Positions 1 through 64,000 of a stretch of DNA of 64,000 nt are shown here, one piece after another. The stretch is taken from contig JAJPIS010000058.1 in assembly GCA_021324635.1 (NCBI GenBank), forward strand, positions 1 to 64,000, written 5' to 3'. Position 1 is the stretch's first letter. The number at the start of each line of letters is the position of its first letter. The notes beneath the pieces were generated by a model. That model had not been told where the DNA came from, searched no databases, and was given only the letters and a program-made list of their open reading frames with translations. A program made the position numbers and the translations under genes. This DNA is from Gemmatimonadota bacterium (GTDB lineage: Bacteria > Gemmatimonadota > Gemmatimonadetes > Gemmatimonadales > Gemmatimonadaceae).

Positions 1-108
1 GAGCGCGCAGAACGCGCAGAGCGCGCAGAACGCGCAGAGCGCGCAGAACGCGCAGAGCGCGCAGAACGCGCAGAGCGCGCAGAACGCGCAGAGCGCGCAG
101 AACGCGCC
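1..108. repeat. 18-bp tandem repeat, six copies, coding for SAQNAQ
   Basis: Six head-to-tail copies of an 18-bp unit; only the last base of the sixth copy differs. In the frame of the downstream coding region each copy reads Ser-Ala-Gln-Asn-Ala-Gln, so the repeat is in frame and adds a low-complexity stretch. The array touches the window edge and may be longer. Confidence 0.95.
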
Positions 109-1546
109 CCGCCCCGATTCCCCCGCGCGGGCGGGTGAGCAGTCGCGGACCGGGCCTGGGGCCGAGCGCGACGCGGAGCGCGAGTCCCGGCGGAACCTCG
201 CCCAGATGGCGCCGGAAGCGGCGGACCGCGCCCGGGGCGATCGGACGCCGGCGTCGGCCGACCCGCAGCGTGGCAAGCCGGGCAGCCAGCCCGAGTCACA
301 GAGCCCGCTCACCGGGCGCCGGCCGTCGCCCGAGGAACTGGCGGAACGGTCGCGGGCGCTCTCGCGCGACGTCGATCAGCTCGCGCACCGCCTCGCCGCC
401 GAGCAGGCGCAGTCCGGCGCGCAACGGGTCGGGGCCGCCCGCCAGCACGTCGACTCGTCGGCACAGGCGATGAGCCAGCGTCAGGCGGGGCCCGCCGCCA
501 GCGAGATGGACCGCGCCGCGCAGCAGCTCGGCGATGCCCGCCAGGCGCAGATCCAGGAGTGGAAGTCGGCGCTCACGCAGGAGCTCGACCGGTCGATCCA
601 GGAGACGCAGCAGCTCGCGCGACAGGAGAACGATCTCGCGCAGCGGACGCAGCAGGGTGTCGACCGGCGCGAAGTGCAATCGGAGCAGAGCGCGGTGCAG
701 CAGGGGGCGCAGCGCACCGGTGAGCGCCTCCAGCGGGCGAGCCGGCAGACTGCGCTCGTCTCCGGCACCACGCAGCGCGCCCTCGGCCAGGCGCGATCAC
801 AGGTCGAGAACGCGACCCGACAGGCCGAGCAGGAGATGCCGAGCGGATCGAGCGCCGGCCAGCAGGCCGGGGCGATGAGCGGCGGCCAATCGCCCGGATC
901 CCAACAGACGGCGGCGGCGATGCGCACGGCGGCGGACGCCCTCAACCAGGCCGCCGCGGCGCTGATGCGTGACCGCGAGCGCGCCGGCTCGGCGTCCTCG
1001 GCCTCTGGGCTCGCCGAGATGCTGGCCGAGATGCAGCAACTGGCCAAAGCCCAGGGCTCCCTCAACGCCCAGGCGCAGGGTCTCTCGCTCAACCCCGGCG
1101 GATCGACGCCGGGCGGCACGCCGAGTGCGACCGCACGCGCGGTCGCGGAGGGACAGCGCCGCCTCGCGGAGTCGCTCGACCGGATCGGCGACAATGACAT
1201 GACCGGGCGGGCCCAGGGCCTCGCGTCGGAAGCCCATCAGCTCGCCGACGCGCTCGCGCGGTCCGGCATCGACCAGCAGACGCTCGTCCGCCAGCAGCGG
1301 CTCTACCACCGACTGCTCGATGCGGGACTCACGCTCGAGAACGACGAGCGCGACAGCACCGGCAAGCGGGTCGCGCAGTCGGCAACGGGGCGCGAGCAAT
1401 TCACGCCGCCGAGCGCCCCGGTCGACGGCCGGGCAGCGCAGCGGTTCCGGGAGCCTGCCTGGTCCGAGCTGCGTGGGCTCTCGGCCGACGAGCGCCAACT
1501 CGTGCTGGAGTACTTCCGGCGGCTCAATGCCCAGTCCGCCCCATGA
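2..1546 (+). CDS. C-terminal part of a DUF4175-type Gln-rich coiled-coil protein (5' end outside window)
   Basis: The frame is open from base 2, through the SAQNAQ repeats, to TGA at 1544-1546, so this is the 3' part of a longer gene; the first ATG (206) is probably internal. The visible 514 residues are very rich in Gln, Ala, Arg and Glu with long helical, coiled-coil-like stretches. The C-terminus is compact, with an LRGLSADERQ segment and a final EYFRRLN, as expected for DUF4175-type envelope proteins. In that family the N-terminal half usually carries membrane segments, which would lie outside the window. The end overlaps the next gene by 20 bp, which suggests one transcript with the TPR and Tat-exported genes. 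The family call rests on C-terminal style and neighbours. The function is unknown. Confidence 0.55.
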   Translation, partial: SAQNAQSAQNAQSAQNAQSAQNAQSAQNAQSAQNAPRPDSPARAGEQSRTGPGAERDAERESRRNLAQMAPEAADRARGDRTPASADPQRGKPGSQPESQSPLTGRRPSPEELAERSRALSRDVDQLAHRLAAEQAQSGAQRVGAARQHVDSSAQAMSQRQAGPAASEMDRAAQQLGDARQAQIQEWKSALTQELDRSIQETQQLARQENDLAQRTQQGVDRREVQSEQSAVQQGAQRTGERLQRASRQTALVSGTTQRALGQARSQVENATRQAEQEMPSGSSAGQQAGAMSGGQSPGSQQTAAAMRTAADALNQAAAALMRDRERAGSASSASGLAEMLAEMQQLAKAQGSLNAQAQGLSLNPGGSTPGGTPSATARAVAEGQRRLAESLDRIGDNDMTGRAQGLASEAHQLADALARSGIDQQTLVRQQRLYHRLLDAGLTLENDERDSTGKRVAQSATGREQFTPPSAPVDGRAAQRFREPAWSELRGLSADERQLVLEYFRRLNAQSAP

Positions 1547-2858
1547 CGTGGCGTCTCCCGTGAGTGCTCGATGCGCCCGCCGCCTCGCGCTCGGTGCGGC
1601 CGCCGGATGCCTGGTCGCCGCGGTGCCGCTCCGGGTGCGCGCACAGGATCAGCTCCTCGATACGGCCTACGTCGCCGCCGAGAGCGGCGCCTGGGGCACG
1701 TCGGCCCGCGCCTGGCGCCGAGTCCTCGATCGGAATCCCAACCTCGCCCTGGCGGCAGCGATGACCCTTCGCGGCGCTCCCCCCGACGCGCGGGGCGCCA
1801 TCCACGACGCCTTTCTCGCCCCGCCGCTCTCGCCCGGCGGGCGTCGGACGATGGCGCAGCTCGATCTCGCCTGGGGCGCCGCCCGCGACGGATGGGCGGC
1901 ATTGTCGTCCCTCCCGCGTGGCGACTCGACGGCCGAGGCCTGGCTCGAGTTCGCCGACGCCGCCCGCGCCGACGGCGCCCTCGTGGTGGCGCGCGACGCG
2001 TATGCGGCTGCCGTCTCCGTCCATCCGGTCGCCGAGGTCGCCGCTCGCGGGGCCGCCGCGGCCCTGGCGGGCGGGGATCCCGAGGGCGCGCTCGTGCTGC
2101 TGGATCGTGCGGCCACGATGCACGGCGGCACCGACTCGGCGCTCGTCGCCTCGACCCTCCTCCCGCTCCGGGTGCGCGCCCTCGCGCGCCTCGGACGGAG
2201 CCGCGAAGCCGAGCAGGTGCTCCAGCACCAGGCGCACCTGCTGAGCGTCGATGCACGTCCCGCGATCGCGCGGGATGTCACCTGGGGCTACGTGCGGCGC
2301 GGTGACCTCGCCGAGGCGCGCGCCGCCGCGACCGAGTTCGGTGTGCAGGACGACCCCGATGTGAAAGCCTGGCTCGCCCTCTATGCCGGGGACCTCAAGC
2401 AGGCGCGGGAGGCGCTGCTGCACCCGGACGCGTCGTCACCCGACGTGCTCACGGCGCTGACGCTGCTGACGCGGACCCGGGCCGACAGCTCGGCGATCGT
2501 CGGCCAGGCCTTCCTCTGCCTCACGCGCGGCGACACGGCCGGCGCAGCCCAGCGGTTCGTGACCGCCAGCGCCGCGCTCCGCGACGCCGCGCCGTTCCTG
2601 CTCGCCACGGCCGGGCGCCTGCACGCGGCGCAGCATCACGATGCGCTCGCGATCCCGCTCTGGCGGACGGTCGTCGAGCAATACGCCGACGCGCCAGAGG
2701 CCCCCGAGGCCGATCTGGAGTGGGGACGCGCGCTCCGACGGGGCGCGGACGCCGCGGGCGCGCGGGCCCGGTGGGAACACCTCATCCTGACGTACCCGGA
2801 AAGCGCACTCGTCCCGCTGGCCCGACAGGAGCTGGCGGCGACCAAGGCGACGGCGTGA
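1527..2858 (+). CDS. Exported TPR-like repeat protein
   Basis: 443 residues from ATG 1527. GTG 1560 is an alternative start giving a more classical signal peptide: Arg-rich n-region, Leu/Ala/Gly core, cleavage near VRAQ-D. The mature part is almost wholly helical and Ala-rich, with repeated blocks of the type found in tetratricopeptide repeats (for example WLALYAGDLKQARE and WEHLILTYPESALVPLARQEL, the latter resembling the YbgF/CpoB tail). No catalytic motif is visible. It begins inside the DUF4175-type gene and ends in a TGATG overlap with the next gene, so the three are probably translationally coupled. A scaffolding role in the periplasm is inferred from the signal peptide and repeat type; no specific partner can be named. 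Confidence 0.6.
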   Translation: MPSPPHDVASPVSARCARRLALGAAAGCLVAAVPLRVRAQDQLLDTAYVAAESGAWGTSARAWRRVLDRNPNLALAAAMTLRGAPPDARGAIHDAFLAPPLSPGGRRTMAQLDLAWGAARDGWAALSSLPRGDSTAEAWLEFADAARADGALVVARDAYAAAVSVHPVAEVAARGAAAALAGGDPEGALVLLDRAATMHGGTDSALVASTLLPLRVRALARLGRSREAEQVLQHQAHLLSVDARPAIARDVTWGYVRRGDLAEARAAATEFGVQDDPDVKAWLALYAGDLKQAREALLHPDASSPDVLTALTLLTRTRADSSAIVGQAFLCLTRGDTAGAAQRFVTASAALRDAAPFLLATAGRLHAAQHHDALAIPLWRTVVEQYADAPEAPEADLEWGRALRRGADAAGARARWEHLILTYPESALVPLARQELAATKATA

Positions 2859-4153
2859 TGGCGGTCACGAGACGGCAGTTCCTGGCAACCGCCGCGGCCG
2901 CGATGCTGGCCGGCCCGCGCGCCGGCGGACAGCGGTGGTGGCGCCGGCTGGACGGGCACCTCCTCGTGCCGATGGACGATGACCAGCAGAACCATCTCAA
3001 GGCGTACGGCCTCACCTACAACGCGCTCCACGACGGACTCCGCGGCGAATGGCTGTTGAACTACCGCGGTGGCTCGTTCCTGCTGCCCGATACGCCCGAC
3101 CTCCGGCGTCGGGCGGCGCTCGACGGGATCACGGTCCAGCCGATCGACGACGCGGCCCTCGCCGGGGCGCGGGCCGAGATCGCGGGGGCGAACATGGATT
3201 CGGTGCCGCTGGAGAAGGCGCCGACGATCGCCATCTACAAGCCGCCGACCTCCCCGCCGTGGGATGACGCGGTGACGCTCGCGGTGCAGTATGCCGGGAT
3301 CCCGTTCACGCAGGTCTGGGACGACGACGTCCTGGGTGGGAACCTGGCCAAGTACGACTGGGTCCACCTCCATCATGAGGATTTCACCGGCCAGTTCAAC
3401 AAGTTGTACCTGAACTACCGGGGCGCGCCCTGGTTCAACGAGCAGGTGATTCGCGACATGGACACGGCCCGCCGCCACGGGGCGCCGAACGTGCCGGCGC
3501 TGAAGAAGCAGGTCGCCGAAGGGATCCGGAGCTTCGTCGAGCGCGGCGGGCTCCTGTTCGCGATGTGCGGCGCCACGGAGACGCTCGATCTCGCGATCGC
3601 GGGGCGGAACGTCGACATTGCCAGCGTCTTCTCCGACGGGTCGCCGATGGACCCCAATGCCGACGCCAAGATGGACTGGGCCCGCGCACTAGCGTTCCGT
3701 GGCGCGCACCTCGAGATGTCGCCGAGCATCAACTCGATGAGCGACATCGATGGCCACCAGGTGAACGTCCCGTCCCGCAAGCAGCCGCTCGGCGTCGTCA
3801 CGCTGTTCGCCTTCTCGGCCAAGTTCGATCCGGTGGCGACGATGCTGGTGCAGGACCACCGAACCGTCATCCCCGACTTCTACGGCGTGACCACCAGCTT
3901 CACCAAGGCGACGCTCAAGCCGACCGACGTCGTCCTCGCCTATGAGGAAGGGGCGCCGTGGGTGAAGTACATTCACGGGGACTACGGCAAGGGGTCGTGG
4001 ACGTTTCTGGGGGGACACGATCCCGAGGACCCGCAGCACGCAGTCGGCAATCCCTCGACCGACCTGTCACTCCACCCGAATTCGCCGGGGTACCGCCTGA
4101 TCCTGAACAACGTGCTCTTCCCGGCCGCGAAGAAGAAGCCGCTCAAGACGTGA
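2858..4153 (+). CDS. Tat-exported protein with GATase1-like features, of the family often labelled asparagine synthetase B
   Basis: 431 residues; ATG 2858 overlaps the upstream TGA by one base. The N-terminus TRRQFLATAAAA is a twin-arginine signal, so export of a folded protein is expected. The mature part starts with LVPMDDDQQNHLKAYG, followed by NYRGGSF near residue 70. A GLLFAMCGATETLD segment (about residue 230) and WTFLGGHDPED near the end resemble class I glutamine-amidotransferase or ThuA-like folds. As far as I recall, relatives in Gemmatimonadota and Bacteroidota are often named asparagine synthetase B, but no N-terminal-nucleophile or ATP-pyrophosphatase domain of AsnB is visible, so that name looks wrong. 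It sits between the TPR protein and the DinG helicase. The biochemical role is unknown. Confidence 0.55.
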   Translation: MAVTRRQFLATAAAAMLAGPRAGGQRWWRRLDGHLLVPMDDDQQNHLKAYGLTYNALHDGLRGEWLLNYRGGSFLLPDTPDLRRRAALDGITVQPIDDAALAGARAEIAGANMDSVPLEKAPTIAIYKPPTSPPWDDAVTLAVQYAGIPFTQVWDDDVLGGNLAKYDWVHLHHEDFTGQFNKLYLNYRGAPWFNEQVIRDMDTARRHGAPNVPALKKQVAEGIRSFVERGGLLFAMCGATETLDLAIAGRNVDIASVFSDGSPMDPNADAKMDWARALAFRGAHLEMSPSINSMSDIDGHQVNVPSRKQPLGVVTLFAFSAKFDPVATMLVQDHRTVIPDFYGVTTSFTKATLKPTDVVLAYEEGAPWVKYIHGDYGKGSWTFLGGHDPEDPQHAVGNPSTDLSLHPNSPGYRLILNNVLFPAAKKKPLKT

Positions 4154-6648
4154 TCGACTTTCCGCCCGGCGTTGCCCTCGCGGACGGGGCGGCCGACACG
4201 CCCACGCACTCGGCGCTCTCCCATCGGGAGCCGTTCGACGCCGACGGGGCGGGGGACGGCGGGCCCGACGACGAGCTCGACGACGGGCTCGACGACGTCG
4301 GTCCCGTTCGCCGGCGTTCCGACGATCCGGACGCGGGGCCCCGGCTCGACGCAGACCACATCGCGCGCGACATGGGCCCGGACGGCCCGATCGCCGCAGC
4401 GTTCGGCCGGGCAGGGGGCGAGGCCGGGGAAGGCCCGCCGGCGGCGGCCGAGGATGCCGCCGAGGGTCATCGGTCGCGCTACGAGGACCGCGAGAGTCAG
4501 CGTGCGATGGCGGTCACCATCGCGCGTCTCTACAACGCTGGCGGGATCGCCCTCCTCGAGGCCGGCACCGGCGTCGGCAAGTCGCTCGCCTATCTCCTCC
4601 CGGCGCTGCGCTGGGCCGCCGCCCGCGGGGAGCGGACCGTCGTCTCGACGAACACGATCAATCTCCAGGAGCAGTTGGTCGGAAAGGACCTGCCACTCCT
4701 CGCCTCCGCCCTGGCGGACCAGCCGGTGCGCTTCGCCCTCCTCAAAGGGTGGCGGAACTACGTGTGCCTCCATCGCCTCGAGCACGCGCGGGGCGGCGGG
4801 TCCGCCCTCTTCGACGCCGAGGCCGAGGGGGAGCTCGAGGCGGTGGCGGCGTGGGCACGCGAGACCGCGGACGGGTCGGTCGCCGACCTGCCGGCCCCGC
4901 CGCCCCGGCCCGAGGTATGGGACGAGGTCGCGGCCGAGCCGGATCTCTGCCTGCGCCAGCGCTGCCCGCACTTCGACGGGTGCTTCGTCTTTCGCGCGCG
5001 CCGCGCGGCCGCCCAGGCCGACATCGTCGTCGTCAATCATCACCTCCTCATGTCCGACGTGGCGGTTCGGCGCGTCCAGCAGAACTGGCGGGAGGCGGCG
5101 GTCATCCCGGCGTACACACGGCTCGTGGTCGACGAAGGTCATCACCTCGAGGAGGCGGCGGCGGCACACCTGGGCGGCACGGTGACCCGCCGCGGCTGGC
5201 AGCGCCTGTTCGCGCGGCTCGACCGACGGGGTGGGAAAGGGCTCCTCGCTCGGCTCTCCTCGACGCTCGCCGCCATGGACGATTTGCTCGCCGCCGCTAC
5301 CGTCGATCTCGTCCGGACGAACCTGCTGCCGGCCGTCAGCGCCGTCCACGATCGCGGCGAGCTCGCGTTCGACCTGCTGGCGACGCTGTTCCGTGACAGC
5401 GACGAGCCACAGCGCCGCCTCACCGACGCCTTCGCGCAGCATCCCATCTGGCCGGGCGGGCTCGGCGCGGCGCTCGAGGACGTGCTCCTCGGGCTCACCG
5501 CGATCCACGACGCGCTTCGGCTCATTCAGGAGCGACATGGGGGCGACCAGTTGGCCGAGGAGCCGCTCGCCCGCGTGCTCGCCGAGCTACGGGGCGTGGC
5601 TCGCCGGCTCGCGGGTGCGGCCGCGACGCTCCGCGATGCCCTGGCCCCCGCCCCCGACGCGGGCCCCATGGTGCGGTGGCTCGAGTTGCGGCGGACGGCA
5701 CGCGAGCGGGCGCGGGACGCCGACCGGCGGCGCGGGATCACCGGCGCCGATGGTCGCGACGGCGACTCCGCCGACCTGTCCGCCGTCAACCTCGCCGTCT
5801 GCGCGGTGCCGCTCGACCTCGCGCCGATCCTGCGCGAGGATCTGTTCAAGCGCGTCGATACGGCGGTGGTCACGAGCGCGACCCTCGCGACCGATGGCTG
5901 CTTCGATTTTCTGGCCTCCCGCCTCGGCGTCGATACGCCCGACGCGCGCGCGTCGACGCGCGTCTTCCCCTCGCCCTTCGACTATCGCCGGCAGGCGCTG
6001 CTCGCGATCCCCACCGATGTGCCACCCCCGAACGTCGATGCGGCGGGACATGGCACCGCCCTCGTCACGATCGTCCGGGACGTCACGCACGCGGCGGGCG
6101 GTGGCATCTTCGTGCTGTTCACGAGTCACCGCGACGTGCGGGCGACGGCGGCCGCCCTCCGCGCGGATCGGCGACTCGCCGGGCCCGGCGAGCTCCTGGT
6201 GCACGGCGAGGACGCACGCGACGGACTGCTCCGTCGATTCCGCGCGGCCGGCGACGCCGTGCTCCTCGGCACGGCCTCGTTCTGGGAGGGCGTCGACGTG
6301 CCCGGCCGCGCGCTGCGCGGACTCATCATCGCGCGCCTGCCTTTTCGGGTGCCGACCGAGCCGGTGACGGCCGCGCAGTGCGAGCGCATCGCCGCCGACG
6401 GGGGAGATCCGTTCGGCGAGTTCATGGTGCCGCAAGCGTCGCTCCGCCTCAAGCAGGGCTTCGGCCGCCTCATCCGATCGTCCACGGACCGCGGGGTCGT
6501 CGTCATCGCCGACCCGCGCATCGCGACCAAACCGTACGGGCGCGCGCTTCTCGCCTCGCTCCCTCCTGCTCGCCGCATCGGCGCGCCCTGGGCCAGACTG
6601 CGCTCGGAGATCGCCGCGTTCTACCACGCTGACCACGGGGTGTCATGA
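4150..6648 (+). CDS. dinG: DinG/XPD-type ATP-dependent DNA helicase
   Basis: 832 residues from GTG 4150, which overlaps the previous stop by 4 bp (GTGA). Walker A is AGTGVGKS (residues 138-145) and the motif II box is DEGH (328-331). Between them lie cysteines in the arrangement of the iron-sulfur domain (NYVC, then LCLRQRC and DGC), which points to a 4Fe-4S helicase of the DinG/XPD group. Later come a VTSATL motif, TASFWEGVDVPG and QGFGRLIRS (from residue 769), which are the C-terminal helicase motifs. The first 110 or so residues are acidic and poorly ordered and are not part of the conserved core. Such enzymes unwind 5'-3' and act on R-loops or damaged replication intermediates. An upstream in-frame start exists, but the overlap favours 4150. 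Confidence 0.88.
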   Translation: MIDFPPGVALADGAADTPTHSALSHREPFDADGAGDGGPDDELDDGLDDVGPVRRRSDDPDAGPRLDADHIARDMGPDGPIAAAFGRAGGEAGEGPPAAAEDAAEGHRSRYEDRESQRAMAVTIARLYNAGGIALLEAGTGVGKSLAYLLPALRWAAARGERTVVSTNTINLQEQLVGKDLPLLASALADQPVRFALLKGWRNYVCLHRLEHARGGGSALFDAEAEGELEAVAAWARETADGSVADLPAPPPRPEVWDEVAAEPDLCLRQRCPHFDGCFVFRARRAAAQADIVVVNHHLLMSDVAVRRVQQNWREAAVIPAYTRLVVDEGHHLEEAAAAHLGGTVTRRGWQRLFARLDRRGGKGLLARLSSTLAAMDDLLAAATVDLVRTNLLPAVSAVHDRGELAFDLLATLFRDSDEPQRRLTDAFAQHPIWPGGLGAALEDVLLGLTAIHDALRLIQERHGGDQLAEEPLARVLAELRGVARRLAGAAATLRDALAPAPDAGPMVRWLELRRTARERARDADRRRGITGADGRDGDSADLSAVNLAVCAVPLDLAPILREDLFKRVDTAVVTSATLATDGCFDFLASRLGVDTPDARASTRVFPSPFDYRRQALLAIPTDVPPPNVDAAGHGTALVTIVRDVTHAAGGGIFVLFTSHRDVRATAAALRADRRLAGPGELLVHGEDARDGLLRRFRAAGDAVLLGTASFWEGVDVPGRALRGLIIARLPFRVPTEPVTAAQCERIAADGGDPFGEFMVPQASLRLKQGFGRLIRSSTDRGVVVIADPRIATKPYGRALLASLPPARRIGAPWARLRSEIAAFYHADHGVS

Positions 6649-7277
6649 GCGTCCGTCCGTCGAAGATCATCGGCGTGGGTCGGAACTACGCCGCGCACGC
6701 CGCCGAGCTGGGGAACGATGTCCCCGCGGCCCCGCTCCTCTTTCTCAAGCCGCCATCGTGCCTGATCGCGGACGGCGCGACGATCCGCCTGCCGGCGGCC
6801 TCGCACCGCGTCGAATTCGAGGGCGAGATCGGCATCGTGATCGGTGCCCGGGTGCGCGATGCCGCCGAGGCGAACGCGGGGCGGGCCGTACGGGGCATCG
6901 TCGCCTTCAACGACGTCACGGCGCGCGACATCCAGCGGGCCGAAAGCCAGTGGACACGCGCCAAGGGGTTCGACACGTTCGGCCCGAGCGGGCCCGAGCA
7001 TCCCTACCGCGGGGCGTGGGGCGACCTGTCGTTGCTGACGCGCGTCAACGGCGTCGAGCGGCAGCGTGCACGGGCCGATCTCATGGTCTTTCCGATCCCC
7101 CGGCTGGTCGCCTACATCTCGGCGATCATGACGCTCGAGCCCGGAGACATCATCGCGACCGGCACACCGGCCGGGGTCGGGCCGCTCGTTCCCGGCGACA
7201 TCGTCGAAGTCGAGGTGCAAGGCCCCGACGGCCGCGTCCTGAGCCGCGTCGGGAACCCGGTCGCGTCAGGCGAGTAA
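6645..7277 (+). CDS. Fumarylacetoacetate hydrolase-family protein
   Basis: 210 residues; ATG 6645 overlaps the dinG stop by 4 bp. Family motifs are all present: VGRNYAAHAAELGN at the N-terminus, FEGEIGIVIG (metal-binding Glu pair), AFNDVTARDIQ, KGFDTFGPSGP and GDIIATGTPAGVGP. The length suits the short, single-domain branch that includes acylpyruvate hydrolases and oxaloacetate decarboxylases, which cleave or decarboxylate 2-oxo compounds with a divalent metal. The exact substrate cannot be read from sequence. Its placement between a helicase and an aminotransferase is typical of a loosely assembled housekeeping operon. Confidence 0.85.
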   Translation: MSVRPSKIIGVGRNYAAHAAELGNDVPAAPLLFLKPPSCLIADGATIRLPAASHRVEFEGEIGIVIGARVRDAAEANAGRAVRGIVAFNDVTARDIQRAESQWTRAKGFDTFGPSGPEHPYRGAWGDLSLLTRVNGVERQRARADLMVFPIPRLVAYISAIMTLEPGDIIATGTPAGVGPLVPGDIVEVEVQGPDGRVLSRVGNPVASGE

Positions 7278-7284
7278 GTAGCGT

Positions 7285-8472
7285 ATGCCAAGGCTGAGTC
7301 CGCGGTTCGCGGCCCTTCCCGAGTACATGCTGGCCGCGATCCCGCAGAAGAAGCGCGAGATGGTCGCCCGCGGCGTCGACGTCATCGATCTCGGCGCGGG
7401 GGACGCGGATCTCGCGCCGCCCGAGGCGGCCCTGACCGCGCTCGCCCGTGCCGCGGCCACTCCCGCGCTCAACCGCTATGGCTTCGGGCTCGGGCTCGTC
7501 GCTTTTCGCGAGGCTGTCGCGGCGTGGATGCACACCCGGTTTGGCCTCACGTTCGATCCCCTGCGGGAAGTGGTCCCGCTCATCGGCTCCAAGGAAGGGA
7601 TCGCCCACCTGGCCCTCGCGTACGTGCAGCGGGGGGACGTGACCATCGTGCCCGAGCCCGGCTACCCCGCGTACGTCGGCGGCACCGTGCTCGGCGACGC
7701 CACGCCCTATCGATTCCCCCTCCGGCCGCGGACCGACTTTCTGGTGGATCTGGACGAGATCCCGACCGATGTGCTGCGGCGGACCCGGATGCTGTACCTG
7801 AACTACCCCAACAACCCGACCGCGGCGATCGCACCGCGCGCGTATCTCGAGGAGGTGGTGCGCCGGTGTCGCGAGCTGGACGTGCTGCTCGTCTACGACA
7901 ACGCCTACTCCGAGCTCGCCTACGACGGGTACGTGCCGCCCAGCATCTTCGAGATCGACGGTGCGCGGGACGTCGCGATCGAGTTTCACTCGCTCTCGAA
8001 GACGTACAACCTGACGGGATGGCGTTGCGGCTGGGCGGTCGCCCGGCCGGAGATCGCCGGGGCCCTGGCGCGCGTGAAGTCGTTCGTCGACACCGGCCAG
8101 TTCATGGCCGTCCAGGCCGCGGGCGTCGCCGCGATCGAGAGCTGGCGCGAATTCGTGCCGCGCAACGTGGCGATCTTCCAGGAGCGGCGCGACGCCGCGG
8201 TGGCCGCGTTCCGCGATGCGGGCTTCGTCTGCCCGACGCCCAGAGCGGCCATGTATCTCTGGATCGAGCTGCCGGAGGGCCTGCCGAGCGCGACGTTCGC
8301 GGACCGACTGATGGACGACACCGGCGTCATCGTCATGCCGGGCTCGGCGTTCGGGGCGGGCGGTGAGGGCTTCTTCCGTGTATCCTTCATCGTGCCGCCA
8401 GAACGCCTGCGCGACGCCGCCGAGCGCGCGGGGCGGGTGCTCGCCTCGTTCGCTCATCCTGTCGCCCGATAG
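7285..8472 (+). CDS. PLP-dependent class I/II aminotransferase, LL-diaminopimelate aminotransferase-like
   Basis: 395 residues, 7 bp after the previous stop. It carries the fold-type I signature: YLNYPNNPTA (171-180), VYDNAYSELAYDG (203-215), and the PLP-binding lysine K239 in HSLSKTYNLTGWRCGW. The opening LPEYMLAAIPQKKREM and the DLGAGD segment are typical of the DapL/AlaC/aspartate aminotransferase group. An LL-diaminopimelate aminotransferase role (lysine and peptidoglycan precursor) is plausible, but AspC- or AlaC-like activity cannot be excluded. The next gene starts 15 bp downstream. Confidence 0.8.
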   Translation: MPRLSPRFAALPEYMLAAIPQKKREMVARGVDVIDLGAGDADLAPPEAALTALARAAATPALNRYGFGLGLVAFREAVAAWMHTRFGLTFDPLREVVPLIGSKEGIAHLALAYVQRGDVTIVPEPGYPAYVGGTVLGDATPYRFPLRPRTDFLVDLDEIPTDVLRRTRMLYLNYPNNPTAAIAPRAYLEEVVRRCRELDVLLVYDNAYSELAYDGYVPPSIFEIDGARDVAIEFHSLSKTYNLTGWRCGWAVARPEIAGALARVKSFVDTGQFMAVQAAGVAAIESWREFVPRNVAIFQERRDAAVAAFRDAGFVCPTPRAAMYLWIELPEGLPSATFADRLMDDTGVIVMPGSAFGAGGEGFFRVSFIVPPERLRDAAERAGRVLASFAHPVAR

Positions 8473-8487
8473 GCCAGTCGACGCTCC

Positions 8488-9372
8488 ATGACCGCGCAGA
8501 GCAAGCTCCGGGGCCGGCCCGAATCGCGACGCGCGCTCCTCGTCTCGATCGCGCTCCACGTCGTCATCGGGGCCGCGTTGATTCGGGTGCTGCTCATGCC
8601 GCTACCGCTGCGGGCGTGGCTGCACTTCGGCCAGGCTGCCCCGGTCGTCGAGGAGCACCTCCGGTTCGTCGAGACGCCTCAGGCCGGCACGCGGCCGACG
8701 CCCGCGCACCCGGGTGGCAACGGCATCCCCGCCCCGCGCACGCCCCCGCCGCCGCTCGTGGCGCCACCGGCCGTGCCCAACGCCCTCCCCGCGGCCCCGC
8801 CCGCAGCGCCCGCCAAGCCCAGTGAGCCGGCTGGCACCGGGCCGGTGGTCGGTACCGGCGGGCCGGCGCAGGGGGCGCGCCCGGAGTACCACGATGCGCG
8901 GGTCTGGGTCCCGGAAGCCCCGCCGGTCGCGAGCGCGCCCAAGTCGCTCGAGGAGCGGGTCGACAGCGCCATGCGGGCGAGCATCCGGGTGCACAACGAC
9001 TCGCTCGCCCTCGGCACACCGCGCCGGCAACCCGGCGACTGGACGTTCGAGCACAACGGGAAGAAGTACGGCATCGACCAGCAGTACATCCATCTCGGCC
9101 CGATCTCGATCCCGACGGCCGTGCTGGCCGCTCTCCCGCTCAACAACTTCCAGGGCAACCCGATCCTCGGCGCCAACGAGCGGCTGCTCGACGCCCGCGG
9201 CAACGATATCGCCTTCCAGGCGAACCGGGCCCTGAGCGAGGATGAGTTCCGCAAGGCGGTCAAGGAAGAGCGCCAGCGGAAGGAGCGCGAGCACGAGCAG
9301 CGCGCCCGCCAGCGCCAGCGCCCGTCCGATCAATCTCCCTCGACGCCCGTCGCCGCCAAGGACGGGACCTGA
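8488..9372 (+). CDS. TonB-like membrane-anchored proline-rich protein, no C-terminal TonB domain seen
   Basis: 294 residues. One N-terminal membrane segment (about residues 17-37, SIALHVVIGAALIRVLLM) resembles the anchor of TonB proteins. It is followed by a long Pro/Ala-rich stretch (about 65-115) suited to spanning the periplasm. The C-terminal part has a small ordered block around FEHNGKKYGIDQQYIHLG, then a strongly charged helical tail rich in Lys, Glu, Arg and Gln. The usual TonB C-terminal domain, with its YP motif, is not visible, so energy transduction is only a guess. The stop codon TGA 9370-9372 is the first of a set of repeated stops in the 11-bp array downstream. Confidence 0.55.
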   Translation: MTAQSKLRGRPESRRALLVSIALHVVIGAALIRVLLMPLPLRAWLHFGQAAPVVEEHLRFVETPQAGTRPTPAHPGGNGIPAPRTPPPPLVAPPAVPNALPAAPPAAPAKPSEPAGTGPVVGTGGPAQGARPEYHDARVWVPEAPPVASAPKSLEERVDSAMRASIRVHNDSLALGTPRRQPGDWTFEHNGKKYGIDQQYIHLGPISIPTAVLAALPLNNFQGNPILGANERLLDARGNDIAFQANRALSEDEFRKAVKEERQRKEREHEQRARQRQRPSDQSPSTPVAAKDGT

Positions 9373-9423
9373 GCCGCTCCTGAGCCGCTCCTGAGCCGCT
9401 CCTGAGCCGCTCCTGAGCCGCAG
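9369..9423. repeat. 11-bp tandem repeat seeded on a stop codon
   Basis: Five copies of CTGAGCCGCTC, the last ending in AG instead of TC, start on the stop codon of the TonB-like gene and run to the last base before the lexA stop. Each copy contains TGA, at 9370, 9381, 9392, 9403 and 9414. Because 11 is not a multiple of three, the stops fall in all three plus-strand frames. It fills the whole space between two convergent genes. No stem-loop terminator was seen. Confidence 0.9.
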
Positions 9424-10089
9424 CTAGGCCGCGTCCGACTCCGCGGTCTCTCGCACCTCGGCGTTCGTCTCGCCGTCGTAAAAGGCCCGGAAGACGCCGC
9501 AGATCACGCCAAGGATCGCAAAATTATCCTGCGGCCCGACGACGATCTCCCGCTCGGACGCGGTCGCCGGCTCGAGCACGATCGCCGCGCCCCGGTGCGT
9601 CAGCGTCCGCACGGTCGCATCGTCGCCGACGCGCGCCGCCACGATCTCCCCGTCGTGCGCGCGCGCGGACGGGTTGATGAGCACGTAGTCACCCTTGAAG
9701 ATGCCGCGCCCTTCCATGGTGTCGCCCTGAATGCGGAGGGCAAACACATCATCACTCGGCACGAACCGTCGGTCGAGCGTCAGGTATCCCTGCCGATGCT
9801 CGCTCAGGAGGGCGGGCTCACCGGCCGCGATCCGGCGGTAGATCGGCACCGGCTGGGTGCGGGCTGCCGCCGCGAAGCCGAGCAGGCGTACGCCGCGCGA
9901 GCGCGACGGATCCCGCTCGATGTAGCCTTTCTCCGCGAGCGACTGGAGGATGTCGGATACGGTCTTGGTAGATTTGATACGAAACCGTTTCCCGATCTCC
10001 CGAATGCTCGGCTGGTACGTGTTCTCCGCGAGAAAATCGAGCAGGTAGTGATAGACGCGGCGTTCGATGGGATTGAGCGGCTCAGCCAT
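9424..10089 (-). CDS. lexA: LexA-family SOS repressor with altered catalytic dyad
   Basis: 221 residues. The N-terminal winged helix-turn-helix (about 1-70) has the LexA layout: QPSIREIGKRF, then LAEKGYIERDPSRSRGVRLL. The C-terminal half is an S24-type domain with the self-cleavage site kept as A89-G90 in RIAAGEP. The nucleophile position is Thr124 (QGDTMEG; codon at 9718-9720 on the minus strand) where LexA normally has Ser. The general-base position is Arg161 (DATVRTL; codon 9607-9609) where LexA has Lys. Spacings (G90 to 124 is 34 residues, 124 to 161 is 37) equal those of E. coli LexA, so the alignment is secure. Self-cleavage may be lost, slow or differently triggered. The gene follows gltX in the same direction. 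No clear SOS box was found upstream. Confidence 0.88.
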   Translation of the reverse strand: MAEPLNPIERRVYHYLLDFLAENTYQPSIREIGKRFRIKSTKTVSDILQSLAEKGYIERDPSRSRGVRLLGFAAAARTQPVPIYRRIAAGEPALLSEHRQGYLTLDRRFVPSDDVFALRIQGDTMEGRGIFKGDYVLINPSARAHDGEIVAARVGDDATVRTLTHRGAAIVLEPATASEREIVVGPQDNFAILGVICGVFRAFYDGETNAEVRETAESDAA

Positions 10090-10285
10090 ATAGCCTCATA
10101 ACCTGGGCGATTCGGACCAGCAGACCTGCGAACGCCAACCGTGCATCGGATGTCCCGCGGCCACGCGGCGGGTGTTTGCTCCCGCGGCCGCACCGCGGTT
10201 CCCGGTCGCGAGCGCCCGCCGGTTCTGGCAGGCGCAGCCACAGACAATCTTCGCTCGTCAGGACAATTCGGTCAATAAGAATGCA

Positions 10286-11752
10286 TCACCGCAGATGCCG
10301 AATTGCCGCATCGATTCTTGACAATGCCCTGTCGCGGCCGAGCAACACCAGAACGTCGAAGATACCGGGACTCACTGTAAGTCCCGTCAGCGCAACGCGA
10401 AGTGGCTGAAAGAGCTTGCCGGCGGCGATGGCACGAGATTCCGCGAGGGCGCGGAGCGCCGACTCCAGAGCCTCCGGGGTCCAGGACGGTGACGCCGCCA
10501 GCGCGTCGCGTGAGGCCTCGAGGAGGGCGGCCGAGGCGGCCGGGTCCTTCCACTGCTTGGCGACGGCCTCCGGGTCGTAGGTGATGGTCTCGCACAGGTA
10601 CGGCTCGGCCTGCCGGACGATGTCGTTGATCGTCCGCGCGCGAACGCGCAGGAGATCGACGAGCGCGGCGTACCACTCCGGCTGCGCGGCGAGTGCGTCG
10701 GCCGTGGTGAGGCCGGCGCGGACGAGCGCGGGAGTCACGCGCGGGAGCAGCTCGCCGAGCGGCATCATCGACAGGTGTTGCCCGTTCATCCACTCGAGTT
10801 TCTGCGGATCGAACACGGCCGCCTTGCGCTGGAGCCCGCCCGGCCCGAACAGCTCGACCATCTCGGGGAGGGTCATGATCTCGCGGTCGCCCCCGGGTGA
10901 CCATCCCAGCAGGGCGAGAAAGTTGAGCATCGCGGTCGGCAGAATGCCCTGGCCCTGGTAGTCCGCGACCGCGGTCGCCCCGTGGCGTTTGCTCAGCTTC
11001 TTCCCATCGGTCCCATGAATCATCGGCAGGTGGGCGAAGCCGGGGACGTCGGCGCCGAGTGCGCGGTAGAGCAGGATCTGCTTCGGCGTGTTCGAGATGT
11101 GATCGTCGCCACGCATCACGAGGGTCACCCGCATCGCGATGTCGTCGGACACGACGGCCATGTTGTACACCGGCGTGGCGTCGGACCGGAGGACGACGAA
11201 GTCCTCGATGTCCTTGTTGGGGAAAGCGATTCGCCCGTGAACGAGATCGTCCCACTCGATCGTGCCGGCGGGGACGCGGAACCGGATCGCGTAGGGCATT
11301 CCGGCCGCGACACGGCGTTCCACGTCGTCGACCGGCAGCCGGTCGCAGCGCCGATCGTAGCGGAACGTCTCCCGCCGTGCCTCGGCGGCCGCGCGCCGCT
11401 CGTCGAGCTCCTCGGGCGTGCAGAAGCATCGGTATGCCGCCCCGGCCGCGAGCAATCGCTCGCCGTCGCGCCGATGGCGCTCGAGGTTGGCCCCCTGGTA
11501 CACGACCTCCTCGTCCCAGGTGAGCCCCAGCCACTGGAGTCCCTCGAAGATCGCCCTGGTCGACGCCTCGGTGCTGCGCGCCCGATCGGTGTCCTCGATG
11601 CGGAGGAGGAACTGGCCCCCCGTGTGTCGGGCGTAGAGCCAGTTGAACAGCGCCGTCCGCGCGCCGCCGACATGGAGATACCCGGTGGGCGAGGGTGCGA
11701 AGCGGAGCCGCGGCCGGACGGGGGCGTCGGATGTCGCGGAGGGATCAGGCAT
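10286..11752 (-). CDS. gltX: Glutamyl-tRNA synthetase
   Basis: 488 residues, the usual length. The HIGH-type signature is in FAPSPTGYLHVGGARTALFN (residues 18-37) and the KMSKS-type loop is KKLSKRHG (251-258). RIEDTDRARS and LTWDEEV are typical of GluRS. The enzyme charges tRNA-Glu (in some lineages also tRNA-Gln) with glutamate in the cytoplasm. ATG at 11752 lies just downstream of the terminator that follows tRNA-Ser(GCU), so gltX should have its own promoter in the 40-bp gap, although none is convincing. lexA follows after 196 bp in the same direction. Confidence 0.95.
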   Translation of the reverse strand: MPDPSATSDAPVRPRLRFAPSPTGYLHVGGARTALFNWLYARHTGGQFLLRIEDTDRARSTEASTRAIFEGLQWLGLTWDEEVVYQGANLERHRRDGERLLAAGAAYRCFCTPEELDERRAAAEARRETFRYDRRCDRLPVDDVERRVAAGMPYAIRFRVPAGTIEWDDLVHGRIAFPNKDIEDFVVLRSDATPVYNMAVVSDDIAMRVTLVMRGDDHISNTPKQILLYRALGADVPGFAHLPMIHGTDGKKLSKRHGATAVADYQGQGILPTAMLNFLALLGWSPGGDREIMTLPEMVELFGPGGLQRKAAVFDPQKLEWMNGQHLSMMPLGELLPRVTPALVRAGLTTADALAAQPEWYAALVDLLRVRARTINDIVRQAEPYLCETITYDPEAVAKQWKDPAASAALLEASRDALAASPSWTPEALESALRALAESRAIAAGKLFQPLRVALTGLTVSPGIFDVLVLLGRDRALSRIDAAIRHLR

Positions 11753-11796
11753 GGACGCTCAGGGCGCGCCTCGTGTGGATGTGCGGATGGCCGACG

Positions 11797-11826
11797 GAAA
11801 AACGGGCTCGCCTCATCGGCGAGCCC
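11797..11826 (-). terminator. Intrinsic terminator of tRNA-Ser(GCU)
   Basis: On the minus strand GGGCTCGCC and GGCGAGCCC form a perfect 9-bp stem around a 5-base loop, followed by GTTTTT. It begins about 10 bases beyond the 3' end of the tRNA gene and lies upstream of gltX, separating the two transcripts. It is the clearest Rho-independent terminator in the window. Confidence 0.88.
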
Positions 11827-11836
11827 GCGCAGATCA

Positions 11837-11927
11837 CGGAGCGGGAGGGATTCGAACCCTCGATAGAGCTATTAGGCCCTATAACGGTTTAGCAAACCGC
11901 CGCCTTCAGCCTCTCGGCCACCGCTCC
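11837..11927 (-). tRNA. tRNA-Ser (anticodon GCU)
   Basis: The minus strand folds as a class II tRNA: acceptor stem GGAGCGG/CCGCTCC, discriminator G, T-arm GAGGG-TTCGAAT-CCCTC, anticodon loop TTGCTAA with anticodon GCT, and a long variable arm. The length is 91 nt including the discriminator. CCA is not encoded. It reads AGC and AGU serine codons. A terminator follows directly. Upstream, TAGCTT at 11938-11943 on the minus strand may be its -10 box, the same hexamer as upstream of the other tRNA-Ser in this window. Confidence 0.95.
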
Positions 11928-11981
11928 AACCCCTGCAAAGCTAGCCCGTCGCGCGCGCGGGAGAAGCCTCGGCCAGCAAAG

Positions 11982-12326
11982 TCATGCGCTCGGCTCCTGA
12001 CGTGAGCGCCGAGCGAGTGCCGCCACGATCGTGTCGACGGCAGGGGCGCCCTCCAGCCGGCCCGACGTGCCGGCGTAGACACGACAGCCCGCGCCGCCGT
12101 CGAGCGCGGTCGACCCCCCACGAGGCGCCGCGACATCGCGTCCATTCACCAGGATCGTCGGCGATCCCCACCGCTGCACGTATGGCGGGCTGCCGGGGGC
12201 GCCCCGCTCCCATTCCCGCCAGACGGCACCCAGGCCGGCCTCTGTGAGCGCCGCACGAAGGCGGCTGCGAGCGGTCTCAACGTGTGGGCACGTGCGGTCG
12301 TAGATCAACTCGATGCAATCGGTCAT
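11982..12326 (-). CDS. Small thioredoxin/glutaredoxin-fold protein with CPHV motif
   Basis: 114 residues from ATG 12326. The start IELIYDRTCPHVETARSRLRAAL gives a beta-strand, a single active-site-like cysteine (C13 in TCPHVE) and a helix. The middle GSPTILVNGRDV matches the cis-Pro loop and following strand of thioredoxin-like folds. Small relatives of this type often occur near metal-resistance genes, and here the copper module lies on the other side of the divergent intergenic region. Only one cysteine is present in the motif, so a full CxxC redox reaction is unlikely; metal or thiol binding is an alternative. Two 14-bp direct repeats sit immediately before the start. The upstream frame stays open to 12428, but similarity starts at 12326. 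Confidence 0.6.
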   Translation of the reverse strand: MTDCIELIYDRTCPHVETARSRLRAALTEAGLGAVWREWERGAPGSPPYVQRWGSPTILVNGRDVAAPRGGSTALDGGAGCRVYAGTSGRLEGAPAVDTIVAALARRSRQEPSA

Positions 12327-12328
12327 AT

Positions 12329-12360
12329 GACTTACCGCTTGCAGCTGACTTACCGCTTGC
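12329..12360. repeat. Two 14-bp direct repeats before the thioredoxin-like gene
   Basis: GACTTACCGCTTGC occurs at 12329-12342 and again at 12347-12360, 18 bp apart and ending 3 bp from the start codon of the minus-strand gene. The copies could be a regulator site, a duplicated ribosome-entry region, or a simple recent duplication. Confidence 0.8.
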
Positions 12361-12430
12361 GGCGTCCGAGGGGACCGCATCCAGCCGCGTGGCGATGGGC
12401 CCGGTCCACCCATTCGTGTGAGCAGCACGT

Positions 12431-12461
12431 ATGACTTTCCCGCGGCCGGAAGTTATACTCT
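12431..12461 (+). promoter_or_regulatory. CueR-like copper-responsive promoter/operator of the cus operon
   Basis: A dyad ACTTTCC-N7-GGAAGTT occupies 12434-12454. The known CueR site in front of E. coli copA is ACCTTCC-N7-GGAAGGT, so each arm matches 6 of 7 with the same spacing. The left arm starts on the fourth base of a -35-like ATGACT (12431-12436), as in CueR promoters. A -10 box can be read as TATACT at 12454-12459 (17-bp spacer) or TACTCT at 12456-12461 (19-bp spacer, the elongated MerR-family type). The first codon at 12466 lies only 6 bases beyond TATACT, so the transcript would be leaderless. No MerR/CueR-type gene is in the window. Confidence 0.65.
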
Positions 12462-12465
12462 GCCC

Positions 12466-12801
12466 ATGCGCCTCGCCCGTCGGCTGATGGCCGTCGCCAT
12501 GCAACTTGCACTCGTGGGCGTGACGGCCGCGAGCGGCGGGCTCGTCTGCCCCATGCAGGGCATGGCCGGGGACATGGCCGGCATGAGTGTCACGGTCCCG
12601 GCGCCGGCGCAGCCCCCGTGCTCGCTGCCGTGGGCGCCGGCGAACTGCCACACGATCGCGCCATGCCCCCCGGCGGTTCTCACGACAGCGATCGGCCATC
12701 TGCGGCCGCCCGCGCTCGCGCCGGCGGGCGTCGCCGCCGTGTCGGCACGCCCCCCGCGGTCCCGCATCATCGCGCCGGAGCCTCCTCCTCCCAGGGCGTA
12801 G
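12466..12801 (+). CDS. Small exported Met/Cys-containing protein heading the cus operon
   Basis: 111 residues from ATG 12466, directly below the CueR-like promoter. An N-terminal signal (RLARRLMAVAMQLALVGVTAAS) is followed by CPMQGMAGDMAGM, a methionine-spaced stretch of the kind that binds Cu(I) or Ag(I) outside the cytoplasm. Further Cys and His residues (C52, C61, H62, C67) and a Pro-rich tail follow. The LVC sequence is not a good lipobox, so a soluble periplasmic protein is more likely than a lipoprotein. No known family was recognised. A role as metal carrier or sensor for the pump is inferred from position and composition. The TolC-like gene starts 72 bp downstream. Confidence 0.6.
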   Translation: MRLARRLMAVAMQLALVGVTAASGGLVCPMQGMAGDMAGMSVTVPAPAQPPCSLPWAPANCHTIAPCPPAVLTTAIGHLRPPALAPAGVAAVSARPPRSRIIAPEPPPPRA

Positions 12802-12873
12802 GTCCGCTCCACCGCAGGTTGCCGCGCGGGCCATCCGCCCGCGCGACGTGGACTTCTCTCACCCTGGGCTCCC

Positions 12874-14253
12874 ATGCTGCGCCTCCGACTGGCGCTGGCG
12901 CTCGCCAGCGCAGCCACCGCTTTGGTGCACCCGTTGCGCGGACAGTCTGCGCCGCGGCTCATCGCGTCCTTGACCACACCCGACACCGACATCGCCGCTT
13001 CGGGCGCCGCGCTCGACTCGCTGGTCGCGCTGGCCCGTCGCCGTAACTCCGGCCTTGGTGCCGCGCGGGCCCGCGCCGACGCCGCGCGGGCCCGCATCCG
13101 TCCGGCGGGCACACGGCCCGACCCGACGCTCACGATCGGCGTGCAGGATCTTCCGTACCGCGGGGCGCCGTACGCGGACATGTTCACCATGAACACCTTC
13201 CGCCTCACGCAGACACTCCCGTTGGCCGGGAAGCTGGGGCTCGCCGAGCGCGCCGCCACCGGAGACGCCGCGGCAGCGGACGCCGAGGCCGAGCAGGCGC
13301 GGCTCGACGTGACCCGTGACGTGAGGCAGACGTACTACGCGTTGGCGTTCGATCGACGAGCGCTCGACATCGTCGAACGGAACCGATCCGTGGTCGTAAG
13401 CCTCCTGCACGCCGCCCAGACGCGCTACGAGATTGGGAGCGGCGCCCTGGCTGACGTGCTGCGCGCGCGGGTCGCGATCAGCCGCCTCGGCGATCAGGCC
13501 GCGACGCTGATTGCCGACATGAGGGCTGCGCAGGCGCGGCTCAACGCCATTCTCGACCGTCCAAGCAACACGCCGATCGACTCGGCCACCGTGCCCACGC
13601 GCATCGCCCGTCTCGCCGTCCCCGACTCCGCGAGCCAGGTGCACTTCGCCTCGACCTCGCTCGGCGCCCCGGCGGCCGGGTCCCCCCTTCCGTCCGTCGA
13701 CTCGCTGCAAGCACTGGCGACCGCGCACAGTCCCACGCTCCGGGCGCACGACGCGCGGATCGCGGCCCAGGAGCGACGGCTCGCGCTCGCAGAACGGGCA
13801 ACCCTGCCCGACATCTCCGTCTCGTTCGAGTACGATGAACGGCCGCGCTTTCCCGACTACCTCTCGGCGTTCGTCTCGATTCCGATCCCCTTACAGAAGG
13901 GGCGTACGCAGGAGGACGAGGTCATCGCGGCGCGCGCGGAGCTGGCCGCGTTGCGTGCCGGACAGGCCGGAGAGGCCGCCGCGCTCCGTGCGGCGGTCGC
14001 AGGACTGGCGAGCGACGCCGAACGCGAACGGACGCAGGTGGCACTGGACGTCGCGGGTGTCCTGCCGGAGGCCCGGGCGACTCTCCAGTCGGCCGGAGCC
14101 AGCTATGCGGTAGGTCGGGTCGATTTCCTGACGCTCGCCGCCGCGCAGACCGCGCTCGTCGAGTACGAGGTGTCCTTCTATCACACGCTGTCCGAGTTCG
14201 CCACGACCCTGGCAGAGCTGGAGCGGGTCGTCGGCACCGAGGTCGTCCGATGA
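12874..14253 (+). CDS. cusC: TolC-family outer-membrane factor of the Cus-type efflux pump
   Basis: 459 residues with a signal peptide (LRLRLALALASAATALVHPLRGQ) and the two-fold repeated helical architecture of outer-membrane efflux proteins. The first repeat includes SGLGAARARADAARARI and QTLPLAGKLGLAERAA. The second includes SPTLRAHDARIAAQERRLALAERATLPDISV. It forms the channel across the outer membrane for the CusB-CusA complex. It overlaps cusB by 4 bp (ATGA). There is no N-terminal lipid-anchor cysteine like that of E. coli CusC. The cusC label is assigned by operon context. Confidence 0.85.
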   Translation: MLRLRLALALASAATALVHPLRGQSAPRLIASLTTPDTDIAASGAALDSLVALARRRNSGLGAARARADAARARIRPAGTRPDPTLTIGVQDLPYRGAPYADMFTMNTFRLTQTLPLAGKLGLAERAATGDAAAADAEAEQARLDVTRDVRQTYYALAFDRRALDIVERNRSVVVSLLHAAQTRYEIGSGALADVLRARVAISRLGDQAATLIADMRAAQARLNAILDRPSNTPIDSATVPTRIARLAVPDSASQVHFASTSLGAPAAGSPLPSVDSLQALATAHSPTLRAHDARIAAQERRLALAERATLPDISVSFEYDERPRFPDYLSAFVSIPIPLQKGRTQEDEVIAARAELAALRAGQAGEAAALRAAVAGLASDAERERTQVALDVAGVLPEARATLQSAGASYAVGRVDFLTLAAAQTALVEYEVSFYHTLSEFATTLAELERVVGTEVVR

Positions 14254-15497
14254 ACCGCAGCGTGGGTATCGCCGTGGCGATCGCGATCGGACTCGCCGCG
14301 GCCCTAGTGGTCCGGCCGAGGCGTACCGACGGCCCGCGCGCAGCATCGGCGGGCATGACGGGCATGACCCGTATGCCGATGGACGGTAACGGGGGCATCT
14401 ACCTCACCGCCGACCGGATCCGCCAGTTCGGCGTGACATTCGGATCCGTGGAGGTGCGGCCGCTCACCTCCGACATCCGCGCGGGGGGCACGGTGGTCGT
14501 GGACGAGCGCCGGGTGTCGCAGATCACGCCGCACGTGGGTGGGTACATCGAGCGGCTGTACGTCAATGCCACGGGTCAGGCAGTGCACCGCGGTCAGCCT
14601 CTCGCCGCGATCTACTCTCCGGAGCTCGTGGCGGCCCAGGAGGAGCTGGTGCTCGCGTCGCGCCTGGGTCGCGCCGGCGCCACGATTCCAGGGCTCCCTC
14701 GGGACTCGGCCGATCTTGTCGCGGCTGCTCGACGACGGCTGACACTCTGGGAGATCAGCGACGCCCAGATCGACGAAGTGCTCCGCACGGGCCGACCCCG
14801 CCGGACGCTGACGCTATACGCCCCGGTCTCGGGCATCGTGACCGACAAACGCGTGGTCGAAGGGCAGGCCATCGAGGCGGGCGTGCCGCTCTACACGGTT
14901 GCCGACCTGTCGCGTGTCTGGATCGAGATGACTCTTCGCGAGAGCCAGGCCGCTGACGTGAAAACCGGAGCCCTGGTCACGGTGGATCTCGCCGCGTACC
15001 CCGGCCGGGGGATCACCGGTCGCGTGGAGTACATCTACCCGACCCTCGACTCAACCGCTCGTGCCGTGCGCGCGCGGGTCGCCATCCCCAACCCGGGCGG
15101 TAGGATCATGCCGGGCATGTATGCGACGGCGCACGTCGTGACAGCCGGCCGTTCGGCGCTCACCGTACCGACGTCCGCCGTGCTCAGGACCGGCGAGGAG
15201 GAGCTGACCTTCGTGGACACGGGCGACGGTCGGCTCATGCCCCGATCCGTCGAGGTTGGCCGGACTGCTGGCGCGTACACCGAGGTGCTGTCCGGCCTCG
15301 CGCCCGGCCAACGGGTCGTGACCTCCGCCCAGTTCCTGCTCGACGCGGAGGCGAACCTCTCCGAGGTCATGAAGCGCATGGTCGCTCAGATGAACATGTC
15401 GGACATGAACCCGCCCTCCATGGGCTCGATGACCAAGGCGAAGAGCATCACCGGGACACCGCGCACCGGCACACCCGTGTCGGCCGGGCGGAGGTAG
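14250..15497 (+). CDS. cusB: CusB-type periplasmic adaptor (membrane fusion protein)
   Basis: 415 residues, starting inside the cusC stop. One N-terminal membrane anchor (VGIAVAIAIGLAAALVV) is followed by a Met-rich segment (GMTGMTRMPMDGNGG) matching the metal-binding N-terminus of CusB. Then come the barrel-sandwich and lipoyl segments (HVGGYIERLYVNATGQAVHRGQPL, APVSGIVTDKRVVEGQ) and the beta-barrel region (RVWIEMTLRESQA). The C-terminus has another Met-rich stretch (MVAQMNMSDMNPPSMGSM). The methionines support Cu(I)/Ag(I) rather than zinc or cobalt. CusB delivers metal to CusA and joins it to the outer-membrane channel. Confidence 0.88.
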   Translation: MNRSVGIAVAIAIGLAAALVVRPRRTDGPRAASAGMTGMTRMPMDGNGGIYLTADRIRQFGVTFGSVEVRPLTSDIRAGGTVVVDERRVSQITPHVGGYIERLYVNATGQAVHRGQPLAAIYSPELVAAQEELVLASRLGRAGATIPGLPRDSADLVAAARRRLTLWEISDAQIDEVLRTGRPRRTLTLYAPVSGIVTDKRVVEGQAIEAGVPLYTVADLSRVWIEMTLRESQAADVKTGALVTVDLAAYPGRGITGRVEYIYPTLDSTARAVRARVAIPNPGGRIMPGMYATAHVVTAGRSALTVPTSAVLRTGEEELTFVDTGDGRLMPRSVEVGRTAGAYTEVLSGLAPGQRVVTSAQFLLDAEANLSEVMKRMVAQMNMSDMNPPSMGSMTKAKSITGTPRTGTPVSAGRR

Positions 15498-15501
15498 CGC
15501 C

Positions 15502-18500
15502 ATGCTCACACGTCTCATCGGCTGGTCGGTCGCGCACAGGGTACCGGTGTTGCTCGCAACGATCGCCGTCGCGCTGGCAGGTCTCTCGGCGCTGACCCGC
15601 ACGACGGTCGACGCCGTCCCGGATCTCTCCGATATCCAGGTCATCATCATGACGGAGTGGCCGGGCCAGGGGCCACAGCTCGTGGAGGACCAGGTGACGT
15701 ATCCGCTCGAGGCGGAGATGCTCAGGGCTCCCCGGACCAAGCTCGTCCGCGGCATGAGTCAATTCGGGCTCTCCGCCGTCTACGTCGTCTTCGAGGACGG
15801 AACGGACCTCTACTGGGCGCGATCGCGCGTTCTCGAGTATCTCGGCTCGGTGCGTGACAAGCTCCCGCCCGGAGCATCGCTGAGCCTTGGTCCGGATGCG
15901 ACCGGCGTCGGATGGGTCATGCAGTACGTGCTGACGGACACCACCGGGCGTCGCGATCTCGCCGAGCTCCGGAGCCTCGAGGACTGGACAGTCCGGCCGG
16001 CGCTCACCTCCGTGCCGGGCGTCGCCGAGATCGCCGCGCTCGGCGGATTCGAGCGGGAGTACCAGGTCGACGTCGACCCGGACAAACTGCTCGCCTATCG
16101 CGTCCCGCTCGGCAGGGTCGTCGACGCGGTGCGGCGGTCGAACGAAGACGCGGGAGGTCGGGTCCTGGAGATGGGCGGCGCCGAGTACGTCGTGCGCGGG
16201 CGGGGTCGGTTCGCGAGCCTGGACGACATCCGGCTCGTCCCGATCGGTATGGGGTCGGGCGGCAAACCCATAACGGTGGGCGACGTGGCCGACGTCCACC
16301 TCGGTCCGGCGATTCGACGCGGCCTCGCGGATCTCGACGGGCGTGGCGAAGTCGTCACGGGCTGGGTGGTGATGCGCTCCGGCGAGAACCCACGGGCCGT
16401 CATCGACCGAGTCAAGGCGAAGATGGCGGCCCTCCAGTCCGGGTTTCCGACGGGAGTCGTCTTCGTGGATGGCTACGATCGGTCGGGGTTGATCGATCGT
16501 GCGATCGCGACGCTCAGGGGTGATCTGTTGGAGGAGTCCGTGATCGTGGCGGCGGTCACGGTGCTGTTCCTCCTTCATGCCTCGAGCGCGCTGGTGGCCA
16601 TCGTGACGCTGCCCCTCGGCGTCCTCATGGTGCTGCTCGCCATGCGCCTCATCGGGCTCAGCGCGAACATCATGTCGCTCGGCGGCATCGCGATCGCGAT
16701 CGGGGGCATGATCGACGCCGCGATCGTGTTGGTCGAGAACTTCCACAAGCACGTCGAACGCAACAGCCGCCACGGAGCGCCGCGGGCTCACTGGGCGCTG
16801 GTGGTCGAGTCGGCGCAGGAAGTCGGGCCGTCTCTGTTCATCGCCCTGCTGATCGTGACCGTCTCGTTCGCTCCCGTCTTCGCGCTCCAGGATCAGGAGG
16901 GGCGGCTCTTCCGGCCACTGGCCTGGACCAAGACACTCTCGATGGCGTCGGCGGCACTCCTGTCGGTCACGCTCATACCCGTCGCGATGGGACTCTGCAT
17001 TCGACGCGGCGTCAGGCCCGAACGGGCGAACCCGGTGAACCGGCTGCTCATTCGGGTGTACCGGCCGGTGCTCGAGTCCGTGCTCGAGCATCGGCGGGCG
17101 GTCGTGCTCGGCGCGGCCGTGGTCGTGGCGCTGACGGTGATCCCATGGCTCCGGCTCGGAAGCGAGTTCATGCCGCCGCTCAATGAGGGCAGCGTGATGG
17201 ACATGCCATCGGTGCGCCCCGGCATCGGTACAGGCGAAGCCAAGGCCATCCTGGAGCAACGCGATGCCGCGCTGGCCAGGATTCCCGAGGTGGCGGTGGT
17301 CCTCGGCAAGGCCGGGCGAGCGGAAACGGCGACCGACATGGCGCCGATGGCGATGATCGAGACGATCGCGGTCCTCAAGGAGCGATCGGCGTGGCGCCCC
17401 GGCGTGACCTATGACTCGATCTTGCGCCAGGCCAACGCGACGGTCCGGACACCGGGCGTGGCCAACATGTGGTCGATGCCCATCCGGAACCGGCTCGACA
17501 TGCTGGCGACCGGCATCAAGACACCCGTCGGCATCAAGCTTTACGGGCCGAACCTGGACACGCTCGACCGTGTGGGCCAGACGATCGAGGCGCTGCTGCC
17601 GGCCGTGCGTGGCACGAACTCGGTGTATGCCGAGCGTGCAGCCGAGGGCCGCTACCTGACCATCACGGTCGATCGGGTGGCGGCGGACCGCTACGGCATG
17701 ACGGCCGGTGACGTTCTCGCGGCGGCGAGCGCGGCCATCGGCGGAATGGACGCCGGGATGGTGGTTGTGGGCCGCGAACGGTACGGCGTACTCGTGCGCT
17801 ATCCGCGCGCGTTGCGCGATAGTCCCGAGGCGATTCGGAGCGTGTTGGTGGCCACGCCGTCAGGGGCGGAGGTTGCATTGGGCGCGGTCGCCCGGGTCGA
17901 TCTCACCGAGGGACCGACGCTCATCAAGTCGGAGGGCGGCTCCCTCCAGAGCATCGTCTACGTCGATGTCTCGGGCCGGGACATTGGCGGCTACGTAACC
18001 GACGCGCAGCGTGTGCTGGCGCGCCAGCTCCATCTGCCGACCGGCTACCGGCTGGAGTGGTCGGGGCAGTTCGAGGCGATGCAGCGCGCCGGCCGAACGC
18101 TCCGGCTCGTCGTACCAGGAGCGCTCGCCCTCATCTTCCTCCTGCTCTACGCGAATTTCCGCAGCGTGGCCGAGAGCGCGATCGTGATGCTCGCGCTGCC
18201 GTTCGCCCTCGTGGGCGGCGTCTGGTGCCTCTGGCTGCTCGAGTACAACGTGAGCGTGGCCGTCGCGGTTGGGTTCATCGCGCTGGCCGGCGTGGCGGCG
18301 GAAACGGGCATCGTCATGCTTCTCTATCTGGACCACGCCCATGCGCGGCACCCGGTCACGTCCCGTGCTGACCTCGACGCCGCGATCACAGAAGGCGCCG
18401 TCGAGCGCATCCGACCGAAGATCATGACCGTCACGTCGATTATGGCCGGGCTCGTCCCGATCCTCTGGAGTCAGGGTACCGGGGCCGACGTCATGAAGCG

Positions 18501-18648
18501 AATCGCGGCCCCGATGGTGGGCGGCATGGTGTCATCCACTGTCCTGACGCTGGTCGTGATCCCGGCCGCCTATTCGCTCTGGAGGGAGCGCGCGATCGGC
18601 CATCACCGGGAGTCCCGGCCAGCACGCTCCGCGGCCGACGTCCGGTGA
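15502..18648 (+). CDS. cusA: CusA-type heavy-metal RND efflux transporter
   Basis: 1048 residues, the normal length for HME-RND pumps, 4 bp after cusB. The opening RLIGWSVAHRVPVLLATIAVAL is TM1. DAVPDLSDIQV is a family signature, and the central GGIAIAIGGMIDAAIVLVEN is TM4 with the proton-relay aspartate. Methionines M618 (PMAMIETI) and M667 (NRLDMLATGIKTPVGIKLYG) lie in the regions of the CusA copper-binding methionines M573 and M623; I could not place the third with certainty. These favour monovalent copper or silver. It is the proton-driven inner-membrane component that pumps metal from cytoplasm or periplasm through CusB and CusC. It ends convergently with the blue-copper lipoprotein gene. 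Confidence 0.93.
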   Translation: MLTRLIGWSVAHRVPVLLATIAVALAGLSALTRTTVDAVPDLSDIQVIIMTEWPGQGPQLVEDQVTYPLEAEMLRAPRTKLVRGMSQFGLSAVYVVFEDGTDLYWARSRVLEYLGSVRDKLPPGASLSLGPDATGVGWVMQYVLTDTTGRRDLAELRSLEDWTVRPALTSVPGVAEIAALGGFEREYQVDVDPDKLLAYRVPLGRVVDAVRRSNEDAGGRVLEMGGAEYVVRGRGRFASLDDIRLVPIGMGSGGKPITVGDVADVHLGPAIRRGLADLDGRGEVVTGWVVMRSGENPRAVIDRVKAKMAALQSGFPTGVVFVDGYDRSGLIDRAIATLRGDLLEESVIVAAVTVLFLLHASSALVAIVTLPLGVLMVLLAMRLIGLSANIMSLGGIAIAIGGMIDAAIVLVENFHKHVERNSRHGAPRAHWALVVESAQEVGPSLFIALLIVTVSFAPVFALQDQEGRLFRPLAWTKTLSMASAALLSVTLIPVAMGLCIRRGVRPERANPVNRLLIRVYRPVLESVLEHRRAVVLGAAVVVALTVIPWLRLGSEFMPPLNEGSVMDMPSVRPGIGTGEAKAILEQRDAALARIPEVAVVLGKAGRAETATDMAPMAMIETIAVLKERSAWRPGVTYDSILRQANATVRTPGVANMWSMPIRNRLDMLATGIKTPVGIKLYGPNLDTLDRVGQTIEALLPAVRGTNSVYAERAAEGRYLTITVDRVAADRYGMTAGDVLAAASAAIGGMDAGMVVVGRERYGVLVRYPRALRDSPEAIRSVLVATPSGAEVALGAVARVDLTEGPTLIKSEGGSLQSIVYVDVSGRDIGGYVTDAQRVLARQLHLPTGYRLEWSGQFEAMQRAGRTLRLVVPGALALIFLLLYANFRSVAESAIVMLALPFALVGGVWCLWLLEYNVSVAVAVGFIALAGVAAETGIVMLLYLDHAHARHPVTSRADLDAAITEGAVERIRPKIMTVTSIMAGLVPILWSQGTGADVMKRIAAPMVGGMVSSTVLTLVVIPAAYSLWRERAIGHHRESRPARSAADVR

Positions 18649-18686
18649 GGCCACGTCCGTGCGGGCTGCGGCGCCGACGCGCTCAT

Positions 18687-19331
18687 CTAGCTGGGGTCGT
18701 CCGCGTCGGGCGTGTGGTGCTCCTCGTCGCCGCGCTCGACGACGACGTCGGTCCGCATCCACGGGTGAATGCAGCACATGTAGTGATACCGACCGGGCGT
18801 CTGGGGCAGCACTTCGTGGTCCGTCTGGCCCGGGCGCAGGAACTCGGATGGGGACGCCGCCAGGCACTCCGGCGCCGGAGTCGGCAGCCCCGAGAGCTTG
18901 TTGAGGATCGGCACGATCCCGCCGCCGTACTTCGCCACCCGGGTGAAGGTGTGCTGCTCGCCGCCCCGATTCACGGCATCGATGACATCCCCGGGATTCG
19001 CCTCCAGGCTGCCCGGGCTGTTGAACCACCCGCGCACGTTGTGCCGGACCTCGAGCTGTCCGAGAAACGCGAGGAAGGTGACCCGGCGCGTCGTGAAGGG
19101 CGTCGCGACGCAGTCGCCCGGGCCGACTGCCAGGTTGAACGTGGTTGGGTCGCACTGGTCACGAAGCCGGAGCGGGATCCGGTCGTGCGTCCAGCGGGCG
19201 GCATCGCTCTCTCGCGCAGCGGTGCGTGACACCCCGGTGCTCGGTGCGGGGGCGACGACACGACTGGGACCCTCACAGGCCACGGCGCCAAACATGACCC
19301 CGACAAGCACGGCGCTCCGGCGAACACTCAT
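18687..19331 (-). CDS. Lipoprotein with plastocyanin-like type 1 copper site
   Basis: 214 residues. The signal VRRSAVLVGVMFGAVAC has a good lipobox (AVAC), giving a lipidated C19. Near the C-terminus, HTFTRV (H127) and YHYMCCIHPWM (C186, H189, M192) supply the His, Cys, His and Met ligands of a type 1 blue copper centre in the CxxHPxM form typical of plastocyanin-like proteins. NPGDVIDAVNRG is the usual strand before the first His. Two further cysteines (C60, C74) could form a disulfide. It is convergent with cusA and has a convincing promoter of its own, so it probably serves copper binding or electron transfer in the periplasm. Its start is 133 bp from the end of the neighbouring methyltransferase gene. 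Confidence 0.8.
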   Translation of the reverse strand: MSVRRSAVLVGVMFGAVACEGPSRVVAPAPSTGVSRTAARESDAARWTHDRIPLRLRDQCDPTTFNLAVGPGDCVATPFTTRRVTFLAFLGQLEVRHNVRGWFNSPGSLEANPGDVIDAVNRGGEQHTFTRVAKYGGGIVPILNKLSGLPTPAPECLAASPSEFLRPGQTDHEVLPQTPGRYHYMCCIHPWMRTDVVVERGDEEHHTPDADDPS

Positions 19332-19405
19332 CGCACCCTCCCGCGTGGTGGCAGCACTGCCCGTCGCGACTCGCGCACCCGACCCTGGCTTCGGGCCGCC
19401 CGCCG

Positions 19406-19434
19406 ACGATAGGGATGACCGACGCTCGAGGCAA
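19406..19434 (-). promoter_or_regulatory. Sigma70-like promoter of the blue-copper lipoprotein gene
   Basis: On the minus strand TTGCCT (19434-19429) and TATCGT (19411-19406) are separated by 17 bp, which predicts a 5' leader of about 70 nt before the start at 19331. Confidence 0.5.
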
Positions 19435-19464
19435 GCAGGCTGAGGAGCGCTCTCTCGCCCTCGC

Positions 19465-20133
19465 TCAGGGCAAAGGGCGAAACGCTCGCGCGGTCATGAG
19501 ACCCCAGAGCCAGCTGATCTTGTACCGATCGACCACCGTGCCGGTGAACCCGGATCGCTCCAGGAGCTGCGCGCACGCGGCGCTGCCGTAGGCCCGGCCG
19601 TGTGCTCGGCCGGCGATACGCAGCACGAGGTCGCACATCCTGCACGCGACATAGTCGTCGCACCAATCCGTGATCACGACCCGGCCCCCCGGACGGAGGA
19701 CCCGCCGCAGCTCCGACAGTCCGGCGCTGGGATCGGGCCAGTAATGGAAGGAGCTGGTCGAGACCACGACGTCGAAGGTCTGCGGCCCGAACGGGAGTCG
19801 GCCAGCGTCGGCCGCCGCGAGGCAGGCGTCGGGGCCGAGTCGGTGCCGCGCCCCGTGAAGCATCGCCGGGGCGAGGTCCACCCCCACACACGGCGCCGAC
19901 GGCACCGCGCGCCGGACGGAGGCCAGCAGAATGCCGGTCCCGCAGCCCACGTCCAGGACTCGCTCGCCCGGCCGCACGTCGAGCCGCCGGAGTGTCTCCC
20001 TCGTGCTCGCCGTCAGGTACGCCGACCACCGCCGGTCATACTCGGCGGCGAGCGTGGCGTACTCCTCGCGCACGGCGGCCGCCTGGGCGCGACCGGCCTC
20101 GTGAAGCACTGGATCGGTACCGGTCTCCGCCAC
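19465..20133 (-). CDS. Class I SAM-dependent methyltransferase
   Basis: 222 residues. Motif I is VLDVGCGTGILL, followed by acidic VGVDLAP (motif II), DAGRLPFGPQTFDVVVSTSSFHYW (motif III region) and LRRVLRPGGRVVITDW, the usual layout of the UbiE/Methyltransf_11 group. The C-terminus (RSGFTGTVVDRYKISWLWGL) matches this type. Substrate unknown. It contains a CDDYVACRMC segment that is not typical of the family. It stands alone between the blue-copper lipoprotein and the divergent bicupin gene. Confidence 0.82.
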   Translation of the reverse strand: MAETGTDPVLHEAGRAQAAAVREEYATLAAEYDRRWSAYLTASTRETLRRLDVRPGERVLDVGCGTGILLASVRRAVPSAPCVGVDLAPAMLHGARHRLGPDACLAAADAGRLPFGPQTFDVVVSTSSFHYWPDPSAGLSELRRVLRPGGRVVITDWCDDYVACRMCDLVLRIAGRAHGRAYGSAACAQLLERSGFTGTVVDRYKISWLWGLMTARAFRPLP

Positions 20134-20196
20134 CTCGAGCCACGCACGCCCCGGGGCACTCGATCGGGCAGGGGCCGATCGCCCGTTCGCGCCTGG

Positions 20197-20225
20197 AGAA
20201 TCGCTCGCCGGCGTCGATGCGGCAA
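20197..20225 (-). promoter_or_regulatory. Possible promoter of the methyltransferase gene
   Basis: On the minus strand TTGCCG (20225-20220), a 17-bp spacer and GATTCT (20202-20197). The -35 is fair and the -10 is weak. Confidence 0.3.
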
Positions 20226-20258
20226 GCGGGCGGCGCGGATCCCGGTACGCCTCGGGCG

Positions 20259-20287
20259 TTGACGAGGCGCCGCGAGTCCCCTAACTC
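20259..20287 (+). promoter_or_regulatory. Possible promoter of the bicupin (oxalate decarboxylase-like) gene
   Basis: TTGACG at 20259-20264 is a strong -35 match. TAACTC at 20282-20287 follows after 17 bp but is a poor -10. The leader would be about 60 nt to ATG 20354. Confidence 0.4.
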
Positions 20288-20353
20288 CGACGAGAGAGAG
20301 TCACCCACCACCCGCACCAGAACCCCTCTTTCCGCCCTGCGAGGGCTCGCGCA

Positions 20354-21622
20354 ATGCCCGACGGCCTGACGCCACCCGCCCGTTCGAGTGTTCCACCCGC
20401 GGCTGCCGACGCTCCCGACACCGTCGGTCCGACGACCGCGGCCGCGCGGGCCATGAGTCGCCGGCAGTTCGCCGCCCTCGGCGGCGTTGCCGCCGTCGGC
20501 GCGCTCGGACCGGACCTGATGCGCGCTCCCGCGGGGCAGGGGACGCGTCGCGCCGGCCACCCGCGCTCCCCGGCCATCGACGTCGGCGGGGCGGCCGACG
20601 AGCTGCCCCCCTTCCGCTATGCGCTCGAGGCACAGACGGGACGCGTGTACGCCGCGGGCTCGGCAAAGGAGGCCACGGTCCGGCAGCTTCCGGTCTCCGA
20701 AGGGATCGCCGGCGTCTCGATGCGCCTCCAGCCCGGTGCGATCCGCGAGCTCCACTGGCACGCGCTCGCCGCCGAATGGGCGATCGTGCTGACCGGACAC
20801 TGCCAGACGACGACATTCGACCCCGACGGGCGAAGCGAGATCAACAACTTCGGGCCGGGCGACGTCTGGTATTTCCCGCGCGGCTACGCGCACTCGATCC
20901 AGGGGCTCGGGCCGGGCGAGTGCCACTTCGTGCTCGTGTTCGACAACGGGCACTTCTCGGAATACGGGACGTTCAGCATCACGGACTGGATCTCGCTCAC
21001 CCCGCCGCCCGTCCTGGCGCAGAATTTCGGCGTGCCGGCGGGCACAGTCGGGACGCCGCGCAAGGGCGAGCTCTATATCGGCCCGGGCCGGGTGCCGCCG
21101 CTCGACGCGGTGGCGCGACCCGACGGGTCCGCTCACGACGCACCACTCACCCACAAGTTCCGCCTCCTCGCCCAGGCGCCGCGCGAGTTCCCGGGCGGGT
21201 CGGTGCGCATCGTCTCGTCCCTCGAGTTCCCGATCTCGACGACGATCACCGGCGCGTACGAGACGATCGCACCCCGCGGGCTCCGCACCATGCACTGGCA
21301 CCCGAATGCCGACGAGTGGGACTACTTCGTCAGCGGCCACGCGCGACTGTCGGTCTTCGGGTCGAGCGGCCGCATGCGTACCGAGGAGGTGAGCGCAGGC
21401 GACGTGTGCTACGTCCCGCGCGGCTACGGCCACCACATCGAGAACGTCGGAACGGAGCCCTGCCACTTCGTCGCGGCCTTCAACAGCGGCATCTACCAGG
21501 AGACCGGGCTCGCCACCTGGCTCGAGAATGTCCCGCCCGCGCTCGTCGCCGACAACCTCGGGATTCCCGAGGAGGTCGTGGCCCGCTTCACCCGCACGGC
21601 GGGGCCGTTCGCGCCTGCGTAG
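20354..21622 (+). CDS. oxdC: Tat-exported bicupin, oxalate decarboxylase-like
   Basis: 422 residues from ATG 20354. ATG 20453 is an alternative that starts the protein at the Tat motif SRRQFAALGG, so export of a folded, metal-loaded enzyme is expected either way. There are two cupin domains with full manganese ligands: H134, H136, E141, H180 and H314, H316, E321, H360 (numbering from 20354). The N-domain lid, SENS in Bacillus OxdC, reads SEYG here (residues 202-205); the glutamate needed for decarboxylation is kept and the next two residues differ. The layout and length fit oxalate decarboxylase (oxalate to formate and CO2). Extracytoplasmic Tat export differs from cytosolic Bacillus OxdC. 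Divergent from the methyltransferase gene. Confidence 0.8.
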   Translation: MPDGLTPPARSSVPPAAADAPDTVGPTTAAARAMSRRQFAALGGVAAVGALGPDLMRAPAGQGTRRAGHPRSPAIDVGGAADELPPFRYALEAQTGRVYAAGSAKEATVRQLPVSEGIAGVSMRLQPGAIRELHWHALAAEWAIVLTGHCQTTTFDPDGRSEINNFGPGDVWYFPRGYAHSIQGLGPGECHFVLVFDNGHFSEYGTFSITDWISLTPPPVLAQNFGVPAGTVGTPRKGELYIGPGRVPPLDAVARPDGSAHDAPLTHKFRLLAQAPREFPGGSVRIVSSLEFPISTTITGAYETIAPRGLRTMHWHPNADEWDYFVSGHARLSVFGSSGRMRTEEVSAGDVCYVPRGYGHHIENVGTEPCHFVAAFNSGIYQETGLATWLENVPPALVADNLGIPEEVVARFTRTAGPFAPA

Positions 21623-21730
21623 GAAAGAAGGGCACGCGGTGTGCTGGGGCTTCGACCCTCCACGGAGCCAGTTGGCCGCACCGCACGATCGGTGAACGTC
21701 GAGCTCGACTGCGATCGGAAGGAGGAGAGC

Positions 21731-22747
21731 ATGATCACCGGGATGGGCACGGAGGCACGCCAGGGTGGCGCGGGGACCGATCGACAGGGCGATGCGGGCG
21801 GCGGGGGGACGCGCGCCGGCTCGACGGGACGCTCGGCCAGAGGCCGCCCGGCGAACCGACCCAACGGCTCACGACCCGACGGGGAGGGATTCGCGACCGC
21901 GCTCGGGTGGTTCAGCATCGGGCTCGGTCTGTCGGAGGTCGTCGCACCCCGACGCGTGGCGCGCCTGATCGGCATCGAGGACGATCCACGCGAACGGGCC
22001 ATCCTCCGGGCACTCGGCGTCCGCGAGATCATGAGCGGCATCGCCATCCTCTCTCAGCCGCGCGCGCGCTGGGTCTGGTCCCGGGTCGCCGGCGACGCGA
22101 TGGACCTCGCGCTGCTCGGGACGGCGCTCGCGTCCGACCGCACGGAACGGCCGCGGACCTCGGTCGCGACGGCGGCCGTGCTCGGAGTCACCGCTCTCGA
22201 TGTGCTCTGTAGCCAGCGGCTCACACGCGCCGAGCACCGCATTCAGGTGCAGCGCAGCGTGACGATCAACCGCACGCCCGAGGAGGTCTACCAGTTCTGG
22301 CGGAACCTCGAGAACCTCCCGCGCTTCACGAGCCACCTCGAGGCCGTGCGCGTGATCGACGACCGCCGGTCGCACTGGCAGGCGCGGGCGCCGGTCGGCA
22401 CGACGATCGAGTGGGATGCGGAGATCGTCGAGGATCGCCCGAACGAGCTCATCGCCTGGCGCGCGGTCGAGGGCGCGGACGTGCCGAACTCGGGATCGGT
22501 GCGATTTGCGCCCGCGCCCGGTCGCCGCGGCACCGAGGTGCATGTCGCGATCGACTACAACCCGCCCGGTGGCCAGGTCGGGGCCGCGGTCGCCAAGCTG
22601 TTTCGCGAGGAACCCACCCAGCAGCTCGGCGACGACTTGCGGGCGCTCAAGCAGGTCCTGGAGACCGGCGAGGTCCTCGTCTCCGACGCGACCGTGCGTC
22701 GCGGGCTCCATCCCGCGCGGCCGGATCCGGCGCCCGGCACGACGTGA
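21731..22747 (+). CDS. Membrane protein with C-terminal SRPBCC (polyketide cyclase-like) domain
   Basis: 338 residues from ATG 21731, chosen because a strong ribosome site (GGAAGGAGGAG) lies just upstream. The first 50 residues are Gly/Arg-rich and disordered. Residues about 52-160 form hydrophobic segments ([42 protein letters not shown]) like DUF4267-type small membrane proteins. Residues about 170-315 form an SRPBCC domain ([34 protein letters not shown], then [17 protein letters not shown]). Such proteins bind hydrophobic ligands, but none can be named. It probably forms an operon with the alcohol dehydrogenase 79 bp downstream, a pairing seen in many soil bacteria. Confidence 0.72.
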
Positions 22748-22826
22748 CGTCGTCGCGTCGAGGGGGCGGCGTTCACGCCGCCGGCGGGCTCGCGGCATCG
22801 CATGCCGCCCTGGTTCAGGAGGAGTG

Positions 22827-24002
<1,176 letters not shown>

Positions 24003-24121
24003 CCGGAGTCGCCGGAGTCGCCGACCGGCGGTGAGGTCGGGGGTGATGACGCTCCGCGCTCCGCGCGCGAGGCGTCGCGTCCGGCGCGGCGGAGCGAGCG
24101 GCCGGCCGATCCGGTGCGCCA

Positions 24122-24150
24122 TTGCGTCGGGCCGGCACGGCCCGTACGCT
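24122..24150 (+). promoter_or_regulatory. Promoter of the LytS/LytTR-type operon, predicted leaderless
   Basis: TTGCGT (24122-24127), a 17-bp spacer and TACGCT (24145-24150). The start codon at 24159 is 9 bases past the -10, about where transcription should begin, and there is no ribosome site. Confidence 0.5.
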
Positions 24151-24158
24151 GAAAGACC

Positions 24159-25412
24159 ATGTCAGAGCGGACGCCCGTTCCCTCCGCGCCGCGCAGCGCG
24201 CTCCCGGCCACACCGGCGCGCATCGAGCCGGGCCTCGTCCCGCCCGCATCGGCGTTGCCGCCCCCCGGCCAGCGCGCGATGTTCTGGCTCACCGGCGTGG
24301 CCGTCCTCCTGACGACCGGCACCCTGCGGTTCCTCTACGTCTACCTCGACGACCTCTCGCACGGCCACGCGGGCACACTGACCCGGCGACTGGTCGAGGA
24401 GTCGACCGGCGTTGTGACCGCGGCGCCGCTGTTCGCCTGGATCATCACGCTCGATGACCGACACCCCCTGACGCGCGCGACCTGGCGCCGCGTGCTGCCC
24501 ATGCACGCGGCGGGGCTCCTGATCTACTCCGTGCTGCACACGGCGCTCATGGCGGCGAGCCGGGCGGCTCTCTTTCCCTCGCTCGGGCTCGGCCACTACG
24601 ACTACGGCACGATGCCGATCCCATTCTTCATGGAGCTCCCGAACGACGCGATCTTCTACGCCGCCCTGCTCACGCTCCTCGTCGCCCTGCGCACGCGCCG
24701 CGCGCTCCGGGATCGCGAGGTCCACGCGGCAGAGCTCGAGCGCGTGCTGGCGCAGACGCAGCTCCGGAACCTCCAGCTCCAGCTCCAGCCGCATTTTCTC
24801 TTCAACGCACTCAATACGATCAGCGAGCGGATGTACGACGATCCGACCGGCGCCGACGCCATGGTCGGCCACCTCGCCGACCTCCTGCGCCGCGCGATCC
24901 GCGCGCCACTCACGCAGGAGGTCCCGCTCGCGGACGAGCTCGAGCTGCTCGACCACTATCTCGCGATCCTGCGAGCGCGCTTCGGGGACGCGCTCCGGGT
25001 GACCCTCGCGATCGCGCCGCCGGCGCGCACGGCCGCCGTCCCCGCCCTCGTGCTCCAGCCGCTCGTCGAGAACGCCGTTCGCCACGGCCCGGGGTCGCGG
25101 GGCGACGGGGGATGCATCCGCGTCTCGGCCGCGCTCAACGGACCGTGGCTCGACCTCGAGGTCGCGGACGATGGCCCCGGGATCCCGCAGCGCGGCGCGC
25201 TGGTGGCGGGCGGCGTGGGGCTCGCGACGACGCGTGAGCGGCTGGCGCTCCTCTACGGCTCGGCGCATCGGTTCACGGCGGGGAACGAGCCATCCGGAGG
25301 CTTCGCGGTCCGCATGCGCATTCCCTACCGGCCACTGGGCCACACCGCCCCGGTGACTCCGAGCCTGTCGACCCCGCCGGTCGTGACGGCGTTCCCATCG
25401 GCTCCGGGATGA
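24159..25412 (+). CDS. LytS/YehU-type sensor histidine kinase
   Basis: 417 residues. After a Pro-rich N-terminus there are about four membrane segments between residues 40 and 180 (MFWLTGVAVLLTTGTLRFLYVYL, VVTAAPLFAWIITL, HAAGLLIYSVLHTALM, DAIFYAALLTLLVAL). The phospho-acceptor is H212 in QLQPHFLFNALNTI, the signature of the His_kinase (PF06580) class. The ATP-binding part has VENAVRHGPGS and VADDGPGIP. No extracellular sensor domain is present, so the signal is probably membrane-related or small. It overlaps the response regulator gene by 4 bp. Confidence 0.9.
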   Translation: MSERTPVPSAPRSALPATPARIEPGLVPPASALPPPGQRAMFWLTGVAVLLTTGTLRFLYVYLDDLSHGHAGTLTRRLVEESTGVVTAAPLFAWIITLDDRHPLTRATWRRVLPMHAAGLLIYSVLHTALMAASRAALFPSLGLGHYDYGTMPIPFFMELPNDAIFYAALLTLLVALRTRRALRDREVHAAELERVLAQTQLRNLQLQLQPHFLFNALNTISERMYDDPTGADAMVGHLADLLRRAIRAPLTQEVPLADELELLDHYLAILRARFGDALRVTLAIAPPARTAAVPALVLQPLVENAVRHGPGSRGDGGCIRVSAALNGPWLDLEVADDGPGIPQRGALVAGGVGLATTRERLALLYGSAHRFTAGNEPSGGFAVRMRIPYRPLGHTAPVTPSLSTPPVVTAFPSAPG

Positions 25413-26212
25413 TCGTCGAGGATGCGTCGGAGAGGCTGCCGATGCGGGTCGTCATCGCCGACGACGAAGCGCCTGCCCGTGCCAAGCTCCGCCGGTTGCT
25501 CGCGGCCGAGCCGGACGCGGTGATCGTGGGCGAGGCGGCGACGGGCGCCGACGCGGTTCGTGCCGTACGGACCTGTGCCCCCGATCTCCTGTTCCTCGAC
25601 GTGCAGATGCCGGACGGCGACGGCTTCAGCGTCATCGAGGCGGTGGGGCCGGCGGCCATGCCCGACGTGATCTTCGTGACAGCCCACGACGAGCACGCCA
25701 TCCGCGCGTTCGAGGTGCACGCCCTCGACTTTCTCCTGAAACCCGTCGTCGCCGGCCGGTTCCAGGCGGCCGTCAATCGAGCCCGGGGCCGGATTGCCGA
25801 CCGTCATGTGCAGGCATCGACATCGGCGCTCGCCGCGCGGCTCCAGGCGATGCTCGACGCCCGCGCCGGTGCCGGGTCGTACCTGCGGCGGATCCTGGTC
25901 GACGGCACTCGGGCCGGCGCATTCGTTCCGGTGGAACGGATCGACCGCATCGAGGCCAGCGGGAACTACGTGCGCCTGCACATCGGCGCCGCCTCGTACA
26001 CCCTGCGAACGCCGCTCACCACCCTCGCCGCCCGGCTCGACCCCAGCCTCTTTCTGCGCGCCAACCGCTCGACGCTGGTGCGGGTCGACGCCGTGCGTGC
26101 GGTGCATCCGTGGTCGCACGGCGACTATCGCCTCGAGATGGCCGATGGCTCGACGGTCACCTGGAGTCGTCGCTACCGCGCGCTCGCGGACCCGAGCCTC
26201 GGTGTGCCCTGA
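25409..26212 (+). CDS. LytTR-family response regulator
   Basis: 267 residues from ATG 25409 (ATGA overlap with the kinase); M12 is a second possible start. The receiver domain has acidic D18, D19 and phospho-acceptor D64 (LLFLDVQMPDGDG), with FVTAHDEHAIRAFEVHALDFLLKP at the output face. The C-terminal LytTR DNA-binding domain starts near residue 160 (IDRIEASGNYVRLHIG, SLFLRANRSTLVRVDAVRAV). It is phosphorylated by the kinase encoded just upstream. The target is unknown; the PQQ dehydrogenase directly downstream is a candidate. The stop codon is the seed of a 10-bp tandem repeat. Confidence 0.92.
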   Translation: MIVEDASERLPMRVVIADDEAPARAKLRRLLAAEPDAVIVGEAATGADAVRAVRTCAPDLLFLDVQMPDGDGFSVIEAVGPAAMPDVIFVTAHDEHAIRAFEVHALDFLLKPVVAGRFQAAVNRARGRIADRHVQASTSALAARLQAMLDARAGAGSYLRRILVDGTRAGAFVPVERIDRIEASGNYVRLHIGAASYTLRTPLTTLAARLDPSLFLRANRSTLVRVDAVRAVHPWSHGDYRLEMADGSTVTWSRRYRALADPSLGVP

Positions 26213-26269
26213 CGGCGCCTGACGGCGCCTGACGGCGCCTGACGGTGCCTGACGGTGCCTGACGGCCCG
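26210..26269. repeat. 10-bp tandem repeat seeded on a stop codon
   Basis: Starting on the TGA of the LytTR gene, TGACGGCGCC (later TGACGGTGCC) repeats five times plus a diverged sixth copy. TGA recurs at 26210, 26220, 26230, 26240, 26250 and 26260, covering all three frames. The remaining intergenic bases up to 26434 show nothing clear. Confidence 0.9.
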
Positions 26270-26446
26270 TGGCGGCGCTCCCGGCGCGAGCCCTTCGTCC
26301 CCCACCGATCCCGCTCGTCCCGTCCAGAGCCCGCTCGCCCCACATCGCTCGCGCCGCGCAACCTGTCAGCCCGAGATTGAGCGCGGCCGACGGAAGGCGG
26401 TGCGCCCGTCGCGAGGACGGGCGGCATTTCATGTGGAGGAGACGCG

Positions 26447-28522
26447 ATGCTCGCGAAGCTGGCGGGACGGGTGAGAGGAATCGTGTGCAGGCCGCGTGCG
26501 ACGGCAGCCGCCGGGATGGCCGCCGTCGCCGCGGTGCTGATCGGGGCTGCGGTCGCTACGCCACGAGCCGCGCCGCGGGCAGCGCCGCGGGCGGCGTCGC
26601 TGGCCAGCGGCATCGATGCCGACTCGGGGAGCTGGCCGCGCTACGGCCGGGACGCGGGGGGCTCGCGATACGCGCCCCTCGCCCAGATCACGCGCGCCAA
26701 CGTCCGCCGACTCCGAGTCGCCTGGACGTACCACACGGGTGATCTCGCCCTCGACGTCGCCCGTGGTCGCCCGCCGGCGCTCGAGGTCACTCCGATCGTC
26801 GCCGAGGGCACGATGTACATCATCACGCCGCTCGGTCGGATCGTCGCGCTCGACCCGACGACCGGCCGTGCGCGGTGGACCTTCGACGCCCATGTGGACC
26901 CGGCGGGCGGGTACGGCGATTTCACCAGCCGCGGGGTCGCCCTCTGGACGGATTCGACCGCGCCGCGCGAGGCGAGCTGCCGCCGCCGCGTGGTGGCGGC
27001 GACGATCGACGCCCGGCTGCTCGCGGTCGATGCCGAGAACGGCGCACTCTGCCGCGCGTTCGGTCACGGCGGCACGATCGATCTTCGGGCCGGGATCCGT
27101 AACCCGCCGGACTATTACGCCGAGTACGAGGAGACCTCACCCCCGACGGTTGTGAACGACATCATCGTCGTCGGCTCGGCGATCTCCGACAACCAACGGG
27201 TGAACGCGCCGAGCGGGGTCGTTCGTGGGTTCGACGCGCGGACCGGTGCGCTGCGCTGGTCGTGGGACCCCGTGCCGCAGGATTCGACCGATCCGGCGTG
27301 GCGGACCTGGATCGGCCCCAGGGCCCATTCGACGGGCGCCGCGAACGCCTGGGCGCCGATGGCGGCCGATCCGGTCCACGACCTCGTGTACGTGCCGACC
27401 GGGAGTCCGAGCGTCGACTACTTCGGCGGACTCCGCCTCGGGGACAACCGGTGGGGCAACTCGATCGTGGCCTTGCGCGCGTCGACCGGCCGGCTCGTCT
27501 GGGGGTTCCAGACCGTGCATCACGACCTCTGGGACTACGACAACGCCTCACCGCCCGCCCTCGTGACGCTGACACGGGGCGGCGATGCCGTCCGCGCCGT
27601 CCTCCAGGGATCGAAGACCGGACAGCTCTTCGTGCTCGACGCGTCGACCGGACGGCCGATCTTCCCGGTCGAAGAGCGGCCGGTGCCGCGGAGCACCGTG
27701 CCGGGCGAGGACGCCTCGCCCACCCAGCCGTTCACGACCGGCATTGCGCCGCTCTCACCGCAGACGTTCCCGGCGGACAGCGCCTGGGGGCCGACCGAGG
27801 CGGATCGGGCGGCGTGCCGCGACACGATCAGCCGCCTCCGCAACGAGGGCATCTTCACGCCCCCGAGCTTCGAGGGCACGCTGGACGTGCCATCGAACGT
27901 CGGTGGCGCACACTGGGGCGGCGTCGCGGTCGACCCCGTCCGGCAACTCGCAATCGTGCCGGTGAACCGACTGCTGACCGAGGTCTCGCTCCTCCGCGAG
28001 GAGCAGAACGACGATCGGGCCGACGAGGCGATGTCGAGGTTGCGCTACGAGTCCAGCCGCATGCGCGGGACGCCGTACATCATGCGGCGCCGGATTCTCC
28101 TCGGTCCGAGCGGGATGCCCTGCTCGCGTCCACCCTTCGGCATGCTGGTCGCGATCGATCTCGTGACGGGTCGGCAGCGGTGGGCCGTGCCGCTCGGCGG
28201 ACCCTCCGAGGCGATGCGCCACGCCGCCCGCGGCGCCCTCCCGGACTCGGTCGCCGCGACGCTCGGCTCGCCGAACCTGGGCGGCGCCATCACGACCGCC
28301 GGCGGCATCGCCTTCATTGCGGCCACGATCGACCGGCGGCTCCACGCGTTCGACATCGAGACCGGACGGGAGCTCTGGTCCGGCACGCTCCCCGCAGGCG
28401 GACGGGCGACCCCGATGACGTACATGGTCGGCGGCCGCCAGTACGTGACCGTGGCCGCCGGCGGGAACGACATCTGGGGACCCGGCGACGCCATCGTCAC
28501 CTTCGCGCTCGACCAACCGTAG
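26447..28522 (+). CDS. PQQ-dependent membrane-bound dehydrogenase, glucose dehydrogenase-like
   Basis: 691 residues; ATG 26447 has GGAGGA 6 bases upstream. An N-terminal membrane segment (AAGMAAVAAVLIGAAVA) is followed by an RAAPRAAPRAAS repeat. The rest is an eight-bladed propeller: WPRYGRDAGGSRYAPLAQI, WTYHTGDL, YIITPLGRIVALDPTTGRARW, WGFQTVHHDLWDYDN, QGSKTGQLFVLDASTGRPIFPVEERPVP, and a C-terminal GNDIWGPGDAIVTFAL. The sequence order matches the quinoprotein glucose dehydrogenase group rather than methanol dehydrogenase; no haem c motif is seen. It oxidises sugars or alcohols in the periplasm and passes electrons to quinone. PQQ synthesis genes are not in the window. Confidence 0.85.
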   Translation: MLAKLAGRVRGIVCRPRATAAAGMAAVAAVLIGAAVATPRAAPRAAPRAASLASGIDADSGSWPRYGRDAGGSRYAPLAQITRANVRRLRVAWTYHTGDLALDVARGRPPALEVTPIVAEGTMYIITPLGRIVALDPTTGRARWTFDAHVDPAGGYGDFTSRGVALWTDSTAPREASCRRRVVAATIDARLLAVDAENGALCRAFGHGGTIDLRAGIRNPPDYYAEYEETSPPTVVNDIIVVGSAISDNQRVNAPSGVVRGFDARTGALRWSWDPVPQDSTDPAWRTWIGPRAHSTGAANAWAPMAADPVHDLVYVPTGSPSVDYFGGLRLGDNRWGNSIVALRASTGRLVWGFQTVHHDLWDYDNASPPALVTLTRGGDAVRAVLQGSKTGQLFVLDASTGRPIFPVEERPVPRSTVPGEDASPTQPFTTGIAPLSPQTFPADSAWGPTEADRAACRDTISRLRNEGIFTPPSFEGTLDVPSNVGGAHWGGVAVDPVRQLAIVPVNRLLTEVSLLREEQNDDRADEAMSRLRYESSRMRGTPYIMRRRILLGPSGMPCSRPPFGMLVAIDLVTGRQRWAVPLGGPSEAMRHAARGALPDSVAATLGSPNLGGAITTAGGIAFIAATIDRRLHAFDIETGRELWSGTLPAGGRATPMTYMVGGRQYVTVAAGGNDIWGPGDAIVTFALDQP

Positions 28523-28575
28523 CCACGCGACCTGCCGCGCTCCCGAGTTTCTCCAGGGCGTGTACCTTTCGCGCC

Positions 28576-29250
28576 ATGAAGAAGCTTCGCATCTACGCCC
28601 GGATGCTGTTCCGCTACCGGCCCCGCGAATTCTGGAACGACCTGCTCTCGGAGTCCTTCGACCTGCGCGGGGTCGGCCACTTCCGGCTGACCGAGGACGA
28701 GAACCGCCGGATGTACGAGGCCAAGCGCGCCCTCATCGACGGCGCGCTGGCCCGACACGGGATCGTGCCGGGCCCGGCGATGCGCGCCCTGGAGGTGGGG
28801 TGTGGGGTCGGGTACTGGACGGCGTATCTCCAGTCGCGAGGGGTGCGGTCATATACCGGGAACGACATCACGCCGGTCTCGGTCGCCACGCTGAGCGAGC
28901 GCTTCCCCGCCTATCGGTTCGTGCAGGGGGACATCGGCGACGTTCCATTGCCGACGGCGAGCTTCGACCTCGCGTTCATGATCGACGTGACCCAGCACAT
29001 CACGGACGACGCGACGTTCGCGCGGGCCATGCGGAACGTCTGGCAGGCCCTCGCGCCAGGGGCCGCGTTTCTCGTCACCTTCTGGGACCCGGGAACGAAC
29101 AAGTTCCTGAGCACGAAGCTTCGCCTCAACCGGATCGAGAGGCCGCGCCCCCTCTCGGCCTACACGGCGGCCTGGGGGCCCGGGGCCGCCGTCCTCGAGG
29201 TCGTCCCGTTCAACGACAAGCACCTCGCGGTCGTGCGAAAGACGTGCTGA
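28576..29250 (+). CDS. SAM-dependent methyltransferase
   Basis: 224 residues from ATG 28576. Motif I is ALEVGCGVGYWTAYL, then YTGNDITPVSVATL, VQGDIGDVPLPTASFDLAFMIDVTQHI and ALAPGAAFLVTFW, a Methyltransf_11/25-type layout. The N-terminal YARMLFRYRPREFWNDLLSESFDLRGVGH resembles small-molecule or lipid methyltransferases with a helical lid. Substrate unknown. TACCTT at 28563-28568 could be a -10 for a leaderless transcript, but no -35 is evident. It ends convergently with the binding-protein gene. Confidence 0.8.
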   Translation: MKKLRIYARMLFRYRPREFWNDLLSESFDLRGVGHFRLTEDENRRMYEAKRALIDGALARHGIVPGPAMRALEVGCGVGYWTAYLQSRGVRSYTGNDITPVSVATLSERFPAYRFVQGDIGDVPLPTASFDLAFMIDVTQHITDDATFARAMRNVWQALAPGAAFLVTFWDPGTNKFLSTKLRLNRIERPRPLSAYTAAWGPGAAVLEVVPFNDKHLAVVRKTC

Positions 29251-29304
29251 CGCCGCCGCCCCAGGGTTGGCGGTGGGGACCCGGCGCACGGTCGGGCCGA
29301 CCCC

Positions 29305-30390
29305 TCAGCTCGTGATCGGCGACAGCCTGCCGTGATGGACCTGGGTCACGGAGAGGCTCTTGTTGACCGGGTCGCCACCACCGGAGAAGGACATGGGCCC
29401 GGTGACGCCGCGAACGGCATGGGCGGCGTCGAGCCCCGCCAGCGCCTCGCGTACGCCGCGTCGGGTCGCGCCCCCGTGCTCGATCGCCCAGGCCAGCATC
29501 CGGGTCGCGTCGTAGCCGAGCGCCGCGAACGGCTGCGGGTCGGTGCCGTACGTGCCGCGGTATGCCGCCGTGAACCGTTGCGCCGCCGGCCGCTGGTCCG
29601 TGGTGGTGAACGCGGCGGCGACGATCGCGCCCTCGGAGGCGAGCGTATCGGTCACGATCCCCGACACACCGTCGCCACCGAGGAAGACCGGGGCAAAGGC
29701 CTGTCGACGCGATTCCCGCACGAGCCGGAGCGCCGGGGCGTCGGTCATGGCGAGGAACACGAGGCTCGGCTGGAGCGCCTTGAGCCGCGTCACGTAGGGC
29801 TCGGACGTCGCGTGCGCCGGGTCGATCGGCACACTGATGAGGATCTTTCCCCGGTACTGACGCTGGAAGGCGCGGGCGAGCCCGCGTCCATAGGCGTCGC
29901 TCTCGTAGAGGACGGCCGCCGTCGTCATTCGGTGCGAGTCCGCGAACCGGGCGAGGTCCATCCCGGTGAGTGAGTCGCTGGGGATGATCCGGAAAACCCA
30001 GGGCGAGATGCCGGAGAGGTCGGGTGAGGTCGCCGCGGAGGCGATCACCGGGAGTCCGCGATCGTAGATGCGCGCGGCCGCCAGCGTCGACCCCGACGTC
30101 ACGTGCCCGATGACGCCCACGATTCGGGAGTTGGCGAGGAATCCGGCCGCTGTCGCGACCGCGCGGGCGCCGCTACCGCTGTCGTCGCGGTCGATCAGCT
30201 CGAGCGATCGTCCGTCGATCCCTCCCGCCGCATTGATCTCGGCCACCGCCAGCTTGATCCCGCGGAGTGTCTCCGCCCCGTACGGCTGCTGCCAGGGGCC
30301 GGCGGCCGCGATCGTGATCGGGCCGGCCGCCGACCGGCACCCGACGAGGGCTATCGAGACGGTGAGCTGGAGCCAGAGAGTACGGGTCAT
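29305..30390 (-). CDS. Branched-chain amino acid-type ABC substrate-binding lipoprotein
   Basis: 361 residues from ATG 30390, chosen because it starts a clear lipoprotein signal (TRTLWLQLTVSIALVGC, lipobox LVGC). The mature part is a periplasmic-binding-protein type I fold: YGAETLRGIKLAVAEINAAGGIDGRSLELIDRDD, FLANSRIVGVIGHVTSGSTLAAARIY, then a LivJ-like hinge and C-lobe (GYDATRMLAWAIEHGG). It would bind an amino acid or similar ligand. No ABC permease or ATPase lies beside it, so it is an orphan that uses a distant transporter or has a sensory role. The frame extends upstream to 30564 without a better start. Confidence 0.85.
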   Translation of the reverse strand: MTRTLWLQLTVSIALVGCRSAAGPITIAAAGPWQQPYGAETLRGIKLAVAEINAAGGIDGRSLELIDRDDSGSGARAVATAAGFLANSRIVGVIGHVTSGSTLAAARIYDRGLPVIASAATSPDLSGISPWVFRIIPSDSLTGMDLARFADSHRMTTAAVLYESDAYGRGLARAFQRQYRGKILISVPIDPAHATSEPYVTRLKALQPSLVFLAMTDAPALRLVRESRRQAFAPVFLGGDGVSGIVTDTLASEGAIVAAAFTTTDQRPAAQRFTAAYRGTYGTDPQPFAALGYDATRMLAWAIEHGGATRRGVREALAGLDAAHAVRGVTGPMSFSGGGDPVNKSLSVTQVHHGRLSPITS

Positions 30391-30578
30391 CACCGAGATG
30401 GACCGCCGCCGGGTCGAACGGTCACAGGGGCCGGCCGAAGGGATCACGGTGCGCCCGCGGCTCGCGACGGCGGCGCTGAGCGCGTCGCGCGAGAGGAGCG
30501 TGTCCGCCGCGCCGCCCTTGGCGCGACCCACCCGGCGCGTCACTATACGCCGGCGCCCGGCCACGTCTCGGGCCAGCG

Positions 30579-30656
30579 CCCGCCCCCCCCCCGCCCCCCC
30601 GCTCCCCGCCCCCCCGGCCCCCCGACCTTCCCACCCCCACCCCCGCCCCCAACCCG
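30579..30656. repeat. Poly-C tract (G-runs on the minus strand) between divergent genes
   Basis: Nearly pure C on the plus strand, with more than eight runs of four or more C separated by single other bases. On the minus strand these G-runs could form quadruplexes. The tract ends about 24 bp before the deacetylase start and lies about 190 bp from the start of the divergent binding-protein gene. Such runs slip easily. Confidence 0.85.
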
Positions 30657-30679
30657 CTGCCTGGGAGATCGCCCGAGCG

Positions 30680-31537
30680 ATGCCGCGTCACATCGTGTGT
30701 CTGACGTTCGATTTCGACGCCATGTCGGGGTTCATCGCGCGTGGCCTGACCGGGCCCACGGCCCTGTCGCGTGGCGAGTTCGGGCCGGTCGGCGCCGGGC
30801 GGGTGCTCGACCTGCTCGCCCGCCACGACATTCGGAGCACCTGGTTCATCCCCGGGCACACGCTCGAGACGTATCCCCGGGTCTGCGAGGCCGTGCTCGC
30901 CGCCGGGCACGAGATCGCCCACCACGGGTGGACACACCGGCCGCCGGCGACGCTCGAGCGCGACGCCGAGGAGGAGGAGCTGGTGCGCGGGAACGAGGCG
31001 ATCGCGCGCCTCTGCGGCCGGCCGGCCCGCGGCTATCGCTCGCCGTCGTGGGAGCTCAGCGCGCACACGGTCGATCTCCTGCTCGACCACGGCTTCGTCT
31101 ACGACAGCAGCATGATGGGCGATGACTATCGTCCCTATCGCGTCCGCCGCGGAGACCACTGCCCGCCCGACCGCCCATTCCAGTTCGGCACCGGCACGGC
31201 GCTCCTGGAGATGCCCATCAGCTGGTCGACCGACGACTACCCGCACTTCGAGTTCGTGCGGACCCCGGCGACCGTCCTCCCAGGCCTTCAGTCGGCGCGG
31301 GTCGTCATGGACAACTGGCGCGATGAGTTCCGCTACATGCAGCAGACCGTGCCCTGGGGCATTCTCACTTATACCTGCCACCCGTTCGTGATCGGCCGCG
31401 GCTACCGGATGTTCTCCTTCGAGACCTTCGTGGCCGACCTGGTGCAGTGGGGGGCCGCGTTTCTGACCCTGGAGCGGGCGGCCGCCGAGGCGTCGCGCGT
31501 GCTCCCGCGCCTCGACGCCGGCCTTTCCGCACAATGA
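30680..31537 (+). CDS. Polysaccharide deacetylase-family protein (PuuE/allantoinase-like branch)
   Basis: 285 residues from ATG 30680. NodB-homology motifs: TFDFDAM (metal Asp pair D11, D13), EIAHHGWTHRPP (His metal ligands), RGYRSPSWELS, and C-terminal ILTYTCHPFVIGRG. The DFD/HGWTH variant and the lack of a signal peptide fit the cytoplasmic PuuE-like subgroup, which acts on small amides or imides, rather than exported chitin deacetylases. The substrate is not certain. The frame is open far upstream through the poly-C tract, but conservation starts here. The 184 bp after it hold the promoter of the lipoprotein-amidase pair. Confidence 0.82.
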   Translation: MPRHIVCLTFDFDAMSGFIARGLTGPTALSRGEFGPVGAGRVLDLLARHDIRSTWFIPGHTLETYPRVCEAVLAAGHEIAHHGWTHRPPATLERDAEEEELVRGNEAIARLCGRPARGYRSPSWELSAHTVDLLLDHGFVYDSSMMGDDYRPYRVRRGDHCPPDRPFQFGTGTALLEMPISWSTDDYPHFEFVRTPATVLPGLQSARVVMDNWRDEFRYMQQTVPWGILTYTCHPFVIGRGYRMFSFETFVADLVQWGAAFLTLERAAAEASRVLPRLDAGLSAQ

Positions 31538-31599
31538 GTCCGCAGCCTGGCGGGACAGCGGGGCCGGAGGCGCTGCCCACCGCGTCGGCCACTCGCCCC

Positions 31600-31628
31600 T
31601 TAACGTGGTCCGCCACGGGTGGTACCAT
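31600..31628 (+). promoter_or_regulatory. Possible promoter of the lipoprotein-amidase pair
   Basis: TTAACG (31600-31605), a 17-bp spacer, TACCAT (31623-31628). The leader would be about 87 nt and ends with a good ribosome site (GAGGAGGA) before GTG 31722. Confidence 0.4.
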
Positions 31629-31721
31629 CCGGGCGTCGACCCATGCGTCGTCGAGTCGGCCCGGGCGGTTCGGACCGAGGGCCGCGGGCCGTCCCCAGTC
31701 TGTCACGAGGAGGATGCGGCA

Positions 31722-31991
31722 GTGAAGCGTCGCGAGGTGTTGGTGTCCCTTGCCGTGGCGGGCGCCGGAGTGGCGCTCGGAGGGTGCGCCGGTCGACCGG
31801 GAGCCGATGTGGATCCACGTGACCCATCGGACGCGCAGCTCGGAACGATGCTCCGGCAGCTTTCGGGCCTCGACCTTCGGCCGGGTGAGGGGCCGAGCGT
31901 GCTGCGGTCCTTCAAGGGGAGCCGGTTCACGGCCCACGTCGACCCGACGATCCAGCCGCAAGCCGACTTCGATCCGGAGGTCGACCCGTGA
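31722..31991 (+). CDS. Small lipoprotein coupled to the amidase
   Basis: 89 residues from GTG 31722, which has GAGGAGGA about 8 bases upstream. The signal KRREVLVSLAVAGAGVALGGC has a consensus lipobox (LGGC); the paired residues before the core could also allow Tat export. The mature part is short (about 65 residues), acidic, with a conserved-looking SDAQLGTMLRQLSG helix and a C-terminal SRFTAHVDPTIQPQADFDPEVDP. No family recognised. It overlaps the amidase start by 4 bp, so tight co-translation suggests a partner of that enzyme. Confidence 0.6.
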   Translation: MKRREVLVSLAVAGAGVALGGCAGRPGADVDPRDPSDAQLGTMLRQLSGLDLRPGEGPSVLRSFKGSRFTAHVDPTIQPQADFDPEVDP

Positions 31992-33409
31992 GCCCGGACC
32001 TGGCGTTCGCCTCGATCACCGATCTGGCGTCGGGGCTCAGGCGACGTCGTTTCTCCTGCGTGGAGGTGGTGCAGGCGACCCTCGACCGCACACGGGCGCT
32101 CGACAAGGTGCTCAACACCTACATCACGCTGCTCCCGGACGCGGCCCTCGCGCGGGCACGCGCGGTCGACGCGGAGATCGCCAGGGGAGTGCACGGCGGC
32201 CCACTTGCCGGCATCCCGATCAGCATCAAGGACCACATCGACACGGCTGGCATCCCGACCACGGCCGGCGCCAAGTCGCGCATGGGCCATGTGCCGCAGC
32301 GTGATGCGCCGGTTGCCCGTCGTCTGATCGACGCGGGTGCGGTCCTCATCGGGAAGGCGAACATGAACAAGTTCGCCGACGGCGAATCCGGAGACAATCC
32401 GGACTTCGGCAAGATCCGGAACCCGTGGAACACCGAGTACTCGCCGGGCGGGTCCAGCTCGGGATCCGGCGCACAGGTGGCGGCGGGTCTCGTGCCGCTC
32501 TCCGTCGGCACCGACAACGGCGGCTCGATCCGCATCCCGGCGGCGCTCTGCGGCGTCGTCGGGCTCAAGCCGACGCACGGGCGCACGAGCCTGGACGGCA
32601 TCTTTCCCCGGCTCTACTCGCTCGATCACGCCGGCCCTCTGACGCGGACGGTCGAGGACTGCGCGATCGCGCTCCAGGTGCTGGCCGGGCACGGCGCGGG
32701 GGAGACGACGACCGCGCGCCGACCCGTCCCCGACTACACGGCCACCGTCCGCGGCGGAGTCAAGGGGATGCGCGTCGGCGTGGATCGCGCGTACGTGAGC
32801 GTCGGCCAGCCCGAGGTGTTGGCGGCGTTCGACCGGGCGCTCGACGCGCTTCGCTCGCTCGGGGCGACGGTGGTGGACGTGACGCTCCCGCCGTCCGACC
32901 AGATCGGCGCGGTCGGGAACACGATCGCCGCCTGCGAGTACTCGGTCGCCGCGGCCGATCTCTTTCGCGATCACCCCGACGACTTCGACCGGGCCGTGCC
33001 GCCGGCGGCGAGCGGAGCCGACATCAAGGCGGGAATGCTGATCCCGGCCGTCGACTACATCCGGGCCACGCAGCACCGGCGGGTGCTTCAGCAGGCATAC
33101 GCGCGGGCGACGCGGGACGTGCAGGTGCTGGCCACGCCGACCTATCCCCTCGCCGGCCGCCCGTTCGGTCCGTACCCGCAGGTCCAGGGCCGCGCCTTCA
33201 CGGCCGACGACGCGATCCGCTACACCTTTCCGTTCGACGTGCTCGGCGTGCCGGCACTCTCGGTGCCCTGCGGCTTCTCGCGAGACGGGTTCCCCATCGG
33301 CCTCCAGTTGGTCAGCCGTCCGTTCGACGAGGCGACCGCGCTCCGCGCCGCGTACGCGTACGAGCAGGCCACGGAGTGGCACACGCGCCACCCGACGCTC
33401 CACGTCTGA
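31988..33409 (+). CDS. Amidase-signature family hydrolase
   Basis: 473 residues from GTG 31988 (GTGA overlap with the lipoprotein). The Ser-cisSer-Lys triad is complete: K81 (PISIKDHID), S156 (SPGGSSSGSG) and S180 (DNGGSIRIPA), with the 24-residue spacing between the two serines usual for the family. GRTSLDGIFPRLYSLDHAGPLTRTVED and PFDVLGVPALSVPCGFS are further family blocks. It resembles stand-alone amidases and GatA relatives, but no gatB or gatC is nearby. No signal peptide is seen, which is at odds with a lipoprotein partner. Substrate unknown. Confidence 0.88.
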   Translation: MSPDLAFASITDLASGLRRRRFSCVEVVQATLDRTRALDKVLNTYITLLPDAALARARAVDAEIARGVHGGPLAGIPISIKDHIDTAGIPTTAGAKSRMGHVPQRDAPVARRLIDAGAVLIGKANMNKFADGESGDNPDFGKIRNPWNTEYSPGGSSSGSGAQVAAGLVPLSVGTDNGGSIRIPAALCGVVGLKPTHGRTSLDGIFPRLYSLDHAGPLTRTVEDCAIALQVLAGHGAGETTTARRPVPDYTATVRGGVKGMRVGVDRAYVSVGQPEVLAAFDRALDALRSLGATVVDVTLPPSDQIGAVGNTIAACEYSVAAADLFRDHPDDFDRAVPPAASGADIKAGMLIPAVDYIRATQHRRVLQQAYARATRDVQVLATPTYPLAGRPFGPYPQVQGRAFTADDAIRYTFPFDVLGVPALSVPCGFSRDGFPIGLQLVSRPFDEATALRAAYAYEQATEWHTRHPTLHV

Positions 33410-33607
33410 GCGGCCGTCGGCGGCTGGAGACGCTCCGGGGACGGCACCTCGAGCGCTGCCCGCGCCGCCGGGCGCGCTCGCGCTCTCGACCCGTGCAACC
33501 AGGGGGCGGGGCCGAGTCACCCGGTGCATCAGCATGGCGACCGCTCGCGCCCGGAGTGTCCGCGGCTCACCACGGGGCTGCGACGCGCGGATCCGACGAG
33601 GTGCCGG

Positions 33608-34954
33608 CTACTGTGCCCGCGGGAGGGTCAGCGTGAAGGTGGATCCGGCCCCGACCGTACTCTCGACCGTCACGTCGCCTCCCATGAGGCGGGCGAACTG
33701 GCGTGCGATCGAGAGCCCGAGGCCCGCTCCTGACGCCCGGGCGAGTGGTCCCGGCTCCTCACCCCGTACGAACGGCTCGAAGACGCGTGCGAGCTGATCG
33801 GGCTCGATCCCGCACCCCGTGTCGCGGACCTGAAGCGCCACGTCGGTCGGCCGCACCTCGGTTTCGAGTCCGATCTGGCCCCCCGGCTCGGTGAACTTGA
33901 CGGCGTTCGACACCAGGTTGAGCAGCACCTGCACCGCTTTCTGTCGGTCCGCCCGGACTCGGATGTCGGGACTGCATGGTCCGACGTGATAGCCGAGCCC
34001 CTTGGCGCGCATCTGCGGGGTGACGAGGGGCTCGACCGCGTCCCACAGCTCGCGCACGGCGAGCGGCTCGATCGAGGACTCCACGTGTCCGGCCTCGATG
34101 CGCGAGAGGCTCAGCAGATTGTCGACGAGCGACAGCAGATGGCGCTCGGCGTTCTGGATCCGCCCCAGGTAGTTCGCCTGTGCCGGTGACGGTGGGTCGG
34201 GGATGCCCATCTGGAGCAGTTGGACGTACCCCTCGACCGCGTTGAGCGGCGTGCGCAGCTCGTGACTGACGGTGCGGAGGAAATCGGTCTTGGCCCGGTC
34301 GGCCGCTTCGGCGTCGCGTCGGGCCTGCTCGGCAGCCACGAGGGCCTCCTGGAGCGCCTCGTTCGCGATCTCGACCTCCTGGGTGAGGGCCTGTGCGGCC
34401 TCGGTCTGCGCCTCCAACTCGATCGCCTGCTGCTGGAGCTGTTCGTTGAGCTGCGCGAGCTCCTGGGCGCGCCGTTCCGCTCCCGCACGTGCCCCTTCGG
34501 CGATCGCCCGCTGTCGCGCCAGCTCCTCGCCCTCACGGCGCGCCGTGAGGTCGCGCGTCACCTTGGCAAAGCCCACCAGGTTGCCGGCTCTGTCGGTGAG
34601 CCGCGTGATCACGACGTTGGCCCAGAAGCGGCTCCCGTCCTTTCGGAGCCGCCACCCCTCATCCTCGACCCGGCCGTCGCGGATCGCGTCGCGAAGCTCA
34701 CGCTCGAACTTCCGTGTCGCCCAGTCTTCGGGCGGGTAGAAGATGCTGAAGTGTTTCCCGATGATCTCGTGGGGCGCGTACCCCTTGAGCCGTTCGGCTC
34801 CGGGGTTCCAGGTCAGGATGTGGCCGCGGGCATCGAGGACGAAGATCGCGTAGTCGACGACGCTCTCGATGAGAAGGCGGTGGAGCCTCGCAACCGAGTC
34901 CGCCGAGCGGGCGACCTGGTCACCCGTCCCGTATTCCTCGACCGTGTCAGTCAT
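33608..34954 (-). CDS. Soluble PAS-domain hybrid-type sensor histidine kinase (no receiver)
   Basis: 448 residues. A PAS domain (about 25-140: DYAIFVLDARGHILTWNPGAERLKGYAPHEI, GFAKVTRDLTARR) is followed by a long coiled coil (about 145-220, rich in Glu, Ala and Gln). HisKA has phospho-acceptor H231 (FLRTVSHELRTPLNAV). HATPase has N-box LLNLVSNAVKF, G1 VRDTGCGIE and G2 GAGLGLSIARQFARLMGG. No membrane segment is present, so it senses a cytoplasmic signal such as redox, light or a ligand through the PAS fold. No cognate regulator is adjacent. The 198-bp gap to the amidase and the 217 bp upstream show no clear promoter. Confidence 0.9.
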   Translation of the reverse strand: MTDTVEEYGTGDQVARSADSVARLHRLLIESVVDYAIFVLDARGHILTWNPGAERLKGYAPHEIIGKHFSIFYPPEDWATRKFERELRDAIRDGRVEDEGWRLRKDGSRFWANVVITRLTDRAGNLVGFAKVTRDLTARREGEELARQRAIAEGARAGAERRAQELAQLNEQLQQQAIELEAQTEAAQALTQEVEIANEALQEALVAAEQARRDAEAADRAKTDFLRTVSHELRTPLNAVEGYVQLLQMGIPDPPSPAQANYLGRIQNAERHLLSLVDNLLSLSRIEAGHVESSIEPLAVRELWDAVEPLVTPQMRAKGLGYHVGPCSPDIRVRADRQKAVQVLLNLVSNAVKFTEPGGQIGLETEVRPTDVALQVRDTGCGIEPDQLARVFEPFVRGEEPGPLARASGAGLGLSIARQFARLMGGDVTVESTVGAGSTFTLTLPRAQ

Positions 34955-35131
34955 GCACCCCTGAGCCGGGTGGATGGCAGACCTGCAGACCTCAGCACAT
35001 CGCTTTCGCGCCGCGAGGTCTGGCCGCGCAGTTGTAAGTAGGGCCGCCCAAGGCCCACGTTCGTCCGGGTCACGCTACGTCACCGCACTAGCAGGAAATG
35101 GGCCGGGGATCGGCCGGCCAACGGGCGTCAG

Positions 35132-35148
35132 GCTCCGAGAATCGGAGC
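35132..35148 (-). terminator. Hairpin downstream of tRNA-Ser(UGA), weak terminator candidate
   Basis: GCTCCGA/TCGGAGC forms a 7-bp stem with a 3-base loop about 25 bp beyond the tRNA 3' end on the minus strand. No T-run follows, so termination is uncertain. Confidence 0.35.
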
Positions 35149-35171
35149 GACGGAGCAGTGGGGTCGCCTAG

Positions 35172-35256
<85 letters not shown>

Positions 35257-35275
35257 CGAGTTGCCGCTGTCCTGC

Positions 35276-35304
35276 AAGCTACTGGCTCGGCGCTCGGCTG
35301 TCAG
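35276..35304 (-). promoter_or_regulatory. Promoter of tRNA-Ser(UGA)
   Basis: Minus strand: CTGACA (35304-35299, five of six -35 bases), 17-bp spacer, TAGCTT (35281-35276). The -35 overlaps the stop codon of the nickel/cobalt permease gene. Transcription would begin about 12 nt before the tRNA. Confidence 0.55.
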
Positions 35305-36257
35305 CGCGGGGTCCACCGCGGGTGGCCGGTGAACAGGCCATCGACGATGCCGATCTGGTAGGCCACGAACAGGCCGAACGCGATACTGATGAGACCCGAG
35401 GCGATGCGGAGCCCGTCGTTCAGGCGGGTGAACCGGTGCTGGCTGTAGGCGAACGGGAGGACGATCGCGGTCGTCATGAGCGTCATGCCGAGGATCGTCC
35501 CGAGCCCGAAGACGAGCAGATAGAGCATCCCCCACGTCGGCGAGCCGATCGTCGCCAGCACGAGCAACGCAACCGCCGCCGAGCCGGCGAGCCCGTGGAC
35601 GATCCCGACCAGCAGCGGCCGCACGAGCCGGTACCCGCGGAGCGCCCCCAGGTGACGGTCGAGCCACCCGACGGGCGTCGCGTCGTCGGCGTGCGGATGC
35701 ACCTCGGGATCGTGTCCGTGCGCATGCGTGTGGATGTAGTCGCCGTGCGAGTGCGGATGGGAGTGCACGCGGGAGGGCATGTACGACTGCCCGTGCGAGT
35801 GCCCGTGCGAGTGCCCCCGGGCGGGGGGGTCGGCGTGGGCGTGCCCCTGCGCGTGCCCCTGGGCGTCCCCCTGTGGCTGTGGACGCGCCGGTACCTGCGC
35901 GGGAGTGTCGCGCTGCGGCGCGCCAGAGCCCGGGTCGATCGACGCGGCCGCCATGGCTCCGCGCACGGCGCCGGTGAGCGTCACCAGGCCGAGGCCGATC
36001 AGCATCACACCCACCGACAGCTCCGTCGAGAGCCCGAGCCGGGGCGGGACCACCCATCCGAAGACGATGATGCAGCCGCCAACGACGAAGATCGTCAGCG
36101 TGTGTCCGAGGCCCCAGGCCGCGCCGATCGCCGCCGCCCCCGCCGGCGTCCGGTGACGCGAGACGATCGTCGTCACCGCGATCACGTGGTCCGGATCGGT
36201 TGCGTGCCGCATACCCAGGAACAAGCCGAGTAGCATCAGTCCGAGAACGTTCGTCAT
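35301..36257 (-). CDS. Nickel/cobalt permease (NiCoT/UreH-like) with long His-rich loop
   Basis: 318 residues from ATG 36257. The first helix carries the NiCoT signature HX4DH (H18, D23, H24 in RHATDPDHV). Several membrane segments follow (AAIGAAWGLGHTLTIFVVGGCIIVFGW, SVGVMLIGLGLVTLTG, then VGIVHGLAGSAAVALLVLATIG and MTTAIVLPFA). The central loop (about residues 115-185) is packed with His-Gly-His and His-Ser-His units, able to hold several metal ions. The domain order fits the HoxN/NixA and UreH/SulfP-like small permeases that import Ni2+ or Co2+. No urease or hydrogenase gene is in the window. Confidence 0.82.
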   Translation of the reverse strand: MTNVLGLMLLGLFLGMRHATDPDHVIAVTTIVSRHRTPAGAAAIGAAWGLGHTLTIFVVGGCIIVFGWVVPPRLGLSTELSVGVMLIGLGLVTLTGAVRGAMAAASIDPGSGAPQRDTPAQVPARPQPQGDAQGHAQGHAHADPPARGHSHGHSHGQSYMPSRVHSHPHSHGDYIHTHAHGHDPEVHPHADDATPVGWLDRHLGALRGYRLVRPLLVGIVHGLAGSAAVALLVLATIGSPTWGMLYLLVFGLGTILGMTLMTTAIVLPFAYSQHRFTRLNDGLRIASGLISIAFGLFVAYQIGIVDGLFTGHPRWTPR

Positions 36258-36315
36258 CGACCCGAGTTGGTTGGTGTGTGGAGCACGTACAGGGTGGAAC
36301 AGCGGGACCGTAGTA

Positions 36316-36336
36316 GGGCGGCACGTCGTGCCGCCC
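36316..36336 (-). promoter_or_regulatory. Perfect inverted repeat upstream of the nickel/cobalt permease
   Basis: GGGCGGCAC and GTGCCGCCC flank a 3-base centre, 60-80 bp before the permease start. It could be a protein-binding dyad or an mRNA hairpin. No T-run follows on either strand. Confidence 0.45.
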
Positions 36337-36586
36337 GCTCCGAGCACCCCACGCGACTGCCTGCCCCGGCGTGTACGGCGCGCCAGGAGGGCGGCCGGGC
36401 GCCGGCCGTGCATGCACCGTGGCGGACCGCTGTGCCGCACGCGGTGCGTGCGCCGCCTCAATTCTAACGCGCGGCCGCGCCGATCCGGCCGCCCGTCTCC
36501 CGGGCTCCCACGCGGCGCGGGGCGCCGGCGGTGGCCGGCGATCGCGCCGTCGACGGAGCTCGCGGCGAGGGCTCCCGGATCCGACC

Positions 36587-36615
36587 ATGACGCCGATGGC
36601 GAGGTGTGCTATCGT
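36587..36615 (+). promoter_or_regulatory. Promoter of the SMP-30 gene
   Basis: ATGACG (36587-36592), a 17-bp spacer and TATCGT (36610-36615). The -10 hexamer is identical to that of the blue-copper lipoprotein gene. The leader of about 100 nt ends with GGAG 8 bases before ATG 36722. Confidence 0.42.
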
Positions 36616-36721
36616 CCATGGTCACCCGGGCGACCGGGAACCGGTCGACGCCCGGGACAGGGCGGTCGGCTCGGAGCCCCCCGGGGCGCATGTCGCCACA
36701 TCACAACCGGAGCCGCCGACG

Positions 36722-37570
36722 ATGATCGCCGCGCCAGACACGGTGCTCGATGGACTCGCGTTCCCCGAGGGACTCCGCTGGCACGACGGCGCGCTGTTCT
36801 TCTCCGATATGCACGGCTGCACCGTCTGGCGACTGGACCCGACCGGCCGCGGCACGCGCGTCCTCGAGCTCGCGACCCAACCGTCGGGCCTCGGCTGGGG
36901 ACCGGACGGCGCGATGTACGTCGTGTCGATGTTCGATCGGCGGTTGCTCCGGATGACACCCGGCGGGCCCCAGCTGGTCGCGGACCTCAGCGCCCTCTGC
37001 CCCCACGTCATCAACGACATGGTGATCGATCGCGCGGGGCGGGCCTACGTCGGCACCTTCGGCTGCGACCTGAACGCCGGCGAGCCACCCTGCCCGACGT
37101 TCCTGTACTGCGTCCACCCCGACGGCGCCGTCACGGTCGCCGCCGACGATCTCTTCTTTCCCAACGGCGCCGTCATCACGCCCGACGGCGCGACCCTCAT
37201 CGTCAGCGAGACCTTCGGCCACGCCCTGACCGCCTTCGACGTCCAGGCCGACGGTGCGCTCACCGGCCGGCGCACCTTCGCCCGGTTCGAGACGACCCTC
37301 CCCGACGGCATCTGCCTCGATGAGGCGGGCGGGATCTGGGTCGCCTCCCCCGGCGTCCAGGAACTGATCCGGGTGCTCGACGGCGGCCGCGTCACGGACC
37401 GGATCCCACTCCCCGGACGCGACGCGTTCTCGTGCGTGCTCGGAGGACCCGATCGGCGCGACCTCTACATCGGGACGGCCCGCGAGTACATGCCGGACAG
37501 GACGCGCGCCCAGCGCGCGGGCCGGATCGAGGTCACGCGGGTCGCGATCCCCGGCGCGGGGCTCCCGTGA
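36722..37570 (+). CDS. SMP-30/gluconolactonase-like beta-propeller protein
   Basis: 282 residues from ATG 36722, chosen from the GGAG site upstream; the frame extends to 36371, but that part is not conserved-looking. Propeller blades with the SMP-30 pattern: LAFPEGLRWHDGALFFSDMHGCTVWRLDPTG, PSGLGWGPDGAMYVVSMFDRRLLRM, INDMVIDRAGRAYVGTFG, FPNGAVITPDGATLIVSETFGHALTAFDV and LPDGICLDEAGGIWVASPG. E near the start, N and D in the INDM and LPDG blocks correspond to the metal-binding site of gluconolactonase and senescence marker protein. It likely hydrolyses a sugar lactone. Cytoplasmic. It ends 6 bp from the end of the convergent DUF4337 gene. Confidence 0.82.
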   Translation: MIAAPDTVLDGLAFPEGLRWHDGALFFSDMHGCTVWRLDPTGRGTRVLELATQPSGLGWGPDGAMYVVSMFDRRLLRMTPGGPQLVADLSALCPHVINDMVIDRAGRAYVGTFGCDLNAGEPPCPTFLYCVHPDGAVTVAADDLFFPNGAVITPDGATLIVSETFGHALTAFDVQADGALTGRRTFARFETTLPDGICLDEAGGIWVASPGVQELIRVLDGGRVTDRIPLPGRDAFSCVLGGPDRRDLYIGTAREYMPDRTRAQRAGRIEVTRVAIPGAGLP

Positions 37571-37576
37571 ACGTCG

Positions 37577-38155
37577 CTAGACCAGGTGCGCGAGGAAGAG
37601 CACGAGCCCGATCGTGCCGCTCGCGAGCGAGAGTCCGAGCACCGGCCGTGAGCGCGTGAGGGCGGCCACTGCGCCGAGCGCGATCGCGATCTGGAAGAAC
37701 GCCACCGCGTAGGCAAAGCCATGATGGCGCCGGAGTAGCCCATCGGCCGCCGCCGACCGGGCGTCGCGCTCCCGCTCGATCGCCCGCGCCGAATCGGCGA
37801 TCGCCTGCTGCTCGCCGGCGTAGCGCGCGACCGCCGAGTCGGCGGCCGGCGGCGGCGCCTTGCCGGCCGCACGCCAGGTCGACACCGTGCCGGCCGCCAC
37901 GGCGCCCTTGATCCCCTTCGCCTGGTAGTACGCCCACTGGTCGGAGGCGTGCGCCTGGAGCTGCGTCGCCTCCGTCTTGAGCACCAGCGCCTCGTTTACC
38001 GTCGCTCCCGCCTCCAACGACGCGATCGCGGCCAGCGCCGCGAGGATCGCCGTCGTGAGGGCGATCACCCGGACCAACCGGCCTCCCTCGCGCTCGATCT
38101 CCTCGTCGATCTGCTCGCGCAGCTTGTCGACGTCGATCTCGGGTTCTTCGGGCAT
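37577..38155 (-). CDS. DUF4337-family membrane protein
   Basis: 192 residues. An acidic N-terminus (EEPEIDVDKLREQIDEEIER) precedes the first membrane segment (VIALTTAILAALAAIASLEAGATVNEALVLK). A helical periplasmic stretch with QWAYYQAKGIKGAV follows, then two C-terminal membrane segments (FAYAVAFFQIAIALGAVAAL, VLGLSLASGTIGLVLFLAHLV). The YYQAKGIK block and overall plan match DUF4337, of unknown function. It is the last gene of the minus-strand run, 66 bp after the DUF2723 gene. Confidence 0.75.
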   Translation of the reverse strand: MPEEPEIDVDKLREQIDEEIEREGGRLVRVIALTTAILAALAAIASLEAGATVNEALVLKTEATQLQAHASDQWAYYQAKGIKGAVAAGTVSTWRAAGKAPPPAADSAVARYAGEQQAIADSARAIERERDARSAAADGLLRRHHGFAYAVAFFQIAIALGAVAALTRSRPVLGLSLASGTIGLVLFLAHLV

Positions 38156-38220
38156 CTGCGTCCCTGCGATTCGTCGCTGTGCGGGTGCGGTGTGCGTGCG
38201 GTGCGGGTCCGGTCTCGCGC

Positions 38221-40536
38221 CTACTCGGGTGCGGGGCGCGCACCGGTCCCCGGCACCGGCGCGGCGCGGGGCACATCACCCGTGTCCGGCAGCGGCAGCG
38301 GCTGCGCGGGCGGGAGCTGTGGCCTGAACAGATCGTCGATGTGCGCTGCCGTCGCCACCTGCGCCGCCTCGTGCATCACCGAATCGGCCGGCGCGCGCTC
38401 GCCCGCCTGGGCGAGCCCCTCGGCGAGGAAGTACCCGCTCATGACGTAGAGAGCCGGGATGTTGACCGACGGCCGGTCCACCCAATCGCCGCGCGCGATC
38501 AGCGACCTGGGGGCCGTGAACTCGTGCCAGAGCGCCAGCGATCGATTCAGGTCGATCCACCCCTCGCCGGGCAGCCGGACGGTGTCCCTGGTCGCCCGCG
38601 GGACCGAGTGCTCGACCTTCCGGGCGAGCCCCTGCGTCAGCAGATAGGTCGCCAGTCCCAGCTCCTGCCCGTAGTTGCCGGACGTCGCGCTCAGATACAC
38701 CGGGCGGTCCGGATTGTCGACGATGAGGTGCAGCACGAAGACGTCGGCGCGCTCGAGCAGTCCGTGCGGCAGGTTCTTGGGGTCGACCGTCGCGACGAGA
38801 TCCGTCCCCGGCTTCCGTAGCGTCTGTGGCCCGGCCAGCTCCACGGCCAGCGGCACGGCATCGGCCTGGGCCAGCGTCAGGTTCATGAGCGGGCCGGTCG
38901 GCTTCCGCCAGGCGTGGCCGCGGTAAACCGCCGGCCCGGCCAGCGAGTCGTACTCGTAGACCGGGCGGCGGAGCATCTGCCGCGTGTACCAGGGCGTGTT
39001 GAGCAGCGATGTGTTGGCGACGACCACGTCCTTGCGGATGCCCTCGACCTCCTGGGCGTACCAGAGAGGGAAGGTGTCGTTGTCGCCGACGGTGACCAGC
39101 ACGCCGTAGGGCTCGACGGAGTTGAGGAGATCGCGGGCGAAATCGCGCGTATCCGTCTGCCCGGCGCGGGACGCCGCCTTCCAGTTGACGAAGAGCGGAA
39201 TGAACGCGAGCACCAGGACCGGGGACGTCGCGAGCCAGCTCCGCTTGGTCGGCTGCTCGACCGGCGCGCGGGCCGGCCCGCTCGTCTCCATCCCGAGCAG
39301 GGCCGCGAGCGACTCCCACAGGAAGACCAGCCCGAGCGCCACCCAGACGCTCCACGCCGAGAAGCTCCAGAGATAGAAGTAGTCGCGGTCGCGAACCTCG
39401 CGCGCGACGCTGTCGCCCAGCTCCGGCGATTCCGAGTAGCCGTACTTGAAGTTCAGGTAGTAGATGAGCGCGACGGTAACGGTGAAGATCAACGGCCCGA
39501 AGAACCAGAAACTTCGTCGGTCGTATCGCCAGTGGGCGTACCCACCGAAGAGGCCGAGGATCAGGAAGACCGCCGCGAGGACGCTCTGAAGCGTCGGGTG
39601 CAGGCCGTGCACGTCGCGGAGCCACTGCCACTTGAAGTAGAGCCAGTACATCCCGACCTGCGCCCCGAACGGCGCCTGGCGCTCCGACACGTCCGGCTTG
39701 CCGTACTGGACGCGGTTGATGTTGTCCATCAGCCGGTCCAGTGTCACCTTGTCCAGGGTGCACGAGACCGTGAAGGTCGTCGTGCAGGCCGTCGGCTCTC
39801 CCTCGTTGATCGGTGGGAAGTGCGCGGCGCGGAGCGGCTCGTAGATGAAGGGCGTGAGCCCCAGCACGAGCGCCCCGGCGCAGGCGACAATGAGCCGCCA
39901 GCGCAGGACGGTGCGCCACCGGCGCGCGAGCACCGCCACGCCGGCCGCCGGCGCCACGAGGAACCCCGCCGGGTGGTTCGCGTACCCGAGCCCGATCAGG
40001 TACGCGACGAGGAGGAGCAGGCGGTCGGCCTTCGGGCCGTCGGGGTCGTCGCACCAGCGCACGACGAGCCAGGCGACGACGGCGAAGAAGAGCAGCGACA
40101 CGGTGTACACCTTCTCGTTCACGACCGACTGGTTCCAGACGGTGAACGCGGTCGCGCCGACGAGCACCGCCACCGACGCCCCCACCAGCCGCTGCCAGCG
40201 TGAGGGCAGCCACCCCTCGAGCACGCGCTCGGTGATGAGGAACCACATCCCGGCCGAGATCGCGCTGCACGCGGCGGCCATGATGTTGACCCGCTGCGCG
40301 ATCGTCGGGGCGATCGGGAGGAGCGAGATCACGTGGCCCAGGAGAACGAAGAACGGGTTGCCCGGCGGATGCGGGATGCCGAGCACGTAGGCGGCGGCGA
40401 TGTACTCACTCGTATCCCACATCGCCGTCGACGGCGCGAGCGTGATGAGATAGAGGAGGAAGACCAGCCCCGCGGCGATCGCGGCGGCCAGGTAGGATGG
40501 ACGACTTTCGGGCTCGCTGACCTTGGATTGTGCCAT
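38221..40536 (-). CDS. DUF2723-family multi-pass membrane glycosyltransferase-like protein
   Basis: 771 residues. About ten membrane segments in the first 450 residues, starting with YLAAAIAAGLVFLLYLITLAPSTAMWDTSEYIAAAYVLGIPHPPGNPFF. The D and E of WDTSE in the first loop and the PHPPG motif are DUF2723 hallmarks; the family is classed as GT117-like protein O-mannosyltransferases, well known in Bacteroidota. The C-terminal third is soluble (NDTFPLWYAQEVEGIRKDVVVANTSLLNTPWYTRQML). The enzyme probably moves sugar from a lipid carrier onto exported proteins. It follows purH after 60 bp. A G-rich stretch before its start leaves no ribosome site. Confidence 0.85.
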   Translation of the reverse strand: MAQSKVSEPESRPSYLAAAIAAGLVFLLYLITLAPSTAMWDTSEYIAAAYVLGIPHPPGNPFFVLLGHVISLLPIAPTIAQRVNIMAAACSAISAGMWFLITERVLEGWLPSRWQRLVGASVAVLVGATAFTVWNQSVVNEKVYTVSLLFFAVVAWLVVRWCDDPDGPKADRLLLLVAYLIGLGYANHPAGFLVAPAAGVAVLARRWRTVLRWRLIVACAGALVLGLTPFIYEPLRAAHFPPINEGEPTACTTTFTVSCTLDKVTLDRLMDNINRVQYGKPDVSERQAPFGAQVGMYWLYFKWQWLRDVHGLHPTLQSVLAAVFLILGLFGGYAHWRYDRRSFWFFGPLIFTVTVALIYYLNFKYGYSESPELGDSVAREVRDRDYFYLWSFSAWSVWVALGLVFLWESLAALLGMETSGPARAPVEQPTKRSWLATSPVLVLAFIPLFVNWKAASRAGQTDTRDFARDLLNSVEPYGVLVTVGDNDTFPLWYAQEVEGIRKDVVVANTSLLNTPWYTRQMLRRPVYEYDSLAGPAVYRGHAWRKPTGPLMNLTLAQADAVPLAVELAGPQTLRKPGTDLVATVDPKNLPHGLLERADVFVLHLIVDNPDRPVYLSATSGNYGQELGLATYLLTQGLARKVEHSVPRATRDTVRLPGEGWIDLNRSLALWHEFTAPRSLIARGDWVDRPSVNIPALYVMSGYFLAEGLAQAGERAPADSVMHEAAQVATAAHIDDLFRPQLPPAQPLPLPDTGDVPRAAPVPGTGARPAPE

Positions 40537-40596
40537 GGGGGGGAAAGTTGGCCGGGCGGAGACGGATGGGGGAGGGGAGGGCGCGCCGTCGCGCCG

Positions 40597-42222
40597 CTAG
40601 TGACGGAAGGTGCGTCGCCCGGTCACTACCATGGCCATCCCGTGCTCATCGGCCGCCGCGATGACTTCGGCGTCCTTGACCGATCCGCCCGGCTGGATGA
40701 TCGCGGTTACCCCGGCGTCCGCGGCGTGATCCACGCCGTCCCGGAACGGGAAGAACGCGTCCGACCCCATCACGGCCCCGCGTGTCTCGAGCCCCGCCTG
40801 GGCCGCCTTGTGGGTCGCCAGGAAGGCGGCGTCGACGCGTGACATCTGTCCCGCGCCGATCCCGATCGTCGCCTGGTCCTTCGCGATGACGATCGCGTTC
40901 GACTTGACGCTGGCGACGGCGCGCCAGGCGAACTCGAGGTCGGACCACTCGGTCGCGGTCGGTGTCCGCCGGGTCACGACGCGCCAGCTCGCCCGCCCGG
41001 CCTCCAGCGGCGGCCGCTCCTGGACGAGCACTCCACCCCGGACGCGCTTGAAGTCCAGGCTGCCGGGCCGCCAGCCGGCCGTTCCCTCCAGCACGCGGAG
41101 GTTCTTCTTGCGGCCCAGGATCTCGAGCGCGGGCTCGGTGAACGCCGGAGCGACGACACACTCCACGAACAGGCTCGATACCGCCTCCGCCGCCGGCTCG
41201 TCGACCGGCGCGGTGAACGCGATCACGGACCCGAACGCCGACACCGGATCACAGGCCAGCGCCTTGCGGTATGCCTCGAGTGTCGTGGCGCCGACGGCGA
41301 GCCCGGCCGGCGAGGTGTGCTTGACGATCGCGCAGCAGATGGCACCGGTCTCCCGGAACGGGTCCGTGGCGAGCAGCGCTCCTTCCAGATCGAGCAGGTT
41401 GTTGAAGGAGAGCTCCTTCCCGCCGTGCCGCTGGAGCGCCGCGAGCCCCGTCGCGCTGCCGCTCCCCGCGCCGGCGCCACCCCCAGCCGCACCTGCCCCC
41501 CCACCCCCACCCCCACCCCCACCCCCACCCGCTGCCCGAAGCGGGCTCTCGACGTAGAACGCCGCACGCTGGTCGGGGTTCTCGCCGTAGCGCAGTTGCT
41601 GCGCACGCTCGAACGCCAGGACGAGCCGCGCCGGGAAGGTCTCCCCCGCCTGCGCCGCGAACCAGGCCGCGATCGCCGCATCGTAGGCGGCCGTGTGCGC
41701 GTAGACTTTGCCCGCCAGCAGGCGCCGGAGATCGAGGTCGTCATCGTCGCTGCCGATCGCGCTCAGCACGCGCCCGTAGTCGGCAGGATCGACGACGACC
41801 GTCACGCTCGCGAAATTCTTCGCCGCCGACCGGAGCAGCGCCGGGCCGCCGATGTCGATCTGCTCGATCACCTCCTCGGGGGTCGCGCCGGCTCGGGCCG
41901 CGGTCTCCCGAAACGGGTACAGGTTCACGACGACGAGGTCGATCGGCCGGATCCCCGCGCGTTCGATCTGCTCCCGATGCTCGGGACGGTCTCGCCGCGC
42001 CAGCACGCCCCCGTGCACGGCCGGATGCAATGTCTTCACGCGCCCGTCCAGCATCTCGGCCATCCCCGTGAGGTCGCTCACATCGCGCACCACGAGCCCG
42101 GCGGCACGGAGCGCCGCGGCTGTGCCGCCGGTCGAGACGAGCTCCCAGTCCCGGCGCGCCAGCTCGCGGGCAAAGTCCGTGAGCCCGGTCTTGTCGGAGA
42201 CGGACAGGATGGCGATCGGCAT
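40597..42222 (-). CDS. purH: Bifunctional AICAR formyltransferase / IMP cyclohydrolase with Gly-rich insert
   Basis: 541 residues from ATG 42222, which shares one base with the stop of the upstream peptidase gene. The N-terminal IMP cyclohydrolase domain has [18 protein letters not shown] and [15 protein letters not shown]. The C-terminal AICAR transformylase domain has [70 protein letters not shown] and [15 protein letters not shown]. Together they carry out the last two steps of IMP synthesis. Residues about 229-258 are almost all Gly and Ala, inserted between AAFYVES and [14 protein letters not shown]; this matches a C-rich repetitive tract on the plus strand. The insert lies in a surface linker, so activity is probably kept. 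Confidence 0.95.
41448..41530. repeat. C/A-rich slippage tract inside purH coding for Gly/Ala
   Basis: The plus strand shows repeated CCCCCA units at 41495-41530, read on the minus strand as a run of glycine codons, followed by more Gly/Ala/Ser codons to 41448. The length is a multiple of three, so the frame is kept. Confidence 0.85.
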
Positions 42223-44516
42223 CACCGGGGTCCCGCCGGGCCGTTGTCGGCCGACGCCAGGGCGGCGACGAGCCGCCCGAGCGCATCGACGTCGTGCAGG
42301 TCGGCAACCTCTGCCGGCGAGTGACTGTATCGCAGCGGCCATCCGACGGCGACGTCGACCGCCCCCCACGGGACGAAGGTCGAGCCGTCATTCCCACCAT
42401 TCGTCGTCCCGATCTGCACCGGGATGTGCGCGCGTGCCGCGATCGCCGCCGCCCGCGCGACCTCGTCGGGCGGTGTCACGCTCGAGTTGTCGTGCGACCG
42501 GAGCGCGGGCCCGGCGCCGAGCGGCGCGTAGGCGAAGCGGCGGCTCTCGAGGGGCGCGTCGGACGAGACGAAGGTGTCGACCGCGTACACTCGCCGGACC
42601 GACGGGCCCAGCTCGGCGGCCGCCGCCGCGGCCCCATCCAGGCCGACTTCCTCGCGGACGGACCAGATGAAGATCACCTTGTGCGAGAGCCGAGCCGGGT
42701 CGAGCGCGGTCAGCGCGCGCAGGAGCGCCGTGCATCCAGCGCGGTCGTCGATGGCGCGCGCCGTGAGCCGCGTCGGGCCGAGTCGGGACGCGTGCTTGTA
42801 CCCCGAGACCCGAACGCCGGGGCCGACGCCGCAGCGCGTGAGCGCGGCCGAGTCGACGCCGAGCCAGACGGACATGGTGTCGGGCGCCCGGGTCGTCGCC
42901 TGCGCCCGCGGGACGAAGATGCCGGGGAGTGTGCCCGCGCGCATGCTGCTCACGCGGCACGCTCCGGCCGCGCTCGGCGCGCCGTCGAGGTGCACGAGCG
43001 CCGGCTGGCCCTCCCACAGCGATGAATAGAAGCCGCCGAGCGGCGCCAGCACCGCGATCCCGTCCGATCGGATCCGCAGGATGCGGAAGCCGATCTCGTC
43101 CAGGTGGGCGATGAACACCGCCGTGTCGCGCTCGGGGCCGGCCTCGATGATCAGGTCCCCCGCCGAGTCGACGCGGCTCGGCTGACGGCGCCACGCCGGC
43201 GGCAGCGCATCGCGCACGACATCCCGGACCGGCCCCTCGTGGCCCGAGACGCCGTACGTGTCCGAGAGCCGGGCCATCAGCGCGGCCACGGGCGACAGCG
43301 AGTCAGGTGGTCCCATGGCCGGCGGGGGGCCCGGCACGCCGCGCAGCAGGGCCGCCGTCCAGGCTCCTCCGGCCGGCGTCGCGGCGGGCGATACGCCCGC
43401 CGCCCGGGCGATTTCGGTTGCCAGCGCGGCGACATCGCGGTCACGAACCGTCTCCACGAGCGTCCCCGGGAACCGGGCGCGCACGCCGATCGCGATCGTC
43501 GCCGCGACGTGCGTCCCGCCGTGCGCCGCGAGGCGCGTCGCGCCCTCCGCTCCGGTGAGCGTCCGCCGCATGATGGCGGCGCTGTCCGTCGAGCCGGTGT
43601 CTCGCGCGAACGCGGGGTCGGCGAGCACCAGGGTGTCGATCGACCCTGCCCGCGCCAGGGCCGCCGCCAACCCCTCGTAGCCGTAGGCGTGACGGACACT
43701 GAGGATCCAGGTGGTCTCGCCATGCTCCGGCGCGGCGCCCGCGCTGGCCACGACCGCCGCGCATCCGGCGCGATCCGCGGCCGCCGGCCCGGCGACGACG
43801 TCGGCGAACCGCCAGGGCGGCCACTCCCGAACCACCGGGTCGAGCACACGAATCCCGAGCTGCCCGACCTCGGCCCGCGACCTCGCGCCGACGTCCACCC
43901 AGAGGTCCTCGATCGTGGACGGCGCCTCGGCCGCCGAGCGGGCGCGCCAGAGATGGACGCTGCGGACGCCGACGACGCCCGGACGGGCGCCGCGCGCCGT
44001 CAGGATCCGGATCCGCTGACCTTCGTGGAACTGGTCCCACAGCGGCGAGCGGCGGACACGTTCGGGCAGGTGCAGTCGCACGTACCCGTCGTCGGTGATC
44101 TCGCTGACGATGTACGCCGCCTCATCGAGCCCGCACGCCACGACGCGGCGCGGCGCGCCCGAGCCCCGCCGGAGCACCAGATTGCCGGCATCGTCCGTCG
44201 TCCACCCGCGATGCGATGCGGCGACGAGCGCCGTCGCCTGCCGCTCGTGCCCCGTGGGCGCCACGAGCGCGATCCACTGCGCGACCGCGTCCGCGTACCC
44301 GCCGACCTCGCCCGGCCGCGCCGCCTCCGCTCCCGGTGCCCCCGGTGCTCCCGGTGTGTTCTGTGCCTCCGCGGTCGAGATGGCGCTCGCCGCCAGCAGA
44401 CCGGCGAGCAGACCGGCGAGCAGACCGGCGAGCAGACCGGCGAGCAGACCGGCGACGGCGAGCCGACGCGCTGGCGTGGGCGATGAGCGGGATCCGCGCG
44501 GCGCGGTCACGGACAT
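42222..44516 (-). CDS. Exported protein with two tandem M42-peptidase-like halves, first half degenerate
   Basis: 764 residues from ATG 44516. The signal peptide has a core of repeated LLAG units. The second half (about 410-764) is a complete M42 aminopeptidase: H471 (AHLDEIGF), D590/D591 (AIDDRAGC), E622-E623 (VREEVG), D647 (AVDTFVSSD), H732 (RYSHSPAEVADLHDV). The first half (about 73-405) aligns along its length but has G129 for H471 (CGLDEAAY), A247-D248 for D590-D591 (AAADRAGC), H276-A277 for the EE pair (VRHAYG) and no counterpart of H732 (ARFPGTLVETVRDRDV). So it looks like an internal duplication with an inactive N-half, perhaps for assembly or substrate gating. Overlaps purN (10 bp) and purH (1 bp). 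Confidence 0.8.
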   Translation of the reverse strand: MSVTAPRGSRSSPTPARRLAVAGLLAGLLAGLLAGLLAGLLAASAISTAEAQNTPGAPGAPGAEAARPGEVGGYADAVAQWIALVAPTGHERQATALVAASHRGWTTDDAGNLVLRRGSGAPRRVVACGLDEAAYIVSEITDDGYVRLHLPERVRRSPLWDQFHEGQRIRILTARGARPGVVGVRSVHLWRARSAAEAPSTIEDLWVDVGARSRAEVGQLGIRVLDPVVREWPPWRFADVVAGPAAADRAGCAAVVASAGAAPEHGETTWILSVRHAYGYEGLAAALARAGSIDTLVLADPAFARDTGSTDSAAIMRRTLTGAEGATRLAAHGGTHVAATIAIGVRARFPGTLVETVRDRDVAALATEIARAAGVSPAATPAGGAWTAALLRGVPGPPPAMGPPDSLSPVAALMARLSDTYGVSGHEGPVRDVVRDALPPAWRRQPSRVDSAGDLIIEAGPERDTAVFIAHLDEIGFRILRIRSDGIAVLAPLGGFYSSLWEGQPALVHLDGAPSAAGACRVSSMRAGTLPGIFVPRAQATTRAPDTMSVWLGVDSAALTRCGVGPGVRVSGYKHASRLGPTRLTARAIDDRAGCTALLRALTALDPARLSHKVIFIWSVREEVGLDGAAAAAAELGPSVRRVYAVDTFVSSDAPLESRRFAYAPLGAGPALRSHDNSSVTPPDEVARAAAIAARAHIPVQIGTTNGGNDGSTFVPWGAVDVAVGWPLRYSHSPAEVADLHDVDALGRLVAALASADNGPAGPR
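44395..44454. repeat. 12-bp tandem repeat, five copies, in a signal peptide
   Basis: Five exact copies of AGCAGACCGGCG on the plus strand. On the coding (minus) strand they read as Leu-Leu-Ala-Gly type units that make up the hydrophobic core of the M42 protein's signal peptide. Copy number sets the length of the core without changing frame. Confidence 0.95.
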
Positions 44517-45301
44517 GGGGGTGGTGCCTCCTCGGTCGTCAGCGTGAAGTGCGTGCCGGGTGCGGCGTGCGGCCACCGGCCACGGACCCGCCCGTCGGCG
44601 TCGAGATGGATGCGGCCCGCCGCCACGGCGGCGACGACGCACGGGTAGAGCGCGTGCTCGACCCGGAGTACGCGGGCGGCCAATGCCTCGGGCCTGTCGT
44701 CCGCGAGCACGGGTACGGGCCACTGCGCGATGATCGGCCCGTGGTCGAACTGCTCGTCGACGAAGTGGACGGTGGCGCCGCTGAGCGCGACCCCGGCCTC
44801 GAGGACGGCCGCGTGTACCCGCAATCCGTACATCCCCGCCCCTCCGAACGCGGGCAGCAGGGCGGGATGGACGTTGAGCACCCGGCCGCGAAAGGCGCGT
44901 GTGACGACGTCGGGGACCCGCTTGAGGTACCCGGCGAGCGCCACGAGGTCGATCCGATGCGCGGACAGGAGCGACAGCCAGGCTGCGCCGTCCGCGGGCT
45001 GGTCGATGACCGCGGTCGCGATCCCCGCCTCCCGCGCGATGCGGAGCGCGCCGGCGTCGCGCCGGTTCGACGCCACGAGCGCCACCGTGCCCGGAGCGGC
45101 GGTGGCAGGACCTGCCCCCCGGTCGGCGAGCCGCTCCCGGCGGCGCACGCCGTCGCCGGATCGCGCTCCCTCCTCGGGCTCATGCCGGTCGCGGCCTTCC
45201 GTGTCCTGCCGATCCCGCGACGCGTGCGCGGCGAGGTGCGCGAGGATGGCCCCGAGGTTCGAGCCGGCCCCGGAGGCCAGCACGGCGATGTGCGACGACA
45301 C
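44507..45301 (-). CDS. purN: Phosphoribosylglycinamide formyltransferase with extra charged segment
   Basis: 264 residues from GTG 45301 (the frame extends further upstream but overlaps gmhB in another frame). VLASGAGSNLGAIL is the N-terminal phosphate-binding loop. LVALAGYLKRVPDVV, GRVLNVHPALLPAFGGAGMYG (catalytic Asn and His) and GATVHFVDEQFDHGPIIAQ (catalytic Asp) complete the GART signature. It adds the first formyl group in purine synthesis using 10-formyl-THF. Residues about 27-70 are a highly charged Arg/Asp/Glu/Gly insert between the first helix and second strand that normal PurN (about 200-215 residues) lacks. The 3' end overlaps the M42 gene by 10 bp. Confidence 0.9.
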   Translation of the reverse strand: MSSHIAVLASGAGSNLGAILAHLAAHASRDRQDTEGRDRHEPEEGARSGDGVRRRERLADRGAGPATAAPGTVALVASNRRDAGALRIAREAGIATAVIDQPADGAAWLSLLSAHRIDLVALAGYLKRVPDVVTRAFRGRVLNVHPALLPAFGGAGMYGLRVHAAVLEAGVALSGATVHFVDEQFDHGPIIAQWPVPVLADDRPEALAARVLRVEHALYPCVVAAVAAGRIHLDADGRVRGRWPHAAPGTHFTLTTEEAPPPCP

Positions 45302-45350
45302 GAACGGGAGTTTACCGTGCGCGGGAAGGTGAGGTAAGAGCGCGACGACG

Positions 45351-45896
45351 TCAGCGCGCGAGCACGAGGTCGACCGCGGCCCCGAGCGTCGCGGCCACCG
45401 TCGCATCGCGCCTCGCCGTCGCGATCTCGTCCGGCGGTGTGTCGGGGCCGGGGACGAGGATGCCGGCAGCGCCCAGCGTCGTCGCCGCCGCGATGTCGCG
45501 CCAGCGGTCGCCGATGAGTGTCGAGCGCGCGAGGTCGAGCCCGAGCTCTCGTGCCGCCCGCGCGAAGAGCGTCGGCGCCGGCTTCCGGCACGAGCACGCA
45601 CCACCGACATCCGGGTGATGGGGGCACATGTAGGTCCCGTCGATGGTGACCCCCGCGGCAGCGAGCAGCGCGCCGAGTCGCGCCTGCACGGCCTCGTACT
45701 CGCGTTCGGTCACGAGTCCGCGCGCGATCCCCGATTGGTTCGTGACGATCACGAGTCGGTATCCGGCCGCCCGGAGCCGGGCGAGGCTCGCGGCCGCGCC
45801 GTCCAGAAGCTCGACGTGCCGCGGGTCCGACAGGTAGTGCCGATCCCGAATGATCGTCCCGTCCCGGTCGAGAAAGACGGCGGGTGGCCGGGTCAT
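45351..45896 (-). CDS. gmhB: D-glycero-D-manno-heptose 1,7-bisphosphate 7-phosphatase (HAD family)
   Basis: 181 residues from ATG 45896 (4-bp overlap with selA). The HAD motif I is FLDRDGTII, motif II TNQSGIARG, and motif IV LIGDRWRDI. The zinc-binding loop CPHHPDVGGACSCRKPAP is the GmhB signature, distinguishing it from the HisB phosphatase. It removes the 7-phosphate in ADP-heptose synthesis for the LPS inner core, so the organism should have an outer membrane. The final gene of the selA-gmhB pair, 49 bp before purN. Confidence 0.88.
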   Translation of the reverse strand: MTRPPAVFLDRDGTIIRDRHYLSDPRHVELLDGAAASLARLRAAGYRLVIVTNQSGIARGLVTEREYEAVQARLGALLAAAGVTIDGTYMCPHHPDVGGACSCRKPAPTLFARAARELGLDLARSTLIGDRWRDIAAATTLGAAGILVPGPDTPPDEIATARRDATVAATLGAAVDLVLAR

Positions 45897-47263
45897 CCGC
45901 CGCCGGCGACGAGCGCGCGGGCCACCGTGTCGACGAAGGCGCGGTCGTGGTCGGCCGGCACCGTCCGCAGGTCCAGAAGCACCGCGCCGTCGGCGAGCCG
46001 GCCGATGACCGCCGGTTGCGCCCGCCGGAGCCGTGTCTCGGCCCCGGTCGCGTCGGCGCGGATCGCGACCGCCGCCGACGCGATCCGCGCCGTCGGGAAC
46101 GCGCCGCCCCCGACGCTCGCGACGGTCTCGATGACGTCGCACGTCACGCCGGCACGTCGGAGTCGGGCCGCCGCCGCGTCGGCCCGCTGCCGCACGGCCG
46201 CCGCAGTCGCCGTCAGCATCGACAGCACGGGGACCGTTGCGACGGCGGTGCTCGGATCGCGATAGAGCATGAGTGTCGCCTCCAGCGCCGCCAGCGTGAG
46301 CTTGTCGACCCGGAGCGCGCGCATGAGCGGGTTGGAGCGGAGGCGCGCGACGAGCGCCGCGTCGCCGACGATGACGCCGGCCTGCGGGCCTCCGAGCAGC
46401 TTGTCGCCGCTCATGACGACGACGCTCGCGCCCGCGGCGACCGCATCCCGCGCGATCGGCTCGCCGGCCAGCCCCCAGCGGTCGAGCGGGATGAGGAGCC
46501 CACTGCCGAAGTCATGGAGCAGCGGGAGCCCGCGGTCCCGTGCCAGCGCCGCCAACTCGCCGAGCGACGCCTCGGCCACAAAGCCCGAGACGGCGAAGTT
46601 GCTCCGGTGCACCTTGACGATGGCGCCCGTCCGGGTGGTGATCGCCGCCGCGTAGTCGTGGACGTACGTGCGGTTGGTCGTGCCCACTTCGACCAGCCGC
46701 GCCCCGCTCTTGGCCATGATCGACGGCACACGGAAGCTTCCCCCGATCTCGATCAACTCACCGCGCGAGACGAGCGCCTCCCGCCGGACGGCGAGCGTGT
46801 TCAGGGTCAGCACCAGCGCGGCCGCACAGTTGTTGGCCACGAGCGCGTCCTCCGCCCCCGTGAGCTCCCGCAGCAGCTCGACGCAGTGCGCGGAGCGTGA
46901 CCCGCGGCGACCTCGCTCGAGATCGTACTCGAGGGTCGAGTAGCCGGCGGCGGTGTCGCGAATCGCCGCGATCGCCGCATCCGCGAGCGGGGCGCGCCCG
47001 AGGTTCGTGTGGAGCACGACGCCGGTGGCGTTGTAGACCGGACGGAGCGACGGCTGTTGGCGCTGGACGACCGCGGCCTCCACCGCCGACGCCCATTCGG
47101 CGGCGTCGCGCGGCGCCGCCGCCGGATCGCCGCGCGCGCGGTCGATCACCACCCGCACCGCCTCGGTCACCACCGTCCTCGGCGCCCGATCGAGTAGCGA
47201 CCGCACCCGCTCGTGCGCGAGCAGGGCATTCACCGACGGAAGCTCGCGGCGAGGATCGCTCAT
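45893..47263 (-). CDS. selA: L-seryl-tRNA(Sec) selenium transferase
   Basis: 456 residues, the usual length. The N-terminal domain (LPSVNALLAHERVRSLLD) and PVYNATGVVLHTNLGRAPL are SelA hallmarks. The PLP-binding lysine is in SGDKLLGGPQAGVIVG, with STLEYDLERGRRGSR and NCAAALVLTLNTL forming the tRNA and PLP pockets. The enzyme converts Ser-tRNA(Sec) to Sec-tRNA(Sec) using selenophosphate, so the organism probably makes selenoproteins. selB, selC and selD are not in this window. Overlaps: 4 bp with the Ig-like gene upstream and 4 bp with gmhB downstream. Confidence 0.93.
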   Translation of the reverse strand: MSDPRRELPSVNALLAHERVRSLLDRAPRTVVTEAVRVVIDRARGDPAAAPRDAAEWASAVEAAVVQRQQPSLRPVYNATGVVLHTNLGRAPLADAAIAAIRDTAAGYSTLEYDLERGRRGSRSAHCVELLRELTGAEDALVANNCAAALVLTLNTLAVRREALVSRGELIEIGGSFRVPSIMAKSGARLVEVGTTNRTYVHDYAAAITTRTGAIVKVHRSNFAVSGFVAEASLGELAALARDRGLPLLHDFGSGLLIPLDRWGLAGEPIARDAVAAGASVVVMSGDKLLGGPQAGVIVGDAALVARLRSNPLMRALRVDKLTLAALEATLMLYRDPSTAVATVPVLSMLTATAAAVRQRADAAAARLRRAGVTCDVIETVASVGGGAFPTARIASAAVAIRADATGAETRLRRAQPAVIGRLADGAVLLDLRTVPADHDRAFVDTVARALVAGGG

Positions 47264-48675
47264 CGGAGCGGCGCGGCTCCGGCCCGCGTCCGGCGGCCGG
47301 AATCCGACGGAGCGGGCGACGGCGCAGTCGTGTCCCTGGCCGGCGGGCGGGCCGGTCGCGGCTCCTGGCGACCCGGCGCCCCGCCCGGCTGGGCCGATGG
47401 CGGCCCACCCGCGCCCGCCGGTCCGCGGCGCCGGCGGACGCTGTCCGCCTCGGCCCGCGCCCGGAGCGAGTCCGGCTTGGGCACGCTGAACACGCGATCG
47501 CTCGTCCGCGACTTACCGAGCAGACCGCGGACGCCGATCGCCGTCAGTCGGTAGTAGGTCCCCGCATGGAGCGGGGCGCCGACCTGCACCACGACCTCGT
47601 GCACCGGCGGTGGCTTGCTCGGATGGGGGATCCGCGCGCGTGCGATCGAGTCGCGCCGTGACGCCGCCCGTTCGCGCCGCAGCCGAGCGGCCGCGGTGTC
47701 GCTTGGTGCCAACCCCTGCGCGCCGCGTCGGATCGAGTCCGCCCGGAACGCCGAGTCGCCCCGCGCCCGGGCAGCCGAGTCGACCGCCGAATCGTAGGCC
47801 GCGCCGGACCGGGCGGCGACGAGCGGGATCCGCACCGAGTCGCGCCCCTTGAGCGCGAACAGGGCGGTGTCGATGCGCTGGGCGGTATCGATCCCCCGGT
47901 CGAAGGTCACACGGAGCGTCACACTGTCGCGGACCGTGACCTCCGTGATGCGGGGCCCGATCGTGTCGTGCAGGAACGCAAGCAGCTCGACGCGCGCCGT
48001 GTCGACCAGGTCGACGGCGACGCTGTCCCACATCTCGTACGGGTCGAGGACGTGGTTGTGATTGGCGTCGACGACCCCGCGGACGATGTAGGGACCCGGC
48101 GGCAGGTGCCGCATGAGGAACGCGCCCGTCGAGTCGGCCTGCGTGACGTAGACGACCGTCGTGTCGCTCCGCACGACCGCCTGGACGAGTGCGCGCGGCG
48201 CGGGTTGAGCGGCGATCCAGTCGAAGACCCGCCCGTACACGGTGGTGCTCGGGATCGTCGGCCCGGTCGAGAAGGTGAGGACGGCGCCGGTCCGCCGGAC
48301 GTTGTTGCGGAGGTCCGAGAGTCCGGGGAGCATGGTGATCGTGTACACCGTGTTGGCGCGAAATCCCTTGCGCGGCCGGATCGAGATGCGACTCCGATGC
48401 CAGCCGACGTCCGGCGGCCCGGCGTACGGTGAGACGAGAAACAGCCCCGACAGGTCGGACACGCCCTGTGGCCGTTGGCTCACGACCTCGTCGAACTGAA
48501 TGTCCGCCTCTTTGACGCGCACGTTGACGGCGCTCGTCTCGGGCGTGAACGCCAGGATCGTCGGCGGCTCGTGCCGCTCGGGGCCGCCGGGCGGCGGGAT
48601 CGTCGCCGCGCACGCCCCCAGTCCGAGCGCGGTCGCGCCGACGAGCGCCGCGCGCGCGTGGACCGCAGCCCTCAC
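47260..48675 (-). CDS. Ig-like (SbsA/Big_5-type) lipoprotein
   Basis: 471 residues from GTG 48675, which overlaps the valS stop (GTGA). The signal RAAVHARAALVGATALGLGAC has a good lipobox (LGAC). Next is a Big_5 domain (PTILAFTPETSAVNVRVKEADIQFDEVVSQ, FRANTVYTITMLPGLSDLRNN) and a carboxypeptidase-regulatory-like domain (TVYGRVFDWIAAQPAPRALVQAVV, LPPGPYIVRGVVDANHNHVLDPYE). A low-complexity Arg/Asp/Ser/Ala stretch (about 330-390) and a Pro-rich tail follow. This is the standard plan of the envelope lipoproteins common in Bacteroidota and Gemmatimonadota. Function unknown. Confidence 0.75.
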   Translation of the reverse strand: MRAAVHARAALVGATALGLGACAATIPPPGGPERHEPPTILAFTPETSAVNVRVKEADIQFDEVVSQRPQGVSDLSGLFLVSPYAGPPDVGWHRSRISIRPRKGFRANTVYTITMLPGLSDLRNNVRRTGAVLTFSTGPTIPSTTVYGRVFDWIAAQPAPRALVQAVVRSDTTVVYVTQADSTGAFLMRHLPPGPYIVRGVVDANHNHVLDPYEMWDSVAVDLVDTARVELLAFLHDTIGPRITEVTVRDSVTLRVTFDRGIDTAQRIDTALFALKGRDSVRIPLVAARSGAAYDSAVDSAARARGDSAFRADSIRRGAQGLAPSDTAAARLRRERAASRRDSIARARIPHPSKPPPVHEVVVQVGAPLHAGTYYRLTAIGVRGLLGKSRTSDRVFSVPKPDSLRARAEADSVRRRRGPAGAGGPPSAQPGGAPGRQEPRPARPPARDTTAPSPAPSDSGRRTRAGAAPLR

Positions 48676-51545
48676 GCGCGGCAGAGCGCGTCGACCCGCA
48701 CGCGGAGCTGGTCCGCCCGCACGCCCCACTCCCGTTCCTTGGCGCGCTCCGCCTCCACCACGGGGGGTGGCGCCTTGCCGAGGAAGCGCTCGTCGGCGAG
48801 GCGCTGCCGAACACCGGTGAGCTGCTGCTCGAGCCGTGACAGCTCCCCGCGGAGCCGCGCGCACTCCTGCGCCACGTCGATCACACCGGCCAACGGGACG
48901 CTCAGCGTCGATCCGTCGGGTAACACGGCGGTCGCAACCGCGCCCCGGCTCCCGCCGCCTCCACCGCGGCCGCCAGCGCCCGCCGGGCCGTCGCCCCCGC
49001 CGCCGTCGGCCCCTTCGGCCGCTTCGACCCGCAACCGATACCGGGCCAGCCGACCGATCGCCTCCGCCTCCTCGGCGAAGATCGATCGTGCGTCGGCGGT
49101 CGGCGTGACCACGGCGTCGAGCACGCTGCCGCGGGGGATGTTGTACGTGTCGCGGATCTGCCGGAGCGCGGAGACGGCCTCACGCACGATGCCGTACTGC
49201 GCGGCCCTCGACCGAGCCTCGGCCGTGTCCGCCCGGGTGAGCGGCCAGGAGGCGCGGGCCAGCACGGCGCCCTCCCCCGCGCCCGTCGGCAACCGCTGCC
49301 AGAGCGCCTCGGTGACGAACGGAACGAGCGGATGGAGGAGCCGGAGCCCTCGGTCGAAGACATGCACGAGCACGGCGCGCGCGACCGCGGCGTCGGCCGG
49401 ATCCCAGCCCGGCGCCAGGCGCGCCTTGGAGTGCTCCAGATACCAGTCGGCCAGATCGTTCCAGATGAGCGCGCGCGCCGACTCGACGTACTCGCTGAGG
49501 CGGAGTCCCGCGTCGCGCTCGTCCTCGCGCCATCGGCCGTCCGCCGCCGGGCGCGGCGGCCCCAGGGACGCGTCCACGGCGTCGATCGCCGCATCGAGCC
49601 TGGCCAGGATCCAGCGATCGGCACGCGTGAGCCGTCCCGCGGCGGCCAGCGCGTCGATCTCGGCGTGGGCCACCGGCCCCGACCCGACGTTGGCGAGCAG
49701 GAAGCGCCCGATGTTCCAGAGCTTGGTGACGAAGTTGCGCCCTGGAGCGAAGGACCGCTCGAGGCTCTCCGGATCGAGCACGACGTCGGTGCCGAGTCCC
49801 ATGCCGGCGATCAGCGTGTAGCGCAGGGCGTCTGCGCCGTAGAGCGCGACGACGTCCAGCGGGTCGATCCCGTTGCCCAGGGACTTCGACATCTTGCGGT
49901 GCCGGGTATCGCGCACGATCCCGTGGAGCAGCACCGTGTGGAAGGGGACCCGACCGTCGAAGTGGAGCCCGGCCATGATCATCCGCGCCACCCAGAAGAA
50001 CAGGATGTCGGGCCCGGTGACGAGGACATCGCCCGGGTAGAACGCCCGCCGCGCCGGCGTATCGTCCGGCCACCCGAGGGTGGAGAGCGGCCAGAGCCAG
50101 GACGAGAACCAGGTGTCGAGCACGTCCTCATCCTGGCGAAGCGGCGCGGCGCAGCGCGGACAGCCGGTCGGGTCGTCACGACAGGCGCCCATCCACCCGC
50201 ACGCGTCGCAGTACCAGACCGGGATGCGGTGCCCCCACCAGAGCTGCCGCGAGATGTTCCAGTCCCGGATGTTCTCCATCCAGTGCGTGTACACCCCCAC
50301 CCACCGCTCGGGCACGATGCGGATCGTCCCGGCACGTACCGCGTCGAGCGCCGGCGCGGCCAGCGGAGCCATGCGCACGAACCACTGGTCCGAGAGCCGC
50401 GGCTCGACCACCGTGTCGCAGCGATAGCAGTGGCGCACGGCGAGGGTGTACGGCTCGATCCGCTCGAGGAACCCCGCCTCCCGTAACCGCGCCACGATCC
50501 GGGCCCGCGCCTCGAGACGGTCCAGGCCCACGAGATCGGGCGGCACCCGGCCGGCCGCCGCCGACTCCTCGGCCAGCTCCCCCGATGCATTCATGATCAC
50601 CGGGGCCGGGAGGTTGTGCCGGCGTCCGATCTCGAAGTCGTTCGGGTCGTGCGCCGGCGTCACCTTGACGGCGCCCGTGCCGAACGCCGGATCGACCGCG
50701 TCGTCGGCGATGACCGGGATCTCGAGGCCCACCACGGGCAGCACGAGGGCTCGGCCCACGAGGTCCCGGTATCGAGCGTCCCCGGAGTGCACGGCGACGG
50801 CCACATCGCCGAGCAGCGTCTCCGGCCGTGTGGTCGCCACGGTCACGGCTCGGGTCGGGTCGCCGGCCACCGGGTAGCGGATGTGGTAGAGAGAGCCCGC
50901 TTCCGGCTCGTGCTCCGCCTCCTCGTCGCTCAGCGAGGTGAGGCACCGCGTGCACCAGTGGATGACACGGTGCCCCCGATAGATGAGGCCTTCCTCGTAG
51001 AGGCGCACGAATGCCTCTCGCACTGCCCGGGAGAGCTCGGGCGAGAGCGTGTAGGCGGTGCGTGCCCAATCGGCCGACGCGCCGATCGCCCGGAGCTGGT
51101 GGAGGATGGCTCCCCCGGTCTGGGCGACGAAATCCGCCGTCCGCGCGACGAAGGCCTCGCGGCCGATCGCCCGGCGCGTCGTCCCCTCGCGAGCGAGGAT
51201 CTTCTCCACCGCGTTCTGGGTGGCGATCCCGGCGTGGTCCGTCCCCGGCTGCCAGAGGGCCTCGTCCCCGGCCATGCGCCGCCAGCGGATGAGGAGGTCC
51301 TGCACGATGTTGTCCAACCCGTGGCCGACGTGCAGCACCGCCGTGACGTTGGGCGGCGGCATGAAGATGACGAACGGGTCGCGCTCGCCGCCTGCCCGCG
51401 TGCTCCGCCGCCCATCGGCGGCAAAGGCACCGGCATCCTGCCACAGCCGCGCGACGGCACGCTCGGTCGCCGCGGCATCGTACGTCGCGGGGAGATCGCC
51501 CTCCTGCGGCGCCTGCCGGGGTTCGGACGACACGCCAGCGGTCAT
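48672..51545 (-). CDS. valS: Valyl-tRNA synthetase
   Basis: 957 residues. The HIGH motif is in PPPNVTAVLHVGHGLDN (near residue 70) and KMSKS is exact (551-555). WQPGTDHAGIATQ and WCTRCLTSLSDEEAEHE are ValRS signatures. The editing domain and the C-terminal Val-tRNA coiled-coil (ECARLRGELSRLEQQLTGVRQRLADERF) are present. It also carries cysteines in the zinc region (CDACGWMGAC...CPRC). A TAGATT hexamer at 51557-51552 (minus strand) lies 6 bp before the ATG, so valS may be leaderless, but no -35 was seen. It heads the nine-gene run. Confidence 0.96.
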   Translation of the reverse strand: MTAGVSSEPRQAPQEGDLPATYDAAATERAVARLWQDAGAFAADGRRSTRAGGERDPFVIFMPPPNVTAVLHVGHGLDNIVQDLLIRWRRMAGDEALWQPGTDHAGIATQNAVEKILAREGTTRRAIGREAFVARTADFVAQTGGAILHQLRAIGASADWARTAYTLSPELSRAVREAFVRLYEEGLIYRGHRVIHWCTRCLTSLSDEEAEHEPEAGSLYHIRYPVAGDPTRAVTVATTRPETLLGDVAVAVHSGDARYRDLVGRALVLPVVGLEIPVIADDAVDPAFGTGAVKVTPAHDPNDFEIGRRHNLPAPVIMNASGELAEESAAAGRVPPDLVGLDRLEARARIVARLREAGFLERIEPYTLAVRHCYRCDTVVEPRLSDQWFVRMAPLAAPALDAVRAGTIRIVPERWVGVYTHWMENIRDWNISRQLWWGHRIPVWYCDACGWMGACRDDPTGCPRCAAPLRQDEDVLDTWFSSWLWPLSTLGWPDDTPARRAFYPGDVLVTGPDILFFWVARMIMAGLHFDGRVPFHTVLLHGIVRDTRHRKMSKSLGNGIDPLDVVALYGADALRYTLIAGMGLGTDVVLDPESLERSFAPGRNFVTKLWNIGRFLLANVGSGPVAHAEIDALAAAGRLTRADRWILARLDAAIDAVDASLGPPRPAADGRWREDERDAGLRLSEYVESARALIWNDLADWYLEHSKARLAPGWDPADAAVARAVLVHVFDRGLRLLHPLVPFVTEALWQRLPTGAGEGAVLARASWPLTRADTAEARSRAAQYGIVREAVSALRQIRDTYNIPRGSVLDAVVTPTADARSIFAEEAEAIGRLARYRLRVEAAEGADGGGGDGPAGAGGRGGGGGSRGAVATAVLPDGSTLSVPLAGVIDVAQECARLRGELSRLEQQLTGVRQRLADERFLGKAPPPVVEAERAKEREWGVRADQLRVRVDALCRA

Positions 51546-51590
51546 CCGCCAAATCTACACGAGATGCCGCGCCCGGCTCCCGGTCGCGCT

Positions 51591-51628
<38 letters not shown>

Positions 51629-51651
51629 GCGTGTCGCGCGCCCTGCGCCCC

Positions 51652-52641
51652 TTAGACCGAGGGCGGCTCCGGATTGCGCACGTGATCCGCCTTGGGCACA
51701 CCGCTCGGTGCCACCGGGGCTCCGCCGGTCCGATCGCCGCTGGACGTGGCCCGGCGCCGGCGGCGCTCGGCCAGGTCGTCGGTGTCGTCGGCGCTGTCGC
51801 GGATCGCCTCGGCTTCGCTGAGCGCCCGCTCCTCGAGCGGGACCTTGGGGTCCGCATGGCGCCCGACATCCTGCGACGTCCCCTGGCGCGGGCGCCCCGT
51901 GCCGATCGTCTCGTTCTCCCACTGCGCCTCGGTGTACCGCGGATCGCCCGCCGCGTAGTGACGCGCCGCGGCATCCTCGCTCACCTCGTCGCGTCGCACG
52001 CTCAGCCGATTGACGACCGTCCCGACGCCCGGCACCCCGCCGGCCAGCACCGTCGCGTGCTCGGCCTCCTCCCGCGTGTACACGGTACCGGTGAGCTCGA
52101 TCGTGGCCGGACTCACGGCGCCGATATCGACCGCGCGCTCGCTCAACACCGGGTCATTGTTGAAGGCCGCCAACACGCGATCCTCGAGATCGGGGTCGGC
52201 GCTGGCAAAGCCAGTGGCCCCGTCCGCCACCGCCTCCGCCTCGGCCGCATCGAGCGCGTCCGCGTCGTCGTACGCCTCGGCCTCGTCATACGCCTCGGTT
52301 TCGTCGTCCCCGCTCGCGTCATCCAGGAACAGCTCATCCGCCTCGATGTAGCCGCCCGCGCCCCCGTCGTCCTCGAGCTCGTCCTGGCCGCCGTCCGCCT
52401 CTCCGTCCCCCTCGTGCGCCCCATGGGCCGGCGGACGTCCGAGATGCCCCCGCTCCTCGTCCGCGCCGCCCTCGCCGCGGAACCGGCGCCGCACCCGCGA
52501 AGAGATGCCGGCCACACCCCCGAGTCGGTGCGCGAGGTACGCGCCCGCCGCGAGCCCCGCCAGAAGACCCGCCGCCAGGTAGACCATCCCTCCGCCCGCG
52601 GACGGTGCATCGTCGTGATGCCGCACGTGCCAACGCGCCAT
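51652..52641 (-). CDS. BON-domain membrane-anchored protein with acidic region
   Basis: 329 residues from ATG 52641 (GTG 52647 is possible, but GGGGAG sits 7 bases before the ATG). One membrane segment near the N-terminus (MVYLAAGLLAGLAAGAYLAHRLGG). Residues about 60-140 are extremely acidic (repeated Asp, Glu, Ala, Tyr). The BON domain (about 150-215) reads LEDRVLAAFNNDPVLSERAVDIGAVSPATIELTGTV, then VPGVGTVVNRLSV. The C-terminus is polar and disordered. BON domains bind membranes or glycolipids, and such proteins help envelope stability. Transcribed toward valS, 106 bp away; its own promoter region is shared with the divergent thrS run. Confidence 0.72.
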   Translation of the reverse strand: MARWHVRHHDDAPSAGGGMVYLAAGLLAGLAAGAYLAHRLGGVAGISSRVRRRFRGEGGADEERGHLGRPPAHGAHEGDGEADGGQDELEDDGGAGGYIEADELFLDDASGDDETEAYDEAEAYDDADALDAAEAEAVADGATGFASADPDLEDRVLAAFNNDPVLSERAVDIGAVSPATIELTGTVYTREEAEHATVLAGGVPGVGTVVNRLSVRRDEVSEDAAARHYAAGDPRYTEAQWENETIGTGRPRQGTSQDVGRHADPKVPLEERALSEAEAIRDSADDTDDLAERRRRRATSSGDRTGGAPVAPSGVPKADHVRNPEPPSV

Positions 52642-52701
52642 GGCCACTCCCCGTTACGTCTGTAGCGAGTGCAAAGGGTCCGCGGTTAAGTTTGCCCAGA
52701 C

Positions 52702-53064
52702 ATGGAGCCTGGACGATACCCCGGCAAGACTAGCGCCATACGCGGCGATGCGGCAGGCGCGGGGCAGGGGGCTGCCCCAGGGGAGCCGCCTCGCGATGCG
52801 GCGACCGACGGCGGTCGCGGTGCGGGCGTCCGGGTGGCCCGGAACGCGGGCGTCCAGGGCGCCGGTGGCGACGTGGGGCGCGACGTGGGGCGCGACGTGG
52901 GCGGCGATACCGGCGGGGGTGACGGCGGCGACGGGGGCCCTGCTGGCGGCGGGCTGCGGCGTGCGGCGATGTGGATCGCGATCGCGGTCGTGCTCGTCGC
53001 CGGAGTGGCGCTGTACTTCGGATACGAGCGAGCGGTGGTGCCGCTCGCCGGCGGCGCGCGGTGA
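52702..53064 (+). CDS. Small Gly-rich protein with C-terminal membrane helix, unknown
   Basis: 120 residues, ATG 52702. About 85 residues are Gly/Asp/Arg/Ala-rich and include DVGRDVGRDVGG made by a 12-bp repeat. A single membrane helix (MWIAIAVVLVAGVALYFGY) precedes a short tail. It overlaps thrS by 4 bp (GTGA), which argues for real translation. The closest style is tail-anchored small membrane proteins. No family recognised, and the disordered N-terminal half may not be conserved. Confidence 0.45.
   Translation: MEPGRYPGKTSAIRGDAAGAGQGAAPGEPPRDAATDGGRGAGVRVARNAGVQGAGGDVGRDVGRDVGGDTGGGDGGDGGPAGGGLRRAAMWIAIAVVLVAGVALYFGYERAVVPLAGGAR
52870..52905. repeat. 12-bp in-frame repeat in the small membrane-protein gene
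   Basis: GACGTGGGGCGC occurs twice with a diverged third copy and codes for Asp-Val-Gly-Arg units. Confidence 0.8.
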
Positions 53065-55034
53065 CGACGCTCCGGTTGACCCTTCCCGACGGCACCGTGC
53101 GCGAGGTGCCCGCCGGCACGCTCCCCCGCGAGGTCGTCGCGTCCATCGGACCGCGCCTGCTGCGCGACGCGGTGGCGGTCGACGTCGGTGGGGCCGTTCA
53201 GGATCTCGTGACGCCGCTCCGGGCTGGCGGCAGCTTTCGCGTGCTCACGGCCGCCGATCCCCGCTCCCTCGATGTGCTGCGCCACTCCGGTGCACACATC
53301 CTCGCCACTGCCGTGCGGCGGCTTCGGCCGGACGCCCGGATCGGGTTCGGGCCGCCGATCGAGGACGGCTTCTACTACGATTTTGGCGTCGCCGAGCCGT
53401 TCACCACCGAGGACCTGGCGGCCTTCGAGCAGGAGATGCGTCGGGTCGTCGCCGAGCGGTATCCGTTCGTGCGCAGCGAGGTGACCCGCGACGAGGCGCT
53501 GCGGCTCTTCGCCGACGATCCGCTCAAGCTGGAGCGCATCGCCGACCTCGGGGCCGACGAGGTCATCTCGACCTACACCGACGGGCCGTTCACCGATCTC
53601 TGTCGCGGCCCGCACGTGCCCGACACGTCGTACCTCAAGCACTTCAAGCTGCTGCACACGGCCGGGGCGTACTGGCGCGGCGACGAGCGTCGACAGATGC
53701 TCCAGCGCATCTATGCGACCGCCTGGTGGAAGGCTGAGGATCTCGATGCCTATCTCCACCGGTTGGAGGAGGCCAAGCGGCGCGACCATCGTGCGCTCGG
53801 GGCGCAGCTCGATCTCTTCTCCACCGACCCGCGTGTCGGCCCGGGGCTCATCCTCTGGCACCCGCGTGGGGCCGTCATTCGGTCGGAGATCGAGAACTTC
53901 GAGCGGGACCTGATCCTGCGCCGTGGCTACGAGCTGGTGTACACGCCGCACATCTACAACGAGAAGCTGTTCGAGATCTCCGGACATCTCGAGAACTTCC
54001 GTGAGAACATGTTTTCGTCGATGGATGTGGAGGGCACGGCCTACCGGCCGAAGCCGATGAACTGCCCGGGACACATCGCCATCTACCAGTCGCGCGGGCG
54101 CTCGTACCGCGATCTGCCGCTCCGCTTCGCGGAATTCGGGACGCTCTACCGCTACGAGCGCAGCGGGGTGCTGCACGGGCTGCTGCGCGTGCGCGGGTTC
54201 ACGCAGGATGACGCGCACATCTTCTGCACGCCGGAGCAGGTGTCGGAGGAGATCGGCCGCCTGCTCGATCTCGTCGACGAGGTACTCGGCGTGTTCGGCT
54301 ACGAGTACTCGATCGAGTTGTCGACCAGACCGGCCAAGGCGTTCGGCAGCCCCGAGACGTGGAATGCCGCCGAGCGCATGCTGGCGGACGTGCTCGTGGC
54401 CCGCGGGCGCGAGTACACGATCGATGCCGGCGGCGGCGCGTTCTACGGCCCGAAGCTCGACTTCAAGCTCGTCGATGCGATCGGCCGAAAGTGGCAGGGC
54501 CCGACCGTCCAGCTCGACTACGTGCTTCCGGAACGGTTCGAGCTGACCTACACCGGCGCCGACAACGTCCCGCACCGTCCGATCATGCTCCACCGGGTGC
54601 TCCTCGGCAGCATGGAGCGCTTCATCGGCGGCCTCATCGAGCACTACGCGGGCGCGTTCCCCCTCTGGCTCGCTCCGGAGCAGGTGCGCGTCCTCCCCCT
54701 CACCGATGAGGTGGCGAGCGCCGCCCGCTCCGTCGCCGACCGCCTGCGCGAGGCCGGTGTCCGGGTCCACCTCGACGCACGCTCGGAGACGCTCAACTAC
54801 CGCGTCCGCGACGGCGCCCTGATGAAGGTGCCGTACCTGGCGGTGGTCGGCCCGCGGGAGGCCCGCGACGGCACGGTCGCCGTCACCCTTCGCGGCGCGG
54901 GCGAGAAACAGCGCCCGATCCCGATTCCCGTCGACGCGTTCACCCGGGCGCTGCGCCGCGAGATCGAGACGCGCGCGCTGACCCTTCGTGCCGGCGCACC
55001 GACGACCGGCGTCGCCGACGCAGCCGCCGACTAG
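53061..55034 (+). CDS. thrS: Threonyl-tRNA synthetase
   Basis: 657 residues from GTG 53061 (overlap with the small membrane-protein gene). It has an N-terminal TGS domain (TLRLTLPDGTVREVPAGT), the editing domain (HSGAHILATAVRRLRPD and DLCRGPHVPDT) and the class II catalytic core: motif 2 YRYERSGVLHGLLRVRGFTQDDAHIF, zinc-binding MNCPGHIAIY, and C-terminal MLHRVLLGSMERFIGGLIEHYAG. The anticodon-binding domain closes the protein. Normal length and motif set. Confidence 0.96.
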   Translation: MTTLRLTLPDGTVREVPAGTLPREVVASIGPRLLRDAVAVDVGGAVQDLVTPLRAGGSFRVLTAADPRSLDVLRHSGAHILATAVRRLRPDARIGFGPPIEDGFYYDFGVAEPFTTEDLAAFEQEMRRVVAERYPFVRSEVTRDEALRLFADDPLKLERIADLGADEVISTYTDGPFTDLCRGPHVPDTSYLKHFKLLHTAGAYWRGDERRQMLQRIYATAWWKAEDLDAYLHRLEEAKRRDHRALGAQLDLFSTDPRVGPGLILWHPRGAVIRSEIENFERDLILRRGYELVYTPHIYNEKLFEISGHLENFRENMFSSMDVEGTAYRPKPMNCPGHIAIYQSRGRSYRDLPLRFAEFGTLYRYERSGVLHGLLRVRGFTQDDAHIFCTPEQVSEEIGRLLDLVDEVLGVFGYEYSIELSTRPAKAFGSPETWNAAERMLADVLVARGREYTIDAGGGAFYGPKLDFKLVDAIGRKWQGPTVQLDYVLPERFELTYTGADNVPHRPIMLHRVLLGSMERFIGGLIEHYAGAFPLWLAPEQVRVLPLTDEVASAARSVADRLREAGVRVHLDARSETLNYRVRDGALMKVPYLAVVGPREARDGTVAVTLRGAGEKQRPIPIPVDAFTRALRREIETRALTLRAGAPTTGVADAAAD

Positions 55035-55070
55035 CTGTGTCGCCACCGTTCTTGATCGGAGCTTGCTGTC

Positions 55071-56378
55071 GTGCCTGACCACTCTGCCTCACCGCGTCAC
55101 GCGTCGTCCACTGCCGGCGCTGCCGCTGCCGCCTCCAGTGCCGCTCCCGGTGCCACGTCCACCGCCGCCGCGCGCACGCCGGTCATCGTCTCGGCGGCGC
55201 GCACGCCCATCGGCCGGTTCCTCGGTGGCCTCGCGTCGCTGTCCGCTCCCGAGCTCGGAGCCATCGCGATCCGGGCCGCCGTCGAGCGCGCCGGGGTCGA
55301 CCCCGCCGCGCTCCAGGAAGTGATCATGGGCAACGTGGTGCAGGGAGGCGTCGGTCAGGCGCCGGCGCGCCAGGCGGCGATCAAGGCCGGCGTCCCGCCG
55401 ACGGTCTCGGCCGTCACCATCAACAAGGTGTGCGGGTCGGGGCTCAAGGCCGTGATGCTCGCGGCGCAGGCGATCCGCGCGGGCGACGCGGCGTTGCTCG
55501 TCGCCGGCGGCCAGGAGTCGATGTCCAACGCCCCGTACTATCAGTACGGCGCCCGCACAGGATACAAGCTCGGCGACCAGACGCTCGTCGACGGAGTCGT
55601 CCGCGACGGACTCTGGTGCAGCTTCTGCGACGTGCACATGGGCGGACACGCCGAGTACACGGCCCGCAAGGCCGGTGTGTCGCGACAGGCCCAGGATGAG
55701 TTCGCGGTCCGGTCGCACCAGAAGGCGGTCAGCGCCATGGACGCCGGACGGTTCGCCGCCGAGATCGTGCCGGTGGAGATCCCCGGCCGGAAAGGTCCGA
55801 CCGTGGTCGCCGCCGACGAGGGCCCGCGCCGGGATTCGTCGCTCGATGCGCTCACCAAGCTCAAGCCGGCGTTCCCCAAGGATGCGCCCCGCGACATGCG
55901 GCCCGACGATCTCACCGTCACGGCGGGGAATGCCTCGTCGCTCAACGACGGCGCCTCGGCGCTGGTCGTCGCGTCGGAGGAGTATGCGCGGGCGCACGGG
56001 CTCCCGATCCTCGCTCGCATCACCGCCTACGCCACGGGCGCCGTGGCTCCGCAGGACCTCTTCTTCGCCCCGGTGACGGCGGTGCGGAACCTGATGCGCA
56101 AAGAGGGGCGGGCGATCGGCGACTACGACCTCATCGAGGCGAACGAGGCGTTCGCGTCACAGGCGCTCGCCGATGGCGCCGAGCTCGGGTGGGATTGGGA
56201 CCGCGTCAACGTCAACGGCGGCGCGATCGCGCTCGGCCACCCGATCGGCGCCAGCGGCGCCCGCGTGCTGACGACGCTGCTCTACGCCATGCGCGCCCGG
56301 GGGGCACACACCGGGCTGGCCACGCTCTGTCTGGGCGGCGGCGACGCCGTGGCGCTGAGCGTCGAGCGGGTGGCCTGA
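55071..56378 (+). CDS. Acetyl-CoA C-acyltransferase (thiolase)
   Basis: 435 residues from GTG 55071. After about 35 low-complexity Ala/Ser residues the core begins ([17 protein letters not shown]). The acyl-accepting cysteine is C121 ([15 protein letters not shown]). The C-terminal [19 protein letters not shown] (His) and [11 protein letters not shown] (Cys) complete the active site. It either cleaves 3-ketoacyl-CoA or condenses two acetyl-CoA. With the following dehydrogenases it forms a fatty-acid oxidation or butyryl-CoA type cluster. The N-terminal extension is unusual and might mark a wrong start. Confidence 0.92.
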
Positions 56379-56450
56379 CCCGCCGGCCGCTGTACACCGA
56401 CATCCAAACTGAACGGATGCGGCGCGCCAGCGCCGCAAGGAGTCTCGAGG

Positions 56451-57299
56451 ATGGCTGACCGCATCGCGGTGGTCGGGGCCGGGCAGATGGGCAACGGCAT
56501 CGCCCACACGTTCGCGCTCAAGGGGTTCGCGGTGACGATGATCGACGTCTCGGCGGATGCCCTCGCGCGAGCCCGGGCTACCATCGCCGCGAATCTCGAC
56601 CGCCAGGTCAAGAAGGGCACCGTGAGTGCCGGCGACCGGGATGCCGCCGTCGCGCGCATCACCGAGGCCACCGACCTGTCGTCGGCCGCCGAGGCCGCGC
56701 TCGTGATCGAGGCGGCGTCCGAAGACCCCGCGCTCAAGTTCAGACTGTTCGCCGAACTCGATCGCGTCGCCGCGCCGGGCGCGATCCTGGCCTCGAACAC
56801 CAGCTCCATCTCCATCACCGAGATCGCGGCCCACACCCGCCGCCCCGACTGTGTGATCGGGATGCACTTCATGAACCCCGTCCCGGTCATGGAGCTGGTC
56901 GAGGTCATCCGCGGACTGGCGACCTCCGACGGGACGACGAACACGGTCGTCGAGCTGGCCCGCCGCGTCGGCAAGACGCCGGTCGAAGTCCGGGACTACC
57001 CCGGTTTCGTCTCCAATCGCGTCCTCCTCCCGATGATCAACGAGGCGGTGTACTGCGTGATGGAGGGCGTCGCCACCCCGGAGGCGGTCGACTCGGTGAT
57101 GAAGCTCGGCATGAATCACCCGCTCGGCCCACTCGCGCTCGCCGATCTGATCGGCCTCGACACCTGTGTTGCGATCCTCGACGTCCTGCACGCCGGCCTC
57201 GGCGATCCCAAGTACCGCGCCTGCCCCCTGCTTCGTAAGTACGTCGCCGCCGGATGGCTCGGACGGAAGTCGAAGCGTGGCTTTTACACCTACGGCTGA
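56451..57299 (+). CDS. 3-Hydroxyacyl-CoA (3-hydroxybutyryl-CoA) dehydrogenase
   Basis: 282 residues. The NAD-binding Rossmann motif is IAVVGAGQMGNGIAHTFALKGF. Further family blocks: ASNTSSISITEIAAHTRRPDCVIGMHFMNPVPVM (catalytic His), VEVRDYPGFVSNRVLLPMINEA, and LGMNHPLGPLALADLIGLDTCVAIL. The size is that of the stand-alone Hbd/PaaH type, not a FadB fusion. It sits 72 bp after the thiolase and 7 bp before the acyl-CoA dehydrogenase, so the three act together on acyl-CoA chains. Confidence 0.93.
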   Translation: MADRIAVVGAGQMGNGIAHTFALKGFAVTMIDVSADALARARATIAANLDRQVKKGTVSAGDRDAAVARITEATDLSSAAEAALVIEAASEDPALKFRLFAELDRVAAPGAILASNTSSISITEIAAHTRRPDCVIGMHFMNPVPVMELVEVIRGLATSDGTTNTVVELARRVGKTPVEVRDYPGFVSNRVLLPMINEAVYCVMEGVATPEAVDSVMKLGMNHPLGPLALADLIGLDTCVAILDVLHAGLGDPKYRACPLLRKYVAAGWLGRKSKRGFYTYG

Positions 57300-57306
57300 C
57301 GGCCGC

Positions 57307-58470
57307 ATGCCCCTGCGCGAGTTCCTGCCCCTCAGCGACCAGCAACGCGAGGTCCAGCAGTTGGCCCGGGAGTTCGCGGCCAGCGAGCTGGCGCCGCACA
57401 CGGCCGAATGGGACCGCTCGTCACACTTCGAGCGCTCGCTCATCGGGCGTCTGGGAGAGCTCGGCTTTCTCGGGATGACGGTGCCCGAGCGCTACGACGG
57501 GCTGGGCCTGGACGCCGTGACCTACCTGTTGGTGCTCGAGGAGATCGCGGCCGCCGATGCGTCGACGGCCGTGCTCATGAGCGTCCACAACTCGCTGCCG
57601 TCGCAGATGCTGCTCGCACGGGGCAGCGAGGAGCAACGCACGCGCTTTCTCCGGCCGATGGCCCGCGGCGAGCTGCTCGGCGCCTTCGCGCTCTCCGAGC
57701 CCGAGGCCGGGTCGGACGCCGCGGCGCTCCGCACCCAGGCGGTGCGCGATGGCGACGCGTACGTGCTGAACGGCACCAAGGCCTGGGTGAGCCATGGCGG
57801 CGAGGCGGGCGTCATCGTCGCCATGGCCCGGACGGACACGCCGGAGGACCGTCAGGGGGCGAAAGGCATCTCGGCCTTTCTGGTCACCCCGGACCTGCCA
57901 GGGTTCCGGGTCGGGAAGAAAGAGGACAAGATGGGCCTGCGCGCGTCGCCCACCGTGCAGCTCGTGTTCGACAACCTGCGCGTCCCGGCCGCGAATCTGC
58001 TCGGGGAACCGGGGCAGGGGTTCGTGTACGCGCTCCAATCACTCGACCAGGGTCGGCTCGGCATTGCTGCCCAGGCCATCGGCATTGCCCGCGCGGCACT
58101 CGACCACGCGGTGCGATACGCGGACGAGCGCCGGCAGTTCGGGTCGCCGATCCGCGACTTCGAGGCCATTCAGTTCAAGCTCGCCGACATGGCGACCCGG
58201 GTCACGCAGGCCCGGGCGACGCTCTACGCGGCCGCCGCGGCCAAGGATCGCGGTGAGTCGATCACGCAGCTCAGCTCGATGGCCAAGCTGACCGCCAGCG
58301 AGGCGGCCATGTGGGTCACGACGCAGGCGATCCAGATCTTCGGCGGGTACGGCTACGTCACCGACTACCCGGTCGAGCGCCTCTTCCGTGATGCCAAGGT
58401 GACCGAGATCTACGAGGGCACGTCGGAGATCCAACGCCTCGTGATCGCGCGCGAGCTCTATGCGGCCTGA
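57307..58470 (+). CDS. Acyl-CoA dehydrogenase
   Basis: 387 residues from ATG 57307. Family blocks: LGMTVPERYDGLGLDAVTYLLVLEEIA, GAFALSEPEAGSDAAALRTQA (FAD-binding loop), YVLNGTKAWVSHGG, and C-terminal QIFGGYGYVTDYPVERLFRDAKVTEIYEGTSEIQRLVIAREL with the catalytic glutamate in YEGTSE. This arrangement fits a short-chain (butyryl-CoA-type) enzyme that introduces the 2,3-double bond and passes electrons to ETF, which is not in the window. It closes the three-gene beta-oxidation set. Confidence 0.94.
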   Translation: MPLREFLPLSDQQREVQQLAREFAASELAPHTAEWDRSSHFERSLIGRLGELGFLGMTVPERYDGLGLDAVTYLLVLEEIAAADASTAVLMSVHNSLPSQMLLARGSEEQRTRFLRPMARGELLGAFALSEPEAGSDAAALRTQAVRDGDAYVLNGTKAWVSHGGEAGVIVAMARTDTPEDRQGAKGISAFLVTPDLPGFRVGKKEDKMGLRASPTVQLVFDNLRVPAANLLGEPGQGFVYALQSLDQGRLGIAAQAIGIARAALDHAVRYADERRQFGSPIRDFEAIQFKLADMATRVTQARATLYAAAAAKDRGESITQLSSMAKLTASEAAMWVTTQAIQIFGGYGYVTDYPVERLFRDAKVTEIYEGTSEIQRLVIARELYAA

Positions 58471-58484
58471 ACGCCCGGCACCTT

Positions 58485-58500
58485 CGCGACCACGGTCGCG
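58485..58500. other. Inverted repeat between acyl-CoA dehydrogenase gene and glyA
   Basis: CGCGACC and GGTCGCG flank a 2-base centre 15 bp after the stop. It is too tight for a good RNA hairpin and lacks a T-run, so a protein-binding dyad is as likely as a terminator. An AT-rich patch follows before glyA, but no promoter pair was found. Confidence 0.3.
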
Positions 58501-58585
58501 GCCGACATATTTGTTTGGTGTCGTATCCGATGGGGGCCTCTGATGCGGTCGACGGCCCGATGCTAGCGACCTCGACGGAGGCGTG

Positions 58586-59878
58586 ATGTTGAAGTGGACG
58601 GGGTGGGATCGGTGCCAGCCGGGAGCGGCGCTCAGCGAGGCGGACCCTGATGTGGCGCGGCTCATCGAGCGTGAGATCGACCGCCAGTCGGATGGACTGG
58701 AGCTCATCGCGAGCGAGAATTTCGTCTCCCCAGCCGTGCTCGAGGCCATGGGGTCCCCGCTGACGAACAAGTACGCCGAAGGCCTGCCCGGAAAGCGCTA
58801 CTACGGCGGCTGCGAGATCATCGACCAGATCGAGCAGCTCGCGATCGACCGGGCCCGGCGGTTGTTCGGCGCCGACCACGCCAATGTCCAGCCGCATTCG
58901 GGCGCCCAGGCCAACGCGGCCGCCTACCTCGCGTTGATCAGGCCCGGGGCGACGATCCTGGGACTCGACCTGTCGCAGGGTGGCCACCTCACTCACGGCT
59001 CGCCGGTGAATTTCTCCGGGCTGCTGTACCGCGCCGTGCACTACGGCCTCACCGCCGAAGGGCTGATCGACTACGACGCGCTGCGCGCCGCCGCGCAGAC
59101 GCACCGGCCGGCCCTCATCATTGCCGGGGCGAGCGCCTACCCACGGATCATCGACTTCGCCGCCTGCGCCGAGATCGCCCGCGAGGTCGGCGCGTACCTG
59201 CTGGTCGACATGGCGCACATCGCGGGTCTGGTGGCGGCCGGCGTCCACCCGTCGCCGATCCCCCACGCCGACGTCGTGACGTCGACGACGCACAAGACCC
59301 TCCGTGGCCCGCGCGGCGGGCTCGTGCTCTGCCGCGCCGAGCATGCCAAGGCCATCGACAAGGCGGTCTTCCCCGGCACCCAGGGCGGACCGCTGGAGCA
59401 TGTGATCGCGGCCAAGGCGGTCGCCTTCCGCGAGGCCCAGGAGCCGAGCTTCACGGATTACTGTCGCCAGGTCGTCGCCAATGCCCGGACGCTCGCCGCC
59501 GCGCTCGTGGAGCGCGGGTACCAGTTGGTGGCCGGCGGCACCGATACCCACCTGATGCTGGTGGACGTGCGCAACAAGGGACTGACCGGCAAGGCGGCCG
59601 AGCGCGCCCTCGATGGGGCCGGCATCACGGTGAACAAGAATACCGTGCCGCACGAGACGCAGTCCCCGTTCGTGACGAGTGGCATCCGCATCGGGACGCC
59701 CGCCGTGACCACCCGCGGCCTCAAGGAGCCCGAGATGCGCCGGATCGCCGGGCTCATCGACCGCGTGCTCGCGCGCCCGGAGGACTCGGCGGTCGCGCGT
59801 GCGGTGCGGGACGAAGTCCGAGAGCTCGCGACCGCATTCCCTCTCTACACCCCGGCGGCCGGTGCCGTGGCGGCCTGA
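58586..59878 (+). CDS. glyA: Serine hydroxymethyltransferase
   Basis: 430 residues from ATG 58586 (GTG 58583 is adjacent), with GGAGG 4 bases upstream. Signatures: [61 protein letters not shown], and the PLP lysine in [18 protein letters not shown]. The C-terminal [20 protein letters not shown] is also typical. It converts serine and THF to glycine and methylene-THF, and so feeds the purine genes elsewhere in the window. The first dozen residues ([13 protein letters not shown]) are a small extension over most GlyA proteins. Confidence 0.95.
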
Positions 59879-60092
59879 GATGGGGCGATCCAGCGACCCG
59901 GGGACTCCTGGCGCCCATCGGGAGAATGCATAGTTTCTGCGCCGCAGCGGCGACCGGACGGCGTCACCGGGAGGATCGGTGCCATGCCGTTGCCGCGCGT
60001 CGCCGCCGCTCGTCGAGAGACGCGGAGGGGGGTACCCTCTGCACCCCCGGCGCGGCGCGCCGGATCAATACCTTCCGGGAGTGAGGTAGGCG

Positions 60093-60479
60093 GTGGCGGA
60101 GCTGGCGTTCCGGGACGGCATCATGGATCAGATCCGGCTGCGGGAGCGCCGGTTCCACGAGCATGCGTACCTCTTCGTGCTCTCGGCGCTGGAGTTCTGC
60201 CAATCCCGGCTCGCCGAACGCCGCCACATCGGCGGCCGGGAGCTCGCCCTCTCCTGCCGGGACCTGGCGCTCGAGCGCTACGGGGTGCTGGCCCGACAGG
60301 TGCTCGACTACTGGGGCATCCGCTCGACCGCCGACGTCGGCGACGTGGTCTTCACGCTCGTCGAGCTGAACCTCCTGATCAGCCAGGCGAGCGATTCGCG
60401 GGCCGATTTCATCGGGGTCTACGACTTCGACGAAGCCTTCGAGCACAACTATCCCTGGAACGTCATTCACCAGGCATGA
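60093..60479 (+). CDS. Minf_1886-type conserved small protein
   Basis: 128 residues from GTG 60093; the 213 bp before it shows no clear promoter. Conserved-looking blocks are YLFVLSALEFCQ, RELALSCRDLALERYGVLARQVLDYWGIRSTADVGDVVFTLVE and FIGVYDFDEAFEHNYPW. These match a small family found in Planctomycetota, Verrucomicrobiota and Gemmatimonadota (Minf_1886 type, TIGR04138 as I recall), whose function is unknown. Fold: mostly helical, no catalytic motif. It overlaps the zinc-ribbon gene by 4 bp, so the two are probably co-translated and may work together. Confidence 0.75.
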   Translation: MAELAFRDGIMDQIRLRERRFHEHAYLFVLSALEFCQSRLAERRHIGGRELALSCRDLALERYGVLARQVLDYWGIRSTADVGDVVFTLVELNLLISQASDSRADFIGVYDFDEAFEHNYPWNVIHQA

Positions 60480-60679
60480 GCGCGCCCCCGATTCCGGAAC
60501 TGCCAGGCTGCAAGCGCTGCGGCGTCGGAATCCTGCTTCCGCTGAGCGACTACGGTCGAGACGGGGCGCCGATCACCTACAAGGCGTGGGTGTGCAACAA
60601 TCCGGAGTGCGGGTTCAACATCCGCATTGACAACGGCGACATCAGCTTCGGGCGACTCGTCACCCAGTCGCAGAAGTAG
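60476..60679 (+). CDS. Small zinc-ribbon protein
   Basis: 67 residues from ATG 60476 (ATGA overlap). CKRC near residue 12 and CNNPEC near residue 40 give four cysteines for a zinc ribbon. DYGRDGAPITYKAWVC and FNIRIDNGDISFGRLV form the remaining strands. Such stand-alone ribbons often bind nucleic acid or act as small partners in transcription or translation. Not recognised as a named family. Coupling to the Minf_1886-type gene is the best clue to its role. Confidence 0.65.
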   Translation: MSAPPIPELPGCKRCGVGILLPLSDYGRDGAPITYKAWVCNNPECGFNIRIDNGDISFGRLVTQSQK

Positions 60680-60743
60680 GGGCCGCATCTCCATGCCGCC
60701 CGCCTCGCAGTAGCCGCGACACTCACGACCCCTCCCGCTGCCA

Positions 60744-62294
60744 GTGCCGATCGTGCGCGTCGTCAGCGCGGCGGAGAGCGCCGCCCGCGACCGCGCCGCG
60801 ATCGAGGCGGGTGTGCCCTCGCGCGCCCTCATGCGCGCCGCCGGCATGGCCGCAGCGGGAGAGATTGCCCGCCGGCTCCGGGCGCGCCTCACCGGTGGCG
60901 TCGCCGTCTACGCCGGGCCCGGCAACAATGGCGGTGATGCCTGGGTCGTCGCCGGTGCCCTCGCGGTCGCGGGGGTGCCCGTGCGTGTGGCCGCCGTCGG
61001 CGAGCCCCGATCGGGCGATGCCGCCGCCGAGCGCGAGGCCGCCCGCCCCGCCCTCGCGGCCGGCCCCCCGCTGGGGAGCGAGCGTATCGTCGTCGATGGC
61101 CTTCTCGGTACCGGCAGCAGCGGCGCGCCGCGGGGCGCGATCGCCGACGCCGTGCGGGCGATCGCCGAACACCGCCGCCTCGGGGCGACCGTCGTTGCCC
61201 TCGACGTCCCGACCGGCGTCGACGCCACCAGCGGGGTGGCCGACGGGGCGGTCCGCGCCGACTGGACGCTGACGTTCGGCGCACTCAAGCGCGGTCTCGC
61301 CATCGCGCGCGATGTCGCCGGACACATCGTGGTGCTCGACATCGGCCTCGGTGCCGCTGCAGACGGCGCCGGCGCCGGCCAGGAGCTCCCCGCGCTCGTC
61401 GACGCCCACTATGTGCGGGCGCGCCTGCCGGAGATCCGGGCGGACGCGCACAAGGGGGTCCGGCGACGGATCGCGATCGTCGCCGGTGGCGACGGGATGG
61501 TCGGGGCGGCGATCCTGGCCGCCCGCTCGGCGCTGGCGAGCGGCGTCGGCCTCGTCCGCCTCTTCGTCGCCCCCGGCAACGTGCCGCTCGTCCAGACGGC
61601 CGCATACGAGGCACTGGCCGCTCCGTGGCCGGCCGACGACGCCGGCGTACGACACGGGATCGCGGAGTGGGCCGACGCGCTGCTCCTCGGCCCCGGGCTC
61701 GGCCACACACCCGCCGCCCGCGCGCTCGTCGAGCGGGTGCTCGGCGGGACACGCATCCCGACCGTCGTCGATGCCGACGCACTCAATGCCTTCGCCGGGC
61801 AACCGGATGCGCTCGCGACGTGTCTCGCGGGACGGCCGGCGATCGTCACGCCGCACCCGGCCGAGTGCGCACGGCTCATCGGGGCGCCGGTCGCGGACGT
61901 GCTTGGCGAGCGCTTCGACGTCGGCCGGCCGCTCGCCGCGCGACTCGGCGCGACGGTGCTCCTCAAGGGGGTACCGACGATCCTCAGTGCTCCCGACGGC
62001 CAGCGACTGGTGAGCGCCGCCGGCTCCCCCGTGCTCGCCACCGGTGGGAGCGGCGACGTGCTCGCCGGGGTCGTCACCACCCTGCTGGCGCAGACGGGCG
62101 ACCCGCTCGAGAGCGCTGCCTGTGGGGCATGGGTCCATGGCATGGCGGGCGAGCTCGCCGGCCGTCGGCGGGTGCGGGGGGTGCTACTCGACCAGGTCAT
62201 CGACGCGCTGGCGGCGGCGTGGCGACCGACCGCGCGCCCGGCCCGATATCCGGTGCTGGCCGAGCTACGGGCCGTGGGCGAGGAGCGTCGGTGA
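60744..62294 (+). CDS. nnrD: Bifunctional NAD(P)H-hydrate epimerase / ADP-dependent dehydratase
   Basis: 516 residues from GTG 60744. The N-terminal YjeF_N epimerase domain has VYAGPGNNGGDAWVVAGAL, VDGLLGTGSSG and VVALDVPTGVDA. The C-terminal dehydratase domain (from about residue 230) has KGVRRRIAIVAGGDGMVGAAILAARSAL, LLLGPGLG, PTVVDADALNAFA, and GGSGDVLAGVVTTLLAQ, the kinase-like signature. It repairs hydrated NADH and NADPH, a damage form made by heat or GAPDH. It overlaps thiL by 4 bp. Confidence 0.94.
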   Translation: MPIVRVVSAAESAARDRAAIEAGVPSRALMRAAGMAAAGEIARRLRARLTGGVAVYAGPGNNGGDAWVVAGALAVAGVPVRVAAVGEPRSGDAAAEREAARPALAAGPPLGSERIVVDGLLGTGSSGAPRGAIADAVRAIAEHRRLGATVVALDVPTGVDATSGVADGAVRADWTLTFGALKRGLAIARDVAGHIVVLDIGLGAAADGAGAGQELPALVDAHYVRARLPEIRADAHKGVRRRIAIVAGGDGMVGAAILAARSALASGVGLVRLFVAPGNVPLVQTAAYEALAAPWPADDAGVRHGIAEWADALLLGPGLGHTPAARALVERVLGGTRIPTVVDADALNAFAGQPDALATCLAGRPAIVTPHPAECARLIGAPVADVLGERFDVGRPLAARLGATVLLKGVPTILSAPDGQRLVSAAGSPVLATGGSGDVLAGVVTTLLAQTGDPLESAACGAWVHGMAGELAGRRRVRGVLLDQVIDALAAAWRPTARPARYPVLAELRAVGEERR

Positions 62295-63256
62295 CAGGTA
62301 GGAACCACGCCGGGTCACCCAATCTCGCGCTCGCGCCCGGCCCGGAGTTCGACCTCGTGCGGGCGTTCCTGGCGCGGTGGGGGGAGAGCGCGCGGGGCGT
62401 GGGCGGCGACTGCGCATCACTCGACCTACCGGACGGGGAGCGGCTCGTGGTCAGTATCGATACGAGCGTCGAAGGCGTCCACTTTCTCCGCCCCTGGCTC
62501 ACGCCGCGAGAGATCGGGTACCGTGCCGCGGCAGCCGCTTGGAGTGACATTGCGGCCGTGGCCGCACGTCCGCTCGGCGCGCTCCTCGCCGTCACCGCAT
62601 CCGCCGACTGGACGGCGGATCTGCCGGACGTCGCCGAGGGGATCGGTGACGCCGCCCGGGCCGTCGGTGCGCCGGTGGTCGGCGGAGACACGACCGCGGG
62701 GCCGGCCCTCGTCATCACGCTCACGGTGCTCGGGAGCGCCGCGCACCCGCTCACGCGGGCAGGGGCGCGGGTGGGTGATCGTGTCTATCTGACCGGCACC
62801 CTCGGCGGCCCGGCCGCCGCCGTGGGCGCCTGGCGCGCGGGTGCGTCGCCGGACGAGGCCGCGCGCGCACGCTTTGCCCACCCCACACCGCGCGTGCGTG
62901 AGGCGCAGTGGCTCGCCGCGCGGGGCGCCACCGGCGCGATCGACCTGTCCGACGGCCTGCTCGCCGATGTGGGACAGCTCGCCGCGGCGAGCGGCGTGCG
63001 AGTGGTCGTCGATCTGGATCGGGTGCCGCGATGGCGCGGTCTCTCGGCGCTCGATGCGGCCGCCAGCGGGGAGGAATACGAGCTCGTCGTCACGGCACCC
63101 GTGGCCATCGACGGCGTGGCCTTCGCGCGCGAGCTCGCGCTTCCGCTGACCTACATCGGTGACGTCGTCGAGGGCGAAACCGGCGTGGACGCCCGGCTGG
63201 GCGGGCGGCGCGTTGACCCCGCGCCGGGGTACCAGCACTTTTCCGACCGTCGGTGA
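62291..63256 (+). CDS. thiL: Thiamine-monophosphate kinase
   Basis: 321 residues from GTG 62291 (GTGA overlap with nnrD). Signatures: GVGGDCASLDL, VVSIDTSVEGVHFLRPWLTPREIGYRAAAAAWSDIAAVAA, PVVGGDTTAGPALVITLTVLG, RVGDRVYLTGTLGGPAA, GAIDLSDGLLADVGQLA, and ASGEEYELVVTAP. It is a PurM-fold enzyme that makes thiamine diphosphate from the monophosphate. The DD of the common GDDAA motif reads GDCAS here, a change in the ATP/Mg site region that deserves a look. Confidence 0.92.
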   Translation: MTGRNHAGSPNLALAPGPEFDLVRAFLARWGESARGVGGDCASLDLPDGERLVVSIDTSVEGVHFLRPWLTPREIGYRAAAAAWSDIAAVAARPLGALLAVTASADWTADLPDVAEGIGDAARAVGAPVVGGDTTAGPALVITLTVLGSAAHPLTRAGARVGDRVYLTGTLGGPAAAVGAWRAGASPDEAARARFAHPTPRVREAQWLAARGATGAIDLSDGLLADVGQLAAASGVRVVVDLDRVPRWRGLSALDAAASGEEYELVVTAPVAIDGVAFARELALPLTYIGDVVEGETGVDARLGGRRVDPAPGYQHFSDRR

Positions 63257-63307
63257 GCGGCGACCCGCGCCTGCATCGCCCAGCGCCGGCCGCCCCCACC
63301 GATCGAG

Positions 63308-64000
63308 ATGCGTTCGCTGCTCGTTGCCCTGACCGCCGTGTTCCTCACGCCGCCGCTGGCCACCCTCGTGGCGCTGGCGGCGCTCTTGCGTCGGCCTGAC
63401 CGTCCGGGCGGGGTATACTGGTGGGCCCCCCGGCTCTGGTCGCGCGCCATGCTCCGGGCGGCCGGGGTCCGAGTCCGCGTGCATGGTGCCGAGCGACTCG
63501 GCGACGGGCGCGACGGCCGCATCTTCGCCTCCAATCACGTGAGCTGGTACGACGTCTTCGCGCTGGCCGGCACGCTGCCGCGGTACTCGTTCGTGGCCAA
63601 GGCCGAGCTGATGCGGATCCCGGTCTTCGGCCGGGGAGCCCGGGCGGTGGGAACGATCCCGATCGAGCGCGAGAACCGGAAGTCGGCTTTCGCGAGCTAC
63701 GACGCGGCGGCGGCTCTCGTCCGTGCCGGACGTCCGGTGATTGTCTTCCCGGAGGGCACGCGTGGCCGCTCGTACGCCCTTCGGCCCTTCAAGAAGGGGC
63801 CGTTCGTGCTCGCGATCGCTGCCGGTGTGCCGGTCTACCCGGTCGTCATTCACGGCACGATGGACATCATGCCCAAAGGATCCTGGCGCGTCCGCGCCGG
63901 GACGATCGATCTGCACGTCCTCGAGCCGGTGCCCACCGCGGGCCTCACCTACGACGATCGGGACGCGCTGTCGGCGCGGGTGCATGCCTGCATGGCCGAG
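63308..64000 (+). CDS. plsC: 1-Acyl-sn-glycerol-3-phosphate acyltransferase (PlsC family), cut by window end
   Basis: The reading frame is open from ATG 63308 to the last base (231 codons) with no stop, so the 3' end is missing. A hydrophobic N-terminus (SLLVALTAVFLTPPLATLVALAALL) anchors it in the membrane. The HX4D motif is NHVSWYD (near residue 77). The second motif is VIVFPEGTRG (near 145), with FKKGPFVLAIAAGVPVYPVVI following. These are the acyl-CoA/ACP and glycerol-phosphate binding blocks of PlsC. It makes phosphatidate for membrane lipids. It follows thiL after 51 bp. Confidence 0.93.
   Translation, partial: MRSLLVALTAVFLTPPLATLVALAALLRRPDRPGGVYWWAPRLWSRAMLRAAGVRVRVHGAERLGDGRDGRIFASNHVSWYDVFALAGTLPRYSFVAKAELMRIPVFGRGARAVGTIPIERENRKSAFASYDAAAALVRAGRPVIVFPEGTRGRSYALRPFKKGPFVLAIAAGVPVYPVVIHGTMDIMPKGSWRVRAGTIDLHVLEPVPTAGLTYDDRDALSARVHACMAE

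Follow-up and report, generated by a model that had tools for sequence, protein, structure and literature searches.

A divergent second LexA of Gemmatimonadaceae with a replaced Ser–Lys dyad, in a genome whose SOS response probably runs through a canonical LexA

Self-cleavage is the switch of LexA, the textbook case of a repressor controlled in this way, and the gene at positions 9424–10089 of the DNA analysed here raises the question of what has become of that switch when both of its catalytic residues are replaced. The DNA, called the window below, comprises the initial 64 kb (64,000 nucleotides) of contig C17 in the 4.09-Mb genome of a soil bacterium of the Gemmatimonadaceae. The gene, lexA2, lies on the minus strand, as do all parts of it given below, and encodes a LexA-family paralog of 221 residues. 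Its product scores 160.4 bits against the LexA equivalog model TIGR00498 (cut-off 110.95) and matches both the N-terminal LexA winged helix (PF01726, 56.2 bits) and the C-terminal S24 domain (PF00717, 87.7 bits). LexA structures are its best solved relatives, and LexA crystal structures are the closest matches to its AlphaFold model (mean pLDDT 86, pTM 0.60). The winged-helix DNA-binding domain occupies residues 1–72 (9874–10089) and is 97–99% identical to that of the congeners; the S24 fold, predicted with high confidence, spans residues 80–201 (9487–9852).

Alignment with E. coli LexA (S119, K156, A84-G85) puts Thr124 (ACC, 9718–9720) in the column of the nucleophile Ser119 and Arg161 (CGG, 9607–9609) in that of the general base Lys156. 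The Ser–Lys dyad of an active S24 peptidase, or of a cleavable LexA, is thus replaced. The Ala–Gly scissile bond of cleavable LexA proteins is present as Ala89–Gly90 (9820–9825), the equivalent of Ala84–Gly85. A sequence-only reading of the locus had identified the Thr and Arg codons, the retained cleavage site and DNA-binding domain, and intervals of 34 and 37 residues identical to those of E. coli LexA; the alignment and the PF01726 match bear it out on each of these points. Domain order, spacing and predicted fold are shared with the E. coli protein, from which LexA2 differs in its replaced dyad and in a SOS role that apparently lies with a separate LexA.

Read errors at 9718–9720 and 9607–9609, which would have undone that reading, are an unlikely source of the substitutions. 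Both congeners keep Ser and Lys, encoded by AGC and AAG, and ACC and CGG differ from these same-genus codons by one and two bases. Three base changes would thus be required, and the frame and the remainder of the protein are intact. The possibility that lexA2 is a functionless duplicate in decay is addressed by selection. Between the window and its congeners, dN/dS is 0.005–0.007 in the DNA-binding domain and 0.14–0.17 in the C-terminal domain (NG86, custom script; with synonymous sites near one change per site, the values are rough). Median values are 0.05 and 0.15 for dyad-less pairs, and 0.033 and 0.077 for pairs with Ser and Lys. The roughly twofold faster evolution of the C-terminal domain after dyad loss (0.15 vs 0.077) is what decay has in its favor. 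Against it stand the intact frame, ratios far below 1 in both domains, a near-invariant DNA-binding domain and a locus kept throughout the family. The DNA-binding domain of LexA2 is under extreme, and the C-terminal domain under moderate, purifying selection; this selection on both domains argues against a decaying gene as well as a read error, and makes decay extremely unlikely. An S24 domain that is relaxed yet held is the pattern expected if the domain serves dimerization rather than catalysis.

The window's genome holds two full LexA proteins. The sequence-only reading had advised a search for a second, canonical LexA, and one is found on the same contig, about 74 kb from lexA2, at C17:83755–84360. 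This protein, LexA1, scores 205.8 bits and carries the motifs GNSM (with the Ser), TVKR (with the Lys) and VAAG. Its presence rules out an SOS system that lacks a canonical LexA. An IS1595-type transposase gene lies about 0.3 kb upstream of the canonical lexA1 (L001 1967–2812, minus strand). LexA matches occur in 144 of 148 genomes of the family, most of which have two: one match is 40–84% identical to the window protein and the other, LexA1, about 33%. Genera g22 and g24 have LexA1 only. In a wider search of the phylum, matches of LexA2 grade were also found in four families of the class (f4, f5, f6 and f9); f2, a family of the same order, gave none, only matches of LexA1 grade.

In trees, the window protein groups with LexA2, apart from LexA1, and its gene stands beside gltX. 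The latter, which encodes glutamyl-tRNA synthetase (10286–11752, minus strand), is the conserved upstream neighbor on the same strand; it adjoins lexA2 in 144 of 152 loci, or in 127 of 133 distinct proteins. This synteny identifies LexA2 as one orthologous group. On the other side of lexA2, a conserved gene that is devoid of a Pfam match (about 8488–9372, plus strand) is convergent with it in 126 of the 152 loci. Between the two convergent genes of the window, directly past the lexA2 stop codon, lies a perfect 11-bp tandem repeat, CCTGAGCCGCT, of 4.9 copies (9368–9421). A conserved run on the plus strand (3946–8469) encodes a DinG/XPD-like helicase (Helicase_C_2), an FAA hydrolase and a class I/II aminotransferase, and recurs near many other lexA2 loci.

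The fate of the dyad within this group is revealed by a residue census of 118 distinct LexA2 proteins drawn from Gemmatimonadaceae and the sister group nearest to it. Ser, Lys and Ala–Gly are all present in 58, and three more combine Ser and Lys with an altered bond. The other 57, about half, are dyad-less, having lost Ser, Lys or both; among the f4 and f5 proteins sampled, the dyad is absent from 15 of 15. Arg is the usual replacement at the Lys position (51 proteins). The Ser is replaced by Ala, Asp (13 of 118), Gly, Glu and others, and Thr appears in the window protein only. Change near the window is piecemeal: Ser and Lys accompany Ala–Gly in G044, Ala–Thr in G017 and Pro–Ser in G007, and in the window Thr and Arg accompany Ala–Gly. 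With the four diagnostic columns left out of tree building, a tree of 106 rows requires at least 8 changes of dyad state, and a bootstrap tree of 87 rows 10. These changes are most simply taken as losses, since Ser and Lys are found both in LexA1, the outgroup, and in the f6 proteins, and the dyad appears to have been lost in at least 8–10 independent events. The sequence-only reading had asked whether Thr/Arg might be a pair typical of the clade; with Thr confined to the window and Ser/Lys in both congeners, it is not. What does characterize the clade is recurrent loss of the dyad.

A distribution of this kind also bears on whether Thr124 and Arg161 form a working alternative dyad, so that LexA2 still cleaves itself, perhaps more slowly. 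The scissile bond is kept, the spacing is perfect, Thr retains a hydroxyl group, and Arg is the usual substitute for Lys elsewhere in the clade. However, Arg is a poor general base, and outside the window its partner is mostly Ala, Gly, Asp, Glu or Arg, none of which offers a usable hydroxyl. Because these partners are mostly non-nucleophilic, Arg accompanies the loss of catalysis, and a working Thr/Arg dyad is improbable. Of the three possibilities raised by the earlier reading, a LexA that cleavage does not inactivate has the best support. The separate idea of a functional Thr/Arg pair typical of the clade has fallen. Slow cleavage of LexA2 at high pH is conceivable, because the Ala–Gly bond persists.

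Sites upstream of SOS genes point to LexA1 as their probable regulator. In 20 genomes, lexA1 is preceded by two exact or near-exact copies of a direct repeat, TTCGG-N6-TTCGG. Exact sites in the window's genome precede lexA1 and a small gene that is followed by genes for an ImuB-like protein and the error-prone polymerase DnaE2 (PRK05672, 979 bits); they are at C17:84428–84444 and C48:53694–53710 (genome G000), and the box is also present at loci L250 and L274. The small gene matched no family, and the name imuA is given to it here for its position and RecA-like sequence; imuA-imuB-dnaE2 is the usual SOS mutasome. A version with one mismatch, TTCGT-N6-TTCGG, precedes recA in all three congeners, and an exact box precedes ruvB in congener G044. 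No site occurs anywhere in the 64-kb window, and thus none precedes lexA2; a master repressor of the SOS response would have the box of the SOS genes before its own gene, as lexA1 does. From position and gene content, TTCGG-N6-TTCGG is probably the SOS box of Gemmatimonadaceae; no published SOS box for the phylum was found in the open-access literature searched. Since the box stands before lexA1, imuA-imuB-dnaE2, recA and, in a congener, ruvB, the SOS response of the window's organism probably runs through LexA1. A SOS response that differs from the usual one, as had been suggested from the replaced dyad, does not follow.

LexA2 might instead modulate the SOS response, by forming heterodimers with LexA1 or by competing for SOS boxes. 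The two proteins coexist and have the S24 fold in common, but they are only about 33% identical, and their recognition helices are strongly different (KSTKTVSDILQSL vs NSLATVHEHLSNL), from which different operators are to be expected. We therefore judge such modulation to be very improbable.

The best reading of the window's LexA2 is that of a non-cleavable or near-inactive pseudo-protease, retained to bind DNA as a dimer and no longer coupled to RecA. The protein probably still folds and dimerizes through its S24 domain, and its near-invariant winged helix would bind operators of its own. RecA filaments would fail to inactivate it through self-cleavage, or would do so only very slowly, and the separate, canonical LexA1 would run the SOS response. 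LexA2 might then act as a constitutive repressor, or be controlled by its level, by a ligand or modification, or by another protease. It is very likely that lexA2 is an old LexA paralog of the class Gemmatimonadetes that has lost autocleavage in the lineage of the window and left the SOS response to LexA1. For the wider proposal, that Gemmatimonadota harbor a group of LexA pseudo-proteases that are kept for DNA binding and dimerization, have left RecA and the SOS response repeatedly, and answer another signal with a regulon unlike that of SOS, the chances are about even.

The closest precedent is LexA of Synechocystis sp. PCC 6803, a regulator of non-SOS genes (PMC3091678, PMC4759255, PMC7567884). 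It too is a DNA-binding regulator with the LexA fold that has lost the catalytic Ser, and the Asp in its place recurs in 13 of the 118 LexA2 proteins of the census. In Synechocystis the bond has changed as well, to Gly–Gly, and these papers describe a single LexA; the window's LexA2, in contrast, keeps Ala–Gly, has lost the Lys too, and coexists with LexA1. LexA2 of Leptospira interrogans is likewise a second, divergent LexA with its own type of operator (PMC3789691). There, however, the dyad (Ser130/Lys166) is intact and the protein is depleted after UV; its gene lies in a prophage-like region and was probably acquired laterally (PMC3789691). The Gemmatimonadota case joins features of these two, a second LexA and a lost dyad. 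IrvR of Streptococcus mutans, which belongs to another lineage, resembles LexA2 in being LexA-like and is described as uncoupled from the RecA paradigm (PMC7101444). No paper that treats a LexA paralog with dyad loss in Gemmatimonadota was found in the open-access literature searched.

The main interest of LexA2 lies in repeated loss within one orthologous group rather than in the Thr/Arg pair itself. Intact and lost dyads (S/K vs T/R) occur in orthologs of a single genus that have near-identical DNA-binding domains, a natural experiment on the purpose of the self-cleavage switch and on how a repressor leaves the SOS response. The locus also illustrates that a LexA label assigned from family models alone does not imply an SOS regulator, and the analysis supplies a probable SOS box, TTCGG-N6-TTCGG, for the phylum.

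The spacing between gltX and lexA2 varies with the state of the dyad. The genes are less than 60 bp apart, and often overlap, in 30 of 60 dyad-less rows vs 1 of 34 rows with Ser and Lys; in many dyad-less lineages (loci L044–L074 and others) the gap is −8 to 45 bp, and in all 58 Ser/Lys copies it is at least 59 bp. Lost autoregulation was considered as a cause of dyad loss and set aside, because the gap counts are phylogenetically non-independent and the events few.

Operators of LexA2 were sought upstream of the genes that retain Ser and Lys. An EM search gave a palindrome, TGTACGNTANCGTACA, with a score of 70 vs about 28 in shuffles. After stricter removal of redundancy, a held-out test placed it before 5 of 26 genes with Ser and Lys, a share no better than the 3.6 of 18 obtained for dyad-less genes, and two of five cross-validation folds did not recover it. 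Genome searches with the palindrome gave counts at the control level or only modestly higher; three g5 genomes have a second exact site, which lies within a thymidine-kinase-like gene. With cross-validation failed, no conclusion is drawn from TGTACGNTANCGTACA as a LexA2 operator. A different palindrome, GTACG-N4-CGTAC, precedes lexA2, at about −80, in one genus and its close relatives (L027, L031, L033, L120, L121 and L127), where it is perhaps an autoregulatory site of local rather than general use.
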